Positions 1 through 64,000 of a stretch of 64,000 nucleotides of DNA are shown here, piece after piece. A program made the position numbers and the translations under genes. Where the stretch lies: positions 1 through 64,000 of the forward strand of contig JAJDBM010000058.1 in the NCBI GenBank assembly GCA_029261355.1, in the 5' to 3' direction. The notes under the pieces were generated by a model. The model was not told where the DNA came from and did no database searches. It worked only from the letters and a program-made list of their open reading frames with translations. The stretch is from Nitrospirales bacterium (GTDB lineage: Bacteria; Nitrospirota; Nitrospiria; Nitrospirales; UBA8639). The first letter of the stretch is position 1. Every line of letters starts with the position of its first letter.

Positions 1-450
1 CCAAATATTCACGGTACCACCGGACTGTCCCATACATTGGAACGGAGGGGCACCTGATGTTTGAACAGGGAATTGTACGGCCACTTGATCCCGAAAATCT
101 TGGGGACCAATGGTCGTGTTGTTCAACGTTTGATCACCCCAGTTCGCCCACACGCCGATCTCTTTGCCGTTACTGGCCATCTTGACCATCACGGTTTTGA
201 CCGAAATGTTGGGGTGCATTGGAGTCGTAATGGTTTGCCCACTCAACGGCACGACAATCCCGGGGACCGATTCCCACACAGGGTTGGCAGCATCCATTGG
301 AATGGGACCTTTGATTGACCCGACCGGAATCGTCACGGGCTGCGAGACCGCTAAGGGAATTTGCCCTAACGTTAACATCCCTCCCACCACAACGGCCGAG
401 AGAAGAACGTCAAACACGAATCGAGTCTTACCATGTTCGAGGCTGCTCAT
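1..450 (-). CDS. nxrC: Nitrite oxidoreductase gamma subunit (NxrC-like), 5' part only
   Basis: Reading leftwards from ATG at 450 there are 150 open codons running off the window edge, so the C-terminus is missing. GGAGG lies 5 bases before the start. The N-terminus has a short basic stretch and a hydrophobic segment (residues about 11-35), consistent with Sec export. The mature part holds features of the haem-b-binding gamma subunits of the type II DMSO reductase family (EbdC/DdhC/NxrC, PF09459): a V-x-V-P-L-x-G-Q core, a V-W-x-N-W-G-D-Q strand, and C-M-G-Q-S-G-G near residues 139-145. In Nitrospira this subunit is thought to pass electrons from periplasmic NxrAB towards cytochromes. NxrC rather than another gamma subunit is inferred from the match and the Nitrospira-like context. 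A second, decayed piece of this family lies at 4864-5112. Confidence 0.78.
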   Translation of the reverse strand, partial: MSSLEHGKTRFVFDVLLSAVVVGGMLTLGQIPLAVSQPVTIPVGSIKGPIPMDAANPVWESVPGIVVPLSGQTITTPMHPNISVKTVMVKMASNGKEIGVWANWGDQTLNNTTIGPQDFRDQVAVQFPVQTSGAPPFQCMGQSGGTVNIW

Positions 451-713
451 GATTTTCCTCCCTGTTAATTTGTCTAAATCTAGGAAAAGACGTAATGCTC
501 ATCATTAAAGTTCATACAATGGATATTTCATAAAATTGTATACATTATTTGGTATGAAGGCATATTGAAGCAATAGAAATTTTGATAAACCTTTGACAGG
601 GAAGTGAGTAGAATTCTTGGATTTTTCAATGAACTCTGTAAAAGGTGATCGATGTGAGTCTGACTTTCTGATAAACCTATTCTTGCATCATGTTCTCGAT
701 TTCATGAATAGGC
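451..713 (-). promoter_or_regulatory. Upstream region of nxrC-like gene
   Basis: No gene is visible here. The region is AT-rich and holds the ribosome binding site of the gene reading left (GGAGG at about 456-460) and an 8-base palindrome TGTATACA at 537-544 that could be a regulator site. No clear -35/-10 pair was recognised. Confidence 0.3.
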
Positions 714-1028
714 CTATGGGGCACATTCAGGTGTGGTCATGTGAGCAATAGAAAGAATGGTCTGAATAAGAGCTGATTTTTTTTGTTTCATGGCCAAGAG
801 AAAGGTTTGCGAAGTGGCTTTTTTAGATGTGACAAGCAAATCAAAGGTTGTTTCTTCAAGACTTCTTAGAACGCTTTGCGATTTGAGTATGGCAATGAAT
901 TTGTTCTGACGTCCTCGATTTTCAATCCAGGCCTGAGCCGTATCTGGTACATTCTGTCTAAAGGTTGCTATGCGATGCCTTTGATCTGATGTCACAGGTC
1001 CTAGCCAAAATTCTAGGAACACAGGCAC
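714..1028 (-). pseudogene. DUF6279-like protein fragment
   Basis: The 104-residue reading frame carries W-L-G-P-V-T-S-D-Q-R near its start, followed by an R-Q-x-x-F-I-A-I-L helix. This resembles the C-terminal half of DUF6279 lipoproteins, where a W-L-G-x-L-T-x-E-Q-R element is characteristic. The open frame extends about 17 codons upstream of the GTG at 1028 to an in-frame TAA, but has no ATG, no lipobox and no signal peptide, so the N-terminal half normally expected is absent. It is therefore probably a truncated remnant; a genuine short protein cannot be excluded. The family assignment is from motif resemblance only. Confidence 0.4.
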
Positions 1029-1145
1029 TTTTTGTATCCGTTTTTCTATATGTTCAGAATGCTCATTCTCAACTTCCTTAATTTAGATAAGAGGGTCATG
1101 CGAGATGAGGCGGGAATGTATGTTTGTTGATATCTATCAAGAAGT

Positions 1146-1550
1146 TTATGCGGTTGGGGTTGCTTGGGAATGTATTGTATGAAAGATATGTCGTCGAGTG
1201 AAAATGTAGAGGCCAAACAACAAGCTTACAATAATCATAGTTGTTCTCGTTTGGTGATACCCCTCAACGACTTGTGTGGTTACTTCGCTGGTGCAGGCGA
1301 GTCCTAAATAGGCGAGGTAGGCAACGTAGGCCCACCGTTGACGAAACCAAAACCCATAGCCAATGGCCCAATGGATTACAGGATGTTGATATTTTACAAA
1401 AGCCCCTTGCCATCCAGGAAATGTTGTACCAAATACTTTGAGTGCGTAATCAGGGTAGGACATGATCCAAACAAAATCGATAATGCCAGAAACAACAAAT
1501 AATATCCCCAGTATTCGAATATCGTTTCCAGAAGGAAGAAATTTTTTCAT
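1146..1550 (-). CDS. Small integral membrane protein, unknown
   Basis: 134 residues with about four hydrophobic segments (roughly residues 12-30, 55-70, 73-92 and 103-118) separated by short polar loops, including a basic stretch F-R-Q-R-W and a His-rich, basic C-terminal tail facing the cytoplasm under the positive-inside rule. The ATG at 1550 is followed by a short charged N-terminus. I do not recognise a family. It stands alone, with 350 bases of non-coding sequence upstream. Confidence 0.6.
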   Translation of the reverse strand: MKKFLPSGNDIRILGILFVVSGIIDFVWIMSYPDYALKVFGTTFPGWQGAFVKYQHPVIHWAIGYGFWFRQRWAYVAYLAYLGLACTSEVTTQVVEGYHQTRTTMIIVSLLFGLYIFTRRHIFHTIHSQATPTA

Positions 1551-1903
1551 CTTGCTAGCGTCATGACAGAGGGTAGAGCCATTGGGTCTTAGTGCCTAAA
1601 GTGTATCTTTTCGAAAGTTTGAAGCGCGCATAGCCTTCAGGAGGCAGACATCATCATTACTCAGAGTAGATCATCACTTGTGGTTGCTTCAATGTTATCG
1701 ATGTGATTAGGGTAATAATATCTGGGAGTCTGTCGAAGGTTTTAGTAGATTTTAACTGTATCTGGGGTTCTTTCTTCGTTGAACCTCGTTTGAGGTTCTA
1801 GTTTATGCATATGTTCTATTCATGGAAATTTGTTCGATTAGGAATCGCTGTCGATGATAATAGGAATATTTAACGTACTCATAGACTTACGAGAGGTTAG
1901 CTT
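1551..1903. other. Intergenic region with a short hairpin
   Basis: No gene seen. A perfect 7-bp stem with a 4-base loop (GAACCTC-GTTT-GAGGTTC, 1781-1798) lies about 105 bases before the protease start codon. It has no T-tract, so it is more likely an operator or leader hairpin than a terminator. Confidence 0.3.
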
Positions 1904-3637
1904 ATGAAGGATCTTTGCTGTGGGTTACTTGGATTGATTCTGTTTTTAGGATCATCTTTTGCCTCAGCCGGAGTCATGAGTAACGGCACGGGATTCATTG
2001 TGACTTCGGATGGATATATTCTGACTGCAGCCCATGTCGTGGATGATGGCACCGTGATCGAAGTCGTTTGGGGTGGGCAGTCGTTTGAGGCAGAGCATGT
2101 TGCTCTGCTTGCTGAGCATGATGTGGCCTTAATCAAAATTGAGGCCACCGGGTTGCCCACTGTTGTGTTTGATCGAGAGTTTTCCGCCAGTCGGCAAGAA
2201 CCAGTTTGGGTGCTGGGATTTCCTTTTGCTGGGACCCTCGGTAATGGTTTAACGACGACGAGCGGACACGTTACCGCCATTCAGATGCGTGCCGGAGAAC
2301 CATTCTTACAGACTGATGCCGCAGTGAATCCAGGCAATAGTGGGGGGCCGTTGGTTAATGATCAGGGATCCGTCATTGGGATCATTACGTCAAAATATAT
2401 GGCTCAGCGAAGCGGGTTTGCCGTGTCAGAAGGTTTGAATTTCGCGGTTCCAATTCAAACCATTACTCCAATACTCGAAGGGATTGAGGGAATATCCTTT
2501 GTCAATTCTTCTTCGTCTGGTACATCGTTGAATGGCAAACAAATCGACAAACGCATATCTCGCTCTGTTGTGATGGTAACAGCCAAGAACCATGAATCGA
2601 GTCAAATCAATCCGTGGGTGGCGCTAGAGAAAATTCTTATGACAAATGTTAATGAATTCTCTCACGCTATCAATGATGGTCATTGGGAGATAAATTTGTG
2701 GATGACCAGTGCCAAAGTTGGACTAGCAGAACCAGGTTTTGATTTATCATTACATGGACATGCACAAGCGTTCGATGTCGAATCAGCTAAAATCTGGAAG
2801 TGTTCATTGCCTTGTGACGAAAACCATAGAGTTCTTCGATCTTCGATGCGTCGTAGTTCAAAGGGAAAATTTATTAAACGTGTTGATTACAATAAAAATG
2901 GCATAGAAATAGGCCGCTCAGTCCAGAATGTCGATTTCAAGAACGGTACCATTGAGCATCTAATTTATCGAGGTGTTCCCCAAATCGAATCGCGTATGTT
3001 GATGTCGTATGGAGGGACTGGTCAGATACAACACAAAGAGACATTTCATCAAGAGGGTACGGTTCAAAGAAGGGAAGCGTTTTCATATGACAATCTCGGA
3101 AGGCTCATTCGGCATGTATTCGCTGATCGCAATTCAAACAAAACCACCCGACTCTATAGCTATGATCAGAGTGGGAGACGTCAAGAGATTTGGTACATTG
3201 AATCGCCAACTGGACATCATACGTTTGAGCGAGCGACCACTCTTCTCATCGGGTCAGGCAAACATGGCCCAACCTATACCGTGCGGAAGCATTTAGGTGA
3301 TGGGAATATCGAAAAACTTGTCATGGTAGATGCGAAGGGGAATGTTTTACGATACGTAGAGTATTCTAATGATGGATCACTTATTCATACTATGAATTTA
3401 TCGTATGTGTATGATGACGTAGGGGGTGTTGGTGAAGTTTACATAGCCAGAAACCCGAAAGTTCCCTGGGTCAGAATTGAGTTCACCAATGATCAGTTTG
3501 GGAACTGGACTGAGAGACGAACCTCAAAATGGATGACATCATCGGAACGAGAGACGTATGTTCCTGTCGATATTGCATATCGAACGATCACCTATACGTC
3601 AGACCCAAGACCTAAACTTCCTGAAGCTACGCCTTGA
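1904..3637 (+). CDS. Secreted trypsin-like serine protease with YD-repeat-like tail
   Basis: 577 residues. Residues 1-22 form a signal peptide. Residues about 24-195 are an HtrA/DegP-type trypsin fold with the full triad: His44 (T-A-A-H-V-V), Asp73 (H-D-V-A-L-I-K) and Ser146 (N-P-G-N-S-G-G-P-L). There is no PDZ domain, unlike DegP. Instead the C-terminal 350 residues include, from about residue 370, strands of the form Y-D-N-L-G-R-L-I-R and Y-D-Q-S-G-R-R-Q-E, which resemble YD/RHS repeats. The role is probably periplasmic or extracellular proteolysis, with the tail binding a surface or substrate (inference). It converges with the glutathione peroxidase gene four bases away. Confidence 0.85.
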   Translation: MKDLCCGLLGLILFLGSSFASAGVMSNGTGFIVTSDGYILTAAHVVDDGTVIEVVWGGQSFEAEHVALLAEHDVALIKIEATGLPTVVFDREFSASRQEPVWVLGFPFAGTLGNGLTTTSGHVTAIQMRAGEPFLQTDAAVNPGNSGGPLVNDQGSVIGIITSKYMAQRSGFAVSEGLNFAVPIQTITPILEGIEGISFVNSSSSGTSLNGKQIDKRISRSVVMVTAKNHESSQINPWVALEKILMTNVNEFSHAINDGHWEINLWMTSAKVGLAEPGFDLSLHGHAQAFDVESAKIWKCSLPCDENHRVLRSSMRRSSKGKFIKRVDYNKNGIEIGRSVQNVDFKNGTIEHLIYRGVPQIESRMLMSYGGTGQIQHKETFHQEGTVQRREAFSYDNLGRLIRHVFADRNSNKTTRLYSYDQSGRRQEIWYIESPTGHHTFERATTLLIGSGKHGPTYTVRKHLGDGNIEKLVMVDAKGNVLRYVEYSNDGSLIHTMNLSYVYDDVGGVGEVYIARNPKVPWVRIEFTNDQFGNWTERRTSKWMTSSERETYVPVDIAYRTITYTSDPRPKLPEATP

Positions 3638-3641
3638 TTTT

Positions 3642-4310
3642 TTACGTCTTGGACAGTGCTGTTTCAATATCCTCCACAATCTTTCCGGTAAGTGGTTTCA
3701 TTCCTGGGCGATAGCGGGCGATAACAGTGCCAGTTCGATCAATGAGGAATTTCTGGAAATTCCAGGAAATTTCACCTTTAAAGGGAGTTTTTTCTGTTAG
3801 GTACTGATAAAGCGGATGTTTGTTCTCGCCGAGTACCGTGATTTTGCTGAATAGTGGGAATTCAAGGGAATACTTGGTATAGCAGAATTCTGCAATTTCT
3901 TTGTTATCACCAGGCTCCTGTTTGCCAAAGTCATTTGCGGGAAATGCGAGTATGGTAAAGCCTTGCTCACGATATCGTTCGTACAATGTTTGCAGTCCAT
4001 CATATTGAGGGGTGTTGCCACAAAAGCTCGCGGTGTTCACAACCATGATCACCTGTCCTTTGAATGTGCTTAATGGTAGCGGTTTTCCGTCGATGTCATC
4101 CATGATAAATGAAAAAAGATTAGAATCGTCTGATTCAGAATGTATTGTGTGGATTGCTAGGGCTGTGTTTGATGCGATATGAGAAGATGGCTGTGCAACG
4201 GCTTCGTTAACGAGAAACGTGGAATTGTCACGATGACTTAGAAGCATGGCTACCGAAGCCACAAGGGAAAGGAATAAAAAGGATGTGATGACTTTACTCA
4301 GGATTGACAT
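3642..4310 (-). CDS. Glutathione peroxidase family protein, exported
   Basis: 222 residues. An N-terminal hydrophobic segment (residues about 8-25) and a 60-residue spacer precede the thioredoxin-fold domain. The peroxidatic Cys sits in N-T-A-S-F-C-G-N-T-P-Q-Y, in place of selenocysteine; a second Cys in E-I-A-E-F-C corresponds to the resolving Cys of thioredoxin-dependent glutathione peroxidases such as yeast Gpx3. The W-N-F-x-K-F-L motif of the catalytic tetrad is present. It reduces hydroperoxides, probably at the periplasmic face of the membrane and with a thioredoxin-like donor rather than glutathione (inference). A strong GGAGGAG ribosome site precedes ATG 4310. Confidence 0.88.
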   Translation of the reverse strand: MSILSKVITSFLFLSLVASVAMLLSHRDNSTFLVNEAVAQPSSHIASNTALAIHTIHSESDDSNLFSFIMDDIDGKPLPLSTFKGQVIMVVNTASFCGNTPQYDGLQTLYERYREQGFTILAFPANDFGKQEPGDNKEIAEFCYTKYSLEFPLFSKITVLGENKHPLYQYLTEKTPFKGEISWNFQKFLIDRTGTVIARYRPGMKPLTGKIVEDIETALSKT

Positions 4311-4430
4311 GGTAGCTCCTCCACATACTGAATTGGACGAGAACTTGATTGAATTATTGATAGTCTAATTGGCTTGATTGATGATAGGCAAATTGCACTC
4401 TGAGTAATGGATTAAAGTCTAGGAGATACC

Positions 4431-4844
4431 TTACTTAAAGAGCCGTAAGCATTTGTCATACATCACGTTAGACGAGATCGGTTTTAGTAGATAATCTTGT
4501 GCTCCTTTCGTGAGGGCGGTGATAAGGAGTTGTTCTTTACCTTTCCATCCCATCACAATTGTCGGGACCTGAATGCATTGTTCACGCATATCGGTGAGGA
4601 GGTTGAGGCCATCCATTTTAAATGTGTCGAGGTCTAGTAACAATCCATTAATTTGTGATGTTTTCATCCGCTCAAGTCCGTGTGCACATGAGGTTTCGAT
4701 AATCATCTCAAAGCCTAATTTCTCGAATAAAGATTGAAACGGCTTGATGGTTGCTTGGTGGTCATGGAGTAACATAAGTGTAGGTGTCATGATTTTACTG
4801 ATGTCATTGTCTAGCTGATATGGTTTCTTAGCCATCAACTTCAT
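4431..4844 (-). CDS. Stand-alone receiver-domain protein with degenerate pocket
   Basis: 137 residues forming a single CheY-like receiver domain and no output domain. The phospho-acceptor Asp (L-L-L-D-L-D-T-F-K-M-D-G-L) and the late Lys (L-L-K-P-I-S) are kept. One Asp of the usual acidic pair is His (L-L-H-D-H-Q) and the conserved Thr/Ser after strand 4 is Gly (I-V-M-G-W), so phosphorylation chemistry or the conformational switch is probably altered. A start at the fourth codon (ATG 4835) is possible. The partner is unknown; the window encodes two hybrid kinases elsewhere. Confidence 0.75.
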   Translation of the reverse strand: MKLMAKKPYQLDNDISKIMTPTLMLLHDHQATIKPFQSLFEKLGFEMIIETSCAHGLERMKTSQINGLLLDLDTFKMDGLNLLTDMREQCIQVPTIVMGWKGKEQLLITALTKGAQDYLLKPISSNVMYDKCLRLFK

Positions 4845-4863
4845 TGATCTGAATGGTCGGGAG

Positions 4864-5112
4864 CTATAAATTTTTTGATATTTGAGCTGTGAGCCATGTG
4901 GAAATACCTTTCATTCCATTTCGTTCGACGTTGCTCCCATTCCACACGGCAAAGGCCAGGGGGATGGTAGCACCTGCTATGAACTGGACATCATTTGGAT
5001 CATCCGTTGTCAGGGCTCGTTTTGATGTTTTCAGTACAGGCGTCTCATCCACTGTCCCTGCGGTATTAAAGACTTCAAGGTTCGGAAGTTCATCGAATTG
5101 GCTATAGACCAC
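4864..5112 (-). pseudogene. nxrC: Decayed C-terminal fragment of an NxrC-like haem-b gamma subunit
   Basis: The 82-codon frame (possible GTG at 5112) ends with D-V-Q-F-I-A-G-A-T-I-P followed by A-F-A-V-W-N-G-S-N-V-E-R-N-G and G-I-S-T-W. This is the C-terminal signature of the DMSO-reductase-family haem-b gamma subunits to which the gene at 1-450 belongs. The frame is closed by TAA about 9 codons upstream of the GTG, and nothing resembling the N-terminal two thirds is seen up to 5589. It is therefore a remnant of a second nxrC-type gene. It is not the missing end of the edge copy, which continues leftwards out of the window. Confidence 0.65.
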
Positions 5113-5589
5113 ATAAATTGAGAATAGTACGAAGATTTAATCAACGGTACGTTCGAACATTGCGAACATCTTCTTGATTGGTCCTACGTTTGTTTCTGTG
5201 AGCATTGTATCGTGTCTGCCTTCGCTGCTGTTAATACAAATTCTTTAAACGTTAGACACCTGACAAGTTTTCTTGTGCAGAGTTATGCCCAATGGAAAGA
5301 GACAAAGAGGTTCTTTGGGCTCTAGATTTTTTAGAGTCTTGGCTTGAAGAGTTGTGGTTGTCCAATGAATGAGGTGATGCGCGGATGTTGGCAAGAAGGA
5401 GGAAGGAGATTCATCAGTCTGAAGATGGCTACTCCTCAGTTGATTTGAGTAATAGCTTTAGATTTTCACCGACCGATGTGCATTCAAGGTTTTGTAAGAA
5501 TGAAAAATAGGAAATTACCATAATTACGACTTAGCATTTCTTGTTGCCCCTATGCACGTACATGAGGAGCTATGATGTGAGTCTTCGTT
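5113..5589. other. Non-coding stretch upstream of nxrC remnant
   Basis: I see no gene, no recognisable remainder of the gamma subunit and no hairpin with a T-tract in these 477 bases. In-frame stops interrupt all readings of useful length. Confidence 0.4.
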
Positions 5590-6132
5590 CTACTCCATCG
5601 TTTTTTTACCTGCTCGAATGGCCTTGTTAATGAGACGTTCTGCCGTACCTAGCGCTTTCCCCACAGCTTTCCCCACAGCGGTCCCAGTTTTTTTGGCTAT
5701 GTGCTTGGCCTGAATCTTGGCCTTGTGGGCTTTTTTTGTGGCAGTCTTTATTCCATCCGTCATTTTCTTTTTCCCTATCTTCTGAATGTTTGTCGCTTTC
5801 TTCTTAGGTTTGGTCGCGGCTGTTTGAGTCGCTTTTTTTGCCTTTGTGATAATCGGGTTCTTTTTATTGCGTACCGTGGCAGTGGGTTTTTTTGCCCTAC
5901 TTGCCACTTTCTTTTTTGTATCGCGTATGGGGATTGTGGCTTTTTTAGTTTTGCTTGTTATTTTCTTTTGTGTATCCCGTACCACAGCTGTGGCTTTTTT
6001 AGCTTTGCTTGTCACCTTTTTTTTTATATCTTGAACAGCAGTCGTAGCTTTTTTTGTGGTTGTACGTTTTGTCTTCCCAGTAATACGGGAAACCTTCTTA
6101 GCCGTGCTGGCGACTTTTCTTGCTATTGCCAT
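5590..6132 (-). CDS. Histone H1-like Lys/Ala-rich DNA-binding protein
   Basis: 180 residues, extremely rich in Lys, Ala and Thr. The central part is built from about five imperfect repeats of roughly 18-20 residues with the pattern V-R-D-T-x-K-K-V-x-S-K-A-K-K-A-T. The C-terminal part (A-K-K-T-G-T-A-V-G-K-A-V-G-K-A-L-G) is amphipathic and less basic. Such tails resemble bacterial histone H1-like proteins (HctB/AlgP type), which bind and compact DNA non-specifically. No fold other than low-complexity helix is visible. Divergent repeats make copy-number change between strains likely. Confidence 0.75.
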   Translation of the reverse strand: MAIARKVASTAKKVSRITGKTKRTTTKKATTAVQDIKKKVTSKAKKATAVVRDTQKKITSKTKKATIPIRDTKKKVASRAKKPTATVRNKKNPIITKAKKATQTAATKPKKKATNIQKIGKKKMTDGIKTATKKAHKAKIQAKHIAKKTGTAVGKAVGKALGTAERLINKAIRAGKKTME

Positions 6133-6168
6133 GTGGCCTCCTTCGTGCTGTTTTGATGGAGATGAAAG

Positions 6169-6352
6169 TATAGCGAATCCAAATAAGTTTCAGTTGCGCT
6201 TATGCTTGGATACGGTCGTTTTGAAGGCCACCCCTCACTGCCCAACCATCTCGATGGGCAATTGTTTCATATTGGTGTTGGCCTTACAGGTATTCAAGTA
6301 TCAACGCGTAATGACCAACCTCAAACATCGGGAGTTAATTGAATCGGCTATA
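6169..6352. mobile_element. MITE-like element, copy A (184 bp)
   Basis: Bounded by TATAGCGAATCC on the left and, read inwards on the other strand, TATAGCCGATTC on the right: imperfect terminal inverted repeats (9 of 12 identical) beginning with TA. The same two ends border copies B (21420-21714) and C (48571-48665). The interior shows no open frame of useful length and differs from copy B after about 25 bases. It fills most of the 335-base gap between the histone-like gene and the FAD oxidoreductase. TA-bounded ends resemble IS630/Tc1-mariner derivatives (inference). Confidence 0.7.
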
Positions 6353-6467
6353 TTCCCAATGGTTTGGAGGATACCATTCTTTTTCCAGAAACCCAATGAA
6401 GACACAAAACTGAAAGAGAGATGATAACTGGGGGAGTGGACGTGCATGGTGAAACGAAGCGAACCCT

Positions 6468-7715
6468 TTAGGTTTTGAACTTGCTCATAATCTCTTCGGC
6501 TGCACGTCGACCTGAGCCGATTGCACCATCAAATGTTGCGGTGGCGCAGTAATCTCCACAAAGGGAGAGGCCTTCTCCAATTTTTGGGTTCATCTGTTTG
6601 GTGGATCGTAATGGTGGTGATTGATCAGGTTGGGCTTGCACAAGATAGTAGGTTCGCAGGTGCTTCCAATTGTTGACAAGTTTTCCAAACCATTGCATGA
6701 GCTGACTTCGAACAGCTGCTTGGATATTACCTTTGTCTGACATTGAATTTTCTCCTGTCGTGACCGACACCAAGTGTTGTCCTGGTGGAGCATAGGAAGG
6801 CGACACTTGCGTGAGGACGCAAAGGGAATTGACGATTCCATTTGTTTCACCATTGAGTATCAGATAGGGGCCAGTTCTTGGAGGCTCAGATGTACTAAAA
6901 TAGAGACAGGTTGTCTGGTGGTATGGGCGGGTCTCCAGTTGAGGAACAAGCTGAGTGGCGGTTGGTCCTTCGGTTGCAATAACAACATGGCGTGCCGTTA
7001 ATGTTTCGCCAGATGCGAGGGTGATGGTTGTTCCTTTAATGTTGACTACCTTTTCACCTGTTCGAATTTGTTCCGCGTTTAAACGCTGTGCTAGTTGTTG
7101 GGCAAGTGCTCCTATACCATTTTCAGGGATCGCTATGTCCCCACTTGCGAACATCCGGAACATAAAGTCCGCCATATGACTTGATGTCCTCAAGGATTGG
7201 TCCATAAAGACACCACCAAGAAAAGGGCGAAAGAATCGATCAATCATGACCTGCGAAAACCCCATTGATTGAAGATGGGTCATCGTGGTTGTCTCGGTCT
7301 TCTGGAATAGATCTCCGACCAAACCCGTCAGTACGCGCCGACGCCAGGCAACTATCTTGAATTTGTCGACTAGTGTTCCAATCGGATTCATGCTGGATTG
7401 TATAGCATGAAGAGGATATCGAAAGGGATCTGAGGCTCGGTGAAATCTGTCCTCGAATCTGACAAGCGCGCCTGGATAAAAGTTGTGGAGTTTCAATGAA
7501 TCATAATTGAGAATATGTTTTGCTTCAGGGTAGGCAGTTGAAAATACTTGAAAGCCACGATCGAGTAAGAATCCATCAAGCTGATCTGTGCGTGCACGTC
7601 CTCCTACATCATCATCCGCTTCGAGAATCAAACTTGATATTCCCGCACGAGTTAAAGTGCTTGCACAGGAGAGCCCGGCGAGGCCAGCTCCGACAATAAG
7701 AACGTCAGTAGTCAT
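6468..7715 (-). CDS. FAD-dependent amine oxidase/desaturase-like oxidoreductase
   Basis: 415 residues. The N-terminal dinucleotide-binding motif G-A-G-L-A-G-L-S (residues 8-15), the E-A-D-x-D-V-G-G-R-A-R-T element and the C-terminal L-C-G-D-Y-x-A-x-x-x-x-x-G-A-I-G-S-G flavin motif place it in the protoporphyrinogen-oxidase/phytoene-desaturase/amine-oxidase superfamily. The substrate cannot be told from sequence. It is the last gene of the photolyase cluster; related FAD enzymes occur in LitR/CarH light-induced clusters of other bacteria, suggesting a light-stress role (inference). Confidence 0.8.
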   Translation of the reverse strand: MTTDVLIVGAGLAGLSCASTLTRAGISSLILEADDDVGGRARTDQLDGFLLDRGFQVFSTAYPEAKHILNYDSLKLHNFYPGALVRFEDRFHRASDPFRYPLHAIQSSMNPIGTLVDKFKIVAWRRRVLTGLVGDLFQKTETTTMTHLQSMGFSQVMIDRFFRPFLGGVFMDQSLRTSSHMADFMFRMFASGDIAIPENGIGALAQQLAQRLNAEQIRTGEKVVNIKGTTITLASGETLTARHVVIATEGPTATQLVPQLETRPYHQTTCLYFSTSEPPRTGPYLILNGETNGIVNSLCVLTQVSPSYAPPGQHLVSVTTGENSMSDKGNIQAAVRSQLMQWFGKLVNNWKHLRTYYLVQAQPDQSPPLRSTKQMNPKIGEGLSLCGDYCATATFDGAIGSGRRAAEEIMSKFKT

Positions 7716-7762
7716 GGTGATTTATTCTGTTTGAAGAATACAGAAGCAGGGAAGAGCAACAC

Positions 7763-8137
7763 TTAGTCAGGCGGTGCCTCAATTGTCTCAGACTTGAGGA
7801 TTTCGAGTGGGTTTCCTGCGACATCTTGGATGTACGTGGACTGAATCCCATCACGGTGAGTTGTCAGATTCCCGAATTTCTGAGCATCTGAACGAGTGAT
7901 GGCCACGTGAGCAGGGTGCTGGTGTGGCAGCACCAATGCGAGCTTTGTGTTGGCGAAGTTCAGAAGAGCCCATGTGTCATCCACATACTCAACAGTGCAA
8001 TGAAAGTTTTGACTGTACCAGATGACTCCCTTTTCAACATCAGGCACCACCACCGCAATATGGTGGATGCTATCTAAGGGGGGAGCTAGAGGATCTGGTT
8101 GTCCGTCTTCGTCAGGATGGGTATTTTTTTTTGTCAT
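7763..8137 (-). CDS. VOC-superfamily (glyoxalase-like) protein
   Basis: 124 residues with one betaalphabetabetabeta unit pair: I-H-H-I-A-V-V-V-P-D-V-E-K-G near the N-terminus and D-V-A-G-N-P-L-E-I-L near the end, typical of vicinal-oxygen-chelate proteins. The N-terminal His and terminal Glu fit metal-ligand positions. The substrate is unknown. It lies 32 bases after the CbiX-like gene and 47 bases before the FAD enzyme in the same direction, so it is probably co-transcribed with the light-response cluster. Confidence 0.75.
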   Translation of the reverse strand: MTKKNTHPDEDGQPDPLAPPLDSIHHIAVVVPDVEKGVIWYSQNFHCTVEYVDDTWALLNFANTKLALVLPHQHPAHVAITRSDAQKFGNLTTHRDGIQSTYIQDVAGNPLEILKSETIEAPPD

Positions 8138-8169
8138 ATCCCATTGTAACGAAGACGGATGATGCGTGG

Positions 8170-8679
8170 CTACGAAAATTGACTGATATGGTCGGTCAGC
8201 ATTCTGGCTACCTTTTTCAGGTCAAATGGCCAGGCATAGTTTAGTTTTACCTCTGGGTATTTTGCTCTGAGTTCTTCCATTTCTTCTGGAATCTCAAATT
8301 CCGAATGCGAGCCCCCAGGGGTGAACATTGTAGAGACGACGGTAATCTGTTTTGCCCCTTTTGCGATAATGCCTTCAACCGCTTCAGAAAGGGTTGGACC
8401 ACAGAACTCATTATACGCCACAGTAAAATGTGCGCCGTTTAGCATGGGTTTCATCTGACTGGCCAAGGCTTCAAGCCCCGCTTGATAAGGGTCGGATTCT
8501 GGGGTCCGAGGCCATTGCCGAATCTTGGTGTCGAGTTCAAGTTCTTCCGGAGACATTGGCTGTCCCGCGGCTCGACGTTGGGCTTCTAATCTCTTGAGTT
8601 TTGAGACGAGATCGGATGGATAACCTTTGGGGATGCCCCCATGTCCGACTAGTATGACCCCATGTTCGCCGTCATTCAT
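8170..8679 (-). CDS. CbiX/sirohydrochlorin chelatase-family protein
   Basis: 169 residues. Begins with I-L-V-G-H-G-G-I-P, the His-containing motif of the CbiX/SirB chelatase fold, and has a second motif T-P-G-G-S-H-S-E-F-E-I-P, both matching single-domain CbiX-type chelatases that insert Co or Fe into sirohydrochlorin. A long insertion rich in charged residues follows the first motif (residues about 20-55), so a related but different role is possible. Its ATG overlaps the stop of the upstream B12-dependent regulator by 4 bases, indicating translational coupling. A cobalamin link between the two is suggestive (inference). Confidence 0.72.
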   Translation of the reverse strand: MNDGEHGVILVGHGGIPKGYPSDLVSKLKRLEAQRRAAGQPMSPEELELDTKIRQWPRTPESDPYQAGLEALASQMKPMLNGAHFTVAYNEFCGPTLSEAVEGIIAKGAKQITVVSTMFTPGGSHSEFEIPEEMEELRAKYPEVKLNYAWPFDLKKVARMLTDHISQFS

Positions 8680-9647
8680 ACTGTAAACTCCTTCTGAATT
8701 TTAGAGGAATAAAGATGATGAGTAGAATCTGAATTGAAAATTTGTGGTTTCAATGATTGTATGTGCTGGACATGCTCAATATAGGTGATGCCATGTTCTT
8801 CTAAGAGATGAGAAAACTTCGCGGCTCCTCGGCCGCCAATGATGACTGGACAAAGCGGGACGAGTGAGTGCTGGATCTGCTTCGTCATGTGATGAAACTC
8901 TTTTTCAGGTTGTTCAAGAACGGTCGAAAGAATAACGAGTTTACCTTGCCGACGTTCACAGGCCAAGCGTACCAGTTCAATGTCGGTGTTGACCCCCAGA
9001 TAGACTGGGTTCCACTCATGCTTTTGGAGTAAAAAGACAGACGTCATGGCCCCAATCTCGTGAAAGTTTCCTGGGGCGCAGGCAATGACGACTGTCGGGT
9101 ACTCAGAGTGATGATTCTGTCGTAATGCATTGGCTAAATGATGCCGAATAGGTCGTGACACCAGGTGTTCCCCAGCGATACTGATCTGTCCTTTATGCCA
9201 AAGATCTCCAATGTTTCGCAAGACCGGGAATAAGACACGATGCAGCGCTTCCTCTAAGCCAAGTTGGCTCATGAGTGCATGAATCGATGCCTCCGCAGCA
9301 TGGTGGTCTAATCGACGAGCTGCCAAAATAAGCGTCAGTGCACATGGTTGAAATTCGGGAGTTAACGAATGAATGTCAATGGGGGAGTGATTCATCGCAT
9401 GTTGAAGATGGGACAATCCCAAATGGGCGAGTTGTCCAATCGTTTGTCCATTTTCTATTTGCCAACGAATGTACATAAGGAGTTGGATGTCATCTTCACT
9501 GTACAGGCGGTATCTATTTGTCCCTCGAACGGGGTGAAGCAGCTGGTAACGTTCCTCCCATTTTCGGATGACATGCGTGCTGAGGCCAGTCAGTTGGCCA
9601 GCTGTTTTGATTCTATATCGATGAGATTCTTGTACGAGATTAGACAT
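8676..9647 (-). CDS. MerR-family regulator with B12-binding photoreceptor domain (CarH/LitR type)
   Basis: 323 residues. Residues 10-75 are a MerR winged helix-turn-helix (I-K-T-A-G-Q-L-T-G-L-S, then R-Y-R-L-Y-S). Residues about 100-185 are the four-helix cap with W150-H151 and E160-H161, the W-x9-E-H motif of CarH. Residues about 185-300 form the cobalamin-binding Rossmann domain with His196 in N-F-H-E-I-G. Spacing W-10-E, H, 35-H equals that of Thermus CarH (W131, H132, E141, H142, H177), so adenosylcobalamin-based light sensing is likely: DNA-bound tetramer in the dark, released by light. It overlaps the DUF523 gene upstream by 8 bases and the CbiX-like gene downstream by 4. Confidence 0.88.
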   Translation of the reverse strand: MSNLVQESHRYRIKTAGQLTGLSTHVIRKWEERYQLLHPVRGTNRYRLYSEDDIQLLMYIRWQIENGQTIGQLAHLGLSHLQHAMNHSPIDIHSLTPEFQPCALTLILAARRLDHHAAEASIHALMSQLGLEEALHRVLFPVLRNIGDLWHKGQISIAGEHLVSRPIRHHLANALRQNHHSEYPTVVIACAPGNFHEIGAMTSVFLLQKHEWNPVYLGVNTDIELVRLACERRQGKLVILSTVLEQPEKEFHHMTKQIQHSLVPLCPVIIGGRGAAKFSHLLEEHGITYIEHVQHIQSLKPQIFNSDSTHHLYSSKIQKEFTV

Positions 9648-10647
9648 GGTTGCGCAACATCAATTCCTTCGGATGTGGGTTGAGATACACTTGATCTGAT
9701 AAATATTCAATATCAAAGACACGAACGTAGTGACTAATTAAGGTAAGTGGGACTGTCAGTGGTGTAATGGCACGATGATAATCCCAAATCGATTCCTGTA
9801 ATTCGTCTCGTTCGACCTTGCACAATAATTTTTTCAGATGGCCGAGAAGATGTTGTAAAACATTGACCTGTTTTCGTACGGTGGCTTTCACTTTTAGTGC
9901 CTCGGCAAATATTGGTCCATAGATGTCTGCCAATTGATGAGGTGTGTACTGGTTTGCTGATGCCACCAATTGACCGAGTTGTTGATAATGAGATCGACTG
10001 TGGGCCAATAAGAGGTATTTATGTTGGGTGTGGAACTGGACGATGTGACCACGCATCAGACGTTTACGTTGCAATTGATTCCATCGATGTGTACAGAAAA
10101 TTCGTTCAATGAAATTTTCTCGAATTGACAGATCTTGAAGTCGGCCTTCATCTTCAATTGGAAGGAGAGGCAGTGTTTTTTGAAGAATATCAGCGAATAG
10201 ACCGACACCTGGTGTACTTGGCATGCCTTGGGGGGTGTATACACGCACATGTTGAAACCCGCAACTTGGAGAGTTTCGTTTGAGAATGTATCCATCGAGT
10301 TGTATCTTTTTGAGTTGTCGAATTTTCTTTTGAGAAAAACGTGTTATGAGTGAAGTGTGATCAACCTTGCTTTTGATCGTGATGAGGTGGGGAAATCCAT
10401 TTGTTGAGACTAAGCGCATGGCTTCACGAGGTACACCTAGGCCTGCCTCGGCTTCTGGGCAAACAGGAATCCATTCGACGAAACGGCTCAAGAGATCAGT
10501 GAGAAAACGATCACGCTTATGCCCTCCGTCATAGCGTACCTGTTCCCCAAGTAGGCATTGACTGATTCCCAATTGTGGTAATTGATGAGTCGGGTAACGT
10601 TGATCCGAGGTAGAAGGTTTTGTTGATGTCTGGTTGCTAGTCGTCAT
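9640..10647 (-). CDS. DUF523-DUF1722 fusion protein (YbgA-like)
   Basis: 335 residues. Residues about 25-170 are DUF523 (G-I-S-x-C-L-L-G-E-x-V-R-Y-D-G-G-H-K-R, then V-C-P-E-x-E-A-G-L-G-V-P-R). Residues about 195-310 are DUF1722 (L-M-R-G-H-I-V-Q-F-H-T-Q-H-K-Y-L-L-L-A-H). Function is not settled; the E. coli DUF1722 protein YbgA is encoded next to photolyase phr, and the same neighbourhood is kept here, directly after the photolyase gene. Probably part of the light-damage response. Confidence 0.85.
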   Translation of the reverse strand: MTTSNQTSTKPSTSDQRYPTHQLPQLGISQCLLGEQVRYDGGHKRDRFLTDLLSRFVEWIPVCPEAEAGLGVPREAMRLVSTNGFPHLITIKSKVDHTSLITRFSQKKIRQLKKIQLDGYILKRNSPSCGFQHVRVYTPQGMPSTPGVGLFADILQKTLPLLPIEDEGRLQDLSIRENFIERIFCTHRWNQLQRKRLMRGHIVQFHTQHKYLLLAHSRSHYQQLGQLVASANQYTPHQLADIYGPIFAEALKVKATVRKQVNVLQHLLGHLKKLLCKVERDELQESIWDYHRAITPLTVPLTLISHYVRVFDIEYLSDQVYLNPHPKELMLRNHV

Positions 10648-10707
10648 GATCTATATTTTCCTCTTACCGTATTTCTAGCCATCTGCTGTTTTGTATTTTC
10701 AGTATGA

Positions 10708-12186
10708 TCATGATGTATCCACAAAAGATGAATCCATGTCACTTTGTAAAGCCGTAAAGGTCTCGAGGGCACGTTTACGTGCTTGAGGATGATTAACGAT
10801 CGGATAAGGATAGGTGACGCCAAGTGAGACCTGATGTTCAGCCAGCAGGAGGGGGGGCGCTTCCCAGGGTTGATGAATCCAGGGTATTGGAAGTGTGCCG
10901 AGTTCAGGGACCCATTGTCGAATGTAATTTCCATTAGGGTCAAACTTTATGCCTTGAGTAATCGGGTTAAAAATTCGAAAGTATGGGGCCGCATCGGCTC
11001 CACAGCCGGTTACCCATTGCCAGCCCATTGAATTATTCGCAAGATCAGCGTCAACGAGCGTATCCCAAAACCATTCGGCTCCTCGTTGCCAGGGTTGCAG
11101 CAAATGCTTTGTGAGGAATGAGGCCGTGATCATACGTACACGATTGTGCATCCATCCGGTTGTCCATAGCTGACGCATTCCCGCATCAATGAATGGATAT
11201 CCCGTCAGGCCTCGTTGCCAACTTGCCAATGATTGAGCATTCTCATTCCATCTAAAGCGGTTAAACTTTGCACGTAATGGTTGAGTAGGGATCTGAGGGT
11301 AGTGGTAGAGCAGATGGTAAGCAAAATCCCTCCAGGTAAGTTGACGAAGGAATGCCTGCGCACTTACGTGAAATGCTTTCTCTCTATCTGATCCCAACTG
11401 AGCTGTAAGTTCATGCCAAATTGTCTTGGGACTAATTTCTCCAAAACAGAGATAGGGAGAAAGTTGTGACGTATGGTTCTGATCCGGGCGGTTACGCCCA
11501 TGTTCGTACGAAACGCACTGTGTCCTGATAAATGTTTTGAGGCGTCTCAGCGCGTCTGTTTCGCCTGGAGTCCAAGTGGCTCGAATGCCTTTTGCCCAAT
11601 CAATCGTAGGTTCAAGGTTAAGCGTTTCAAGGGAGACAGAATGTAGTCGTTTCCCTGAGGAGGGTAGTTGTGTTGGAACTGCGTTGCGAGCAATGTCAAA
11701 CATTTCCGTCTGATATCGCCTCCAGAACGGGGTGAACACTTGATACGGATGTCCCGTTTTGTTTGTCAGGAGATCCGGATCAATCAAAAGGGTTCCATTG
11801 TATTCATGAACGGGGATGTTCATGGATAGCAAGGTACTTTTAATCTGAAGGTCTGCAGCCCGTCCGTGCGGGTCATATCGACGATTCCAGTACACGGCAG
11901 TTGCACTGGTTTCTTGGGCCAGGGTTTTTAGACTAGAAAGGCTGTCCCCTCGGCGAATAATCAAGGCGGTTCCACGCTTGAGTAATTGTGCGTCAAGTGC
12001 ATGAAGCGATTGATGCAGCCACCAGCGGCTAGCCCCTCCCATCGGCCATTGATTGCTGCCATCGTCTGACCAGATGTAGACGAAGACAATAGGGGCTTTG
12101 GTTTTCAGGGCAGATGAGAACGCAGGGTTATCCCTCAGTCTCAGATCCTGACGAAACCACATAATGACTGGGTTTTTGGGGTTCAT
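10708..12186 (-). CDS. phrB: Deoxyribodipyrimidine photolyase
   Basis: 492 residues, full length for a class I CPD photolyase/cryptochrome. The N-terminal domain starts W-F-R-Q-D-L-R-L-R-D-N-P (antenna-binding Rossmann fold). The C-terminal helical FAD domain holds W-R-D-F-A-Y-H-L-L, the G-x-P-x-I-D-A-G-M-R-Q-L segment, M-H-N-R-V-R-M, and W-x-W-V-T-G-C-G-A-D-A-A-P-Y-F-R-I-F-N-P. The enzyme uses blue light to split cyclobutane pyrimidine dimers. It is followed by DUF523 and the CarH-type regulator, so its expression is likely light-induced through loss of repressor binding (inference). Confidence 0.93.
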   Translation of the reverse strand: MNPKNPVIMWFRQDLRLRDNPAFSSALKTKAPIVFVYIWSDDGSNQWPMGGASRWWLHQSLHALDAQLLKRGTALIIRRGDSLSSLKTLAQETSATAVYWNRRYDPHGRAADLQIKSTLLSMNIPVHEYNGTLLIDPDLLTNKTGHPYQVFTPFWRRYQTEMFDIARNAVPTQLPSSGKRLHSVSLETLNLEPTIDWAKGIRATWTPGETDALRRLKTFIRTQCVSYEHGRNRPDQNHTSQLSPYLCFGEISPKTIWHELTAQLGSDREKAFHVSAQAFLRQLTWRDFAYHLLYHYPQIPTQPLRAKFNRFRWNENAQSLASWQRGLTGYPFIDAGMRQLWTTGWMHNRVRMITASFLTKHLLQPWQRGAEWFWDTLVDADLANNSMGWQWVTGCGADAAPYFRIFNPITQGIKFDPNGNYIRQWVPELGTLPIPWIHQPWEAPPLLLAEHQVSLGVTYPYPIVNHPQARKRALETFTALQSDMDSSFVDTS

Positions 12187-12206
12187 TATTTAGATGGTGT
12201 TTCTCT

Positions 12207-12644
12207 TTAGGTTTTTCTTTCACCCATCAGCATATCCTCAGAAATTCTGAGGATAGAAACCTCGCGTTCGCCACGAGCGCCTTTCACTGTGAGTTTGACG
12301 GATGTTCCAATTTCCCCACGTATCATCACGACGACTTCTTGGTAAGTTTTTCCAGTTAAGGACGTGCCGTTAACTTTGAGGATTTCATCTCCATGTGCCA
12401 AGCTGGCCTTTGCGGCAGGACCTTCTGGGTGAATCGCTCGAATATAAAGAGTTGCTGGGTCTCCGACCCGATGGGCGGATACATGCATGGCAACTCCAAT
12501 AATACCTTTTGGCAAGTTTGTTGAGTTGTATCCTTCATGTGGATCCGTCGGTGGGGTCGGGGCATGCCCTGTCTCAGCGACTGTAAGCGGTACACCTAAA
12601 AAACAGAGAAATATGCCAGTGAGTAGAACACGTGTTATTTGCAT
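12207..12644 (-). CDS. Secreted PDZ-domain protein
   Basis: 145 residues: signal peptide (residues about 1-23), a low-complexity T-P-P-T-D-P-H-E linker, then one PDZ domain (residues about 48-135) with the carboxylate-binding loop region I-G-V-A-M-H-V and A-K-A-S-L-A-H-G-D-E-I-L-K-V-N-G. No protease domain is attached. It ends 20 bases before the photolyase start, so the two may share a transcript. Its partner is unknown; a stand-alone periplasmic adaptor role is inferred. Confidence 0.75.
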   Translation of the reverse strand: MQITRVLLTGIFLCFLGVPLTVAETGHAPTPPTDPHEGYNSTNLPKGIIGVAMHVSAHRVGDPATLYIRAIHPEGPAAKASLAHGDEILKVNGTSLTGKTYQEVVVMIRGEIGTSVKLTVKGARGEREVSILRISEDMLMGERKT

Positions 12645-12709
12645 AAGAGCGTCCTTTCTATGCTGAAATAAGTAATTGAGTACCTAACATTGGATGTCAT
12701 CGCTATCAT

Positions 12710-13174
12710 CTAGATCAATCCCATTAAACAAAGCCCCATCACAAGCACGGCACTATTGAGTTGGACGGAGAGACGATGCAGTGAATCTCTCTTTTTCCGT
12801 AAAAGTGGCGTATTGAGGCCTCGTTCAATGTTTGCTGTGAGCCTGTCGCTGAGTTCATTAATTTGAGGCGTGAGTGGAGTTCGGCAATAATTCTCAATCG
12901 CGAGGATTCCAAGCCACAAACCAGAAGAAACCAAATCAAATGGGCCGAAGCCTCGTTGAACTCCCAACGCTGTGATAGTTGCCCATCCTACTGTCGCGCT
13001 TATCATACCAAGTGCGTAATATCGGGGAAATAATTGTCGGACAACTCGAGCAAAGGATTCAGGCTCCAGGTTGCGTGCAAGAACTGGTGCGGTCACAAAT
13101 GACAGAAACACAACTTTCCCAACCAAAACGGCGAGAGCTAAGAGGTGGAGATAGGCCAGTGTGTGTTGAATCAT
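12710..13174 (-). CDS. DUF4149 (TMEM205-like) membrane protein
   Basis: 154 residues with four hydrophobic segments (roughly residues 5-28, 50-68, 75-92 and 135-153). The first bears A-L-A-V-L-V-G-K-V-V-F-L-S-F-V-T-A-P, and the second segment follows F-P-R-Y-Y, both typical of the DUF4149/TMEM205 family. Function is unknown. It begins 12 bases after the thiol-peroxidase stop and is probably co-transcribed with it. Confidence 0.75.
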   Translation of the reverse strand: MIQHTLAYLHLLALAVLVGKVVFLSFVTAPVLARNLEPESFARVVRQLFPRYYALGMISATVGWATITALGVQRGFGPFDLVSSGLWLGILAIENYCRTPLTPQINELSDRLTANIERGLNTPLLRKKRDSLHRLSVQLNSAVLVMGLCLMGLI

Positions 13175-13186
13175 TATAGGTGATCC

Positions 13187-13780
13187 TTACTTGTTCTGAT
13201 TCTTGAGGAGTCTTTTGGTTATCTCGTAAGCATCTGTAAAGTTAGGAAGTTGACTCATCGGCACATGTTCAATGTAGCGAATCATATTTTTGGTGTCTGC
13301 AACTATCACCGTACGATTGAGTATACCGTGTGTTGGAAGAAGCAATCCTGTCTTCTTGCCAAAGTCATAGTCTGGTGCATCTGAAAGGTATGTGACATTA
13401 TGAATATTGGCCTTATCCGCGAAGTGGGTTTGGTCATCATGTGTATTTGTACTAATGGTCACAATTTTAACTTTCCATCCTTCTTCATCGTGGAGCTCGC
13501 TGAATCGATGAGTCTGTTCATCACAGACGGGCGTATTCAGTTGGGGTACTATACTCAAGATTTTGATCCGTCCCTTGAGGCCATCAACGTGGACTGATTG
13601 TCCTCCTGTCCCCACTAGTCTGGCATTGGGCAGCATTTGGCCTTTTACGATTGGTCGTGACATTTTTGCAAAAGTGGGCTGCGTCAGAATGGTGCATAAA
13701 AGTATGAGAGAACCGCACCAAAGGTGTCGTTGCGTATTAGTGGAAAGATAATTCGTCATATTCATCCATTTCTTAGTCAT
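13187..13780 (-). CDS. Exported thiol peroxidase (Tpx-like peroxiredoxin)
   Basis: 197 residues from ATG 13780, which overlaps the upstream stop by 8 bases; an in-frame start 57 bases further up would lie deeper inside the upstream gene. A hydrophobic signal (residues about 18-38) precedes the domain, so it acts in the periplasm. The peroxidatic Cys is in L-N-T-P-V-C-D-E-Q-T, matching Tpx. The resolving Cys of atypical 2-Cys Tpx (R-F-C-G-A-E) is replaced by a Cys-free A-D-K-A-N-I-H, so it is likely a 1-Cys enzyme needing an external reductant (inference). Confidence 0.82.
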   Translation of the reverse strand: MTKKWMNMTNYLSTNTQRHLWCGSLILLCTILTQPTFAKMSRPIVKGQMLPNARLVGTGGQSVHVDGLKGRIKILSIVPQLNTPVCDEQTHRFSELHDEEGWKVKIVTISTNTHDDQTHFADKANIHNVTYLSDAPDYDFGKKTGLLLPTHGILNRTVIVADTKNMIRYIEHVPMSQLPNFTDAYEITKRLLKNQNK

Positions 13781-14714
13781 TTTTACTTCCGACGGTTGTA
13801 GGCGTCTTTTGGAATAACGAGCTGAGAGCTGGTTCAAGGGTCGGATAGGTGAAGGTGAATCCCTCGTGTGTAATTTTTTGAGGTTCGACTTGTTGTCCAG
13901 TGGTCAACATGCCTGATAATTCTCCCAGTAGTATATTAAGCATGAATCCGGGCACCGGGAGCCAGGATGGACGCTCGAGAGCTTTCCCGAGGGTCTTGCA
14001 GAATTCCTGCATAGTGACCGAATGAGGGGCGACGGCGTTCACTGGACCTAAAACGGTCTGCGTCTCGAGTAGCCAGATTATGAGTCTGGCAAGATCATGT
14101 ATATGTATCCAAGAAACCGTCTGTGTGCCTGGTGCAATGGGGCCACCTGCAAATATTTTGAAAGGAGTCACCATTTTGCTTAAGGCTCCGCCATCTGATC
14201 CCAGTACCATTCCAAGTCTGAGTAAAATAACTCGCACTCCCTGATTGGTGGCTTGATTAGCTTCATGTTCCCATTGCTGGCAAAGCTCAGCTAAAAATCC
14301 TTGCCCTTGAAGAGAAGATTCGTTCATAGAGACATTGTCTGCTGCGCCATAGAAACCGATTCCTGAAGCGTTGATCAAGATTTTTGGTTTTACTGTGAGT
14401 CGTTCTATGGCTTCGACGAGTCGACGAGTCGTGACCACTCGGCTATCGAGCAATGTCTGTTTTCGTGCGGGTGTCCAGCGTGCATCGGCAATAGGTGCGC
14501 CTGCAAGATTAATGTACGCTTCTGCGCCCTCTATATTCTGTTCTATTTCATGTGTGAGTGCATTCCAATCAACGAAGGAAACCTTTTGATTGGAATGGGC
14601 CCGAGCTTGTGCAGGATTTCGAGACAACACAATCACATCATGTTGATTCTCAATTAATATTTGACAAACATGTTGACCGATGAATCCTGTTCCACCTGCA
14701 ACAATAATTTTCAT
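13773..14714 (-). CDS. TIGR01777-family NAD-dependent epimerase
   Basis: 313 residues. Residues 1-12 give the Rossmann motif G-G-T-G-F-I-G; S/Y-x3-K-type chemistry is atypical for this family, and N-A-S-G-I-G-F-Y-G is its signature (residues about 118-126). The C-terminal DUF1731 segment contains P-x-P-G-F-M-L-N-I-L-L-G-E. Reaction unknown. Relatives are found in light-induced clusters beside photolyase and LitR regulators. This is the first gene of the ten-gene minus-strand run and has its own upstream promoter-like sequence. Confidence 0.85.
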   Translation of the reverse strand: MKIIVAGGTGFIGQHVCQILIENQHDVIVLSRNPAQARAHSNQKVSFVDWNALTHEIEQNIEGAEAYINLAGAPIADARWTPARKQTLLDSRVVTTRRLVEAIERLTVKPKILINASGIGFYGAADNVSMNESSLQGQGFLAELCQQWEHEANQATNQGVRVILLRLGMVLGSDGGALSKMVTPFKIFAGGPIAPGTQTVSWIHIHDLARLIIWLLETQTVLGPVNAVAPHSVTMQEFCKTLGKALERPSWLPVPGFMLNILLGELSGMLTTGQQVEPQKITHEGFTFTYPTLEPALSSLFQKTPTTVGSKND

Positions 14715-14769
14715 AGATTTTTTCTCATAGGTAATGGCAATGTTAATTATTTACTGTTGTGCCTATTTC

Positions 14770-14800
14770 ATTATACCGCCAGACGTGTCGTGAATGCCTG
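14770..14800 (-). promoter_or_regulatory. Candidate promoter of the light/oxidative-damage cluster
   Basis: On the minus strand a perfect TATAAT (14770-14775) sits about 56 bases before the first start codon of the cluster. The -35 zone about 17 bases upstream (GCATTC-like) does not match TTGACA, which would fit a regulated or activator-dependent promoter. A TCAATGT and a CCTAATC further upstream recall parts of the 20-kb operator motif, but with different spacing. Confidence 0.35.
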
Positions 14801-14848
14801 ACCTCGTCAGTTTCATTCTTTGATTAGGCCTCGTGACATTGACCATTG

Positions 14849-15778
14849 TTATTCTGTCTGTTTTTCGACAGATGGAATAATATGCGAATCTCCCAAAAGT
14901 TCAATTCCAAAAGGATTCATTTTTACTTCGGGTTCGCGATAAAAGGTGGATCGTGTTGGTTGAAAATCAAGATCGAGTTCAAGCGTTTCTTGGTCCTTGA
15001 TATTCACTGTTTGCTCAATTTGACCAATTGGATGCCACACGATAAGGGTGTGTGTTCCAGTTGGAATGCCGGAAATCGAAAAGTGCCCGTCTTCATCAGA
15101 GATTGCGTAATAGTCATGCGAAAGCACCATCGCCCAGGCCTCCATGTATTCATGTAACGGGCATCGGAAGAACAGAATTCCTTCGTCTCTTATCTCATAA
15201 GTGAGTGGGGGGCCAGACTGATGGATGCCAGACTTTTCTGACTGCAGAAAATCACTCTTGCGTGAGTGGCGGTGAGAAGCGAGATTTTCCCGGAATAATA
15301 AACGACCACCTTTCGCTGTTGATTGAAAGACCTCAATGCTATGTAATACTGGATCCCAATTCTCGAACGTAAGGTCTTCACCTTTTTCTAGTAGGCCTAT
15401 AAAAGGGGTGAAGCGACAATCCAGTGATTTGATGGTATTCGTTCGCTGTTTAGGAGGCTTGTTCGTCTTAATGTCTTTCATGAATATAATAGCCCCGGCA
15501 AAGCGCGAGTCAGTGCTCACAGTGACTTTCGGGCCGATTCTCCAGCCATTGCCATCTGAAATACGTCCGCAGTAGTAAGGGTCTGGGTACGTGGCAAGGT
15601 TGAATTTGCGAACCTGAGGGAGTTCGTTCGAAAACGTTATTGTGCCGGAGAGGTTTCCTACGGTTGTTGATTCAGTTCGGCTGTATCCCTGCGAGAGATC
15701 AACAAACAGACTAAGCATAAGAATGCTGAGACTAATGATTGAGAAATGCCGAATTGGATGAAAGGCTGTGTGCCGCAT
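14849..15778 (-). CDS. Secreted cupredoxin-like protein with carboxypeptidase-regulatory-like domain
   Basis: 309 residues with a signal anchor (about 10-30). The central domain (about 45-215) is cupredoxin-like: V-L-H-S-I-E-V-F gives a first His, and F-F-R-C-P-L-H-E-Y-M-E-A-W gives Cys-x2-His-x2-Met, the spacing of a type-1 copper site. Residues about 220-275 (A-I-S-D-E-D-G-H-F-S-I-S-G-I-P-T-G) form a transthyretin/carboxypeptidase-regulatory fold. It is probably a periplasmic electron carrier or copper-binding protein. It follows the c-haem DUF3365 gene by about 70 bases, suggesting a redox function for the cluster (inference). Confidence 0.75.
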   Translation of the reverse strand: MRHTAFHPIRHFSIISLSILMLSLFVDLSQGYSRTESTTVGNLSGTITFSNELPQVRKFNLATYPDPYYCGRISDGNGWRIGPKVTVSTDSRFAGAIIFMKDIKTNKPPKQRTNTIKSLDCRFTPFIGLLEKGEDLTFENWDPVLHSIEVFQSTAKGGRLLFRENLASHRHSRKSDFLQSEKSGIHQSGPPLTYEIRDEGILFFRCPLHEYMEAWAMVLSHDYYAISDEDGHFSISGIPTGTHTLIVWHPIGQIEQTVNIKDQETLELDLDFQPTRSTFYREPEVKMNPFGIELLGDSHIIPSVEKQTE

Positions 15779-15847
15779 AGTGAAGACCTTCTTTCTCCGT
15801 CACGCAGGTGTCTGAGTCGCGTCGTAAAATATATGTGCGAGAGATGG

Positions 15848-16435
15848 TCATTCTAATGGAAAGGAAATAATAACCCCGCCCATGACTTCATGGAGTTGGT
15901 AATCGTGTTTTGGGCTTAAGACATGAGAGTTATGACAGTTCACGCACGCCTTAGATACGGCCTTGTCAGAATAAATAGACTGAAAGTATGGCTGTTGCCC
16001 TTTGTGAATGATACCTGAAAAAGGTTTTTCAGGTTTATTTATGACAGCTTCTAAGCCTTTCCGTTCGAAGTCAGTTGCAGGTCCATTTTTTTCATAGATT
16101 GGCGACAAGCTGGCAAGTCGATACGTGAGTCCGAGTCCATTCCCTTCAACTCGCTTCCCAGCCATTAAGAGCAACTGCGATGGCAGGGGTAAGGCATTTC
16201 TATGCATCCAGCTTTCAGATGCGATGACGGTTCCAGTATCCTTCATACGGTCAACCACTTGTCTGGCATATAGGGTTCGATCTGCCTCTATCACTGAAAA
16301 AATAAAGTCAGCGACTAATTGTGGTTTTATTCCAACAAATGAATGTTGCGTGTCGGTGGAATGGACGGTCTTGACCAGTAGCATGCTCATCATTGCGACG
16401 ACGGAGATGATGAGAATCAATTGTTGACTTTTCAT
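15848..16435 (-). CDS. Monohaem c-type DUF3365 protein
   Basis: 195 residues from ATG 16435, chosen because it follows GAGGAGGG by a few bases and opens a signal sequence (L-I-L-I-I-S-V-V-A-M-M-S-M-L-L); longer reading would overlap the upstream gene. The DUF3365 sensor-like fold carries a single haem-attachment motif C-V-N-C-H near the C-terminus, as in Tll0287-type proteins. It is periplasmic and membrane-anchored or soluble. It lies 10 bases after a SUMF1 gene and before the cupredoxin gene. Confidence 0.82.
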   Translation of the reverse strand: MKSQQLILIISVVAMMSMLLVKTVHSTDTQHSFVGIKPQLVADFIFSVIEADRTLYARQVVDRMKDTGTVIASESWMHRNALPLPSQLLLMAGKRVEGNGLGLTYRLASLSPIYEKNGPATDFERKGLEAVINKPEKPFSGIIHKGQQPYFQSIYSDKAVSKACVNCHNSHVLSPKHDYQLHEVMGGVIISFPLE

Positions 16436-16445
16436 GGTGCCCTCC

Positions 16446-17303
16446 TCATCTATTCCTTGAATCGGAAGTCTTGCCTTCGGCCTTATTCTGGCTTCTCGTC
16501 TTTTTGCTGACGTGCATGTCTCGAGCACATCGAAAGCCAATTCCATGAGTCTTTAAAGCGAATCCTCCCTTGCCCCGAGACGCGGTCCGCAGATCAGGGA
16601 GAAAGCTACGCCAAGACCCTCCACGAATAACTTTAAGTATTCCTGTGTTGGGACCCCTGGGATTACGCTCTGGTGAGAGAGAGTAATAGTCTGAGGCATA
16701 CCAATCTTCTACCCACTCTCTGACATTTCCAGCCATGTGATGGAGTCCATAAGGAGATGCCCCCTCAGCTTGTGTGGAGACATTTTTAAGAGAGTCTATT
16801 CCACGCCACTCTCCATCGAAATTCGCTAATTTTCCATCATCTTCATGATCGCCCCATGGATAGGTTCGTCCATCTTTGCCCCTGGCGGCCTTCTCCCATT
16901 CTGCTTCTGTCGGGAGCCGCTTCCCTGCCCAGAAACAATAATCAACTGCATCATGCCAGGTAACTTGGACGACTGGACGGTTTTCGACACCCTTCATCTT
17001 GAATAGATCGCCATCACCGTAAACATTGAATGGTGGTTTATGGAGCGTTTCTTCTACGAATTTCTGATACTGCGTGTTTGAGACTTCGTATTTGTCCATG
17101 GCAAATGCGTTCAGGGAAACTTTACTTCGTGGTCGTTCGTCTTGCCGCCCTTCAGTAACTGCGCTTCCCCTGATGAATAGTCCAGCAGGGATGTTCACCA
17201 TCTCCACAGAGTCCTTTTCTACGAAGGGTTGTGCAGCTTGTGGCAAACTTGGTGTTGAGACCAAGACTCCTATCATTAAGCATGTCTTCATCCACGTCTT
17301 CAT
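16446..17303 (-). CDS. Periplasmic SUMF1/FGE-fold protein (paralogue 1)
   Basis: 285 residues; signal peptide residues 1-24, then a complete SUMF1 domain: V-N-I-P-A-G-L-F-I-R-G-S, D-K-Y-E-V-S-N-x-Q-Y, W-x-x-A-x-x-Y-C-x-W-A-G-K-R-L-P-T-E-A-E-W-E, N-V-R-E-W-V-x-D-W-Y, I-R-G-G-S-W and G-F-R-C-A-R. The active Cys pair of true formylglycine-generating enzymes after R-G-G-S-W is absent (R-S-F-L-P-D-L-R), so sulfatase activation is unlikely; a binding or structural role is more likely. A basic, low-complexity tail follows. It overlaps the preceding small gene by 4 bases. Confidence 0.85.
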   Translation of the reverse strand: MKTWMKTCLMIGVLVSTPSLPQAAQPFVEKDSVEMVNIPAGLFIRGSAVTEGRQDERPRSKVSLNAFAMDKYEVSNTQYQKFVEETLHKPPFNVYGDGDLFKMKGVENRPVVQVTWHDAVDYCFWAGKRLPTEAEWEKAARGKDGRTYPWGDHEDDGKLANFDGEWRGIDSLKNVSTQAEGASPYGLHHMAGNVREWVEDWYASDYYSLSPERNPRGPNTGILKVIRGGSWRSFLPDLRTASRGKGGFALKTHGIGFRCARDMHVSKKTRSQNKAEGKTSDSRNR

Positions 17304-17695
17304 GGTTTTCTCTCCCGACTCGACGCGACGATAGTTTGCGATAAATGAATCACTCGATCAGTGATGCTCAGCACTGAATTGTAATCACCTTTTCGTTTGG
17401 CCTTCCGTGCTTTCATTAATAACCCTCGCGCCTCATGTAATTGTTGCTCGATCTGAGTTTGAATCATGGGAGAAGCCAGAGTCCCTCCTATGGCAGAACT
17501 ATGGAATTCTTCCCATGCATCTTCGACAGCTCGTGAGGAAAGATGCACGCGCCTGGTGGAGTCTGATTCTACTGATGGTTCATCCATGGCGAATACATGT
17601 CCTGTTCCCCAGCAGATTGCACTTAATGCAATCACCCATAGGAGTAAATTACTGAACAATACAAGCCCTAGTCGTTGGCGGTCATGAATTTTCAT
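17300..17695 (-). CDS. Small exported or anchored protein, unknown
   Basis: 131 residues with an N-terminal hydrophobic segment (about residues 9-34, ending A-F-A-M), then a charged helical domain: a segment with H-E-A-R-G-L-L-M-K-A-R-K-A-K-R-K-G-D-Y-N-S-V resembling a single TPR-like hairpin. No family recognised. It sits between two SUMF1 genes and overlaps the downstream one by 4 bases, so it probably works with them. Confidence 0.6.
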   Translation of the reverse strand: MKIHDRQRLGLVLFSNLLLWVIALSAICWGTGHVFAMDEPSVESDSTRRVHLSSRAVEDAWEEFHSSAIGGTLASPMIQTQIEQQLHEARGLLMKARKAKRKGDYNSVLSITDRVIHLSQTIVASSRERKP

Positions 17696-17757
17696 TTTTT
17701 GGCCTCTGACTCCTCAATGATTATTATTACGTCGTAGGATGTCATCACAGGCATTGT

Positions 17758-18855
17758 TTATAGAATACTCTTCATTTGAATAAGTTCCTTGTTTGTCGGA
17801 TCTAACTCCAGAGCCTTTTCGATATCTATTTTTGCTGCCTTGTATTTATCTTCACCCATATGCTTCATCGCCTTGATCGTGAGTGACCGGACTTCGTCTA
17901 TCACTGCTTGAGAGGCTGATGTCGCACACCGAAATCCAAGGCCAACGCCATAGCTGTTGTTCATTGGATTGTTCCAGAAACGGTGGGTGGCGGTAATGCT
18001 GGCTTCTGCAGCGATCCAGGATCCGCCCCGTATGACTCGCTTGGCTCCAGTCGTCAGACGATCAACGTAGGTCCCGGTTCCACCAAGCCAGATAGGCTTA
18101 GATGGTCCGTTTGTATTCACTGGATGAGGCGCCTTTTTATAGAAATTCGGGTCATACCAATCTTGTACCCATTCGAAGACGTTTCCGGCCATGTGGTGAA
18201 GTCCAAATGCGCTAACACCTTGCGGTAAAGAGTCGACGGGCATAGTGGCATCATGACGCTTTCCGTAATTGGCTTTCGATGAATCCAGTGTGTTTCTCCA
18301 AGGGTACTTGTTTCCGTCTGGTCCTCTGGCGGCTCGCTCCCACTCAGATTCTGTCGGAAGTCGCTTTCCTTCCCATTTGCAGTAGGTCGTCGCATCCAAA
18401 TAATTCACACCGACCACTGGCTGTTCAGGTTTATTGAGTCGGGGATCGTCCCAATAAGCGGGAGCAGGATGCTCTGTAGCTTTTAAGAAAGTTTCATATT
18501 TTTTATTGGACACTTCGAATTTGTCGATCAGGTAGGCATCAATGACTACCCAATGCGATGGACCTTCATCATGGAAAGCCGCTCGTGACCACGGCATGCT
18601 CATTCTCCGATCGTACAGAGTGGGAGTTTTCCCTTTCTGAGACTTTAATGTCGGTTTCTCTTTATCGATGCCTATCACAGACATGGAAAATGGAACGTAC
18701 GCCATGTCTGTGTGTCCTTGAATAGATTCGTCTGCCTTTGCGGGTAAAGACATGGCCAGTAACATAACTGACGAGATACTCAGTAATGTGAGTAGTCTAT
18801 ATTGACTGCTTAATCGTGAGTGATGATCATCTTGTATCTGGACTCTGAGGTTCAT
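17758..18855 (-). CDS. Periplasmic SUMF1/FGE-fold protein with TPR-like tail (paralogue 2)
   Basis: 365 residues from ATG 18855, preferred over a GTG 18 bases upstream because GAGGAG lies 8 bases before it. An exported N-terminus (hydrophobic at about residues 22-42) leads to a SUMF1 domain with D-K-F-E-V-S-N-K-K-Y, G-K-R-L-P-T-E-S-E-W-E-R-A-A-R-G, N-V-F-E-W-V-Q-D-W-Y and G-L-G-F-R-C-A. After I-R-G-G-S-W come I-A-A-E-A-S-I, lacking the formylglycine-generating Cys residues. The C-terminal 45 residues (Y-K-A-A-K-I-D-I-E-K-A-L-E-L-D-P-T-N-K) form one TPR-like unit. Closely similar to the next gene upstream, suggesting tandem duplication. Confidence 0.85.
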   Translation of the reverse strand: MNLRVQIQDDHHSRLSSQYRLLTLLSISSVMLLAMSLPAKADESIQGHTDMAYVPFSMSVIGIDKEKPTLKSQKGKTPTLYDRRMSMPWSRAAFHDEGPSHWVVIDAYLIDKFEVSNKKYETFLKATEHPAPAYWDDPRLNKPEQPVVGVNYLDATTYCKWEGKRLPTESEWERAARGPDGNKYPWRNTLDSSKANYGKRHDATMPVDSLPQGVSAFGLHHMAGNVFEWVQDWYDPNFYKKAPHPVNTNGPSKPIWLGGTGTYVDRLTTGAKRVIRGGSWIAAEASITATHRFWNNPMNNSYGVGLGFRCATSASQAVIDEVRSLTIKAMKHMGEDKYKAAKIDIEKALELDPTNKELIQMKSIL

Positions 18856-18930
18856 AATGTCCACTCCTCGCACCTTAGGTGCACCTTGAAAGTTCGGGAT
18901 ACAATCAATTTGCCGACCTGACTACTATTG

Positions 18931-19875
18931 TTATTTGTTCATTTGTTTCAGGATGATTTCTCGGGTTTGTTGATATTCTATGTTTTTTGCGTCATCTTTT
19001 AATGCTGTGTCGATTGATTGCAATGCGTCTTTCCATTCTTCTTTACCCATGCTGATCAGTGCATGCATATAATCATATTGGACATCGTAGCGAATATCGG
19101 AAGAACCGGCCTTTGCACATCGAAATCCTAGTCCCACTCCATAAGAGTTATTCTCTGGCTGGTTCCAAAAACGATGACTGGTATGCAATGAACTTGCTGG
19201 AGCAAGCCAGGAGCCGCCCTTCAATACTTTCACGGCGCCCTGATTGGCGAAATCAACTCCGATAGCAGGACCCTGAGGGTTCATGGCAGGGCTGACAGTA
19301 TAATATTGGGGGTCATACCAGTCAGCGACCCACTCAAAGACATTCCCTGCCATGTTATAGATTCCATTATCTGTAGCTCCTTGGGGATAGGAGTTCACGG
19401 GAGAGGTTTTACCTAGGTTTTGACCGTAGTTGGCTTTTTCTTTGGTGAGTTTGTGTCCCCAAGGATAGTGACCACCTTGTGGGCCTTTGGCTGCTCGTTC
19501 CCATTCGGCCTCTGTGGGTAGTCGCTTACCTTTCCACTCGCAGAATTTACTCGCGTCATACCAGTTCACGCCGACGACCGGCTGCTCCTTGCCGTTTAAT
19601 CTTGGGTCATCCCAATACGCAGGTGCGGTATGTCCTGTCGCTTTCAGAAATTCGCCATAATGCTTATTAGACACTTCAAATTTGTCGATGTGATAAGCAT
19701 TTAAGACCACTTGATGTGGCATCTCATCGCCATGTTCATTGCTGCCCATTGTAAACTCGCCTTGCGGGATAAGTGCCATGTCTTCATTCTCTACAGCGAG
19801 TACTGTACTGATGGGAGCAAGGAGCAATGCGCTGGCGAGAGCCGTCGTTGTAATGGTCATCGGTAAGTTTGTCAT
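18931..19875 (-). CDS. Periplasmic SUMF1/FGE-fold protein with TPR-like tail (paralogue 3)
   Basis: 314 residues; signal peptide about 1-27; SUMF1 domain from M-A-L-I-P-Q-G-E-F-T-M-G-S to G-L-G-F-R-C-A (about residue 255). The segment after K-G-G-S-W is L-A-P-A-S-S-L-H-T-S-H-R, again without the catalytic Cys pair. It shares the R-F-W-N-x-P-x-N-N-S-Y-G-V-G-L block with paralogue 2. The last 55 residues are helical and TPR-like. AAGGAG precedes ATG 19875. First gene of the SUMF1-haem-cupredoxin run. Confidence 0.87.
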   Translation of the reverse strand: MTNLPMTITTTALASALLLAPISTVLAVENEDMALIPQGEFTMGSNEHGDEMPHQVVLNAYHIDKFEVSNKHYGEFLKATGHTAPAYWDDPRLNGKEQPVVGVNWYDASKFCEWKGKRLPTEAEWERAAKGPQGGHYPWGHKLTKEKANYGQNLGKTSPVNSYPQGATDNGIYNMAGNVFEWVADWYDPQYYTVSPAMNPQGPAIGVDFANQGAVKVLKGGSWLAPASSLHTSHRFWNQPENNSYGVGLGFRCAKAGSSDIRYDVQYDYMHALISMGKEEWKDALQSIDTALKDDAKNIEYQQTREIILKQMNK

Positions 19876-19975
19876 AAGAGCTACTCCTTGTTGTTGTTTG
19901 AAATGAGTCAGGTTTCTGATAAAACATTTCCAAGTGGGTTATGGTCCATCACGGTTCGAGGCATAGCCTTTCGTG

Positions 19976-20278
19976 TTAATTCCGATGGTCAAGACCCTGT
20001 GGGTTCGGGGAATAGACACGTCGTCGTCCTGTGAGCTTTCTTTCAAAGCCTGGGTTTTTTCGGTTTTTGAGAATGGTCGGATCGATGAGTTCACCGCAAG
20101 CACAGCACCGTAAGACCGAGACTAGGACTTCGCCAGTATCACTGGCGACATCCAGACAGTGATCGGGCATCATCAGGCCTCCGCAACGGTGGCATTCGTT
20201 AATCGTCGGGGCATGCGTGCTTCTCGAGCTCACATGTGTCTTGTCTAATGTTTTTGAGTTCTCGAGGTGGCCAATCAT
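19976..20278 (-). CDS. Small double-CxxC zinc-ribbon-like protein (paralogue 1)
   Basis: 100 residues. The core holds N-E-C-H-R-C-G-G-L-M-M-P-D-H-C and, about 25 residues later, C-C-A-C-G-E-L-I-D-P-T-I-L, forming two Cys knuckles likely to bind Zn. A very similar core occurs in the protein at 48092-48367. The basic C-terminus (K-L-T-G-R-R-R-V) may contact nucleic acid. Function unknown. It is divergent from the CarH-type regulator gene at 20420; the intervening region carries repeats of an operator-like motif overlapping this gene's likely -35 box. Confidence 0.7.
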   Translation of the reverse strand: MIGHLENSKTLDKTHVSSRSTHAPTINECHRCGGLMMPDHCLDVASDTGEVLVSVLRCCACGELIDPTILKNRKNPGFERKLTGRRRVYSPNPQGLDHRN

Positions 20279-20308
20279 GCATTTACCCTTTCTTTTGTTT
20301 AATAATTG

Positions 20309-20328
20309 TTCAATGTTTGTCTAATGTA
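20309..20328 (+). promoter_or_regulatory. Operator-like repeat, site 1
   Basis: TTCAATGTTTGTCTAATG followed by TA. It is a direct repeat of site 2 (20351-20370), start to start 42 bp apart, about four helical turns. It matches the site at 48416-48435 at 17 of 20 positions. It lies between the zinc-ribbon gene and its probable -10 region. Confidence 0.55.
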
Positions 20329-20350
20329 ATGATTGAATATTGCATTCTTG

Positions 20351-20370
20351 TTTAATGTTTGTCAATAGTT
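20351..20370 (+). promoter_or_regulatory. Operator-like repeat, site 2, overlapping a -35 box
   Basis: TTTAATGTTTGTCAATAG followed by TT. On the minus strand this site contains a perfect TTGACA (20360-20365), which with an AT-rich -10 (CAATAT, 17 bp on) makes a promoter for the zinc-ribbon gene. A protein bound here would occlude RNA polymerase. Confidence 0.5.
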
Positions 20371-20384
20371 TTACGATAAAACCT

Positions 20385-20412
20385 TTGACGTACATTAGAC
20401 GAAATGATACAT
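20385..20412 (+). promoter_or_regulatory. Candidate promoter of CarH-type gene with embedded inverted operator half
   Basis: TTGACG (20385-20390), a 16-base spacer and ATACAT (20407-20412) lie just before ATG 20420. On the opposite strand the spacer carries GTCTAATGTA, identical to ten bases of site 1, so autoregulation by the encoded protein is plausible. A further GTCTAATGT lies inside the zinc-ribbon coding region at 20243-20251. Confidence 0.45.
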
Positions 20413-20419
20413 ATCACAC

Positions 20420-21322
20420 ATGTCTACTTATAGAATTCATAGATTTTCAAAACTTACGGGTTTGTCGCCTCATGTCATTCGTGCTTGGGAGAAGCGATAT
20501 GATCTGGTTTCTCCAACGCGGGGCAAGAATCGGTATCGCCAATACACCGATGAGGATGTGCGGTTTTTTCGTTATCTCAAAGGGGAGACTGATAAAGGTA
20601 AACCCATAGGGAGTTTAGTTGAACAGGGACGTGAGGAGTTACTTGCACGGTCGAAGGTAGCCTATGTGGAGTCGAATCGGGTGGAGCCGGTTGCTGAAAG
20701 TTTGGTTGCTGAGTTGGTTGAGGCTATCAGCTCATATGACTTGAATTTTTTTGAACGCAAGATTAACGGAGCGTTAGCTGTTATTCCCTTTGAAGACGCG
20801 TTGCAACGATTTTTGTTTCCATTGCTCGAGCAAGTTGGAGATCTTTGGCACAAAGGAACAATCAGTGTAGCTCAGGAACATTATGTATCGAATCTTGTGA
20901 AACAAAAAATTATTTCTGCTATGAATCAATTACGAATTGTAGAATATGGTCCCAAGGTTGTCGTCGCTTGTCCTCAGGAGGAAGTGCACGAGCTCGGTGC
21001 CCTGACGGTTGCTCATCTCTGTGCCGCGCGTGGATGTCGAATTTATTACCTTGGCTTGGGTCTGCCTATTGAGGAATTAGCAGAGTATTGTTCTGCTGTT
21101 GGTTCATCTCTCATGTTGTTCTCTCTGACAGCGGGAGTATCAGATGAGGTTGCAGAGAATTTGGCTCACGCACTTGCAACTGAAATCATTCCACTGTGTT
21201 CCGTCGGTATCGGAGGGCAAGGAGCAATCGTTCATGCTTCACGATTTGAAAAAGAGAAAATCACTGTGTATCGAAATATCCAAGAATTAGAAATTCATCT
21301 ATTAAGCGTGGCGGGCGGGTAA
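20420..21322 (+). CDS. MerR-family regulator with B12-binding photoreceptor domain (CarH/LitR type), second copy
   Basis: 300 residues. MerR helix-turn-helix at residues 4-70 (Y-R-I-H-R-F-S-K-L-T-G-L-S, R-Y-R-Q-Y-T). The cap domain has W143-H144 and E153-H154 (W-x9-E-H), and the B12-binding domain has His190 in E-V-H-E-L-G, 36 residues after His154; these are the adenosylcobalamin and light-state ligands of CarH. Its ligand set matches that of the regulator at 8676-9647, but the cap and operator-recognition helices differ, so the two may control different sites. Divergent from the zinc-ribbon gene; the shared region carries at least three motif copies. Confidence 0.88.
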   Translation: MSTYRIHRFSKLTGLSPHVIRAWEKRYDLVSPTRGKNRYRQYTDEDVRFFRYLKGETDKGKPIGSLVEQGREELLARSKVAYVESNRVEPVAESLVAELVEAISSYDLNFFERKINGALAVIPFEDALQRFLFPLLEQVGDLWHKGTISVAQEHYVSNLVKQKIISAMNQLRIVEYGPKVVVACPQEEVHELGALTVAHLCAARGCRIYYLGLGLPIEELAEYCSAVGSSLMLFSLTAGVSDEVAENLAHALATEIIPLCSVGIGGQGAIVHASRFEKEKITVYRNIQELEIHLLSVAGG

Positions 21323-21419
21323 TTGGCAGCAGTATAGGTGGGTTTTATTTGGAACAATCTGATGGCTAGTGAGTCCTAGGTACCTTACAAGCATATTTTT
21401 ACGAAGGATTCTGTGAGGC

Positions 21420-21714
21420 TATAGCGAATCCAAATAGTAGCGATAAGGTAGGCTTAGACACGACATGCAAGACTACCGGCTCTCTTGCTATGCATCCGAT
21501 GTTGGCGGCTCATTATTTTACCTGATGTATTGATTACAGGTGACTAAGTTCAATCGAACCATGCTTGCACACGATAGTTGAGGTCACCATAGGCACCTTG
21601 ACGCTCATTCTAGAGTAAAGCATCAAACCAACTGACATGGTTATCAAAGGTGTCCAAGCTCTCAACGTGGTATCAAAGGCTTCTAAGGTACGGAAGTTAA
21701 TTGAATCGGCTATA
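21420..21714. mobile_element. MITE-like element, copy B (295 bp)
   Basis: Left end TATAGCGAATCCAAAT, right end inverted TATAGCCGATTCAATT, as in copy A. The right 56 bp matches copy C (inverted) at most positions, including the block around GGTATCAAA and GGAAGTT. Reading inwards from the right end gives an open stretch I-A-D-S-I-N-F-R-T-L-E-A-F-D-T-T that copy C keeps as I-A-D-S-M-N-F-R-P-L-E-A-F-D-T-A, so the end may derive from a coding sequence. It fills the 400-base gap after the CarH-type gene. Confidence 0.75.
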
Positions 21715-21721
21715 GGTGAAA

Positions 21722-23368
21722 TCATTCAAGAGTGAGAGACTTTTTCACGTAGTCTTTCACATTCGGGTCCGTTGTCACAATGACGAGTGTCCAAGGGTCT
21801 TCATGGGAGCCAAGGTAATGAAGAATTGGTTCACGAATATGATGAGGAACTTCATGCATCCCGCCATCTAAAATTAACAGAGATGGGCGTGTAATGATTG
21901 CGCGAGAAAGAAGGATTCTCAGGCGCTGACTGGGAGTAAAGTCCTTCCCACCTTCTTTCACGATCGTTTCTAGGCCATCAGGAAATTCTTCGATTTCTGT
22001 ATCGAATTGCGCAGCATGTAATGCCCATAACAAATCTTCTGTTTGTATTCCTGGACGACCCATCGTGATATTGTCCGCTATTGAGCCTTCAAATAGCGTG
22101 AGATCTCTTCCAAAAACAATACTTCGCCGTTTGTTCATTTGCTCGGCGGAGAGGCTTCGTAGGTCGACGCCATTATATCGAACGACTCCCGCTGGAGGTT
22201 CCTCTAGACCTGCGAGCGCCAACGAGACGCGATGACGTGCTGTTTCTGTTGAGCAGATCAATGCCCATTTTTCACCCGGCGAAGCCTCAAAATTGATTTC
22301 TTCAGGAATCGCGCGTAATCCTTTTGCCCAACTTATTTGGCTACATGCCAGATGAAGTCCCGCGATGTCGGATTCAGGAATTGATAAGTCTGATCCGTTC
22401 GGGGTTTTGTCTTGAGGTAAGGTAAAGAGATGATTTAGTTCCGTTAACGCGGTCAAAAAATAAAACATGACATATGTTCGTTTCACGACAGAATCAATGT
22501 TCAGGAGCAGACTGGCAACAATCACTTCTGCTGCCACAAGTTGTCCTAACGTTAATTCTCCTCGACTGAGGAGCCACCCAGCGGTTCCTAGCAATCCTGT
22601 GTGTAAGATCACTTGAAGAGTTAACGAGCCAATGTATTGACGAAGTAACACGCTAAATCGAGCTTGACGTGCATGTACATAAGTCGTAGCCAATGTGTCA
22701 GCATTTCGCAAAACAAGTTCAGAACAATTTGTAGTTTTAAAATGTAAAAGATTGTCAGCCACTTCTTGAAACCAATGAAAGACATCATATTTTGATTCAG
22801 ACATATGTAGTGTCGTGCGGAGTCCGCCTTTGCCTAATAAAGCAATGAGGATAACTGAACCAATGAGTACGACATCGAAGATCACAAAATAGGGATGATA
22901 CAAGGCCAGTAAGGTCATCCCAATCAATCCTCCAACTAGCACATTGGTCAGGTCAACAAAGAGACTGGAAAGCGCTCGTTGAAGAAACACTGTTTCAAAA
23001 AACCGACTAATGGCATCTGTGCGAAATGATCCTTTCTTAAAGTGTGGCAACACTCGCGCCAAGGCTAAGGTTACTCGAACAAAGACTCGTCGTTCGAGCA
23101 TGTCTATTGCGTAAAATTGCAAGACTTTAAAAATCCCTACAAAGATTAAAATTACCGCCATGATTCCAACAATCGTGACAACCATCACAGGGGAGATGGC
23201 AAATGCAAACGTGTTGACCAATTCTTGAACGGTGAGAGGAATGATAAGGGAAAACACTCCAACCGCAATGGCGTAGGTCAGGATGGATAAGAGAATCGAA
23301 CGTTCTTGTTTTAGAAACACACCAAGACGGTCAAGGTTTTCTCTAAGGAGGGGCACAGGGTTACTCAT
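21722..23368 (-). CDS. ABC-transporter-like export protein with degenerate ATPase domain
   Basis: 548 residues from ATG 23368 (AGGAG upstream; an earlier ATG at 23392 overlaps the TolC gene). About five to six membrane segments (residues about 25-300) are followed by an ABC-type domain whose motifs are all altered: Walker A is A-L-I-C-S-T-E-T-A-R-H-R-V, without the G-x-G-K-S/T loop; the signature is F-T-P-S-Q; Walker B is L-L-I-L-D-G-G-M-H, with catalytic Glu replaced by Gly; the switch His is Thr (V-I-V-T-T-D). It resembles type I secretion HlyB-like exporters without a peptidase domain. ATP hydrolysis seems impossible, so an ATP-independent or structural role is inferred. Operon with TolC and HlyD homologues. 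Confidence 0.82.
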   Translation of the reverse strand: MSNPVPLLRENLDRLGVFLKQERSILLSILTYAIAVGVFSLIIPLTVQELVNTFAFAISPVMVVTIVGIMAVILIFVGIFKVLQFYAIDMLERRVFVRVTLALARVLPHFKKGSFRTDAISRFFETVFLQRALSSLFVDLTNVLVGGLIGMTLLALYHPYFVIFDVVLIGSVILIALLGKGGLRTTLHMSESKYDVFHWFQEVADNLLHFKTTNCSELVLRNADTLATTYVHARQARFSVLLRQYIGSLTLQVILHTGLLGTAGWLLSRGELTLGQLVAAEVIVASLLLNIDSVVKRTYVMFYFLTALTELNHLFTLPQDKTPNGSDLSIPESDIAGLHLACSQISWAKGLRAIPEEINFEASPGEKWALICSTETARHRVSLALAGLEEPPAGVVRYNGVDLRSLSAEQMNKRRSIVFGRDLTLFEGSIADNITMGRPGIQTEDLLWALHAAQFDTEIEEFPDGLETIVKEGGKDFTPSQRLRILLSRAIITRPSLLILDGGMHEVPHHIREPILHYLGSHEDPWTLVIVTTDPNVKDYVKKSLTLE

Positions 23369-23375
23369 GTTTTGG

Positions 23376-24845
23376 CTAGGATCTCCTCTCATTATTCACT
23401 TGAGTCCCATCTGATGACGAGCCTTTGACCCATCCGCCGATGGCCCATTTATAGAGTGCCAGGGCTTTCTGATAGTCGGCCATGGCGGTAATCCATCCTT
23501 CGGCTGCTTGAAGCACATTGCGCTCACGAAGATTCACAAAGAGTAAACTTGTGGCTCCGAGTTTGAATCGAGTGCGTTCGCCTTTCTCTAATTTTTTAGC
23601 TAAATGAAGAGCTTGGCGGGAAACTTGTGTCCGCTTCTCTGTTCGTGTGATCGCTGAGTGGGCATTGCCCACATCCATGCTGACTTGTTGAAGACGGTAT
23701 TGTTGCAATAGCTTAAGGCGTTGGGCCTTGCCTTTCATCTGGAGTTCATCACCGCGCGCCTCGCGCTGGAGAAACGGAAAGCTTAACTTCGCACCAAATC
23801 GATACCCAAGTCCTAGAACAAAATCCTCTGGTTTCCTCGACGGCGTGGCTTCGAGGGTTAAATCTGGAAGGAAATTATTGGCAGCGACCTCTAGGTCGAT
23901 GTGATTAAACTCGGCTTCTAAACGTACGAGCTGGATTTCTGGCCGGACCATTGGGGCGCGGTGTTTCTCTTGTTCGAATTGCTTCAGCACTTGCTCTGGT
24001 CTCATTAATGGGAAACGAGGAGCTGTGAGGTTTTCAGGGATCACCAATGTATCGCTTTCCCATAAAAATAATGCGAGCTTATATTGTTCTTTGTCTATCT
24101 GGCGTTGGGCCTTGATGAAGTGCGCTCGACGACGTTGAACTTCTTGACTGGCTTCGATGACATCGAATTGCGCTCGTGCTCCAGCTTTAGCCTGTTTCAT
24201 CAATTGCGTGGTACGGGCCTCTGCCACGGCCACGGCCTGCTGCTGTAATTTCATGAGTTTCCAGGCAGCCACCCAACTCCAATATTGCGTCGCAGCACCA
24301 AGATAGAGATCTTGTCGAGTTTTCTGAATTTCTATTTCCGCCTGTTTGTTCGCCAATGAAGATTTCATGAGTTCTGCGTGATCAGGGTTCGTCATGAATC
24401 CACGAAGTAGTGGAAGCACGATGCCGAGCAGTGGCTGATTAGAGGTATTGATACCGAGATCCGCTACTTCTACATCTCCGATGCCCGTTCGAAATCCTGC
24501 GAATCCCCTAATGCCCCAGGGATGTCGCAACTCCACAAGCGTATCATTGAACCCAACGCTGGTGGTCTTTCCATTTTTTACGAGTCGTTCTAATTCCCAG
24601 TCATTGACAAGATTGGGTTCGAACTTCCCTAGGGCAGTTAACAGTTTCCCGCTGGCCACCATCCTTTGCGTCTGACTGCCCCGAAGAAGTGGATGACCTT
24701 TTTCCACTCGCGTGAGAACGGCGTCGAGCGTTAGAATCGTAATGGGTGTTTTAGCAACAGATGGCGGTGTGTTTGTTTCTGCCCAGAGAAGAGTGGTCGT
24801 ACAAGCCACTATCATCCAAACGCCAACTAAGTGCTGTATTTTCAT
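23376..24845 (-). CDS. TolC-family outer-membrane channel protein
   Basis: 489 residues, usual length. Signal peptide about 1-23, then two repeated long-helix/strand units typical of TolC: A-A-T-Q-Y-W-S-W-V-A-A-W-K-L, E-A-R-T-T-Q-L-M-K-Q-A-K-A-G-A-R-A-Q-F-D and, in the second half, A-L-H-L-A-K-K-L-E-K-G-E-R-T-R-F-K-L-G-A-T-S-L-L-F-V-N. It forms the outer-membrane exit duct of a tripartite export system with the adaptor and ABC-like subunits encoded on either side. Confidence 0.88.
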   Translation of the reverse strand: MKIQHLVGVWMIVACTTTLLWAETNTPPSVAKTPITILTLDAVLTRVEKGHPLLRGSQTQRMVASGKLLTALGKFEPNLVNDWELERLVKNGKTTSVGFNDTLVELRHPWGIRGFAGFRTGIGDVEVADLGINTSNQPLLGIVLPLLRGFMTNPDHAELMKSSLANKQAEIEIQKTRQDLYLGAATQYWSWVAAWKLMKLQQQAVAVAEARTTQLMKQAKAGARAQFDVIEASQEVQRRRAHFIKAQRQIDKEQYKLALFLWESDTLVIPENLTAPRFPLMRPEQVLKQFEQEKHRAPMVRPEIQLVRLEAEFNHIDLEVAANNFLPDLTLEATPSRKPEDFVLGLGYRFGAKLSFPFLQREARGDELQMKGKAQRLKLLQQYRLQQVSMDVGNAHSAITRTEKRTQVSRQALHLAKKLEKGERTRFKLGATSLLFVNLRERNVLQAAEGWITAMADYQKALALYKWAIGGWVKGSSSDGTQVNNERRS

Positions 24846-24911
24846 TAGACCTCTTCTCCTCTAAACGTTCTGGCAATGAATTTCAAAAGAATATTGAGTT
24901 TGTCTTATCAT

Positions 24912-26339
24912 TTATTTTTTTGGTCTTCCGGCTTTTGGTAACAGAACATCTTTCAAGCTTAGAATTCCAGACTCATAATCCGCCGGAAATAAATTGACTC
25001 GTCGCCATATTTCATACCATAAGGGTACCCGATTGAGGATGACCCATCCCATCACCTGCGTGCCTTGTCGTACCTGGAGAGAAGGAGGCCAGCTTCGTCG
25101 TTCGGTCTTTGGTACGACCCATAACCGGAATTGGCCGTTTGTAGAAGCGGATTGATCCACCACTTGAACTTTTCCATCATACGTTCCCGCCATCAGTTCG
25201 GGCCATGCGGGAAGTGGGATAGCGGGGACTCCGTGGAAGAGTAATCGAACTGAACGTCCTGGTTTTAACAATGGGGCATCAATGGCATTAGCCCACATTT
25301 CAACGGCTGGGGTGGCATTCAGGGGGACAATGGTAATTAGCAAATCTCCGGGATGGACGATTTCACCAGGCCCGATCCGCGTCATCCGGACTACTGTTCC
25401 GTCGAGTGGTGCCACAACTCGGCTGGCAACACGTCGCTGGATGGCATTCGACCTCGTTAATTCTAGTTTCGCGACGTCTTCCGAAGCCTTAGCTGCTTCA
25501 CCCAGCGCTGACGCTCGTTGTGTTCTGGCGTCTAAGAGACGCTGTACGAGTTCTGCATCGATACGTTCTCGATTGTGTCCTAATGCCAGTCGTGCTTGTT
25601 GAGCTTCACGAAGAGAAGCTTGGGCGGCTTTCACGTCTGCCATAGCTGCCGTAGCTGCTTGGATTGCCAGTTCCAATTCACGTCGCGAGAGGAGGCCTTC
25701 CGCTTCCAGAAGGCGTGATCGGTCTAAGTTTAAGGTTGCAGTCTCCTTAGCTATCATGACTACGGCTACATCTTGCTCTGCACTTTGTGCTTTATGCCGA
25801 GCTTCAGTCACTCTTGCCTTGGCGGATGTCGTGGCTGCCTTTGTTAAGGCGGTCATTTCCTTCAGGCGTTCAGCTAAGATGTTGGCCCGATCCAGGGCGG
25901 CCTGTCGCCTCAGTTCGAGTGCCTCACGAGATTGCTCCAACCGTTGGAGGAGATCCTGTGCCATGAACTGAGGATTAACATCATCCAGATCAAGAACTAA
26001 ATCCCCTTTTTTTACTGTGACTCCTTCGTTCACATGCCACGCGCGGATACTTCCATTGATCTGCGCATGAATTTCTTGAGGCCGTTCTTTGGGGGAATAG
26101 GCTGAGAGTGTACCTTGGACTGTTATGGTTTGTGTCCAGGGAACAAAGCATACGATTGCGGCAAACACGATGAACATCATGAGGGCGAACCTCGACCATG
26201 TCCGCAATCGCCTAGGAACTCTGACCAATGTTCGGGAATGTAGTCGCTGTGCCTTAAGGTGATATGTGTCTGCAGGGAGTTCTGTGATTCTCATAGTTTT
26301 CACTGATCGTAGTGTCTTTGCTAAATCGTCAGCATTCAT
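24912..26339 (-). CDS. HlyD-family periplasmic adaptor
   Basis: 475 residues. One membrane helix (about residues 50-70), then a lipoyl/barrel-sandwich half-motif (I-N-G-S-I-R-A-W-H-V-N-E-G-V-T-V-K-K-G-D), a long alpha-helical hairpin rich in Ala, Glu and Arg (about residues 135-305), and the second half-motif (V-V-A-P-L-D-G-T-V-V-R-M), followed by beta-barrel segments. It bridges the inner-membrane ABC-like protein to TolC. First gene of the three-gene export operon; no clear ribosome site before ATG 26339, and ATG 16 codons later is an alternative. Confidence 0.88.
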   Translation of the reverse strand: MNADDLAKTLRSVKTMRITELPADTYHLKAQRLHSRTLVRVPRRLRTWSRFALMMFIVFAAIVCFVPWTQTITVQGTLSAYSPKERPQEIHAQINGSIRAWHVNEGVTVKKGDLVLDLDDVNPQFMAQDLLQRLEQSREALELRRQAALDRANILAERLKEMTALTKAATTSAKARVTEARHKAQSAEQDVAVVMIAKETATLNLDRSRLLEAEGLLSRRELELAIQAATAAMADVKAAQASLREAQQARLALGHNRERIDAELVQRLLDARTQRASALGEAAKASEDVAKLELTRSNAIQRRVASRVVAPLDGTVVRMTRIGPGEIVHPGDLLITIVPLNATPAVEMWANAIDAPLLKPGRSVRLLFHGVPAIPLPAWPELMAGTYDGKVQVVDQSASTNGQFRLWVVPKTERRSWPPSLQVRQGTQVMGWVILNRVPLWYEIWRRVNLFPADYESGILSLKDVLLPKAGRPKK

Positions 26340-26697
26340 GATTGGTTAACGAATATCTCACTCTACGTGTGACATTATTGTGTGGAAATATGCCACTCTT
26401 TATATGACTCTGTAAGTTTTGATACACAAACCCTCGTTCACGAGGACTATCAGAATACACTGCATATTATTTTTCGTACGCGACTCATTTGGGACAGACC
26501 CAGCCAGAGAGTCAATTTTTCGAAAATGGATTCGAATGATGCTAGCCCCTTACTCTGTCTCATCTCTTTCGTGTAATAACCCCTTTCATGCTCAGATATT
26601 ATTGGAAACTTGTAGGTGTAAGTTGCAATGCCGTGTGTTGTATTCTCCTTTGCGTGGAGCTGTAGACCCTTCTGGGCTCTCGCCTCAATCTTAGAGG

Positions 26698-26892
26698 TCA
26701 AGATACCGTCAGCTTGTCTATCTGCCAGGTGATTCTCTCCTGTAAGTTATTTAACTCCTGCTTCAGACTCCCCATTAATAGCTTCCATACACCCCGTCGA
26801 AACCTTTTGGGGTCTCGAAACGGTTTCCTTGTGAATGCCTTGACTCGTTTTTCTAATTGCTGGATTCTTCCTTTAACCCCGCCAGTTGTCAT
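26698..26892 (-). CDS. Small coiled-coil-like protein, doubtful
   Basis: 64 residues, strongly charged with a heptad-like pattern (I-Q-Q-L-E-K-R-V, L-K-Q-E-L-N-N-L-Q-E-R-I-T-W-Q-I-D-K-L) around a basic middle. The composition is protein-like rather than random, but the ribosome site is poor and no family is recognised. Confidence 0.35.
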   Translation of the reverse strand: MTTGGVKGRIQQLEKRVKAFTRKPFRDPKRFRRGVWKLLMGSLKQELNNLQERITWQIDKLTVS

Positions 26893-27131
26893 TCATAGTG
26901 CTGAATAGCCTCAAGATGATAGTTTCCCACGTTCACGAGTGCCGTCTTCTTTAGGTTTTTGTAATATGGGCTGTTGTGCATAGCGCACCTAGTTAGTCGG
27001 AGCCCAATACTTATAATGAAATACGGCATAATCGAAGTTCTCGTTTTCATATTGTCCTCCTTTTATCTGGGGCCATTTGCTTGAGGTTTTAACAGATTAC
27101 CTTCAATTTGAATTCACTTTCATATTTCATA

Positions 27132-27152
27132 ATATAAGCATGATGCTTATAT
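27132..27152. promoter_or_regulatory. Perfect 21-bp palindrome
   Basis: ATATAAGCAT, a central G, then ATGCTTATAT: ten-base arms with no mismatch, in a strongly AT-rich patch with no neighbouring gene start. The form suits a dimeric regulator site; no T-tract suggests termination. Confidence 0.4.
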
Positions 27153-27623
27153 AAAACAAATAGATAAAGAATGCATTATTCATTTAAAATATAAATGTAT
27201 TAACTTGTGGCTAATCAGTGGACTATTTGCTTACAGATTCTGGATCTGTTGGGTGGATGCGCGAAGGAGCTATCTCAGGATTTGAGAATGGCAGAGTGGT
27301 ACGCACATAAAGTGCTGTTTTCTGACGGACAGAGCTAATAAAAAAATGAGTTCTAGGAGTTTAGAATGCCGATTGCCAAATCACCATGATAAAGAATGGA
27401 TCATGTGAAGAGGTTGAAGATTGGTGGTTACGGCAATTTGTGGTGTGGGACGTTTTAAGCTGTGATGGGACCGCGATTAATCAACTGCAGATGTGAATGA
27501 TGCATACACATTATGGTCTTAGCTATATGTACTATAACCTCAAAGAATCTTTATTCTGAGAGAGTTTCGATTAAAGTAGCGTCACTTTTATCTAACAAAA
27601 AAGCTTCTTTATGTTTCTGTTGG

Positions 27624-27944
27624 TTAAAAGTGATCTTTTCTGAGCACACATGCATCGATGACAAACAAGCTTCCAGAATGACGCTCAAGAAAAGGTCTGA
27701 GACCTGACAGAATGGGATCGACTTTTTCTTCTGGAACCACGGTCAAGACCATTTGTAAACTGCTCGTATCATTAAACATCAAATGTCCCTCATGAAATCC
27801 GCTATGGCCCTTACCAGAAAGATTACTGAAGATCGTATAGCCACTCGCTTGGATTCGATCAAGCACTTCCGTGACGAACTTTATGTGTTCGCCTTCGATA
27901 ATGATTTTGATTTCTTTCATTGGATGGAGCTTAATAGTGCTCAT
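27624..27944 (-). CDS. PII-like regulatory protein of the dab operon
   Basis: 106 residues from ATG 27944, which has GAGGAGGACC upstream and clears the DabA stop by 30 bases; the longer reading would overlap dabA. The sequence has the ferredoxin-like PII/SbtB pattern: K-E-I-K-I-I-I-E-G-E-H-I-K-F-V-T-E-V-L-D, then G-Y-T-I-F-S-N-L-S-G-K-G and V-V-P-E-E-K-V-D-P-I-L. It lacks the classical T-loop Tyr. Probably a small trimeric sensor that tunes the carbon pump according to nucleotide or bicarbonate state (inference). Last gene of the operon. Confidence 0.75.
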   Translation of the reverse strand: MSTIKLHPMKEIKIIIEGEHIKFVTEVLDRIQASGYTIFSNLSGKGHSGFHEGHLMFNDTSSLQMVLTVVPEEKVDPILSGLRPFLERHSGSLFVIDACVLRKDHF

Positions 27945-27973
27945 GATTACCTGGTCCTCCTCAACCTGATGGA

Positions 27974-30900
27974 TTACTGAATGAGTTGCCAATTTTCCTG
28001 TGAATGATGGAAAAAGAATTCTTTGGTGACCGGATCTAACGCCACGAGATTTATCCATTGATTGCCAATAAGTCTTTTAAGAATATTATGTCGAGAAATG
28101 ATCATGCTGATTCTTTCCCGAGGCGCTTCAATAATAACAAATAACCGCATAGGTTCGTGATAAGGCTTTTCCCCATCGAAAACCGTTTGAACTGGCAATC
28201 CAACGCAGAGATCACTTTGGGACCCATACATGACTCCCACGCGGCTGGCCACATTGTGATAGACCTTGCTTCCGCTGCCATACACCGATGGATCCACTGT
28301 GGAAAAATAATGTTCCATGTTAATCCAATTCCCCACGATCATGGGTGCTGTCATAATAATTTCCAAAAATTTTCCTGTCGAGTCCTGTATATGGTCGTAT
28401 GAATGTAAAAATGTTCGTCCTTCAAGATTTATTCCTTGCGTTAAGAGACGCCTTCCCACAATAAACGCCGTATGTCGAGAAAGACCCCATTCGGGTCGAA
28501 CTTGAGACCAATCAAGGCTACGCTGTTTGGTTCGTTCAGCTGCATCATTTAAAGATTGACAGGCCGTTTCTTCAGGGAAGCGACTTAATCTTTCTCTGCT
28601 GTTTCGGCAACCTGCATCTTCCAAATCATGATGGAGTCTCAGCAAGTCCTTTCGATGAGTCGCAGGCACATCTTCTAGGTCAAATAGTTCGACTTCGTCG
28701 GTGGTCGTGTCGTGTTGACCTGGGAGAAAGTGTGTATCGGTAGGGATAACTATCCCATTTTTGGCCAATAATTGTCGAACCTGTCCCTTATTGGCCATAG
28801 CCGCAAAGGCTCGAGCATTGGACACGCCATGGTTGCCACCGCAGGCTCCGCAGTCCAAGGCTGACTCGTAGGGATTGTTGTCAGAAACACTGCCATGAGC
28901 ACAAATGAATATAAGTCTGGAAAATGTTTTTGTGAATCCTAAAACTCGAAGCGCCGTTTCTACAAAATGGGCTTGTTCCGACGTCGTAAATCCTGTTTGC
29001 GTGATTCGGTCCATTCGATTAGCGACGGCACGTTCATGGACATTATTTTCCTGTCTCAGGCCGCGAATGAAATTTTCATGGTCTGCCTCAGTCCAGTGAA
29101 GTAGTTGATGCAACTCCTCATCTTTATTACTGTCTAATGTTGTTTGATTCAGTGCTTCTTTTCGAAGACGCTCAACTTGATCATGCGAAACTGCGTTGCC
29201 TTTCCTTCCATGTTCTTCGATGAGCATTCGATAGATGGTTGCGCGATGCTCTGAGGCAACCATTTCCTCGGCCTCCAGGTTCGTGAGCTTTTCAACCGTC
29301 AACGTGGTTCCAATGGGAATGGCAAAGCGTTCTTTAAACCAGGAGGTGATCCGTTTAAACCACAAGGGGCTCAACGTTTGTCCAAATAGTCTGAATCCGA
29401 AAAACCAGCCAATCGCTTCCACCATGACATATGGGGTAATCACGTTTTCTTTTAAATCATGAAGCAGGGTGTGCCCAGTTTTTGCTAATTGCTGTCGTTC
29501 CAGAAATTGTTCTGCAGCCTTTCCTTGATACGCGCGTGGAATTTCTTTCACCACATGTTTTGCTTTGAGGAGTACCGGACATTGATCGGTTTCTTGCTCA
29601 CTGCCAAACCCTTGGTAGCAGAGTGGAACGCCAAAAAATCCGGCAAACCCAAATGTTTCGTTGCCTCCCACTTCTTCGAAATGTCGTCGAAACCCTTCCG
29701 AACGAACATCAATACAGAAAATACCTTGAGCCAAAGGACGTGACTCTGCTGGTAGTTCCACGGACTCATCGCTTTTCTCGAGTTTTTGAAGATTCGGAGT
29801 AAAATGGTTGATGAAATCCTTGATATAGCTGAGTTCAAAGGATTTAAGCCAAATCGGTCCATGTTGTGATTCTGGAAATTGTGATACCCATTCCAGTAAT
29901 GTATCCAAGACTTCTTGGGGACTTGCGACCAATTCCATGACTGAGAAGTCAAGGATTGGGGCGAGGTGTAAAAGAATTAAGGCCTTTTGGTGAATGTCTT
30001 GTTCGAGGCGAAGGGTTTGCCATGTTTCTCTGATTTTTCTTCCACTATGATCCAGGCTATCAATGAGCAGGGGGTATCGCACGAACAATGAAAGATCAAG
30101 ATCCTCGACAATCTGCTGTGGTAGCCCAGTCAGTTTCCATTCTTTGTACAGTCCGTATCCGATTGGATGGTTGTCCATGAAGGATAAAATCGAAGTGTAG
30201 GTCCCTTTGACGCCAATATTGTCTTGGCATGCCAAGGCGACTAGTTCTTTTTCATAAAACAAGCGAACCGCTAAGTATTTCACCAGGTCTATGCGAAAGG
30301 TTTTCTGCCATTCATGACCTGCTTGTTCTGACCTCCATTTGATGAATCCGGCCCATCCTGATAGCTGAGCTAAATGCAACGTGAGATAGTCAATCCACAG
30401 ATCATGGGGAATGGCCATGGTCTCTAGGCTTTCCAGGATGGCATCTTCTGGCCGGTTCGGAAGATTTTGAATTTTTGAGGCCCATTGTGGAATGCCTAAC
30501 AATGGACCAGACCGATCATCCTGGGCCAAGATTTTCCACCCACCATAAAAGGATTTGCTTCTAAGAGGCATGGCCCAGGGAGCATGTCCTTCATCGAGAA
30601 AGGCTCCACACCATTTGATGAGTTCTTGGTTGATGTCGTTTTGAATGGTGGAGCCCAACGTGTGATCGCACCAGGCCGAAAAGGTGTAGGTCGACGCAAG
30701 TTCCTTTTTTTCGATCTTGGGATGATCATTCAAAGAAAATGTGAGTCCTTTCGACTTGGATAGATCGTGGAGTTTGTCTAGAAGCCCTTTCACGTCGTTG
30801 TCCCTCAGAGACTCTTCTAAAACAGCTGAAGCAATATCGGGCGCTGTGTAGCCATTCCCATTGATGAGAATCGTGCGTAAGGCATTTAGATGGGAAATTT

Positions 30901-31222
30901 TTTGATTGCCAATGGCTATGATTTGATTTTTCGTCTGATCTTTCAACGCTTCATCAATGGCGTCTTGGGTAATACGGCCTTTTTGGTAGTAATGGCGATA
31001 TTCTTTACTGGATAAATACCCTTTACCACCAAAAAACTTTCTGCCTTGTTCGATGGCGTCTTCAAAGGGTAAATGTTCCAATCCATGAAGGGGGTTATGG
31101 TGTATAAAGGTTTGCATGGGCCAAAAATGAGAAATGGGTTCACTCGCCAATTGGACGAAGGACCGTATTTCCATTCGCTGACCGTCTTTTGATGGAACGA
31201 ATTTTTTGACTTCAGCCATCAT
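27974..31222 (-). CDS. dabA: DabA-type inorganic carbon uptake subunit (DUF2309/UPF0753)
   Basis: 1082 residues. DabA is a carbonic-anhydrase-like Zn protein that, with DabB, uses ion gradient energy to hydrate CO2 one way in the cytoplasm. Predicted ligands Cys503 and Asp505 (F-C-I-D-V-R-S-E) and His776 and Cys791 (C-A-H-G-S to L-D-C-G-A-C-G-G-N-H) have the same C-x-D and H-x14-C spacing as the Halothiobacillus enzyme. The chain is longer than that reference. N-terminus H-H-N-P-L-H-G-L-E-H-L is family-typical. It begins 9 bases after the small antiporter-like gene. Confidence 0.92.
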   Translation of the reverse strand: MMAEVKKFVPSKDGQRMEIRSFVQLASEPISHFWPMQTFIHHNPLHGLEHLPFEDAIEQGRKFFGGKGYLSSKEYRHYYQKGRITQDAIDEALKDQTKNQIIAIGNQKISHLNALRTILINGNGYTAPDIASAVLEESLRDNDVKGLLDKLHDLSKSKGLTFSLNDHPKIEKKELASTYTFSAWCDHTLGSTIQNDINQELIKWCGAFLDEGHAPWAMPLRSKSFYGGWKILAQDDRSGPLLGIPQWASKIQNLPNRPEDAILESLETMAIPHDLWIDYLTLHLAQLSGWAGFIKWRSEQAGHEWQKTFRIDLVKYLAVRLFYEKELVALACQDNIGVKGTYTSILSFMDNHPIGYGLYKEWKLTGLPQQIVEDLDLSLFVRYPLLIDSLDHSGRKIRETWQTLRLEQDIHQKALILLHLAPILDFSVMELVASPQEVLDTLLEWVSQFPESQHGPIWLKSFELSYIKDFINHFTPNLQKLEKSDESVELPAESRPLAQGIFCIDVRSEGFRRHFEEVGGNETFGFAGFFGVPLCYQGFGSEQETDQCPVLLKAKHVVKEIPRAYQGKAAEQFLERQQLAKTGHTLLHDLKENVITPYVMVEAIGWFFGFRLFGQTLSPLWFKRITSWFKERFAIPIGTTLTVEKLTNLEAEEMVASEHRATIYRMLIEEHGRKGNAVSHDQVERLRKEALNQTTLDSNKDEELHQLLHWTEADHENFIRGLRQENNVHERAVANRMDRITQTGFTTSEQAHFVETALRVLGFTKTFSRLIFICAHGSVSDNNPYESALDCGACGGNHGVSNARAFAAMANKGQVRQLLAKNGIVIPTDTHFLPGQHDTTTDEVELFDLEDVPATHRKDLLRLHHDLEDAGCRNSRERLSRFPEETACQSLNDAAERTKQRSLDWSQVRPEWGLSRHTAFIVGRRLLTQGINLEGRTFLHSYDHIQDSTGKFLEIIMTAPMIVGNWINMEHYFSTVDPSVYGSGSKVYHNVASRVGVMYGSQSDLCVGLPVQTVFDGEKPYHEPMRLFVIIEAPRERISMIISRHNILKRLIGNQWINLVALDPVTKEFFFHHSQENWQLIQ

Positions 31223-31231
31223 CCATACTCT

Positions 31232-32308
31232 CTAGTAAAATAGTCCGCTATAACTTGCAGCAACAATGAGTAAGGCAAGAGAGCAAATTTCCGCTGTTTT
31301 GAGATCCAGGTACGGAATATCTGGTCTGGCCTTTCCAAATGCTGTTTGATGAAGTAAATGTGCAAAATACCAACTTCCCAACATCCACACGCTGAGTATG
31401 ATCAAAGAAATGATTAGCAGTGAAACAGTCTGATGGTTCGCTGTCGGCATTGTTGTTAAGCCCGTCAATATCGGAATAATGGGAAGCATCATGGCTATGC
31501 TGATCAGAATAATTAACATGGCCCCGAGTCGCGGCATCGGAGAAGCCAAGCCGGGGAGGGTTCCTATTGCATGAGTACCAAACCGCTGCTGGACACAGTG
31601 GTATGTGACAAGGAGACCGGTCATGACCAATGCTATGGTTATGCCAAACGGTATCCCCCATTGGGGAAACGTCGAGAATACTGCGGTCAACCCCCACAAC
31701 ATGGAGATTTGCGCTATGGTTGCATACGTGAGTAATGGTCGAATTTGGCTTTGCCCGAGGCACTTAAATGAGCAATACAGCGCACTGCCCAATGCCAACA
31801 AAGAAGTGACGGCTGGCAGCCCCTCAACTAAGAACGTTTGAAGCTTCGAGAGTTCAGCCAAACCGAGAGCAAGGAATACCGTCGTCCATAGCCCAGAGAC
31901 TGTTCCCGGAGCTGAGCCCACAAGAAATGCAAAAGGCATATGGAAGGGAAAGAGCGGCACGAGTGTCACCGCAAGAAAAAGTCCGATGAACATGGCTAAT
32001 TCATTTTCCGTGAATATGGAAACGAGGGTGAGCAGAATTGCTAGAATTACTTGTGCGAGACTGATCGTTTTTAATGTGCCAGTGCAATGAGATTTGAAGA
32101 GAGAATAGGACGCATAGCCAAGAACTCCAACAAGGAAATATTTATTGATGGGTAATGGTGTCAGTAATGCTCCAAGTCCAAGCCCAGACACCGCGAGAAT
32201 TTCTACACTTGCTGTTGTCGAGTGCTTGGAATGGTGTTGCGCAAGAATTGCACAAGTGGCAGAGAGAATAATCGCAAAAGCAAGTAGAGATGTTGGGTCT
32301 ATATTCAT
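31232..32308 (-). CDS. Second antiporter-like membrane subunit of the dab operon
   Basis: 358 residues from ATG 32308; 25 additional upstream codons are open but overlap the preceding gene. About ten hydrophobic helices. The segment P-L-F-P-F-H-M-P, then K-C-L-G-Q-S-Q-I-R-P-L-L-T-Y-A-T-I-A-Q, corresponds to the conserved helix of NuoL/M/N-type proton-conducting subunits, though some charged residues are replaced. It is shorter than DabB and lies between DabB and DabA. Typical dab operons have only one antiporter-like partner, so this may be an extra membrane module (inference). Confidence 0.72.
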   Translation of the reverse strand: MNIDPTSLLAFAIILSATCAILAQHHSKHSTTASVEILAVSGLGLGALLTPLPINKYFLVGVLGYASYSLFKSHCTGTLKTISLAQVILAILLTLVSIFTENELAMFIGLFLAVTLVPLFPFHMPFAFLVGSAPGTVSGLWTTVFLALGLAELSKLQTFLVEGLPAVTSLLALGSALYCSFKCLGQSQIRPLLTYATIAQISMLWGLTAVFSTFPQWGIPFGITIALVMTGLLVTYHCVQQRFGTHAIGTLPGLASPMPRLGAMLIILISIAMMLPIIPILTGLTTMPTANHQTVSLLIISLIILSVWMLGSWYFAHLLHQTAFGKARPDIPYLDLKTAEICSLALLIVAASYSGLFY

Positions 32309-32339
32309 GGAAATCCTAAACTCTATTCCGATCTTTCGC

Positions 32340-34034
32340 TCAATACCGGCTTCCGATTTTTTGAGCCCATTGAAAGAGTACATTTCCCCACCGCATGTAG
32401 ATGCGATCTACATACAGTCGGTTAATCAGAAACATATACATTTTTTGCTGAATGGCATGCTTCCACTCTGCATTCAGAATCTTATGTCCTTTGGCATTGG
32501 TATAGCCATAACCCCAACCCAAAAGTATAAAGACTGTGGATACCAAAATGAACACATCAAACACGGTAGGATTCAGTGCAGCTGCGACAAAGAAGGATTC
32601 CGCGACTCCTGGCTCCGGGTAAAGGAAATGGGTAAAGGCTTCGCCAGCCCACAAATAGGTAAATCCAATCAGAAATAACGCGACAATCATCGCACTCGCG
32701 ACCTTCCATGAAGCCACGGCATGCAATCGATACAAGCTGAAAATAGTTTGCGAGGCTGTGACCCAACTAAAAAAGAGAAAGATGACTGCCCCATGTGCAT
32801 CCTCAAGCGGAACTTCCAATAGGTCATGCGCGACCATCAAAATAATAAGCGGCATGATCAACGTCACAATTAATCCAGTCACCCATGTAGTTTTCGCAGG
32901 CAATCTGGTTGGTTCATGGGTTGAAGATGTCGGGAATTTCGGCTCGTGTCTGGCGTTATGGATGACATTACCAGCGCTGAGAAAAAGGGAGGCCTTGAAT
33001 AGCCCATGGGCAATGAGGTGGAAGATGGCAAGCGCAAAGGCGCCAAGTCCACATTCCATGATCATATATCCCATTTGACCCATGGTCGAGAATCCGAGAG
33101 TTTTCTTAATGTCATTTTGCACGAGCATCATGGATGCACCCAGCAGCACAGTTATTGCACCAACGACAAACACAATATGAAGTGTGTTGGGTGAAAGAGC
33201 ATAGAGGGGAGCCAGCCGATTGAGCAGGAATCCTCCTGCGTTAATGATCCCCGCGTGCATAAGTGCTGAAACAGGAGTCGGAGAGTCCATGGTATCCGGT
33301 AACCAGACATGCAGGGGAAATTGCGCAGATTTCGCCATGGCACCAACAAAGATCAGTAATGTAATGACGGATACTGCACTGAGATCGAGAAGATTTCCTG
33401 GTAAGAGAGAAATGACGTAAAGGTGTTCTGATGCTCGCTGAAAGAGTTCGCCAAACTCAAGTGTGCCGAAATATTTATACGTCAGAAAGATTCCACAAAG
33501 AAAGGAGACGTCTCCAACGCGATGCACCATAAATGTTTTAAACGCGTTCTGGTAGGCAGGTACATGCGAATAATTAAATGCGAGAATCAAATAAAGAGTC
33601 CAACTCAATAGCTGCCAAAGCACAAACAACATTAGAAGGTTCGGACTGGAAACAAGCGAAAGAATGACGAAGGTCATAAGGCCAAGTAAGGCATAAAACC
33701 GAGCATAGCCCGGATCACCTTCAAGGTAGCGAACAGAATAGACATGAATAACAGTGCTGACGCTGGTAATCAGCAGCATCATCACGGCCGTGAGTCGATC
33801 GACGAAAATACCCACTTTAAACAAGGCGTTCGCGCTATCTTGTAACGGCCAGAGAATGAGATGTACGACTTCACCTGTGCTGACTTCATACAATGTCAGG
33901 ATAGAGAGGAGACAAGCACTGCCTGTGGCTATAATCCCAACCCTAGGAACAAAAGAGGTGAAACGTTTGCCACAAGCGCTGATGATCAACGCAGCGAGTA
34001 ACGGAAGAAGAGGGATGAGAATTGCGATCGTCAT
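32340..34034 (-). CDS. dabB: DabB-type proton-conducting membrane subunit (NuoL-like)
   Basis: 564 residues with about 14 membrane helices. Conserved NuoL/MrpA elements are seen: W-Q-L-L-S-W-T-L-Y, a K-T-F-M-V-H-R-V-G-D segment, F-P-L-H-V-W-L-P-D-T-M-D-S-P-T-P-V-S-A-L-M-H-A-G-I-I-N-A-G-G in separated pieces, and D-I-K-K-T-L-G-F-S-T-M-G-Q-M-G-Y. It couples ion movement to DabA. First gene of the operon (dabB, extra subunit, dabA, PII-like) and divergent from a LysR gene. Confidence 0.9.
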   Translation of the reverse strand: MTIAILIPLLPLLAALIISACGKRFTSFVPRVGIIATGSACLLSILTLYEVSTGEVVHLILWPLQDSANALFKVGIFVDRLTAVMMLLITSVSTVIHVYSVRYLEGDPGYARFYALLGLMTFVILSLVSSPNLLMLFVLWQLLSWTLYLILAFNYSHVPAYQNAFKTFMVHRVGDVSFLCGIFLTYKYFGTLEFGELFQRASEHLYVISLLPGNLLDLSAVSVITLLIFVGAMAKSAQFPLHVWLPDTMDSPTPVSALMHAGIINAGGFLLNRLAPLYALSPNTLHIVFVVGAITVLLGASMMLVQNDIKKTLGFSTMGQMGYMIMECGLGAFALAIFHLIAHGLFKASLFLSAGNVIHNARHEPKFPTSSTHEPTRLPAKTTWVTGLIVTLIMPLIILMVAHDLLEVPLEDAHGAVIFLFFSWVTASQTIFSLYRLHAVASWKVASAMIVALFLIGFTYLWAGEAFTHFLYPEPGVAESFFVAAALNPTVFDVFILVSTVFILLGWGYGYTNAKGHKILNAEWKHAIQQKMYMFLINRLYVDRIYMRWGNVLFQWAQKIGSRY

Positions 34035-34365
34035 GATTTAAATATTGGTGACTGCAGGTTTAATTTGAGTGTCAGATACGGCGGTGGCAATTCATTGAAA
34101 TGACAAAGTCTGGGAAATGAACATCGACTTTGATAATTTTTTTCACGATGCCTTCATGAAAGTCATATGAATATATTTTATCTTATTTCGATCATCGCAC
34201 AATGTTTTTCTATCAAAGTTAGATTTTAAAGACGTTATATCGTTTCCTTCCGTAATCACTGACTTTGTCTTGTGCGCATTTCTCTACCTACAATACTTAT
34301 GCCAGCTGTTTTAATGCTAATAGATAATATTGATTTGATTCATTTACTTTTTAAATGTATAGTTA
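34035..34365. promoter_or_regulatory. Divergent control region between the dab operon and LysR gene
   Basis: 331 AT-rich bases with no gene. As usual for LysR systems this should contain the operator of the divergently transcribed target operon, but no unambiguous T-N11-A palindrome or promoter pair could be fixed by eye. Confidence 0.4.
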
Positions 34366-35271
34366 ATGCCAATGGACTGGCTCAATTACCACCATTTGTA
34401 CTATTTCTGGGTCATTGCACGGGAAGGCTCGATTAAACTGGCCTGTGAGCGACTTAGCCTGTCGCAGCCCGCACTGAGTGTTCAACTTCGTGTGCTCGAA
34501 GACACTGTCGGGGAACAATTATTTGATCGAGTAGGCCGTAGATTGGTTCTGACCGAGGTGGGGAAAATGACCTACCGATATGCCGATGAGATATTCACCT
34601 TAGGTCACGAATTAACCAGCACTTTAAAAGGGCGGGAAGCCGATCATCCTGTTCGTTTGATCGTCGGTATTGCTGAAGTCGTGCCAAAAATGGTGGCCTA
34701 TAAATTATTAAAAGTTGCATTCCAACAGTTTGAACACATCAAGGTCGTCTGTTGGGAGGGTCGAGTCGAGCGGCTCCTCGGTGAACTTGCCCTTCATACA
34801 CTTGATATTGTGATCACAGACGCCCCTGTTCCCCCCACGGTAAGCATCGAAGCCCATAGTCATTTACTCGGAGAAACAGGTGTGACGATATTTGGCACGG
34901 AGCCTTTAGCTCGTCAATATCGTCGTAAATTTCCGCAGTCACTGAATGGGGCGAGGTTTCTGTTGCCGACAAATAATTCGGTGTTGAGGCGTGGAATGGA
35001 GGAATGGTTCCGTAAATACGATATTCATCCGTCGATTGTAGGAGAGTTTGAAGATGGGGCGACCATGAAAGCATTCGGACAGGAAGGTCATGGTTTATTT
35101 CCGGGATCATCTGTGGTGGCAAAGGAAATTACTCGACAATATCAAGTGCGGACCGTCGGCCATATCAGCGGTGTGACGGAACGGTTCTATGGTATTACGG
35201 TTGACCGCCGCATCAAACATCCTGCCGTCTTGGCCATTTCAACCTCGGCGAAAAATACCGTCTTTGGGTAA
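34366..35271 (+). CDS. LysR-family regulator of the dab operon (NhaR-like)
   Basis: 301 residues. N-terminal helix-turn-helix (Y-H-H-L-Y-Y-F-W-V-I-A-R-E-G-S-I, then L-S-Q-P-A-L-S-V-Q-L-R-V-L-E), then a periplasmic-binding-protein-like effector domain. The Y-Y-F-W-x-x-A-R-E-G-S form is typical of the NhaR branch. A second ATG two codons in (34372) is equally possible and no good ribosome site is visible, so the mRNA may be leaderless or weakly translated. The divergent position suggests it controls carbon uptake, perhaps in response to ion or pH state (inference). Confidence 0.88.
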   Translation: MPMDWLNYHHLYYFWVIAREGSIKLACERLSLSQPALSVQLRVLEDTVGEQLFDRVGRRLVLTEVGKMTYRYADEIFTLGHELTSTLKGREADHPVRLIVGIAEVVPKMVAYKLLKVAFQQFEHIKVVCWEGRVERLLGELALHTLDIVITDAPVPPTVSIEAHSHLLGETGVTIFGTEPLARQYRRKFPQSLNGARFLLPTNNSVLRRGMEEWFRKYDIHPSIVGEFEDGATMKAFGQEGHGLFPGSSVVAKEITRQYQVRTVGHISGVTERFYGITVDRRIKHPAVLAISTSAKNTVFG

Positions 35272-35609
35272 GGTGTTCTTGATAATAGGCCTATGGAAAT
35301 TATAATACAGGCATTTATTCGATAGTATTTATTTTAAAATATCTGTGTTCAATATATTTTGAAAGGTGAAAATCATTGTTCCTAATGAGGTCGGTATCTT
35401 CATGGAAGCCACTGAAGTAAGTTTTCGCAAGAATCATTGTTTGGTTGCTAGTAGATAAAGCAGTAGGTAGGTGGCTGCTTCTCTTTCTGGGAAGATCATC
35501 AGTGAAGGCCAACGAATATTTTTCCCCAATATAAGGACAGGCATTTTTTCTTGGTCACCTCTAACCTAATAACTAGAGTTGCGGTACGTTAAGAATGTGG
35601 GTGAAGATT
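35272..35609. other. Non-coding region after the LysR gene
   Basis: No gene, repeat family or strong terminator seen. AT-rich tract around 35300-35340. Confidence 0.4.
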
Positions 35610-35960
35610 TCATCGGAGTACATCACGTTGTGCCATTATGCTGACGAGTTGTTCTACTAAATCGACAACTGGGATTCGTAAAAATGATTGCGATGTAATA
35701 CATCGATGACAGTCAGAATCTTCGTATCTTGTATGACCGAAATAGAACAGTTTGCATGCTGTCTCTGATTGTAATCTCTACGAGTTGTTTTCCTTGCTGA
35801 ATGGCCTTTAAGAGGTCATATTTAGACCGAGACCCTCTCTGCGGTTCGTAGTGTTGATCTACTGCCTTCCATCAGTAGTGAGGCGATGAGTGTAACCTTT
35901 TCGTTTTCTTCCACGGACCGAACAATTTCCCTCATTAATGAAGCGACCGTGAGTTGTCAA
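35610..35960 (-). pseudogene. Frameshifted tandem CBS-domain protein
   Basis: On the minus strand, pieces in three frames join into a recognisable CBS pair: L-T-V-A-S-L-M-R-E-I-V-R-S-V-E-E-N-E-K-V (first domain), then in another frame K-Y-D-L-L-K-A-I-Q-Q-G-K-Q-L-V-E-I-T-I-R-D-S-M, then I-Q-D-T-K-I-L-T-V-I-D-V-L-H-R-N-H-F and F-L-R-I-P-V-V-D-L-V-E-Q-L-V-S-I-M-A-Q-R-D-V-L-R (second domain). At least three frame changes are needed, so the gene is dead. An intact version would bind an adenosyl nucleotide; what it regulated is unknown. Confidence 0.6.
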
Positions 35961-36250
35961 GATTGTTGGTTCGGAGTGCGGGATGATCATTTTTCTCGAT
36001 TGGTATACTCCCTCCTTGTTTGAGGCAAGCTTGGGGGACCTTGTCCTTCTCCAAATGATCTTCACTGCATACAATTAATGACATGTGCTGTGTTGTATTT
36101 ACTCCAGAAGCAAGGAGGTTTACCACCCACAGGCAAGAGTCTCAGATCCAATCTCGCAATTTCAAGCTGGAGAGTATACGAGTAGATTTAATCCGATGGA
36201 ATCTTGATGGGGAGCGTGGGAATTACTGCAATAAGGGTGTTAATGGTGTT

Positions 36251-36745
36251 TTAGAAATAGAATAATACTCTGATACCTTTGGGTAGATCTACTGTTTCTT
36301 TTCGATTGACGATCCCAAAGGCTCCTGGATTTTTTTGAATAAGTTTTAAAAGAATTCTCGTAGTTTTAATTTTTCTTGGCGAGGTATCACCCCTCAGTTG
36401 TTTCATCTTGGCCCAATGTTCTGAGAGTCGTCCCTCGTTCATTTGTAGAATATGTTCAACAAATTGTTTATGTTCGGCGCTGGTTGCGTACCGATCAAAG
36501 GCTCGACATGTGATGTCAGAGTCGGGCCACATTTTCCCTTTTTTTAGGTACAGTCGTGTGATGACGCTAATAGCATTATGACGTTGGCTTTTGAATGGAT
36601 TACTTATGTTGATAACGACGGCAAAGGACTCCTCAGCAAAACTTGGACTATAAAGACTACTGAGTATGAGGCAGATCATGCTCAGAAGTATTATTGAGGA
36701 TTTTCTTTGTGGTCGGCCCAGTTGATTCATGTTTTTCTTACTCAA
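36251..36745 (-). CDS. PstS-like periplasmic binding-fold protein
   Basis: 164 residues. Signal segment about 18-37, then V-V-I-N-I-S-N-P, A-I-S-V-I-T-R-L-Y-L-K-K-G-K-M-W-P-D and F-V-E-H-I-L-Q-M-N-E-G-R-L-S-E-H-W, as in the short single-lobe PstS-like proteins found beside outer-membrane porins. A phosphate or anion ligand is possible but the phosphate loop is not evident. The start codon overlaps the porin stop by 4 bases, implying coupled translation and joint function. Confidence 0.7.
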   Translation of the reverse strand: MSKKNMNQLGRPQRKSSIILLSMICLILSSLYSPSFAEESFAVVINISNPFKSQRHNAISVITRLYLKKGKMWPDSDITCRAFDRYATSAEHKQFVEHILQMNEGRLSEHWAKMKQLRGDTSPRKIKTTRILLKLIQKNPGAFGIVNRKETVDLPKGIRVLFYF

Positions 36746-38217
36746 AAACTAAATGTCCCAGATAATTGAAAAATCTGGGCCTGTGCATTTTGAGCCCCAA
36801 GTCGACCACTGGAGTATTCTTTTAAGGTGAATGAGGCCCGTAATCTCACATTTGGAACAGGGAGGAAATTCATCCCGAACACATGTTCAGTTGAATTTCC
36901 TGGAGTTTGGAGCCTGGGGCCTCCGCTGGTAGGCGCAATTTGGAGTGACCCATCATTCAAGAAATCATAACGGTAGAAGGCGATCCATTGGTCATTAATT
37001 CGATAAGCTGGCTGGGTATAGTACGCCATTCGATTCCCTCCGGATCTTGAATCCTCATCGGTGAAAAATATTTCGTTCTTCCAGAGAATCGGTCCATTGT
37101 CGATTAGGAGATCGATGCCATACATGTAGAAGGTGGAATTTCGAGATGGTGTGATCATTTCTGGTGCTGTGGTCGTCAATGATCGTTTTCCCGTTCCCAC
37201 GTTGATCCCCAAGGTACTTCCGAGTTGGCTAAATGTATAGGCTCCGCGAATCCCGGTATAAAACTGTTCGGGAGTGCTCCCCGTAAACACACCGGTATAG
37301 ATGTTGTATTGCAAGCTATCATCAGCAAAAAAGAGTTGTCCGTGAATCTGAGCTCCAGTTATAAAATTAGGAAAGATGGTATCTCCAGAGAAGGGGCGGA
37401 GAAATTGTGGCTGCTCAGGATCTAACAAAATGGCAGGAAAATGTTCGATGTTGATAATTCCAAAAGGCGTGATATATCGGCCGATTTGAATATTCAAGGC
37501 ATCAGATTGACGATAGTTGGCCCAGGCAATGACCAATGGTGTTTTCATTCCACCAGAACCGGAAAATGCAAACCCAGGCGATGTCCGTTGAAAGGTATCA
37601 GTGAATCGTGTATTTGATTCCCGAATAAATGCTTGAGCAAAAAATGCTGAGAATCGTTCATTGAATTGTACTTTGAAGAGGAGTTCGAAGGTGAGGCGAT
37701 CGAAACTTGTTGCTGATCCCTTTTCCCCATTGATATGAGTGAATGTCGAATGTAAAAACCCGCCAAAGTCAAATTGTGTGGCATCAAAGGCTCGTACGAG
37801 TGACCGACTTCCAACTTTCTGATCAATATCCTGTAGGAGATCTTCTTGAGCCTCAACCCGATCAAAGAGATTTTGCATCTTTTCATCAATGGACTCGGCC
37901 GAATGGTGTAACGATGAATGTTCCTTCAATTCCAACCTGTTGACTCGTTCGAGTGTTTCATCGATTTGATGTTGTATCTTTTGTAAATGTTGGGTGATGT
38001 CTGTAAGTCCGATTGTGTCGTCTGCAGCTTGTCCGAATGACATCATGCCAAATACTTGAAGAAGGACAAGACTGAGAATTCCTATCACGCGTGTTGCGAA
38101 TAGTCCGAGCACTGGATGATGTTGGTGTTTGAGGGCGGAATGCGAATGAAGCGAGGGGCAGAATGAGGATGTGTCCATATGTGCGAATTCCGTGATCTGA
38201 AATGAGATCGTCAGCAT
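36742..38217 (-). CDS. Outer-membrane porin with N-terminal coiled coil
   Basis: 491 residues. An exported hydrophobic segment (about residues 44-64), a coiled coil (about 75-125, H-L-Q-K-I-Q-H-Q-I-D-E-T-L-E-R), then amphipathic beta-strands to a C-terminal aromatic residue (S-G-T-F-S-F), typical of DcaP/OprP-like barrels. A start at ATG 38178 is possible. The AAGG before ATG 38217 is weak. Substrate unknown; the overlapping PstS-like gene suggests uptake of an anion (inference). Confidence 0.75.
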   Translation of the reverse strand: MLTISFQITEFAHMDTSSFCPSLHSHSALKHQHHPVLGLFATRVIGILSLVLLQVFGMMSFGQAADDTIGLTDITQHLQKIQHQIDETLERVNRLELKEHSSLHHSAESIDEKMQNLFDRVEAQEDLLQDIDQKVGSRSLVRAFDATQFDFGGFLHSTFTHINGEKGSATSFDRLTFELLFKVQFNERFSAFFAQAFIRESNTRFTDTFQRTSPGFAFSGSGGMKTPLVIAWANYRQSDALNIQIGRYITPFGIINIEHFPAILLDPEQPQFLRPFSGDTIFPNFITGAQIHGQLFFADDSLQYNIYTGVFTGSTPEQFYTGIRGAYTFSQLGSTLGINVGTGKRSLTTTAPEMITPSRNSTFYMYGIDLLIDNGPILWKNEIFFTDEDSRSGGNRMAYYTQPAYRINDQWIAFYRYDFLNDGSLQIAPTSGGPRLQTPGNSTEHVFGMNFLPVPNVRLRASFTLKEYSSGRLGAQNAQAQIFQLSGTFSF

Positions 38218-38670
38218 GCTTTTAGCCTTAATCTATTGATCATGTACTTATCGGTATTCGATTAATGAAGCTTAAGAGGCCTTGCTGGTCGTTTGGGCGG
38301 GATGTATGTATTTGTCAGTTTTTGTCAGAAGGACCTATCCTGAGTTTCAGGACTGAAAGGACATGTCGACTGTCAAAAGTTGAGACACCTTAGGCAAAAA
38401 TTACATATTTCTCAAAGATATATTTAATTTTGCGTAATTTTTTTTCGATATAGACTATTGAACGTATCTTTATTTCAGATGCAGATGGTTGTAGGTCTGT
38501 AAGTCATCTTGCTTCCGGTAGCTTGATGAGGGCGCGATACCTGTCTGCGCATTGATCGGTCAGAGCAAATCTTGGCAACCTGTGTCAGTAAAGCGTTGTC
38601 AATTCTGTCTGAGTCTATTCGTATGATGAGTTAGGATTGTGTCTCTCTCGTATATTTGATCCGAACTACC
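38218..38670. other. Intergenic region between porin and hybrid kinase genes
   Basis: 453 bases, divergent promoters expected. A GC-richer stretch at about 38505-38620 (small inverted segments such as GCGC repeats) could fold in the kinase mRNA, but it matches no riboswitch consensus I know. No gene is seen. Confidence 0.35.
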
Positions 38671-41600
38671 ATGAAGATTTTGAAAGATGAGTATCGTATT
38701 CAATTGATGGTGTGGGTACTCGTGAGTCTTGCTCTCACTTTAGGGATCTACACAGTCAGCCTTATTCACTATTCACTTGGTCAAGTGAAAGAGGCTCGAA
38801 TGCAATTGAAGGATGAGGAGAATGCGTTGAATGTATCGAGGGATAATATTCAGGAACATTTGACTGAGGTGCGTAAGCACATGATCTCCCTCTTTGATAT
38901 TCGTGAGCTGCGGAGTGATAACGTGGATGCGATTAACAAACTTCAACGATTTCTCCGTGTCCAATCTCAAGGGAGTCAAAATCAGGATTTTCAAAAAACA
39001 TTGCTTGGCTTAGAGACGGTGACTACAGACCTCAAAGACTTTGTTGATTTGGCTGATGAATGGAAAGTGGAATATCACGGTGCGGTTCAACAAAGCAGTC
39101 GTGATGCGATGCTCAGACTACTTCAAGAAAAATCCCTTCTCAAGGGAGAAATTGAGATTATCTTTGAAGACATCTATCAACTTCAAGATGAAGTTGATGT
39201 GCTCATTCAGGTAGAGGTCGGTCGATTGTTTAACAATGTTGAGGTTCTCTTGGGTAAGAAATGGGAGGAAGTGCTCTTGCTTGGAGGTACAGGAATTTTT
39301 GTATTTCTGTGCCTGGCCATCGTGTTATCACAGAAAATTCAACTCCAAATTCGTGAATTGAGGAGAGTGAGGGAGGAAGCTCAGGCGGCTGTCACGGCAA
39401 AGTTAGATGGGGAAGCTCAACTTCGTCGACTTGCATCATTTCCTGAGGGGAATCCTAATCCTGTGATCGAGGTCGATTTTGAGTGTCGTGTTCAGTATAT
39501 GAATCCAGCTGCAAAATCACTTGATAAACAACGAACTGCTTCCAAAATCCATCCTCTTATTCAAGACTTGCAAGCGATTATTAAGAATTTAAAGGCTGGA
39601 TGTTCAGAATCCTTTGAGCATGAGATCACGATCAATGAGCGTATGTATGAGCAAAAAGTTGCCTATCTTTCTGATATTGAAACTATTCGTGTGTATTCCA
39701 CTGATATTACTGACCGTAAACGTAATGAACTGGAGCTTCTTGAGGCCAAGGAACGGGCAGAAGCGGCCGCGAATGCGAAGAGCGAATTCTTAGCTACTAT
39801 GAGCCATGAAATTCGTACCCCGATGAATGGTGTCATTGGAATGACCGGATTGTTACTTGATACTCCACTGACATCGCAGCAACAGCATCTTGCTGATACC
39901 GTTCGAAACTCTGGGGAAGCGCTCTTGACAATCATCAATGACATTCTAGATTTCTCTAAAATCGAAGCTGGAAAGTTAGAGTTGGAAATTATTGATTTTG
40001 ATCTTCGTGGCGCTCTGGAAGAAACTCTTGAGTTAATAGCGAGTAAAGCTTCAGAGAAAAATTTAGAACTGATCGGGCTTATCTCAGCACAAGTTCCTAC
40101 TGCTTTGCGAGGGGATCCAGGTCGTTTGCGGCAAATTTTAATCAACCTGATTGGCAATGCCATAAAATTTACAGAGCATGGTGATGTCACCGTGCAGGTG
40201 CAGCTCATGAGAGAGTCAATTGACAGCGTTGTTCTCCGTCTGGAAGTGATCGATACAGGTATCGGTATTCAAGAGGAGGCTAAAAGCAAACTCTTTAAGT
40301 CCTTTAGTCAGGCTGATAGTTCTACTACCAGAAAATACGGCGGAACGGGGTTAGGGCTAGCTATTTGTAAGCAACTGGTAAAGCAAATGCATGGAGAGAT
40401 TGGGGTAGAAAGTACCCTTGGGGAGGGCTGTACTTTTTGGTTGACGATCGAACTTGAGAAGCAATCTGTCCAACCATCACAGCTTTCACATGCCAAATTA
40501 CGGGGACTCCGTCTCTGTATCGTTGATGAACATGCCACGCATCGTCATCTTTTGGCACGATATGCAGATGATTGGGGAATGGACTGGGTTTCAGCAGCGA
40601 CACCTTCGGAAGCCTTACATTTTTTCAGGGAATCTGCAAAAGAAGGTCGACCATTTGACTTGGCAATTTTAGATATGAACTTATCGGGAATGGATGGGTT
40701 GAGCCTGGCTCGTACGATCAAGGCCAATGCATTATTCCAAAAAGTGCGATTAGTATTGGTGACCTCTCTAGGGCATCGAGGGGATGCTGTGGCATCACGC
40801 GAAGCAGGATTTGACGGATATCTTACCAAGCCGATTCGAAAGCAATCACTTCACGATTGTTTGTCCGTTGTCATGGGACATCAGCAAAGAAATGATGAGT
40901 CCGTTCGTGCGTCTTTGGTGACTCAACATAGCCTTAATGAATCTGAAATTCGAAATGCTGTGAGGATTCTCGTTGCAGATGATCATCGTGTGAATCAACA
41001 ACTTGCCGTCATGATGTTGGAGCGTCTCGGGTATCGAGCCGATGTTGTGGCTAATGGGTATGAAGCCGTAGAAGCTGTCTGTCGAGTGCCCTATACTATG
41101 GTTCTTATGGATTGCCAAATGCCAGAAATGGATGGGTATGAGGCCACAAAAGAGTTAAGGAAACGTGAAGCGATTGAAGTAAAAGTTTCGATGAGCGTCG
41201 AGCAACGAGATGGCTCTCACAGGATCCCTATTATTGCGATGACGGCGAATGCGATGCAAGGTGATAGAGCCAAATGCCTTGCGGCTGGAATGGATGATTA
41301 TTTGACAAAGCCAATTAAAGCTCAAGAATTGGCGGATATGATTTTGAAATGGCTGTCGAAGTCGGACGTAGACAGTGCGGAGGCGAAGGCAGAGAATACT
41401 GTTGATATCGGGACGTCATTCTCACATGCTCTGATCAGAGATACAATGTTAATCGATCAGACTTCTTTCACTCGATCTTCTTCAGACTTCAGTTCCGTTG
41501 ACAAGTCTGTGTTGAATGAGTTTCGCGCGACTGGAGGAATAGATTTCTTGAATCGGATGATCAATCAATTTCTTCAGGATGCGACAGTCTGTATCGAAGC

Positions 41601-41829
41601 CGTAGAACGCGCATCTGAACATGGCGACCATCGGGAAGTTCTTGAGGCCGCACATGGGTTAAAGGGGATCTGTCGAAATATGGGAGCGCACCGACTTGCT
41701 TTGCTCTGCGAAGAAATTGAACAAAAAGCGAAAGCCGGAATGATCCTAAGTGACCAGAGAGTTCCGCAAGCCATCAAAGCGGAGTTTTCCATTGTGAGCT
41801 CAATGCTCCAGAAGACATTGAGTGAGTAA
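38671..41829 (+). CDS. Membrane hybrid histidine kinase (PAS-HisKA-HATPase-REC-REC-Hpt)
   Basis: 1052 residues from ATG 38671 (a TTG five codons earlier is open). Two membrane helices (about 10-35 and 200-222) enclose a helical periplasmic sensor of about 165 residues. A PAS-like segment at about 250-345 precedes HisKA with His near 378 ([11 protein letters not shown]), HATPase ([21 protein letters not shown]), a receiver near 615-735 ([11 protein letters not shown]), a second receiver near 765-905 ([11 protein letters not shown]) and a C-terminal Hpt with A-A-H-G-L-K-G. A full phosphorelay in one chain; signal unknown. Confidence 0.9.
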
Positions 41830-41895
41830 ATCCAAACGGTATCTTTGCTGCAGGATCCTCTTTACAAGTGTTCGGGTGCAATGGAGGAGAGAGTC

Positions 41896-43152
41896 TCATT
41901 TCTTTTTGACTCCACCTTTCGACTTCCGTTTTTTCTTCTTACTGTTTTCCCAGGCATCCATTTCCTCTATTAATTCTTCTAAGTTAGGCTCTTCGCTGGA
42001 CGGTTGTATGGTGAACGCATAATCTTTTTTGCCGATTTTAATCACTTGAATTTCAGTTTCTAAAAACTCTTGTATTTCTTCAAGTCGAGTTTTCTCTTCT
42101 TTGCTGCAAAATGAAATAGCGATTCCCTTATTGACTCCTCGTCCGGTTCTGCCAACACGATGGACGTAGTTTTCGGCTTCATCAGGTAGGTCATAGTTGA
42201 CGACATAGTTGATATTGGGAATATCAATGCCTCGAGCACTGACATCCGTGGCGATAAGGACATTACTCTTTCCAGTTTTGAAACTGTTCATCACCTCGGC
42301 ACGCTCATATTGATCTTTTTCACCGTGAATCGTGACCGTCTCTATTCCGACACGGCCCATAGCTTTTGCGACTCGTTCGGCCCGTACTCGCGTTCGAACA
42401 AAAACGATTACTCGGCTTTCTGGGTTGTCGGTCATAAATTGCTCTAGAAAAAATCGCTTGTCATCCATTTCGATAAACATAACGTAATGTGAGACATTCT
42501 TTGAGACGAGATTTTCTGGTGAGATTTGAATTCGGATTGCCGTATTTCTGATTTGTGAATAGGCCAGCTTTTTGATGTCTTTATTGATCGTGGCCGAGAA
42601 AAATAATGTTTGGTGTTGCTGTGTGAGCATTCTTTTTATTGCTTGAATGTCACGAATGAACCCGAGATCAAGCATATGGTCGGCTTCATCTAATACCAGC
42701 GTTTCAACACGTTTGAGATGAATGTAGCCTTGATGGATGAGATCAAATAGTCGGCCTGGCGTTGCGATCAGGACATCGATGCCATTCTGAAGTTTTTTAA
42801 TCTGAGGGTCTTGCTCAACACCACCATAGATGGCGAACGCCTTCACTTTCGTTTGTTTTGAAAGATTGGCAAACACTTCTCCGATCTGCATCGCGAGCTC
42901 GTGTGTGGGCACCATGACAATACATTGAATGCCGAGAGTGCGTTTACTCCTCTTCCTATGATCGATTTGGTGGATAATGGGAATGGCAAAGGCCGCAGTT
43001 TTCCCCGTTCCTGTTTGGGCAATGGCCAAGACGTCTTCACCGGCCATGATTGAGGGGATAGCTTTAAACTGTATGTCGGTGGTTCTTACGAACCCGAGTC
43101 GAGACAGATTCTTTTTAATGGCATCCGTAATGGGGAATTTTTCAAATTTCAT
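41896..43152 (-). CDS. DEAD-box ATP-dependent RNA helicase (RhlE-like)
   Basis: 418 residues with the full motif set: T-x-I-Q-x-x-A-I-P, A-Q-T-G-T-G-K-T, P-T-H-E-L-A-x-Q, A-T-P-G-R-L, D-E-A-D, S-A-T, A-T-D-V-S-A-R-G-I-D and H-R-V-G-R-T-G-R. The C-terminal tail is short and basic (K-K-K-K-R-K-S-K-G-G-V-K-K-K), suiting RNA unwinding in ribosome assembly or cold adaptation. Convergent with the kinase gene. Confidence 0.92.
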   Translation of the reverse strand: MKFEKFPITDAIKKNLSRLGFVRTTDIQFKAIPSIMAGEDVLAIAQTGTGKTAAFAIPIIHQIDHRKRSKRTLGIQCIVMVPTHELAMQIGEVFANLSKQTKVKAFAIYGGVEQDPQIKKLQNGIDVLIATPGRLFDLIHQGYIHLKRVETLVLDEADHMLDLGFIRDIQAIKRMLTQQHQTLFFSATINKDIKKLAYSQIRNTAIRIQISPENLVSKNVSHYVMFIEMDDKRFFLEQFMTDNPESRVIVFVRTRVRAERVAKAMGRVGIETVTIHGEKDQYERAEVMNSFKTGKSNVLIATDVSARGIDIPNINYVVNYDLPDEAENYVHRVGRTGRGVNKGIAISFCSKEEKTRLEEIQEFLETEIQVIKIGKKDYAFTIQPSSEEPNLEELIEEMDAWENSKKKKRKSKGGVKKK

Positions 43153-43422
43153 AGGATATGACTGTTTCTGTGTAGTGAATGTTTCTGCTTATTAACGTCG
43201 GGAACCAAACCCTCCCCGCATTGCAAGGTTCTTCATTAACTAGAATGATGATTGTATTTACTGAGCATTATACGGATGAAGTGCTTGAGTTCTCTAGGTG
43301 TTCAAGGAGATGATTATTGTTGGACAGATATCAGTTTGGGAGGTATTCTGAGGGGAATGCATAGGCGCAGCACACTTTTGTCTGAGTCTGGTTGGCTATC
43401 GATTACCTAGGAGCCCAATGGA

Positions 43423-45153
43423 ATGATGAAATTTCTTAAATTTGGTGTTGGCACTGTTTTTCTTTTATTGATTATTTTTGTTGTGTTTTGGGTATTCTTT
43501 GTTGATGTGTTGGTTGAGAATGTGATTGAAGCAAAAGGAACTGAAATTCTTGGAGCAATGGTTGAACTTGATGCTGCCGACTTGAGTCTATTTCCATCTG
43601 GGTTACTGCTGACTCGGGTCCAAGCCACGGATCCGGAAAAGCCAATGACCAATGCTGTGGATATTCAACGAATTGCTATGAGTCTTGACGTGCTGCCCTT
43701 ATTGTGGAATCGGGTGATTGTTGAGGAAATGTCAGTAGAGGGTGTGCAGTTTGGAACAAATCGAGCAACGTCTGGGGTGATTCCTGGTGCCAAAGCCTCT
43801 TTAAAGGCAGAAAAGCCATTTTCGATAGCATTGCCAACTTTGGAAATTCCTGATGTTAAAAAGATTTTGGAAAATGAGGATTTAGAAACTGTCAAACTCA
43901 TTGATACATTGAAAGCCGATATTCAGCATGAACGCGATATCTGGAAAAAACGATTGAAAGAAATGCCTGGGAAAGAACAATACAATAAGTATAAGCAACG
44001 TGTGAAAGCATTGAAAAAGTCCGCAAAGGGCGGCATTGGGGGGATTTTGGGTGGCGTTGAGGAAGTGCAATCAATAAAGAAAGAAATTGAATTGGATGTA
44101 ACGCAGCTCGAAGGCGCACAGAAGGAATTCAAAGAAAAGATCGCGCTCCTCAAAACACGGTTGACCCAAATTAAGTCTGCGCCACAACGTGATGTGCAGA
44201 AACTTAAGAAGAAGTATAATCTGTCTGCCGATGGCTTGAGCAATGTTAGTCAGATGTTATTCGGGAGTCATGTGGGGCCTTGGTTTCGGCAAGGGGTGGT
44301 ATGGTATGAGCGGTTGAAACCCTATCTTGAACAAGGGCAAGGCTCTCCCGAAGCTGAAACTTCAGGTTCTTCTGATGAACCGGGGGTAGAGTTTCTTATT
44401 CGTTTGGCGAAGGTCTCCCTTATTCTCGAGGCTGGAGAAATGTCAGGCACCGTTCATAACATTACTCCGGCACAAGCCGTTTTTGGTGAACCGTTGACCT
44501 TTATGTTTAGCGGAGAAAAGCTCAAAGGCGTGAATGCCCTCACATTTGATGGCACACTTGATCATCGCCAAGCTGCTCGTTCTTCCGATCAGGTGCAATT
44601 TACGGCCAATGGCTATCAGCTCAAGGGCGTCACCTTATCTCAGGATAAAAAATGGCCTATTTCGCTCAATAATGGTGCAGCTGATGTGACGTTCACGGCC
44701 GAATTGCAAGGTCAGGATGTGATCGCAAACGGAACAGGTCTTTTGACGGCTCTCAATGTTTCTGCGGGCGGGTCTGACGATTCAAATCCACTAACGCAGT
44801 CATTAAGCCGCGCCATCTCAGATATCTCTCAATTGTCCGTCAATGCGGATGTGACGGGTACGCTTAAGCAGTATGACGTGTCCCTTGAATCCGATTTGGA
44901 TGATATTCTTCAAAAAGCTGCAGGGAAGATGGTCTCTGATGTTGCATCGAAGTTTAGTCAGAAATTACAAGCTCAGATTCTGGCTAAGACCAAAAAGCCC
45001 ATCAAGGATCTGCAAACATCTCTCGGGGCATTGGGTCCGGTCGGAGGTGACTTGTCGAATCGTCTCACAGAGAATAATCAACTCTTACAAGGTCTGTTGA
45101 AACAAAAGCTGCCGAAAAAGCTCTTGCCTGGGGGATTGAAACTCCCGTTTTAA
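43423..45153 (+). CDS. TIGR03545-family membrane-anchored protein
   Basis: 576 residues. One N-terminal membrane helix (about 8-27) is followed by an AsmA-like start (V-E-L-D-A-A-D-L-S-L-F-P-S-G-L-L-L-T-R-V-Q-A-T), a long charged coiled coil (about 150-260) and a beta-rich C-terminal half. The pattern fits TIGR03545; function unknown, with AsmA/lipid-transfer similarity suggesting the periplasmic face. The second ATG codon is an alternative start. Confidence 0.8.
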   Translation: MMKFLKFGVGTVFLLLIIFVVFWVFFVDVLVENVIEAKGTEILGAMVELDAADLSLFPSGLLLTRVQATDPEKPMTNAVDIQRIAMSLDVLPLLWNRVIVEEMSVEGVQFGTNRATSGVIPGAKASLKAEKPFSIALPTLEIPDVKKILENEDLETVKLIDTLKADIQHERDIWKKRLKEMPGKEQYNKYKQRVKALKKSAKGGIGGILGGVEEVQSIKKEIELDVTQLEGAQKEFKEKIALLKTRLTQIKSAPQRDVQKLKKKYNLSADGLSNVSQMLFGSHVGPWFRQGVVWYERLKPYLEQGQGSPEAETSGSSDEPGVEFLIRLAKVSLILEAGEMSGTVHNITPAQAVFGEPLTFMFSGEKLKGVNALTFDGTLDHRQAARSSDQVQFTANGYQLKGVTLSQDKKWPISLNNGAADVTFTAELQGQDVIANGTGLLTALNVSAGGSDDSNPLTQSLSRAISDISQLSVNADVTGTLKQYDVSLESDLDDILQKAAGKMVSDVASKFSQKLQAQILAKTKKPIKDLQTSLGALGPVGGDLSNRLTENNQLLQGLLKQKLPKKLLPGGLKLPF

Positions 45154-45324
45154 GTCAGGTCTTTTAATCTAACAGTGGCAGTTGAGCGCGAATAAGCTGT
45201 GCAAGCAATTGATGGGCATAGGGAATGTGGAAATAGTGTGATCATTTTTCGATGATGAGTCAATTTCAATAATTCCTAGGTGCGGCAAGGAGTTGTGCCG
45301 ATTATCGTGATTCAACTGCTGTTA

Positions 45325-46272
45325 TTAGGTTGAAGCGATTAGCTGGTGCAAGACGATTTCTGGCCGACAAGAAAAACGGACTGGGAGTAGAGAACTGCCG
45401 ACGCCGCGTGAGGTGTAGCCTTGCAGTGCCAGATGTTGCCATGGACCGTTGGTGTATTGGCGGGCACACCGGCTATTGATAATGATCGGTGTGCCTCCAG
45501 GAAGGCAAATTTGTCCTCCATGCGAATGGCCGCACAAATAGAGATCGATTCCTGCCTCAGAGGCTTCAGGTATGATCTCAGGCGAATGGACTAAGAGAAT
45601 ACGTATCGCCTCTTCAGGGACATTCTGAAGCGCTTTTGGTAAATCAGCGACTTCGTACCAATGGGCATCGTCAAGGCCCACAATCCAAATTGATTCTCCT
45701 TCAGATTGAATGGGGCAGGCTTCATTCAGTAACATCCGAATGCCGAGGTTTTCCAGCCCCGGTACCATTTCTAAAAAATCATGATTACCGAGAATGCCGA
45801 GAATGCCATGAGGGCATTGGATGTCTTTTACAAGTTCTGAGAGTGCGTCGAGTGTCGGTTGATATTCTCCGTAGGTTAAGAGCCGAAAATCTCCCGTGAT
45901 GACACAAAGATCGTAATTGAGGTTTCGAATCACCTCTCGAAGGGCCTGTCCGTGATCAACAATTCCTTCAATATGTATATCTGAGAGATGTAAGATGCGA
46001 AATCCATGGAATGGATGAGGCAGCTTAGGAAGAGCCACGGTTTGTTCTGTGACTTGGTAGGTCATCGAATTCTTTACAGCTCGTGACCAGAGACCGCTTA
46101 CCCTTAAAAGAGTCTTTAGCAATGGGCCAAGTTCATCTAGGTTTTCGATGCTGAAACGGATTCCTGATGGGCCAGGCCGAATGGCCGAATGGATCGTTTG
46201 TAGTTTTAATCGTTTTCCGGCGTGGTCGGGTCCTATACGTTGAAGAATATGCGATAAAGTTTCAGAATTCAT
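45325..46272 (-). CDS. Metallophosphoesterase
   Basis: 315 residues with all calcineurin-like motifs: L-H-L-S-D-I-H (D-x-H), G-D-F-R, G-N-H-D-F, L-V-H-S-P-E-I and G-H-S-H-G-G-Q-I-C-L-P-G-G, which is typical of YkuE-type enzymes. The N-terminal 85 residues precede the catalytic domain and have no membrane helix, unlike YkuE. Substrate unknown, probably a phosphodiester or UDP-linked lipid precursor. Confidence 0.87.
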   Translation of the reverse strand: MNSETLSHILQRIGPDHAGKRLKLQTIHSAIRPGPSGIRFSIENLDELGPLLKTLLRVSGLWSRAVKNSMTYQVTEQTVALPKLPHPFHGFRILHLSDIHIEGIVDHGQALREVIRNLNYDLCVITGDFRLLTYGEYQPTLDALSELVKDIQCPHGILGILGNHDFLEMVPGLENLGIRMLLNEACPIQSEGESIWIVGLDDAHWYEVADLPKALQNVPEEAIRILLVHSPEIIPEASEAGIDLYLCGHSHGGQICLPGGTPIIINSRCARQYTNGPWQHLALQGYTSRGVGSSLLPVRFSCRPEIVLHQLIAST

Positions 46273-46330
46273 AAGAAATTTGTAAGGATAAGACTTGTCA
46301 ACGATGCAGGTTCAACGATAACATACCTCT

Positions 46331-46735
46331 ATGCAAACACTAGATGTAAATAATTCAGGTCTGCCAGATTTGCAATATGTTCTCATGGTATTGGCTCTGT
46401 CCACTTCTGACCTGGAGAATCTCAATGTGCCCATGACGGTGCGTGAGACTCTATTCAATCGTTGTTGGGCTCTTCTTCACGAAACTCCGCCGCCTGAGAA
46501 AAGGGAGGAACGGATTATTGACCTTCGGCAGGGAGAAGAAGTGACCCTTGATGCAATGGTGACCGTGATTCGTCAGACTTTTGATGAGCATGGGATTTCA
46601 CAGCTGACGTGGGATCATCCACCCAGCGAACCTACACGCAGTTCGACTCCCGAAGCACAACCACTGGTCGATCGGTTGCAAAAATTCCATCCAGGTGGAT
46701 CGGACTCTCCGCAGTCAAAGTCCCAACACAACTAA
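46331..46735 (+). CDS. Small hypothetical protein
   Basis: 134 residues, no signal or membrane helix. A mostly helical N-terminal region (L-P-D-L-Q-Y-V-L-M-V-L-A-L-S-T-S-D-L, T-V-R-E-T-L-F-N-R-C-W-A-L-L) leads to a polar, Pro/Ser-rich tail. No family recognised. It is divergent from the phosphoesterase gene with a gap of 58 bases. Confidence 0.55.
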   Translation: MQTLDVNNSGLPDLQYVLMVLALSTSDLENLNVPMTVRETLFNRCWALLHETPPPEKREERIIDLRQGEEVTLDAMVTVIRQTFDEHGISQLTWDHPPSEPTRSSTPEAQPLVDRLQKFHPGGSDSPQSKSQHN

Positions 46736-46998
46736 AGGGCACCTCTAAAAACCGTTATTTCGTGAGAATGTGGCGTCACCTTCGTGTTCAAACTCTCATG
46801 TAGGGATTGTGTTTTTGTGCGCGTGAATTTCCTGCCCTCATGAAAAAACCTTTTTTTTTAGATGTGTTCTAATGGCAGATTCCCCTTTTTAGGGTCAAGG
46901 AATACCTCCGTCCTATTCTACGTTCATATTCAGGGATGGAGGTATAAGTAGATTGAGGGTGAAGGCAATGGATGAGGTTTATATGAGAGAAGAGTTGA

Positions 46999-47730
46999 TT
47001 ACTTTTTGAACACTTCCTTCAGGAGGTCGGTGACTCGAGCGGCGGGATTTGTCCGGATTTTCTTTTCTTCTTGTGCCAACGTATGAAAGAGGCCATCGAG
47101 ACTTTTTTCCACGACATAGTTGTCAAGATTAAACTGTTCAGCATTCACGAATGGTAATGACGTATATTGCCCTACGAGTTCCTTATACTGTGCAGCCACA
47201 CCGACTTGATCCATGGCTTCTGTGACCTTTGGTTTAAAGGCTTCAGCCAGTTTATCTTTAGTTTTCTTCTTGAAGTATTCTGTTGCCGAGGTATCGCTGC
47301 CTTGTAATATTTTCTGTCCGTCAGCAATAGACATTTTTGTGACCGCTTCTTTAAATATGGGTTGAGCGAGGGGGGCGGCCTGCTCTGCTGCGCGGTTCAT
47401 TCCTACCACAAATTCATCAACTTGAGGACCATACCCTACGAGACGTAATCCTTTATCCATGGCCTGAAGCTTTTGAGGCAATAGAATTTTAATGGCTTCA
47501 TTTTTGAGATAGCCATCCGTATGCCCAGTGAGATTGATGGTGTTTTCGGTTCCAACCGATAAGGCTTCTTTGAGTCCAGACACGATCGTGTCCTGGTCCA
47601 ATGCGCCTGCACCTTCGGACCCTAAATGTTCCATGGCTTTTTCTTTGAGGCCGTCCAATAAATCAAATTGTGCATATGATGTATAGGGAATCATGGTCAG
47701 GAACATGACAAGGCTTAATCGTTGTATCAT
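46999..47730 (-). CDS. Secreted DUF4197 protein
   Basis: 243 residues; signal peptide about 1-20, then the DUF4197 domain: I-V-S-G-L-K-E-A-L-S-V-G-T-E-N, I-K-I-L-L-P-x-K-L, M-N-R-A-A-E-Q-A-A-P-L-A, I-F-K-E-A-V and T-x-Y-F-K-x-K-T. Helical periplasmic protein of unknown function. A single gene, with no close partner. Confidence 0.87.
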   Translation of the reverse strand: MIQRLSLVMFLTMIPYTSYAQFDLLDGLKEKAMEHLGSEGAGALDQDTIVSGLKEALSVGTENTINLTGHTDGYLKNEAIKILLPQKLQAMDKGLRLVGYGPQVDEFVVGMNRAAEQAAPLAQPIFKEAVTKMSIADGQKILQGSDTSATEYFKKKTKDKLAEAFKPKVTEAMDQVGVAAQYKELVGQYTSLPFVNAEQFNLDNYVVEKSLDGLFHTLAQEEKKIRTNPAARVTDLLKEVFKK

Positions 47731-48091
47731 TATGGTAGATTTCCTTACGGATGGCAGGTGTAAAGTGTCGTATTCATGAAAAGAAGAATTATTTGATCAT
47801 AATGTAAAATGGATCATTCGTCTACAGGGCTCAACTCGGAATGAGTAAGATGGAAGGGCGAGAAAATGAAGAAACTCAGGTCATGGAGAAAAAGGAATGG
47901 AGAGGTGAACCATATTGCCTGAGTCGTTGGTGGGTGGGTAACCTACGTGGTGGGAAGGTAGCCCAGTGAGTCCCAGGGAAACAGGTTCAGCTCTCCAAAG
48001 TGTAATCTAGCCAGTGACAAATACTTGAGTAATGTGATTGTCTCCTTGTAATGGTTCATACGTTATAAGTAAAAGCTCAGCGATGTTTTAT
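47731..48091. other. Non-coding region
   Basis: 361 bases with purine-rich and GTGGG-rich stretches. No gene, inverted repeat with T-tract or copy of the TATAGC element is seen. Confidence 0.4.
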
Positions 48092-48367
48092 CTATGCGGT
48101 GACTGTTCTTTTTCTTGAGGTTCTTTGCCCAGATGGGAGTATAGGGCGAGGCTTTCTCCTGCCGATTGTTGATGGGGGATTCGCACGATTCTGAAGAATG
48201 ACTGGATCAATGAGTTCTCCACATTGTAGGCATCGCCATGTTAAAAGCTCGACTTCTCCAGCATCGGAATGCACATTGATGCACGATTCTGGTGCCATCA
48301 TTCCATGGCATCGGTGACAAGGGTTTTCTTTTGTGTGTCTGTGTCGTGTTTTGATCATAGTGTCCAT
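48092..48367 (-). CDS. Small double-CxxC zinc-ribbon-like protein (paralogue 2)
   Basis: 91 residues from ATG 48367, chosen because AAGGAGG lies 7 bases upstream. N-P-C-H-R-C-H-G-M-M-A-P-E-S-C and R-C-L-Q-C-G-E-L-I-D-P-V-I-L-Q-N-R-A-N-P parallel the protein at 19976-20278, with the rest of the spacing kept. Basic tail. The operator-like motif of the 20-kb regulator region recurs 50 bases upstream (48416-48435), so the two paralogues may be co-regulated. Confidence 0.72.
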   Translation of the reverse strand: MDTMIKTRHRHTKENPCHRCHGMMAPESCINVHSDAGEVELLTWRCLQCGELIDPVILQNRANPPSTIGRRKPRPILPSGQRTSRKRTVTA

Positions 48368-48415
48368 GATTTCCTCCTTCATCTTGGCTATACAATATCA
48401 AGGTGAAGTGAGACC

Positions 48416-48435
48416 TAGATTAGACCAACATTAAA
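48416..48435 (-). promoter_or_regulatory. Operator-like repeat, third full site
   Basis: Minus-strand TTTAATGTTGGTCTAATC followed by TA; 17 of 20 bases equal site 1 at 20309-20328. Located upstream of the second zinc-ribbon gene, in the opposite orientation relative to transcription compared with the sites before paralogue 1. Confidence 0.5.
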
Positions 48436-48570
48436 ATTTCCTAATAAACTTGAGTGACCGGCTAAGGGGGCTGAACACGAAGGGGTATTATGAGAAACGA
48501 ACCTAGGCCGAGGCCCGCAATATCGAGGGCAAATACACTGAAGTTCAGGTTGAGTTTTGGTCAGGGTACG

Positions 48571-48665
48571 TATAGCCGATTCAATGAACTTCCGTCCCCT
48601 TGAAGCATTTGATACCGCGTTGAAAGTTCGTAGGGTTAAGCTGGTATTTATTGGGATTCGCTATA
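48571..48665. mobile_element. MITE-like element, copy C (95 bp)
   Basis: Inverted relative to copies A and B: left end TATAGCCGATTCAATG, right end (read inwards) TATAGCGAATCCCAAT. The left 56 bp matches the right end of copy B. It is the shortest copy, apparently internally deleted. It lies downstream of the gene at 48648-49223 and overlaps its last codons. Confidence 0.75.
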
Positions 48666-49223
48666 ATTAGGCCAACGAAGATGGACCGTCTGGGCTTCTT
48701 TCTGTACGACACTGACTTGTTTTTCAATAGATTTCTGTTGATGGTTGGTTGCGGTGATCAAATATGTGCCTGTGGGAATATTCAGAAATACCCAAGGGCC
48801 TTCAACGTGGGTAGCCGGGATATTAAGGATGAGAGGTCCATCGAGCTGGCGGGCGGTAATAGAGACGTTGGATAAGAAGGCTCGAGTCCCTTGTACTAAA
48901 ATGAGCTTTAAAGGATATGGTGGATATGTGAGTTGCCGTTCTTCTAGGCCAACCCCGGCACTGAAGTATTGAAACGTCTCTCCTTTAAACAGGGGAAACG
49001 TGAGAGATCCTTTCGGAGTAGGTCCACTAAATGACACGACTAGTTTTGATTCTGTGATGGATGTGTTTGAGGCCGCCGCATAAATAGGATAGCTTGTAGA
49101 GAATATTGACACAATAAGCATACTCAAGAGTATTTGGCTAAATTTGCCTGTTTTGATTAGGGTTCTGTTAGTGAAATGATGTGTTGAAGGAAAACCTAAG
49201 TTATTGATGAATGTTCGTTTCAT
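48648..49223 (-). CDS. Secreted protein with carboxypeptidase-regulatory-like fold, unknown
   Basis: 191 residues. Signal segment about 28-51, then beta-rich sequence with A-G-V-G-L-E-E-R-Q-L-T-Y-P-P-Y-P-L-K-L and V-F-L-N-I-P-T-G-T-Y-L-I-T-A, the latter resembling a transthyretin-like strand pair. Function unknown. The last five codons and stop (Y-S-E-S-Q, TAA) are read from the end of MITE copy C, so the native C-terminus has been replaced. Confidence 0.65.
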   Translation of the reverse strand: MKRTFINNLGFPSTHHFTNRTLIKTGKFSQILLSMLIVSIFSTSYPIYAAASNTSITESKLVVSFSGPTPKGSLTFPLFKGETFQYFSAGVGLEERQLTYPPYPLKLILVQGTRAFLSNVSITARQLDGPLILNIPATHVEGPWVFLNIPTGTYLITATNHQQKSIEKQVSVVQKEAQTVHLRWPNYSESQ

Positions 49224-49380
49224 TCAATTCTTCCTCCTTATTAGACCGGAATTTAAAGCGGTTATTTTAATGCCTATTTGTATTCGTATTTTACGATTTG
49301 GCTACATGTTTCGGTCACGGGGCCAAGGGGTTTTTGAAATGCAATGAAAAAGATACAGCTGAAGAAAAGATAACTCTGTC

Positions 49381-50382
49381 TTAGGTTATCGTCAAGACTC
49401 CTGCGCCTTGGATATTGCCTGCCTTCAGTTCTTGAAGAGCGATATTGGCATTTTCTAGCGGAAATGCTTGAGTGTGGGTCCGTAGAGGAATGGCGGCAGC
49501 TTCCTGGAGTAAATCGAGTCCATCTTGCTTGGTATTAGCCGTCACGCTCTGAATGGTGCGTTCATGGAATAAGTCACGCGAATAATCGAGCTGGGGAATC
49601 GGACTCATATGAATGCCGGCTAAGGCCAGAGTGCCACCCTTGTTGAGTGCACGGAGAGCTGAAGGGACAAGTTCCCCTGCAGGGGCAAACATAATGGCAC
49701 TGTGGAGGGTTTCGGGAGGACCTTCAGCTGCTTCACCGACCCAGACTGCTCCTAATTCATGAGCAAGAATTCGGTGTTCTTCTCTCTGTGAGCAGACATA
49801 GACTGAACAGCCCCAGTTTCGTGCGATTTGTATGGTGATATGCGCAGCCGCTCCAAATCCATACAATCCAAGGCGTTGTCCTGGTTGCACTTGACTACGT
49901 CGAAGAGCTCGATAGCCTATGATGCCGGCGCATAGCAATGGAGCTGCTTGTTGATCGCTGAAGATTGATGGAATGTGATAGGCAAAATCTTCCGAGACCA
50001 ATGCATATTCAGCGTATCCGCCATGTACATGATAGCCGGTAAACGTGGCCTGAGCACAGAGATTCTCTTGACCATGTTTGCAAAATTCACATTGGCCACA
50101 TGTGTGTTGAAGCCAGGCTATTCCGACTCGGTCTCCTTCTTTGATGTGGCGAACACCAGGTCCAACTCGATCGACAAGGCCAATGGCTTCATGACCAGGA
50201 ATAATCGGACGTGTGGCACGAGGCAGTTGACCTTCAACCACATGAAGGTCCGTCCGGCAGACGCCGCAAACATGCACCTTGACACGTACCTGACCAGGGC
50301 CAGGTACTGGGTCAGGAATATTCTGGAATTTTAGGGGCTGGTCTTAAACATTGCCTTCCTGTTGGAGGACCATGGCTTTCAT
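49381..50382 (-). pseudogene. Zinc-dependent alcohol dehydrogenase with in-frame stop at codon 13
   Basis: From ATG 50382 the frame reads M-K-A-M-V-L-Q-Q-E-G-N-V, then TAA (50344-50346), then continues in the same frame through D-Q-P-L-K-F-Q-N-I-P-D-P-V-P-G-P-G-Q-V and into a complete MDR alcohol dehydrogenase: catalytic Zn site C-G-V-C-R-T-D and G-H-E-A-I-G, structural Zn site C-G-Q-C-E-F-C-K-H-G-Q-E-N-L-C, and NAD motif G-L-Y-G-F-G-A-A-A-H. Restart at GTG 50277 would yield 298 residues lacking the first beta-strands. Either a recent pseudogene, or an assembly or base-call error at one base. Confidence 0.75.
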
Positions 50383-50424
50383 ACTGACAATAGGTTCCCT
50401 GTAAGTCCCCAATGAGGGAGGAGT

Positions 50425-51828
50425 TTATGGAGTGTCAGGAATGTGTTCGGAAGATGCGACTACACGAGGCGAATGATCAATGGGACGAAGTTCTTCAATG
50501 TCTTTTTTGCTGCCAGCGCCTAATTGTTTAAACTTCCTTGCCGATGGGAGGACTCGACTTTCTAGAGAGGCCACGGCGGCATTGTACGCCTCAACAGCTT
50601 TGCTGAGAGAGCCTCCAACTTTGCTCAGATGATCAGTCAATACACTCATGCGTTCCGAAAGCTCCTGGCCTAAAGCTCCAATGCGTTCGGCATCTTCTGT
50701 GATTTGTTCTTGCTTCCAGCCATAAGCAATGGCTTTTAATAAGGCGATAAACGTCGTTGGCGTGGCAATCACAATATTTTTATTCATGGCTGATTCGATG
50801 AGTGATGGGTCTTGTTCTGCCGCCGCGGCAAGAAATGAATCATTGGGAATAAATAAGACCACGAATTCCGGAGCAGCTGTAAACTGTCCCCAATATTCCT
50901 TAGCTGACAGTTGCGAGACATGGGTCTTCACTTGTGTCGCATGCCGGATCAGTGCCGCGCGGCGATCTTCATCATTTGTCGCTTCAAGAGACTCTAAAAA
51001 AGCACTAAATGGAACCTTTGAGTCAACGACGACTTCTCGCTGAGCGGGTAGTTTCACAATCATATCTGGACGTAACTGGCCGAGTGGTGTTGAGACTGTT
51101 TCTTGCTCAATAAAATCGCAATGAGATGACATGCCAGCGAGTTCTGCTGTTTTGCGAAGGGTAATTTCTCCCCACCGTCCCCTGACCTGAGGAGAACGAA
51201 GCGCATTGACTAATTTGGCCGTTTCAGATTGTAGGGTTGATTGGGCAAGCGCAACTTGGCGTAGTTGTTCCCCAACGGTGCTGAGTTCACGAACTCTTTT
51301 ATGCTCAAGTTCTTTTGTTTCTTGCTGATAAGTGGTGAGGAGTTGAGTGAGTGGGTGGACGAGCGCTTCGATCGAGGTCTTTTTTTGTTCGAGATCCGTT
51401 GCACTTTCATCGCGCAAGGATTTAAATTTTTCTTCAGCCAAGGTCAGAAACCCCACGTTATTGCCAGCCAGAGCATCGGCGGCTAAGGATCGAAAGGCAT
51501 CGGACAGGGTTGTTTTGGCTTCTTCGAGTAATGTGTGTTGAGCCGCAAGGTTCTGAGTCGCATGTTCATATTGAATCTCTGCAGAAATCTTGTCTGCTTC
51601 ACTTATTCGCATTTGTTCGCTGATTCGATTGCAGGCATCTTGAATAGTCAGAAGCTGCTGACGAAGTTCCTCTACTCGAGATTCGGCCGCCGCCCGTTGT
51701 GTGGTTTCTTCGCTAAGGGCTGTAGTCATTGAGACCTTGGCCCGGGCACTGACAATGATCCATGCCAGACAGGATCCGGCTGAAAAGGTGAGAATGAGAA
51801 TCATCCAATCGGGAATGAGGTCAGTCAT
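50425..51828 (-). CDS. rmuC: RmuC-family DNA recombination protein
   Basis: 467 residues. N-terminal membrane helix (about 9-27), a long coiled coil (about 35-190), then the RmuC nuclease-like domain with R-G-R-W-G-E-I-T-L-R-K-T-A-E-L-A-G-M, V-V-D-S-K-V-P-F and S-F-L-A-A-A-A-E-x-D. RmuC limits recombination at DNA structures. Its ATG follows the stop of the DUF155-like gene directly (TAA then ATG), so the pair is translated together. Confidence 0.88.
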   Translation of the reverse strand: MTDLIPDWMILILTFSAGSCLAWIIVSARAKVSMTTALSEETTQRAAAESRVEELRQQLLTIQDACNRISEQMRISEADKISAEIQYEHATQNLAAQHTLLEEAKTTLSDAFRSLAADALAGNNVGFLTLAEEKFKSLRDESATDLEQKKTSIEALVHPLTQLLTTYQQETKELEHKRVRELSTVGEQLRQVALAQSTLQSETAKLVNALRSPQVRGRWGEITLRKTAELAGMSSHCDFIEQETVSTPLGQLRPDMIVKLPAQREVVVDSKVPFSAFLESLEATNDEDRRAALIRHATQVKTHVSQLSAKEYWGQFTAAPEFVVLFIPNDSFLAAAAEQDPSLIESAMNKNIVIATPTTFIALLKAIAYGWKQEQITEDAERIGALGQELSERMSVLTDHLSKVGGSLSKAVEAYNAAVASLESRVLPSARKFKQLGAGSKKDIEELRPIDHSPRVVASSEHIPDTP

Positions 51829-52947
51829 TTAGTATCCTGGAAATCCTGGGATAAATGGGAGAAGGATGGACACGGTAATGAGGATAATGATGATCCATTC
51901 TAAGACTTCCATACGGCGGTTGCCGGTAAGACCCGCGAGCTTGTCATAAATACTTTCAATCGTCTCCAATTTTCGATGAATGCCGGCATCCCATCCCTGC
52001 AAGTGAAGACGTTGTGAGGTAAGACGGTAGACGCGCGCAAGGTATTGGTCTCCTAGCAGTTTGAGTGAATTCGTGACGCGTTCAAATAAAATGGCACCGT
52101 CAACTTGGAGTTGTCCAATTTCTCGTAGGTCGGCATGGAATGATCCCGGCCAACGGAAGCGTTTCCATTGATATTTTGTTAGAGAATCGTACGCATGATC
52201 TAAGGTCTGATCCAATTGATCGTCAAGATAGCGTCTTTCAAGCAGTTCGACATTGGCAAACTCGAGTACTGCAGCCACATCCTCCATCTCTTGGCCATAG
52301 ATGAGGGCCCCGTTCCAATCGATGAAGGAAATATCAGACTTGCCAAATGAAATATGGCAAGAGGTGGAATCTCGAACTTCTTCATCAGACAAGGGTTCTC
52401 GTTCACAGCGGAGAATCTGTGCAATATCCTGAGTCAGAGGGGTCAGAACTTGAGAAGCGGTAAGACTGGGTTGAGTCGCTTCAACATGAAAAATAGAGTA
52501 ATCTTCAACAAACGGGGCAATGGTTGGTTTTTCAACAGCACTCTGAATGGTACGTAAGAGGTGGCTGATTCGTTTTCCGGATTCGTCGAGCAGTTGTTTA
52601 TTTTCGTATAATGCTTCACTTAGAGGAAGAAGCGCAGAAAACTCACCTTCAATTGGAATGGGGTAGATGACTGAGACCGCTCCGAAGTCATAGAGCACCA
52701 CATCGACGGTAGATAATGTGTGATGGACTCCAATGTTCAGAGACTCAAGATCTTGGCTAATCCGAAGTGGAGGAGGGCGGTAGTCGAAGTATTGTGGCGC
52801 AGAACGTTTTCGTTTGAGGCGTCCACGCTTCTTCGTCGCGGTGATCAGTTGGTCGGCTTGATCTAAATGAATAGCCGTTCCGATGTCATATGCGAAAATG
52901 GCGAAACAGATCCCCTTTTCAATTTGAATGGTAGGTGGTGTCGTCAT
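51829..52947 (-). CDS. DUF155/RMND1-like protein with C-terminal membrane anchor
   Basis: 372 residues. V-V-L-Y-D-F-G-A-V and, later, A-V-L-E-F-A-N-V-E-L-L-E-R-R-Y-L-D-D-Q-L-D, W-D-A-G-I-H-R-K-L-E-T-I-E-S-I-Y-D-K-L and a C-terminal helix (E-W-I-I-I-I-L-I-T-V-S-I-L-L-P-F) match the DUF155 family (yeast RMD1, human RMND1). Bacterial function unknown. Direct coupling to RmuC suggests a DNA- or membrane-linked role (inference). Confidence 0.75.
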   Translation of the reverse strand: MTTPPTIQIEKGICFAIFAYDIGTAIHLDQADQLITATKKRGRLKRKRSAPQYFDYRPPPLRISQDLESLNIGVHHTLSTVDVVLYDFGAVSVIYPIPIEGEFSALLPLSEALYENKQLLDESGKRISHLLRTIQSAVEKPTIAPFVEDYSIFHVEATQPSLTASQVLTPLTQDIAQILRCEREPLSDEEVRDSTSCHISFGKSDISFIDWNGALIYGQEMEDVAAVLEFANVELLERRYLDDQLDQTLDHAYDSLTKYQWKRFRWPGSFHADLREIGQLQVDGAILFERVTNSLKLLGDQYLARVYRLTSQRLHLQGWDAGIHRKLETIESIYDKLAGLTGNRRMEVLEWIIIILITVSILLPFIPGFPGY

Positions 52948-53151
52948 AATGTAAGATGGCTACGATGTTTCCGATATCATGTGCGAGGTAACTGTCGTTT
53001 CAACCACGAAGGCACGTTTGTAAGTGGAATCAAACTTTGGACATGCGAGGGCTATACTTGTTGTGATTTCTTCGCACTGTTTAATACTTCATCAATTAGC
53101 ATACTCTTGTCCTTTTTTCTAGACGTCGCAAATCGATCTGCCTGACCTTTC

Positions 53152-53919
53152 ATGCCACGTCCTCTCTACGCCAAGAAAGAAAAACGTCGAAATAAAGCGA
53201 AAGGGTCCATACTCCAGTGGATGAAATCGCATAAGGTAAAGACGTGTATTCTATTCTTCTTGCTGTATGTGCTGATGGAGGTCTTGTCGATTCCCTTCTG
53301 GAGTATTGGCAAGCTTCAAACCGAGAATCCTAAGGAAACAGCCATGATGCGACAACGTGTGCTTGAAGCTCAGGCTCAAGGTCGGTCACTAGAAATTATT
53401 CATCAATGGGTGCCCTTCTCGCAGGTGCCGAAGTCTGTTCGACAAGCCATTGTCATCGCTGAAGATGGAATGTTTTATTCGCATGACGGCATTGATTGGC
53501 ATGAGGTGTGGGAGTCGGTCAAAGTCAATGTTGAGCAGAAGAAAATCGTGAGAGGGGCCAGTACTATTACGCAACAGGTTGCCAAAAACTTGTATCTTTC
53601 CACAAGCAAAACCCCAATGCGTAAATTCAAGGAATTGATTATCACGTGGCTATTGGAATCCCAACTCAGTAAATCACGAATTCTAGAGATTTATGTCAAC
53701 GTGATTGAGTGGGGGAGAGGAGTCTTTGGCATTGAGGCTGCCGCTCAACAATACTTTGGCCGGTCGGCCAAACGGCTGAATCGTCATCAAGCGGCTCGCC
53801 TTGCTGCGGTGATCCCTAGACCGCTTCAGTATCAACCCAATTCGAATAGTCCGTATGTCATCAAAAAGAAACAGCGGTTGTTACGGCAAATGGAAGCGCG
53901 TGCACGTAATAGAAGGTGA
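53152..53919 (+). CDS. mtgA: Monofunctional biosynthetic peptidoglycan transglycosylase
   Basis: 255 residues: basic N-terminus, membrane helix about 30-48, then the GT51 glycosyltransferase domain with catalytic Glu in I-A-E-D-G-M-F-Y-S-H-D-G-I-D, R-G-A-S-T-I-T-Q-Q-V-A-K-N-L-Y-L, and the later L-E-I-Y-V-N-V-I-E-W-G-x-G-V-F-G. No transpeptidase domain. It polymerises lipid II glycan strands in the periplasm. Confidence 0.93.
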   Translation: MPRPLYAKKEKRRNKAKGSILQWMKSHKVKTCILFFLLYVLMEVLSIPFWSIGKLQTENPKETAMMRQRVLEAQAQGRSLEIIHQWVPFSQVPKSVRQAIVIAEDGMFYSHDGIDWHEVWESVKVNVEQKKIVRGASTITQQVAKNLYLSTSKTPMRKFKELIITWLLESQLSKSRILEIYVNVIEWGRGVFGIEAAAQQYFGRSAKRLNRHQAARLAAVIPRPLQYQPNSNSPYVIKKKQRLLRQMEARARNRR

Positions 53920-53941
53920 TGTGACGTAGATCGTAGGATGG

Positions 53942-54199
53942 TTACGGGCAACCTTCCATCTTATATATGTAATAACCATCCTTCGTAATGGCATCCGCTA
54001 CGTGGGGAGGGGCACTTTGGCTGTGACAAAAACTACATTCTTTATTGGTAATGCTTGCATCATCCTCATGAATGCTGACTAACCATTCTTTGGCGTATTC
54101 AACGGCCTTCTGATCATCTTTGACTCCTGTAAATACATCAAAATGTATCGTATGCCCATCTTTGGCCTTCACATAGGTATCATACACATGAATCTGCAT
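53942..54199 (-). CDS. DUF2024-family small protein
   Basis: 85 residues beginning I-H-V-Y-D-T-Y-V-K-A-K-D-G-H-T-I-H-F-D-V, diagnostic of DUF2024, with C-S-F-C-H near the middle that may bind metal. No signal. Function unknown. Convergent with mtgA. Confidence 0.85.
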   Translation of the reverse strand: MQIHVYDTYVKAKDGHTIHFDVFTGVKDDQKAVEYAKEWLVSIHEDDASITNKECSFCHSQSAPPHVADAITKDGYYIYKMEGCP

Positions 54200-54489
54200 G
54201 ATTGTTCCTTTCCTTAATAAGAAATATGGTTCTCAGCACTTCACTCAAGGATGATTCCATGATTTTTCAGCATGGTTCAACTAGTCTGGTTTGTGGCAAA
54301 ATGAGGAGCAGAGGATGTCATGAATGACTGGTTAAAAAGAATGGCTCAGTTATTATCAGTGAGTGCAGAACATAGGATTTTTTGTTCAAGAAGCACACCG
54401 ATGGTATGTAATTTTAGCACAAAATTTTCTCAACACATGCGACTCAATATTCATGGATTAAAAGCACAGATAATTAATGGGGGAATTCA

Positions 54490-54858
54490 ATGAAGATCAC
54501 TGAAATGTCGTTTACGGGATACCCTGTGACGGACCTTCCCAGAGCAAGGAAGTTTTATGAAGAGGTCTTAGGGCTTGTGCCTTCGTGGGTGAATGGCACT
54601 GATGAAAAAGCTTGGGTGGAGTATAAAATTGGTCCGTCAAATTTAGCGATTACGAATATGGCCAAGGAATGGAAGCCGTCGGCTGATGGTCCGTCGGTTG
54701 CTTTAGAATTGGATGATTTTGAGGAAGCCATTCGAGAACTCAAGTCTCAACATGTGCCGGTTCTCATCGAACCATTTGAATCCCCAGTGTGCCATATGGC
54801 CGTGATTGCTGACCCTGATGGCAATGGCCTCATTATCCATAAACGGAAATTATCATGA
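54490..54858 (+). CDS. VOC-superfamily (glyoxalase-like) protein
   Basis: 122 residues: Y-P-V-T-D-L-P-R-A-R-K-F-Y-E-E-V-L-G-L at the start, L-E-L-D-D-F-E-E-A-I, and A-D-P-D-G-N-G-L-I-I-H-K at the end, a standard VOC betaalphabetabetabeta pair. No clear substrate. GGGGGA precedes the ATG. Single gene. Confidence 0.83.
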   Translation: MKITEMSFTGYPVTDLPRARKFYEEVLGLVPSWVNGTDEKAWVEYKIGPSNLAITNMAKEWKPSADGPSVALELDDFEEAIRELKSQHVPVLIEPFESPVCHMAVIADPDGNGLIIHKRKLS

Positions 54859-54865
54859 ATATTCG

Positions 54866-56077
54866 TTATTCAAGTGCTGTTTGTTCATCTTGAGCAACAT
54901 GGCCGCGCATGGATTTATCTGTGATGTTCTTTTCGATTTCTAGTGCAATCACGCGTGCGAGTTGATTGGCTGATAGGGCACCCATGGGAAGGTTTTTCGT
55001 TTCTGAGTAATACGGATCTTCGGGTTCGGCCTTGCGATGATAATTGATAAGGATCTTTGCAGGTTGAATAGACGTTTCTTTTTTGCCTACCACGACTGAC
55101 TTATCTTTAGGTGCCACACGAGTTCGCGTGGCCCAATCTCGGGAATCAATCTTCACAAACGCCACGTTCCAAATCCGTCCATTCAATACATTTCGCACTG
55201 CCTTGGGAGTATGTTCGTAAAAATACGGTTTTCGGATAATGATCTGGAGTGCTTCGCGAATACGAATGTCATAGAGCTTTACTGTGGAGTCAGGGTGTGA
55301 TGGTTTCATCAGTTCCGTGGAGCCCATATCGTAATATGGTTGGTTCATCAGACTCTGATAATCATCAACTGTCGTGAGATAGGTTTGAAAAATACCCTGT
55401 AGGGCTTGTTCTCGTTGCTTGCCTGACATCTCTTTGATTTCTTTGACGGTTTTAATTGGTGCCGTTTTGAGGTCCCGTTGTACAGACACTCTTCTTGGTT
55501 TTGATGATGTGGCGGCTTTGCTCAGGACCCACTGAAATTCTCGTTCAAGACGTGGGATCAGTTTCTCGGGATAGTTGACGTAGCCTTGTTGTTCGAGCAT
55601 TGAGGCATTCACGAGGAGAATGACTTCTTTCTGTGCTTTGGTTCGTGCGACGAGGAAGAGAAATTCTTTGAGAAAACGATTAAATACTTTTGGTTCAATG
55701 ACCACTTTTTGCAGGAGGTTATTTTGTAACGCCTCATCAAATCTTGGGTATTTTTGGCGTGCTTGAACCATTGTCGTGAAGGCCGCCACGATTGTTTGCC
55801 GGGAATTTTCTGCCAGAGACCTGGGCAATACGATGTTTTCCGCGGCTCCCCTGCCTTTCTCAATAAACACCTTCACTGCAGTTCCATGTATAGGGTGTCC
55901 TTCGGTATCTTCCGTTTGCTGCTGTTTGTCGTGGTGCCCATCACCGCCACTCGCCATACTCATTGAGTACACAGTCGATGCGACTATGATGAAGAGGCAA
56001 ATCTGTAGATTGGTTATCCATGCACTAGGTTTGCTTGGTTTCCTCCGATGGACTCTAGATTTTTCCAAAAAAAACAT
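54866..56077 (-). CDS. Exported protein of unknown function
   Basis: 403 residues. A hydrophobic segment (about residues 23-41) follows a basic start; the mature part is largely helical and charged, with a Gly/His/Gln-rich linker (S-G-G-D-G-H-H-D-K-Q-Q-Q) near its start and several tracts of basic residues. No motif identified. Convergent with the VOC gene and divergent from the globin gene. Confidence 0.7.
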   Translation of the reverse strand: MFFLEKSRVHRRKPSKPSAWITNLQICLFIIVASTVYSMSMASGGDGHHDKQQQTEDTEGHPIHGTAVKVFIEKGRGAAENIVLPRSLAENSRQTIVAAFTTMVQARQKYPRFDEALQNNLLQKVVIEPKVFNRFLKEFLFLVARTKAQKEVILLVNASMLEQQGYVNYPEKLIPRLEREFQWVLSKAATSSKPRRVSVQRDLKTAPIKTVKEIKEMSGKQREQALQGIFQTYLTTVDDYQSLMNQPYYDMGSTELMKPSHPDSTVKLYDIRIREALQIIIRKPYFYEHTPKAVRNVLNGRIWNVAFVKIDSRDWATRTRVAPKDKSVVVGKKETSIQPAKILINYHRKAEPEDPYYSETKNLPMGALSANQLARVIALEIEKNITDKSMRGHVAQDEQTALE

Positions 56078-56214
56078 GTGGCAATTCCTGTAAGGGTTTA
56101 GTCGTCAATGTATTCCATCTTGCCCGTTGGCTTAATCGTCAAGAGCTTTAAGCGAGGTAACGGTTACACCGATGTATATCATATTACTTACTTATATTCT
56201 TTAGGAGGTATCTG

Positions 56215-56628
56215 ATGGAGGAACTAACCCCCGTTCGCCAGAGTTATGGACGTTGTGCCTTGAAGCCAGATTTTATTGACTATTTTTATGACGAATTCTT
56301 GAAAAGTCATCCGGCCATCGCGCCGATGTTTATCAACACGGATTTCAAGATACAAAAAGAGTTACTGCAAACCGGTATTGGCATGTTGTTAGCTTATTTA
56401 GAGGGGAAGCCTGCCGGGAAAATGACTATCGATCGGATTGCTGTGAGTCATAACAAGACTCATATGAATATTGATCCAAATTTTTACCAGTATTGGATTG
56501 ATAGTTTGATTAAAGCGGTTAAGCATTGTGATTCAAGGTATACTCCAGACCTTGAGCGAAGCTGGCAAAAGGTGTTACGTGCGGGTGTGGATTGTATTGC
56601 TTCGCAGCACGACGTTCCAACCTCATAG
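56215..56628 (+). CDS. Single-domain globin
   Basis: 137 residues with the classical globin fold: F-I-D-Y-F-Y-D-E-F-L (B helix), M-F-I-N-T-D (C-D), proximal-His region R-I-A-V-S-H-N-K-T-H-M-N-I-D-P-N-F-Y-Q-Y-W (F-G) and the terminal H helix. Closest in pattern to SDg or sensor-globin-like domains without an output domain. AGGAGG lies just before ATG 56215. Roles in O2/NO binding are usual. A strong hairpin follows. Confidence 0.85.
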   Translation: MEELTPVRQSYGRCALKPDFIDYFYDEFLKSHPAIAPMFINTDFKIQKELLQTGIGMLLAYLEGKPAGKMTIDRIAVSHNKTHMNIDPNFYQYWIDSLIKAVKHCDSRYTPDLERSWQKVLRAGVDCIASQHDVPTS

Positions 56629-56650
56629 TCCTTCATGTTTTCTGTAAATG

Positions 56651-56672
56651 TCCCGTCAGGCCGGTGACGGGA
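56651..56672 (+). terminator. Hairpin after the globin gene
   Basis: TCCCGTCA, GGCCGG loop, TGACGGGA: perfect 8-bp stem starting 23 bases after the globin stop. The following bases are only mildly T-rich, so termination strength is uncertain. Confidence 0.5.
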
Positions 56673-56828
56673 TAACCTCTCTCATTTCCTCTAACGAAGT
56701 CTATCAAATCAGTTAGATCTATGGCCACGTGGGCCTCATTTGCTCATTTCTTGCGAAGCCTGCGATAATCCACATAGCATTGAATGATAAGAGTAAGCGT
56801 AGGTTCATCTATACATGGGGAGATCATT

Positions 56829-57296
56829 ATGAAAAATGTCATACAACGGCAGAATCTTTCATTCGTGTTCTTAAGCGTCTTGATGCTATGTTTGAGTCCC
56901 GCCCTGTTCTCAAGTATGGCCATGGCCGACACTGAGAAAACGAAAGTCCTCTATCATGTAGATAGCAATGATCTGGCAACGGTGAAATATGCGATGGCAC
57001 TCATCAATAAGCATATTGAAGCTGAAGGTGGGCCGGATAAGATTGATATTAAGTTAGTGGTGCATGGACCGGCTCTCCCTCTCTTTGAAGATGCGACTGT
57101 CGATCCAGATCTCAAGGCTAAGCTGAAGACGGTCATTGACCAAGGCGTGGGTGCTGAAATGTGCCAAGTGTCGATGAAGTTATTTGGAACCCCTCTTGAG
57201 AAACTTGTGGCCGGATTTACGCCAACCAAACATCCTGTGGCGGTTAAACGAATTGCTGACCTGCAAAAAGAGGGATATATCTATATAAAGCCATAA
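56829..57296 (+). CDS. Periplasmic DsrE-family protein
   Basis: 155 residues from ATG 56829, preceded by GGGGAG; 15 codons further upstream are open but unlikely. Signal peptide about 1-33. DsrE fold: V-L-Y-H-V-D-S-N-D, K-L-V-V-H-G, and a single Cys (A-E-M-C-Q-V-S-M-K) in the position of the active Cys of DsrE/TusD-like proteins. Sulfur carrier or redox role in the periplasm is inferred. Confidence 0.85.
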   Translation: MKNVIQRQNLSFVFLSVLMLCLSPALFSSMAMADTEKTKVLYHVDSNDLATVKYAMALINKHIEAEGGPDKIDIKLVVHGPALPLFEDATVDPDLKAKLKTVIDQGVGAEMCQVSMKLFGTPLEKLVAGFTPTKHPVAVKRIADLQKEGYIYIKP

Positions 57297-57321
57297 CACA
57301 GAAATTTTTCTCATTGTTGTT

Positions 57322-57365
57322 GAAGGAGGGTTGGGTACGAAGGTGCTCTATCCTCCTTCTTTTTT
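57322..57365 (+). terminator. Rho-independent terminator after the DsrE gene
   Basis: GAAGGAGG pairs with CCTCCTTC (8 bp, extended by two pairs) around a loop of about 20 bases and is followed by six T's. Its presence shows that the methyltransferase start must lie downstream, supporting ATG 57416. Confidence 0.65.
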
Positions 57366-57415
57366 CACACCGTTTCTTTCCTGCAACATCAGAAGCTCTG
57401 GGTCTTGCTCTGCAC

Positions 57416-58042
57416 ATGTATACTCAACTGCCCCTCACGCGTCGAACCATAGAGGCCTATGAAACGCATCACGATCTTTTTCTTCGAGAATGGAATAAAC
57501 GAACGTATACGATTCCACCTCTCTTGAATGAATGGGGTAGTCATTTGCCAAAGGGTGGCTTACTTCTGGATTTAGGTTGTGGACCTGGTCAGGATACTCG
57601 TTTTCTTCGACGACAGGGTTTTCGAGTTTACGGTGTAGATCTGACGTGGTCCTTTCTCCAAGCCGGGAAAAGACGATCGCCTCGCTTGCCGCTTATTCAA
57701 GCCGATATGCGACATCTGCCATTTTCCTCTGCTGAGTTTGAGGGCATCTGGGCTGCGGCTTCGATTATCCATTTACCCAAATCGCATGTTCGAACGTTAT
57801 TCAGGAAATTGTTTACTTTAACCAAGCCTGGAGGCTGGTTGGCTTTTACGGTTATGTATGGTCGTGAGATTGGCGTTCCTCGGCAGCAATGGATTCCTAA
57901 TCGGTATCTGGCAAAGTGGCACAAAAGAGAACTCAAGAAAACCGTGCAGACTACTAAGTGGGAAGTTGTATTGATCGAAAGGGTGAAGAATCAGGAACGG
58001 AAAGGCGCGTGGCTGAATGTCTTGGCCAGGCGACCGAATTAA
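57416..58042 (+). CDS. SAM-dependent methyltransferase
   Basis: 208 residues from ATG 57416; open sequence further upstream overlaps the terminator. Class I methyltransferase with L-L-L-D-L-G-C-G-P-G-Q-D-T (motif I), V-Y-G-V-D-L-T and Q-A-D-M-R-H-L-P-F motifs, and a basic C-terminal strand. Substrate unknown. Convergent with the SUMF1 gene downstream. Confidence 0.85.
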   Translation: MYTQLPLTRRTIEAYETHHDLFLREWNKRTYTIPPLLNEWGSHLPKGGLLLDLGCGPGQDTRFLRRQGFRVYGVDLTWSFLQAGKRRSPRLPLIQADMRHLPFSSAEFEGIWAAASIIHLPKSHVRTLFRKLFTLTKPGGWLAFTVMYGREIGVPRQQWIPNRYLAKWHKRELKKTVQTTKWEVVLIERVKNQERKGAWLNVLARRPN

Positions 58043-58121
58043 GCACCATATTTCGTCGCATAGAGCATGGTCCTGTCCGTGCCTTTCTCGAGATACGGTT
58101 TACGAGCAAGGGGAGACGAAA

Positions 58122-59000
58122 CTATGGGTTTGACTGTGCACAGCGAAATCCAATTGTGGCTTCACGTTGTTGAGGAAATGCCCCCCCCCGTGTCGCCGTT
58201 CGAAGCATCACTATTTTGCTCTTCCATGACCCACCCCGCACACTTTTGTAGCGTCCACTTTTTGGTCCTTGAGGGTTACGCTGCGGCATCGTTGGATAAT
58301 AGTCTGATCCAAACCAGTCATGAACCCACTCTGCGACATTTCCTGCCATATGGAACGCCTTAAACGGACTTTGCCCTTCAGGATAACTGTTGACCGCCGC
58401 CACGAGAGGAATTTGATGGACATGATATTGCCCAAAGACGACTCGTGCGGTGGAGGGTTCGTCACGTCCCCAAGGGAAGACTTGTCCATCCACACCACGA
58501 GCAGTTTTTTCCCACTGTGCTTCTGTTGGTAACTGTTTGCCTTGTGCGTGACAAAATGCATCAGCTTCCTTCCATGTGACATAGAGTGCTGGCCAGGGGG
58601 CTAATACTTCATCTGGAATATAATGAATATCAATCAAGTGCCAAATCAGTTCTTGTAATTCATCAGAAACTTCTACGTGATGTTGGAAATAAAATGCCAG
58701 AAGTTCGCCGAGCGTGACTTCATATTGGTCAATATGAAACTCATCAATCCAAATAGGACGTCGAGGAAACTCCGTATCATCATATTGGGTATCACTATTA
58801 AATGCGTCAGCATCACGACGCGTCGTTCCCATGAAGAATTCTCCAGCTGGGATGGTGACCATTGGGGAGGCTTGAGCCATTGCCGCTATGCCATGTAGAT
58901 GTTGTTCGAGCTCTGGTGAGACTTTTTCGGCTTTTGTGACAATCGGCAAGAGCAGAAGACTAAAAACAGATAACATCACAAGTGGGTATAATATTTTCAT
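58122..59000 (-). CDS. Periplasmic SUMF1/FGE-fold protein (paralogue 4)
   Basis: 292 residues; signal peptide about 1-24; SUMF1 domain with V-T-I-P-A-G-E-F-F-M-G-T, D-Q-Y-E-V-T, G-K-Q-L-P-T-E-A-Q-W-E, N-V-A-E-W-V-H-D-W and V-R-G-G-S-W followed by K-S-K-I-V-M-L-R, so again no catalytic Cys pair. Located far from the 16-20 kb cluster. A run of nine G (58181-58189, coding strand) falls about 22 codons before the stop. Confidence 0.85.
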   Translation of the reverse strand: MKILYPLVMLSVFSLLLLPIVTKAEKVSPELEQHLHGIAAMAQASPMVTIPAGEFFMGTTRRDADAFNSDTQYDDTEFPRRPIWIDEFHIDQYEVTLGELLAFYFQHHVEVSDELQELIWHLIDIHYIPDEVLAPWPALYVTWKEADAFCHAQGKQLPTEAQWEKTARGVDGQVFPWGRDEPSTARVVFGQYHVHQIPLVAAVNSYPEGQSPFKAFHMAGNVAEWVHDWFGSDYYPTMPQRNPQGPKSGRYKSVRGGSWKSKIVMLRTATRGGAFPQQREATIGFRCAQSNP

Positions 59001-59330
59001 ATTTTAGCTGCGAGTCCAGTTTGTTTCGAGGCGTCGTCTTGGGCCGAATGGGAGTTGAGCATACGTGTATTGGGCTGTCATTTATTGGCTCTGAGTGTAG
59101 CAGGATCGTATCGGATCGCCCAAGAGTATGAGTCGTTGAATGAGTGGAAAGAAAGAAGACGGTTTTTTTCGAAATCTCTCCTTTTATTTTTTGTCCCAGT
59201 AATTATACCAAATATATGAAGCTTTCTGGATGTGTTCCCTCAAATTTGGTATTTTCCCCTAGTCCTTGATTTCGCCATCCCCCTCTGCGGATTCATTCTT
59301 TCAATCCTATGTCCAAGGGAGAGGTCTATT
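59001..59330. other. Divergent intergenic region
   Basis: 330 bases between the SUMF1 gene and the hydrolase gene. No gene or recognisable binding site seen; both promoters should lie here. Confidence 0.4.
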
Positions 59331-60452
59331 ATGAGGCATCGATTGTTGCTGATTGCACTATGTGTCGCATGTATGTTTCTTTCCAATTATACCGTGGCGC
59401 CGGCTCAAACCGGACAGGTCTGGACATCTAAGAAAGTGCTTGCATTGAAAGGGAGTGTGGTAAAGGAACGCGTGAAATTTCCAGTGAAACTATCTACTGG
59501 AAAAAAGTTTACGATGGCCGCTAGTTTTTTCTTTAAAGTGAAACAGATCAAAGGCTGTCTCTATCACAACGAACGTGGAAGGTTGATTGCGTGCTTAAGA
59601 GCGAAGAATATAAAGAAAAAGCCAATACAGACCTTAGTTCATGGTCTCACGTATGATCATCGTTATTGGAATAGTCAGACGGTGAACGGCAAAAGCTATT
59701 CGTATGCTAGATTTATGGCCAAGAATGGCTTTGTGGTGTTGGCTCTTGATTTACTCGGAAGCGGGAAGTCTGGAGTCCCGGATGGAGATCAGCTGACTCT
59801 GCAAGAATCATCTTTTACGATAGCCCAAGTGCTTTTTAGCCTTAAGTCTGAACAGAACCCGCTTCATTCTTCTTTCGAAAAAGTCATTGTGGTTGGTCAT
59901 TCCCTGGGAACAATTCTCAGTGTGGCGACATTGGGAACGTGGCGCCATGCTGCAGATGCATTGATTGTGACTGGTTGGGCGTTTGCTCCGCATGTGGTGT
60001 TAGCGCCAGAATTAGTGCAGGCGGCTTTTGAAAATCCATATGTACAGCTTCCACCTCAGGTCCGTGAAGATTTATTCTATTTTTTACCAAAGGCCGATCA
60101 TCGGGTTATTGCGTTTGATAATCGTAGGCTCGCTGATCAAACTCCTCGAGGAATTTTTACACAAGGTCTCCCCTTGCTCGAAGCGATGGAAAGGGGCAAT
60201 GCCGATGATGTGGAATTTATTAAGGCTTTCTCGCGATCGAGCCGGATCCAAGTTCCTGTGCTGATCCAGTTAGGAGAGTTTGATGCCATTGCTCCTTCAA
60301 GGCTTGCGAGTCAAGAAGCTTCATTTTACCCAAATGCGTCGAAGGTCACGGTTCAAGTTCTTTCAAATATTGGGCATGCGTTTAATTTACATGTGAATAA
60401 TCAAAAGAGCTGGAAACGTGTGAAGCGGTGGTTAACTCGACGAGGCTACTGA
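59331..60452 (+). CDS. Secreted alpha/beta hydrolase
   Basis: 373 residues from ATG 59331 (GGGAGAGG upstream, then a clean signal peptide of about 25 residues); 33 more codons are open upstream but unsuitable. Nucleophile elbow V-V-G-H-S-L-G, preceded by L-V-H-G-L-T-Y-D (oxyanion strand); acid and His are likely in G-E-F-D-A-I and I-G-H-A-F-N-L-H. A lipase/esterase-type activity in the periplasm or outside is likely; substrate unknown. Confidence 0.85.
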   Translation: MRHRLLLIALCVACMFLSNYTVAPAQTGQVWTSKKVLALKGSVVKERVKFPVKLSTGKKFTMAASFFFKVKQIKGCLYHNERGRLIACLRAKNIKKKPIQTLVHGLTYDHRYWNSQTVNGKSYSYARFMAKNGFVVLALDLLGSGKSGVPDGDQLTLQESSFTIAQVLFSLKSEQNPLHSSFEKVIVVGHSLGTILSVATLGTWRHAADALIVTGWAFAPHVVLAPELVQAAFENPYVQLPPQVREDLFYFLPKADHRVIAFDNRRLADQTPRGIFTQGLPLLEAMERGNADDVEFIKAFSRSSRIQVPVLIQLGEFDAIAPSRLASQEASFYPNASKVTVQVLSNIGHAFNLHVNNQKSWKRVKRWLTRRGY

Positions 60453-60468
60453 TGTCGTTATTAAGTGA

Positions 60469-60502
60469 TCTGACGTCACCCTGTATCACTGGTGACGTCA
60501 GA
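60469..60502. terminator. Bidirectional hairpin between convergent genes
   Basis: TCTGACGTCACC and GGTGACGTCAGA form a perfect 12-bp stem with a 10-base loop, 17 bases after the hydrolase stop and just before the end of the lipoprotein gene. No long T-tract on either side. Confidence 0.65.
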
Positions 60503-60518
60503 CTCGTTTGATGGGGGG

Positions 60519-60761
60519 TTATTGGACTAGAGAGTCTCTCCCAATCTGATCTTTCCGAATGTCATATTCCTTCTGATCGATTTTCCCATCCTTGAGGTCG
60601 TCGTCGATACGATCTTTTTGTGTTTTTAAATTGTATTCGTAGCCACCAGCACCGACAGCTGCCCCACCGAGCACACCTAAGGCCGCACTTCCACCTGGAC
60701 TTGAACAGCCAGATAATGCCAGTAGCATCAAGGCAGCGAGAGGTAGTGAAAACTTATACAT
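60519..60761 (-). CDS. Small lipoprotein with glycine-zipper segment
   Basis: 80 residues. Signal peptide with lipobox L-S-G-C (Cys19), then G-G-S-A-A-L-G-V-L-G-G-A-A-V-G-A-G-G, a glycine-zipper membrane-associated helix, and a charged tail (D-D-D-L-K-D-G-K-I-D-Q-K-E-Y). GGAGG precedes the start. Similar to YMGG-type outer-membrane lipoproteins. Confidence 0.82.
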   Translation of the reverse strand: MYKFSLPLAALMLLALSGCSSPGGSAALGVLGGAAVGAGGYEYNLKTQKDRIDDDLKDGKIDQKEYDIRKDQIGRDSLVQ

Positions 60762-61400
60762 GCTGAACCTCCTTCTATAAAAACGATTGAACGAAATATG
60801 ATGGTCAGGGGGTATATCGATTTCGAGAATATTTGAGAGTCAATGGTTGCGTAAAAGAATGTCTCATGAATTTCACGGTTGAGGAACGAATGTTAGGGGT
60901 GTGCCTGCACAGCGTTTATGGTTAACCGTGAGTCGTTGTTCTTCTTCTCTAAGCACGATTCATGATTTCATACTGTTGAGTGATCCGTCATCATGGCCTA
61001 AGAGTCAGCCTATCATTTGAGGCGGAGATTGGTAAAGTTTTTGTCTCCTACAGTCAGATTATGAAGTGGTTAGTCTTCAGTCATTCAGTGACTTGGAGCC
61101 CAGCAATCTTTGTGCCAGAGACGTTGGCTCGGGTGGTTTCTTGCTGAGGGAATAGTCCTACTTCCCTTCATGTATCAGCAGGATTATAGTAAGGAATATC
61201 CATCTGAGATGGTGGGAGTCCCGCATATATTCTATCGATGGGAGCGGGCAGTCGGCTTGACATTAGCTTGGAGCCAGCGCAATCTACTTCATTCGCTGTG
61301 TAGAAAATGCAACATGATGCCTGAAGCAAGCACTCCATGAACGGAGGTCGTCGTCTTGTATCCTGCAACTTCTCCCAGATCCCCGACGATTAGCTAGAAC
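60762..61400. other. Non-coding region before the second kinase
   Basis: 639 bases; no gene with start, ribosome site and protein-like composition, and no RNA gene or repeat from elsewhere in the window. Short inverted segments occur but none with a T-tract. Confidence 0.45.
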
Positions 61401-63758
61401 ATGCCAACTCCATCCTTACCTGAATCATCTCCTGTTGACCTATCCACCGGTACATCGGAACGCGAGTTATTGCATGTTCGGCAAGTGGCTGAACTTTACG
61501 CTCTCGCACCATTGGGAATCGTCGCCTCTGTTATTAACGGCCCAATTCTCGCGTTCGTTCAATGGAACGTCACTTCTCATGAACGTATGCTTATCTGGCT
61601 TGCCTGTTTGTTTGTCGTTAACTTGGGATGGTGCGGCCTGGTTTACCTGTATCGTAAGCAACCGAAGACAGAGAGTGATGCACAGTCTTGGTGTCGATGG
61701 TTTTTAGTCGGCAATTCGTTTTCAGGTTTAGTTTGGGGTGCATTAGCTGTGTTTCTGTATCCAGTAGACTTTACTCCACATCAAATATTTTTAGCTTTAG
61801 TATTAGGGGGGATGATCGCAGGTTCGACGGCGATTCATTCCGCTTCAAAAGCTGCGTTTCTTGCTTTTAGTTTGCCAACAGGGCTGACGATTGTTGTGCG
61901 GTTATTGGTTGAGGGCAGCCATTTTGATGTCATGATGGGACTATTGGGTCTCATCTATCTTGCTATGATGTTCATGACCATGCGGCATAACCATCAGGTG
62001 TTTGTGAATGCCATCAGGCTTCAGTTGGAAAAAACACAATTGATTCTCCATCTCTCGGATGAACGGGATAATGCGAAGGTTTTGAATAAGGCCTTGAATG
62101 AAGAGGTCAATGCCTGCCAGTTGATGGAACAAGAACTGATTCAACACCGCAATCACTTAGAACAGTTAATTGAAGATCGAACGACTCAACTTCGAACATC
62201 TGAGGCACGGTTTCTTTTTCTTGCTGAAAATATTGGAGACCTTATTTGGATGATGGATATTGAAGCCCACCGTTTTAGCTACATGAGCCCTGCCGTTGAA
62301 GGTTTGCTGGGATATTCATCCGCGGAGGCCATGTCATTGTCTCTACAAGACATTTTGACTACACGTTCAATGCAGAAGGCACGAGTGATCTTGGAAGAGG
62401 AATTAGCGCTTCCTCGTAATCAAGCGCCAGAGTCAACCAGATATCGTAGTATGGAGCTTGAACATCTCTGTAAAGGTGGCTCAACGGTCTGGGCTGAAGT
62501 GCGTGCCAGTCTTGTTCGGAATGATCATGGAATAATCATCGGATTTGTTGGTGTCGCCCGTGATATCACCGATCGCAAAAAACTTGACGAAGCCAGGCAC
62601 CGATTGGAAACGCAATTATTACGATCGCAGAAGATGGAGGCCATTGGAACCCTTGCCGGTGGTATTGCTCATGATTTTAATAATTTACTGACTGGAGTTC
62701 TTGGAAATATTTCACTTGCCAAGGGTTTTTTGTCTGAAGAGTTTCCTGGATTTCGTTTTCTACGAGTAGCGGAGCACGAGGGCATACGTGCCAAGGGGTT
62801 GACTCAGCAATTGCTAACCTTCGCGAAGGGGGGTGAGCCCATCAAGAGCCTGGCTTCATTGGAGCTTCTCGTGAAGAATACGGTGGAATTTGCCTTATCG
62901 GGGTCTGCCGTGGCTCGTGAATATGTCTATGATGAACCCTTATGGTTAGTCGAAATTGATGCAGGACAGATTAGTCAGGTTGTCCAAAGCCTTGTGACCA
63001 ATGCGGTACAGGCGATGTCAACAGATGGACAATTGACGATTCAATGGGAAAACCTCATTTTTGATAAATCATCAAAATCCTTGGAGATTCCCGTTCCTTT
63101 TGGTTGGTACGTCAAAATTTCTTTTACTGATACTGGTACCGGCATCGCTTCTGGTGACTTGCCTAAAATATTTGATCCCTACTTTACGACGAAATCGGAT
63201 GGTCATGGATTAGGCCTGACGTCTGTCTATGCGATTACTAAAAAACATCATGGACATGTGACGGTGGAATCGGTCTTGGGGAGGGGGACGTGTATTTCGC
63301 TCTATTTTCCTGCTTCTCCAGATAAAGGGACTGACTTGTCGCCGCCTCCCGCGGGAAGGAGAAAGGGGACAGGGAAAATTCTCGTGATGGATGATGAGGC
63401 ATCCATTCGTATGCTTGCGAGTGAAATGTTACAGGAATGCGGGTATTTTTTTGAAATGGCCAAAAATGGAGAAGAGGCGCTGAGATTGTATCAAGAAGCG
63501 CAAAAGGTTGATGAGCCATTTTCTGCTGTTATTCTTGACTTAACCGTACCTGGGGGGCTGGGTGGGAAAGAGACTATGGATCAACTGTTGCAAATTGACC
63601 CAGATGTCAAGGCTGTCGTCACCAGTGGATATTCTAATGATCCGATCATGTCAAAATATCGCACATTTGGCTTTCAAGCGGTCATGACGAAACCCTATAC
63701 TCTCTTAGAGTTGAGCGATGTCATGTATCGTATGGTCATGGAGTCTGAAGAGTCGTAG
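61401..63758 (+). CDS. Multi-pass hybrid histidine kinase (MASE-like sensor, PAS, HisKA, HATPase, REC)
   Basis: 785 residues. About six membrane helices (residues about 35-200) form a MASE-like sensor, then a coiled coil (about 210-255) and a PAS domain (about 270-385). HisKA His is near residue 423 (G-G-I-A-H-D-F-N-N-L-L); HATPase has N-A-V-Q-A-M-S, D-T-G-T-G-I and G-H-G-L-G-L. The C-terminal receiver (about 655-780) has V-M-D-D-E, I-L-D-L-T-V-P-G-G near 712 and T-K-P-Y. No Hpt, unlike the kinase at 38.7 kb. Signal unknown. Confidence 0.9.
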   Translation: MPTPSLPESSPVDLSTGTSERELLHVRQVAELYALAPLGIVASVINGPILAFVQWNVTSHERMLIWLACLFVVNLGWCGLVYLYRKQPKTESDAQSWCRWFLVGNSFSGLVWGALAVFLYPVDFTPHQIFLALVLGGMIAGSTAIHSASKAAFLAFSLPTGLTIVVRLLVEGSHFDVMMGLLGLIYLAMMFMTMRHNHQVFVNAIRLQLEKTQLILHLSDERDNAKVLNKALNEEVNACQLMEQELIQHRNHLEQLIEDRTTQLRTSEARFLFLAENIGDLIWMMDIEAHRFSYMSPAVEGLLGYSSAEAMSLSLQDILTTRSMQKARVILEEELALPRNQAPESTRYRSMELEHLCKGGSTVWAEVRASLVRNDHGIIIGFVGVARDITDRKKLDEARHRLETQLLRSQKMEAIGTLAGGIAHDFNNLLTGVLGNISLAKGFLSEEFPGFRFLRVAEHEGIRAKGLTQQLLTFAKGGEPIKSLASLELLVKNTVEFALSGSAVAREYVYDEPLWLVEIDAGQISQVVQSLVTNAVQAMSTDGQLTIQWENLIFDKSSKSLEIPVPFGWYVKISFTDTGTGIASGDLPKIFDPYFTTKSDGHGLGLTSVYAITKKHHGHVTVESVLGRGTCISLYFPASPDKGTDLSPPPAGRRKGTGKILVMDDEASIRMLASEMLQECGYFFEMAKNGEEALRLYQEAQKVDEPFSAVILDLTVPGGLGGKETMDQLLQIDPDVKAVVTSGYSNDPIMSKYRTFGFQAVMTKPYTLLELSDVMYRMVMESEES

Positions 63759-64000
63759 ATTCTATCCTTGGACACCTTCCACAGTCGTCCTTCCTTGCGA
63801 TTTTGGCGTTCCCCTCGTGCTCACATCCCCATGTCAGCGCCTTATACATTACAGTTTTGTGGGTGTGGATTCCTTGCACTCACGAATAAATCCGAATTTT
63901 TAGAGATGTTCAATGCAGCAAATAGGCTGTTCTTGTGACTAATCGCGGATATTCTCTTTCTCTGGTTCTTCCTCGCATCGTTTACAATTCAAATATTCCC

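Follow-up and report, generated by a model that had tools for sequence, protein, structure and literature searches.

The stretch of DNA analysed here, the window, comprises 64,000 nucleotides of contig JAJDBM010000058.1 from a Nitrospirales bacterium. On its minus strand three genes follow each other in operon order: that of an HlyD-type periplasmic adaptor (24912-26339; PF13437, 40.8 bits; TIGR01843, 74 bits), that of a TolC-like outer membrane efflux protein, OEP (23376-24845; PF02321, 95.8 bits), and that of an ABC exporter half-transporter of 556 amino acids (21722-23392; PF00005, 30 bits), in which a transmembrane domain (TMD) is joined to a degenerate nucleotide-binding domain (NBD). The HlyD-TolC-ABC gene order is kept in relatives. 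The initial annotation had described the membrane part, the HlyD adaptor and TolC as intact and the reading frame as open, and the open reading frames, the Pfam matches and the operon layout bore this out. Since the orthologues begin at Met9 of the window protein, the true start of the ABC gene is probably at 23368, which follows closely on the TolC stop.

The TMD, as delimited by an AF2 model and alignment, covers residues 17-335 with six TM helices (22388-23344, minus strand), and the NBD covers residues 345-556 (21725-22360, minus strand). In the model the NBD keeps the ABC fold, with pLDDT values mostly between 82 and 92 from residue 371, and the best PDB match of the whole protein was HlyB in complex with HlyD (7sgr, E 1.4e-21), these structural models being monomers of middling confidence. 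An exporter-type TMD fused to an ABC-fold NBD, encoded in one operon with an HlyD adaptor and a TolC channel, is what is expected of a type I secretion system (T1SS), and the closest NCBIfam models were those of T1SS/peptide exporters, with scores far below the cut-off. No peptidase-like N-terminal domain was found in the window ABC protein and no protein cargo gene was visible.

None of the ATPase motifs by which a T1SS ABC subunit is recognised (Walker A GxxGxGK[ST], the catalytic Glu of Walker B, LSGGQ, the Q-loop Gln and the switch His) was found in the window protein. The motif alignment placed the degenerate Walker A, GEKWALICSTETARHR, at residues 373-388 (22229-22276, this and the following on the minus strand), where the Lys and the Gly residues are lost. 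The Q-loop, VFGRDLTLF, at residues 426-434 (22091-22117) has no Gln at the conserved position, and KDFTPSQRL (within GKDFTPSQRLR, residues 483-491, 21920-21946) stands in place of the LSGGQ signature. In Walker B, LLILDGGMHE (residues 505-514, 21851-21880), the catalytic Glu is replaced by Gly and the Asp, the sole surviving ATPase residue, is kept, while in the H-loop, IVTTDP (within LVIVTTDP, residues 538-543, 21764-21781), the switch His is replaced by Thr. The same alignment showed intact motifs in seven other ABC exporters of this genome. Frames and motifs are as the initial annotation had reported them for Walker A, the Walker B Glu, the signature and the switch His, and, judged from these motifs, the ATPase of the subunit is almost certainly dead.

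A scan of a genome collection, together with whole-genome searches, brought up orthologues of 56-86% identity in Nitrospirales, a Nitrospinia MAG, Nitrococcus mobilis and a related gammaproteobacterium. In a phylum-wide search 77 of the 296 Nitrospirota genomes gave a match; the Nitrospirota matches listed all fall into two families within the same order; each genome carries 1-4 copies, and tandem arrangements are frequent. The exporter was present in 7 of 77 Nitrospinota genomes and in 3 of 54 genomes of the Nitrococcus order. The holders first looked as if they were nitrite oxidisers only, but a strict tie to nitrite oxidation was rejected, 4 of the 7 exporter-bearing Nitrospinota genomes having no NxrB-like match. 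Our literature search found no description of this exporter family with dead NBD in the open literature.

Motifs were counted in 53 distinct family sequences from Nitrospirales, Nitrospinota and Nitrococcus-like gammaproteobacteria. Glycine occupies the catalytic position in all 53, the switch His and the first two Walker A glycines occur in none, and the Q-loop Gln was met in a single member; in the canonical ABC exporters of the same order the catalytic Glu, the Q-loop Gln, the switch His and the Walker A Lys were each present in 26 out of 26. The motifs altered in the window protein are dead in 53 of 53 orthologous sequences, across three phyla. Only the loss of the Walker A Lys had to be narrowed: it holds in the window's branch, where the residue is mostly Arg, and not in the family as a whole, of which 32 members (the Nitrospiraceae copies) retain the Lys. 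Because of this distribution the Lys was probably lost later than catalysis. In the tree the family formed one clade against the canonical exporters (SH-aLRT 100). The Nitrococcus pair stands at the base of the window's branch and the Nitrospinia MAG is nested inside it; by its place in the tree, the copy of this MAG was probably gained by transfer.

The dN/dS ratio, obtained from NG86 counts, was about 0.07-0.09 for the TMD and about 0.10-0.15 for the NBD; against the two nearest relatives the values were about 0.07 and 0.12-0.15, respectively. As far as these ratios tell, both domains are under purifying selection. The dead NBD also has conserved positions of its own, namely Glu374, Lys375, Trp456, Trp534 and Gly510, the last of which replaces the catalytic Glu. 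The exporters with dead NBD very probably represent a functional, conserved family.

On the side of HlyD, the window encodes on its minus strand a P-II protein, DabA, a membrane protein and a DabB-like protein, that is, an inorganic carbon pump (27624-34034, by Pfam), the genes of which are contiguous with the exporter in the relatives lacking the NBD. A divergent LysR regulator gene lies on the plus strand (34366-35271); its relative adjoins HlyD in many orthologous loci, and in the window the P-II, DabA and DabB-like genes separate it from the exporter. From this arrangement one may guess at a small-molecule efflux tied to inorganic carbon metabolism. At the loci L046, L047 and L048 the genes of LysR, HlyD, TolC, the NBD-less TMD, DabB, the membrane protein and DabA are found in one stretch.

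Upstream of HlyD a small coiled-coil protein, similar to secreted proteins or lipoproteins, is encoded in two overlapping frames (26698-27050, minus strand; frames 26889-27050 and 26698-26892). The window copy is the only one of this family (~150 residues) found in this genome, and the protein is possibly an accessory protein of the exporter. In many relatives, too, members of the coiled-coil family are encoded no more than a few kb away from the exporter (L010:12162-12605, L011:2620-2943, L038:5295-5792 and others). Three tandem genes resembling sulfatase-modifying factor (FGE) lie near the exporter in the window (16446-19875, minus strand), and relatives of these are also near the exporter in the Nitrospinota loci L150, L151 and L154.

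The Nitrospiraceae copies have other surroundings. At four loci (L083, L090, L103, L105) the dead ABC gene is directly upstream of genes for a PAS histidine kinase and an NtrC-type response regulator, with no HlyD or TolC; at L087 and similar loci a protein with a 4HB_MCP/Tar-type sensory domain and no further domains is encoded directly downstream of it, and other copies stand alone. Thus the family has diversified. In Nitrospira, three tandem TolC-like genes precede the dead ABC gene at L095, L097 and L112. In one genome (G186, L085:8631-10269) the TMD and NBD of one tandem copy are in different frames, so that either the two domains have come apart a second time or the sequence contains an error.

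The ABC gene of G004, G010 and G012, three species of a single genus, ends after the membrane domain, at ~337-347 residues, and dabB follows directly, HlyD and TolC still being upstream. A detached family NBD was not found in these three genomes, where the best matches were canonical ABC proteins with 70-74 bits; the true family NBD in sister species scores 314 bits. Since the three NBD-less sequences form one clade within full-length relatives, the NBD was lost once. Constraint persists in the truncated protein (dN/dS about 0.22-0.26), and its membrane core, including Glu57 and Glu289, is unchanged. The NBD-less form gave no Pfam match at all, and a fold search with its model matched ABC exporter membrane domains weakly (best E 2.6e-3).

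The changes in the truncated proteins are concentrated where the NBD would dock. At 70 positions at least 90% of the full-length members agree; five of these positions differ in two or all three of the NBD-less species, and the five comprise 4 of the 4 positions in two intracellular NBD-docking loops vs 1 of the 66 elsewhere (Fisher 5e-6, with the loop boundaries set after inspection of the data). Coupling helix 2 is the most diverged ten-residue stretch of the TMD in these species, with 13% identity vs 83% in full-length relatives. According to the AF2 models and the alignment, this region (residues 214-223 of the window protein, 22724-22753, minus strand) is kept together with the dead NBD and lost in the NBD-less relatives; its helix is present in the model of the window protein and missing from that of the NBD-less protein. 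Because the docking loops are what diverged after the loss of the NBD, the dead NBD of the full-length members would still be docked on the membrane domain, and the use of an NBD in trans does not seem likely in the truncated members.

Three ionisable residues of the membrane domain stood out in the alignment (all on the minus strand). Glu57 in TM1 (23222-23224) is Glu in 53 of 53 family members and Val in most canonical exporters; His264 in TM5 (22601-22603) is His in 49 of 53 and Gln in the other four; Glu289 in the middle of TM6 (22526-22528) is Glu in 51 of 53, Gln in two, and mostly Asn in canonical T1SS. Conserved ionisable TM positions are not enriched, however, numbering 6 in the family vs 7 in the canonical T1SS exporters, so that proton coupling is not specifically supported and an excess of intramembrane charge had to be given up as its sign. 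None of the three residues aligns with the glutamate ladder of SbmA or the coupling residues of MsbA, and the alignment likewise showed no homology of Glu57 and Glu289 to the proton residues of MsbA or SbmA. Previous studies have demonstrated that LmrA and MsbA without their NBDs still transport on ion gradients and that Glu314 in TM6 of LmrA is required for transport without the NBD (PMC2704374, PMC4979069, PMC6155054). The SbmA-type transporters, which have lost both the NBD and the coupling helices, are proton-driven (PMC13316013).

Taken as a whole, the locus is best explained, with a probability of about 0.5, by a tripartite exporter that is independent of ATP hydrolysis, is driven by ions and retains the dead NBD as a scaffold. 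The window protein would form the inner-membrane part of this HlyD/TolC system and come from an ancient family of ABC half-transporters whose NBD is unable to hydrolyse ATP. Two copies would pair as a homodimer, with the dead NBDs serving solely as a dimerisation and coupling scaffold, an ion (proton) gradient would drive alternating access via family-specific ionisable residues, e.g. Glu57, His264 and Glu289, and a small substrate would be handed to HlyD and TolC under LysR control. It is likely, from the motif losses, that ATP hydrolysis at this NBD is not what powers export. The initial annotation had proposed an ATP-independent channel or scaffold; the ATP independence stood, the motifs being dead family-wide and the natural deletion of the NBD in three species supporting it, while on sequence the subunit may be a channel, an ion-driven transporter or a scaffold. 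By analogy, an ion gradient is the favoured drive, at slightly less than even chances, because the SbmA family has gone through this transition and the membrane domains of LmrA and MsbA run on ion gradients. Within one and the same family the fold is intact and the ATPase dead in most lineages, and the NBD and docking loop are wholly lost in one, from which we infer a working similar to that of secondary transporters. Against the ion-driven reading it must be noted that some Nitrospiraceae members, having the Walker A Lys, may still bind nucleotide, and against its tripartite form that some Nitrospiraceae copies are in loci without HlyD and TolC.

A gated pore, or a membrane anchor joining HlyD and TolC, with the solute leaking down its own gradient and no active pumping, would agree with the absence of a visible energy source in the sequence and with TM ionisable residues that are not enriched over canonical T1SS. 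However, the six-helix bundle and the exporter-type fold are strongly conserved and a plain anchor would not need the coupling helices that are conserved in the full-length form, and we regard such a pore or anchor as rather unlikely. An intact ABC protein encoded elsewhere might instead pair with the window subunit and supply ATP hydrolysis in a heterodimer-like manner, since at least seven ABC exporters with intact motifs are encoded in this genome and heterodimers of which one site is degenerate are widespread (review, PMC8277102). A SecA-type ATPase, considered as partner on the lead of PMC4452313, was discarded, no SecA gene being seen at the loci. The proposal of the initial annotation that a partner supplies the active ATPase found no support: no intact NBD adjoins any locus examined, an active partner gene was found neither in the window operon nor as a tandem copy at these loci, the tandem Nitrospiraceae copies are both dead, and the three NBD-less species, besides encoding no detached family NBD, have lost coupling helix 2. 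In heterodimeric exporters one subunit normally keeps complementary half-sites, whereas here the Q-loop, the H-loop, Walker A and B and the signature are all gone; an unlinked partner is thus an unlikely source of ATP hydrolysis.

Pseudo-enzymes often become regulators, and the dead subunit might be a sensor or co-receptor that reports the state of the substrate or the membrane to a regulator, and not a pump. One Nitrospiraceae copy adjoining a PAS histidine kinase and an NtrC-type response regulator, and another adjoining a four-helix-bundle sensory protein, would suit this role; but the operon with HlyD and TolC in the window and in most of the nearer relatives fits export, and a sensor is in our view improbable. 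That nucleotide binding without hydrolysis gates the transporter could be argued from the Walker A Lys of 32 of the 53 members, but the window's branch is devoid of both this Lys and the P-loop glycines and three species have no NBD whatsoever, which makes such gating very improbable. As for a decaying pseudogene, nothing beyond the lost motifs speaks for it, and the open frame, the dN/dS far below 1 and the identical loss fixed across three phyla leave it a practically negligible chance. The initial annotation had allowed for a recent pseudogene in case the orthologues keep intact motifs; every orthologue shares the loss, and this, together with the low dN/dS, rules it out.

The ATP-independent exporter set out above bears on how the family is to be viewed. 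By definition, ABC exporters hydrolyse ATP. A family in which the ATPase, and in one branch the whole NBD, was lost and which is nevertheless under selection offers a natural test of whether efflux through HlyD and TolC can be driven by the membrane domain of an ABC protein without help; so far, the case for this has been based on engineered LmrA and MsbA truncations and on the importer SbmA. It is a tentative view, to which we give somewhat worse than even odds, that this is a natural tripartite exporter family midway in the conversion of an ATP-driven ABC pump into a secondary transporter driven by ions, all of its forms feeding HlyD and TolC. It is misleading to annotate the genes with dead NBD as 'ABC transporter' or 'type I secretion ATPase', and the NBD-less form escapes Pfam entirely.

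Compared with known systems, the window exporter shares the ABC, HlyD and TolC operon and the type IV exporter fold with the T1SS exporters of the HlyB-PrtD-LssB type, HlyB being its best structural match; it differs from them in the loss of all ATP-hydrolysis motifs, in its sub-cut-off scores, in the lack of a peptidase-like N-terminal domain and in its link to LysR. The heterodimers TmrAB, TM287/288 and BmrCD have degenerate ATPase motifs as well, but here both tandem copies are dead, no active partner was found and all motifs are lost. The SecA_DEAD/HlyD modules of Planctomycetes and others, described also from Nitrospirae, similarly combine T1SS-like HlyD/OEP proteins with the lack of a normal ABC ATPase; however, those loci have no ABC homologue and encode a SecA-like ATPase and M50-like proteins (PMC4452313), whereas the loci studied here encode the ABC membrane domain and showed no SecA gene. 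SbmA/BacA (SLiPT) also has an ABC-type membrane domain working without ATP, and the NBD-less relatives share with it the loss of the NBD and the coupling helix (PMC13316013). The window protein, in contrast, keeps its dead NBD, which is absent only in the three NBD-less species, and its coupling helix 2 region, gone in the latter; the glutamate ladder is not shared, the Glu positions of SbmA aligning to other residues. Moreover, SbmA imports, whereas the adaptor and the outer membrane channel of the window system imply export. The window protein is therefore not a member of the SbmA family. An exporter membrane domain on its own is also present in LmrA-MD and MsbA-MD, which are capable of transport powered by ion gradients (PMC2704374, PMC4979069), but those constructs are engineered, while in the present family nature has produced both the form without NBD and the full-length form with its dead NBD.
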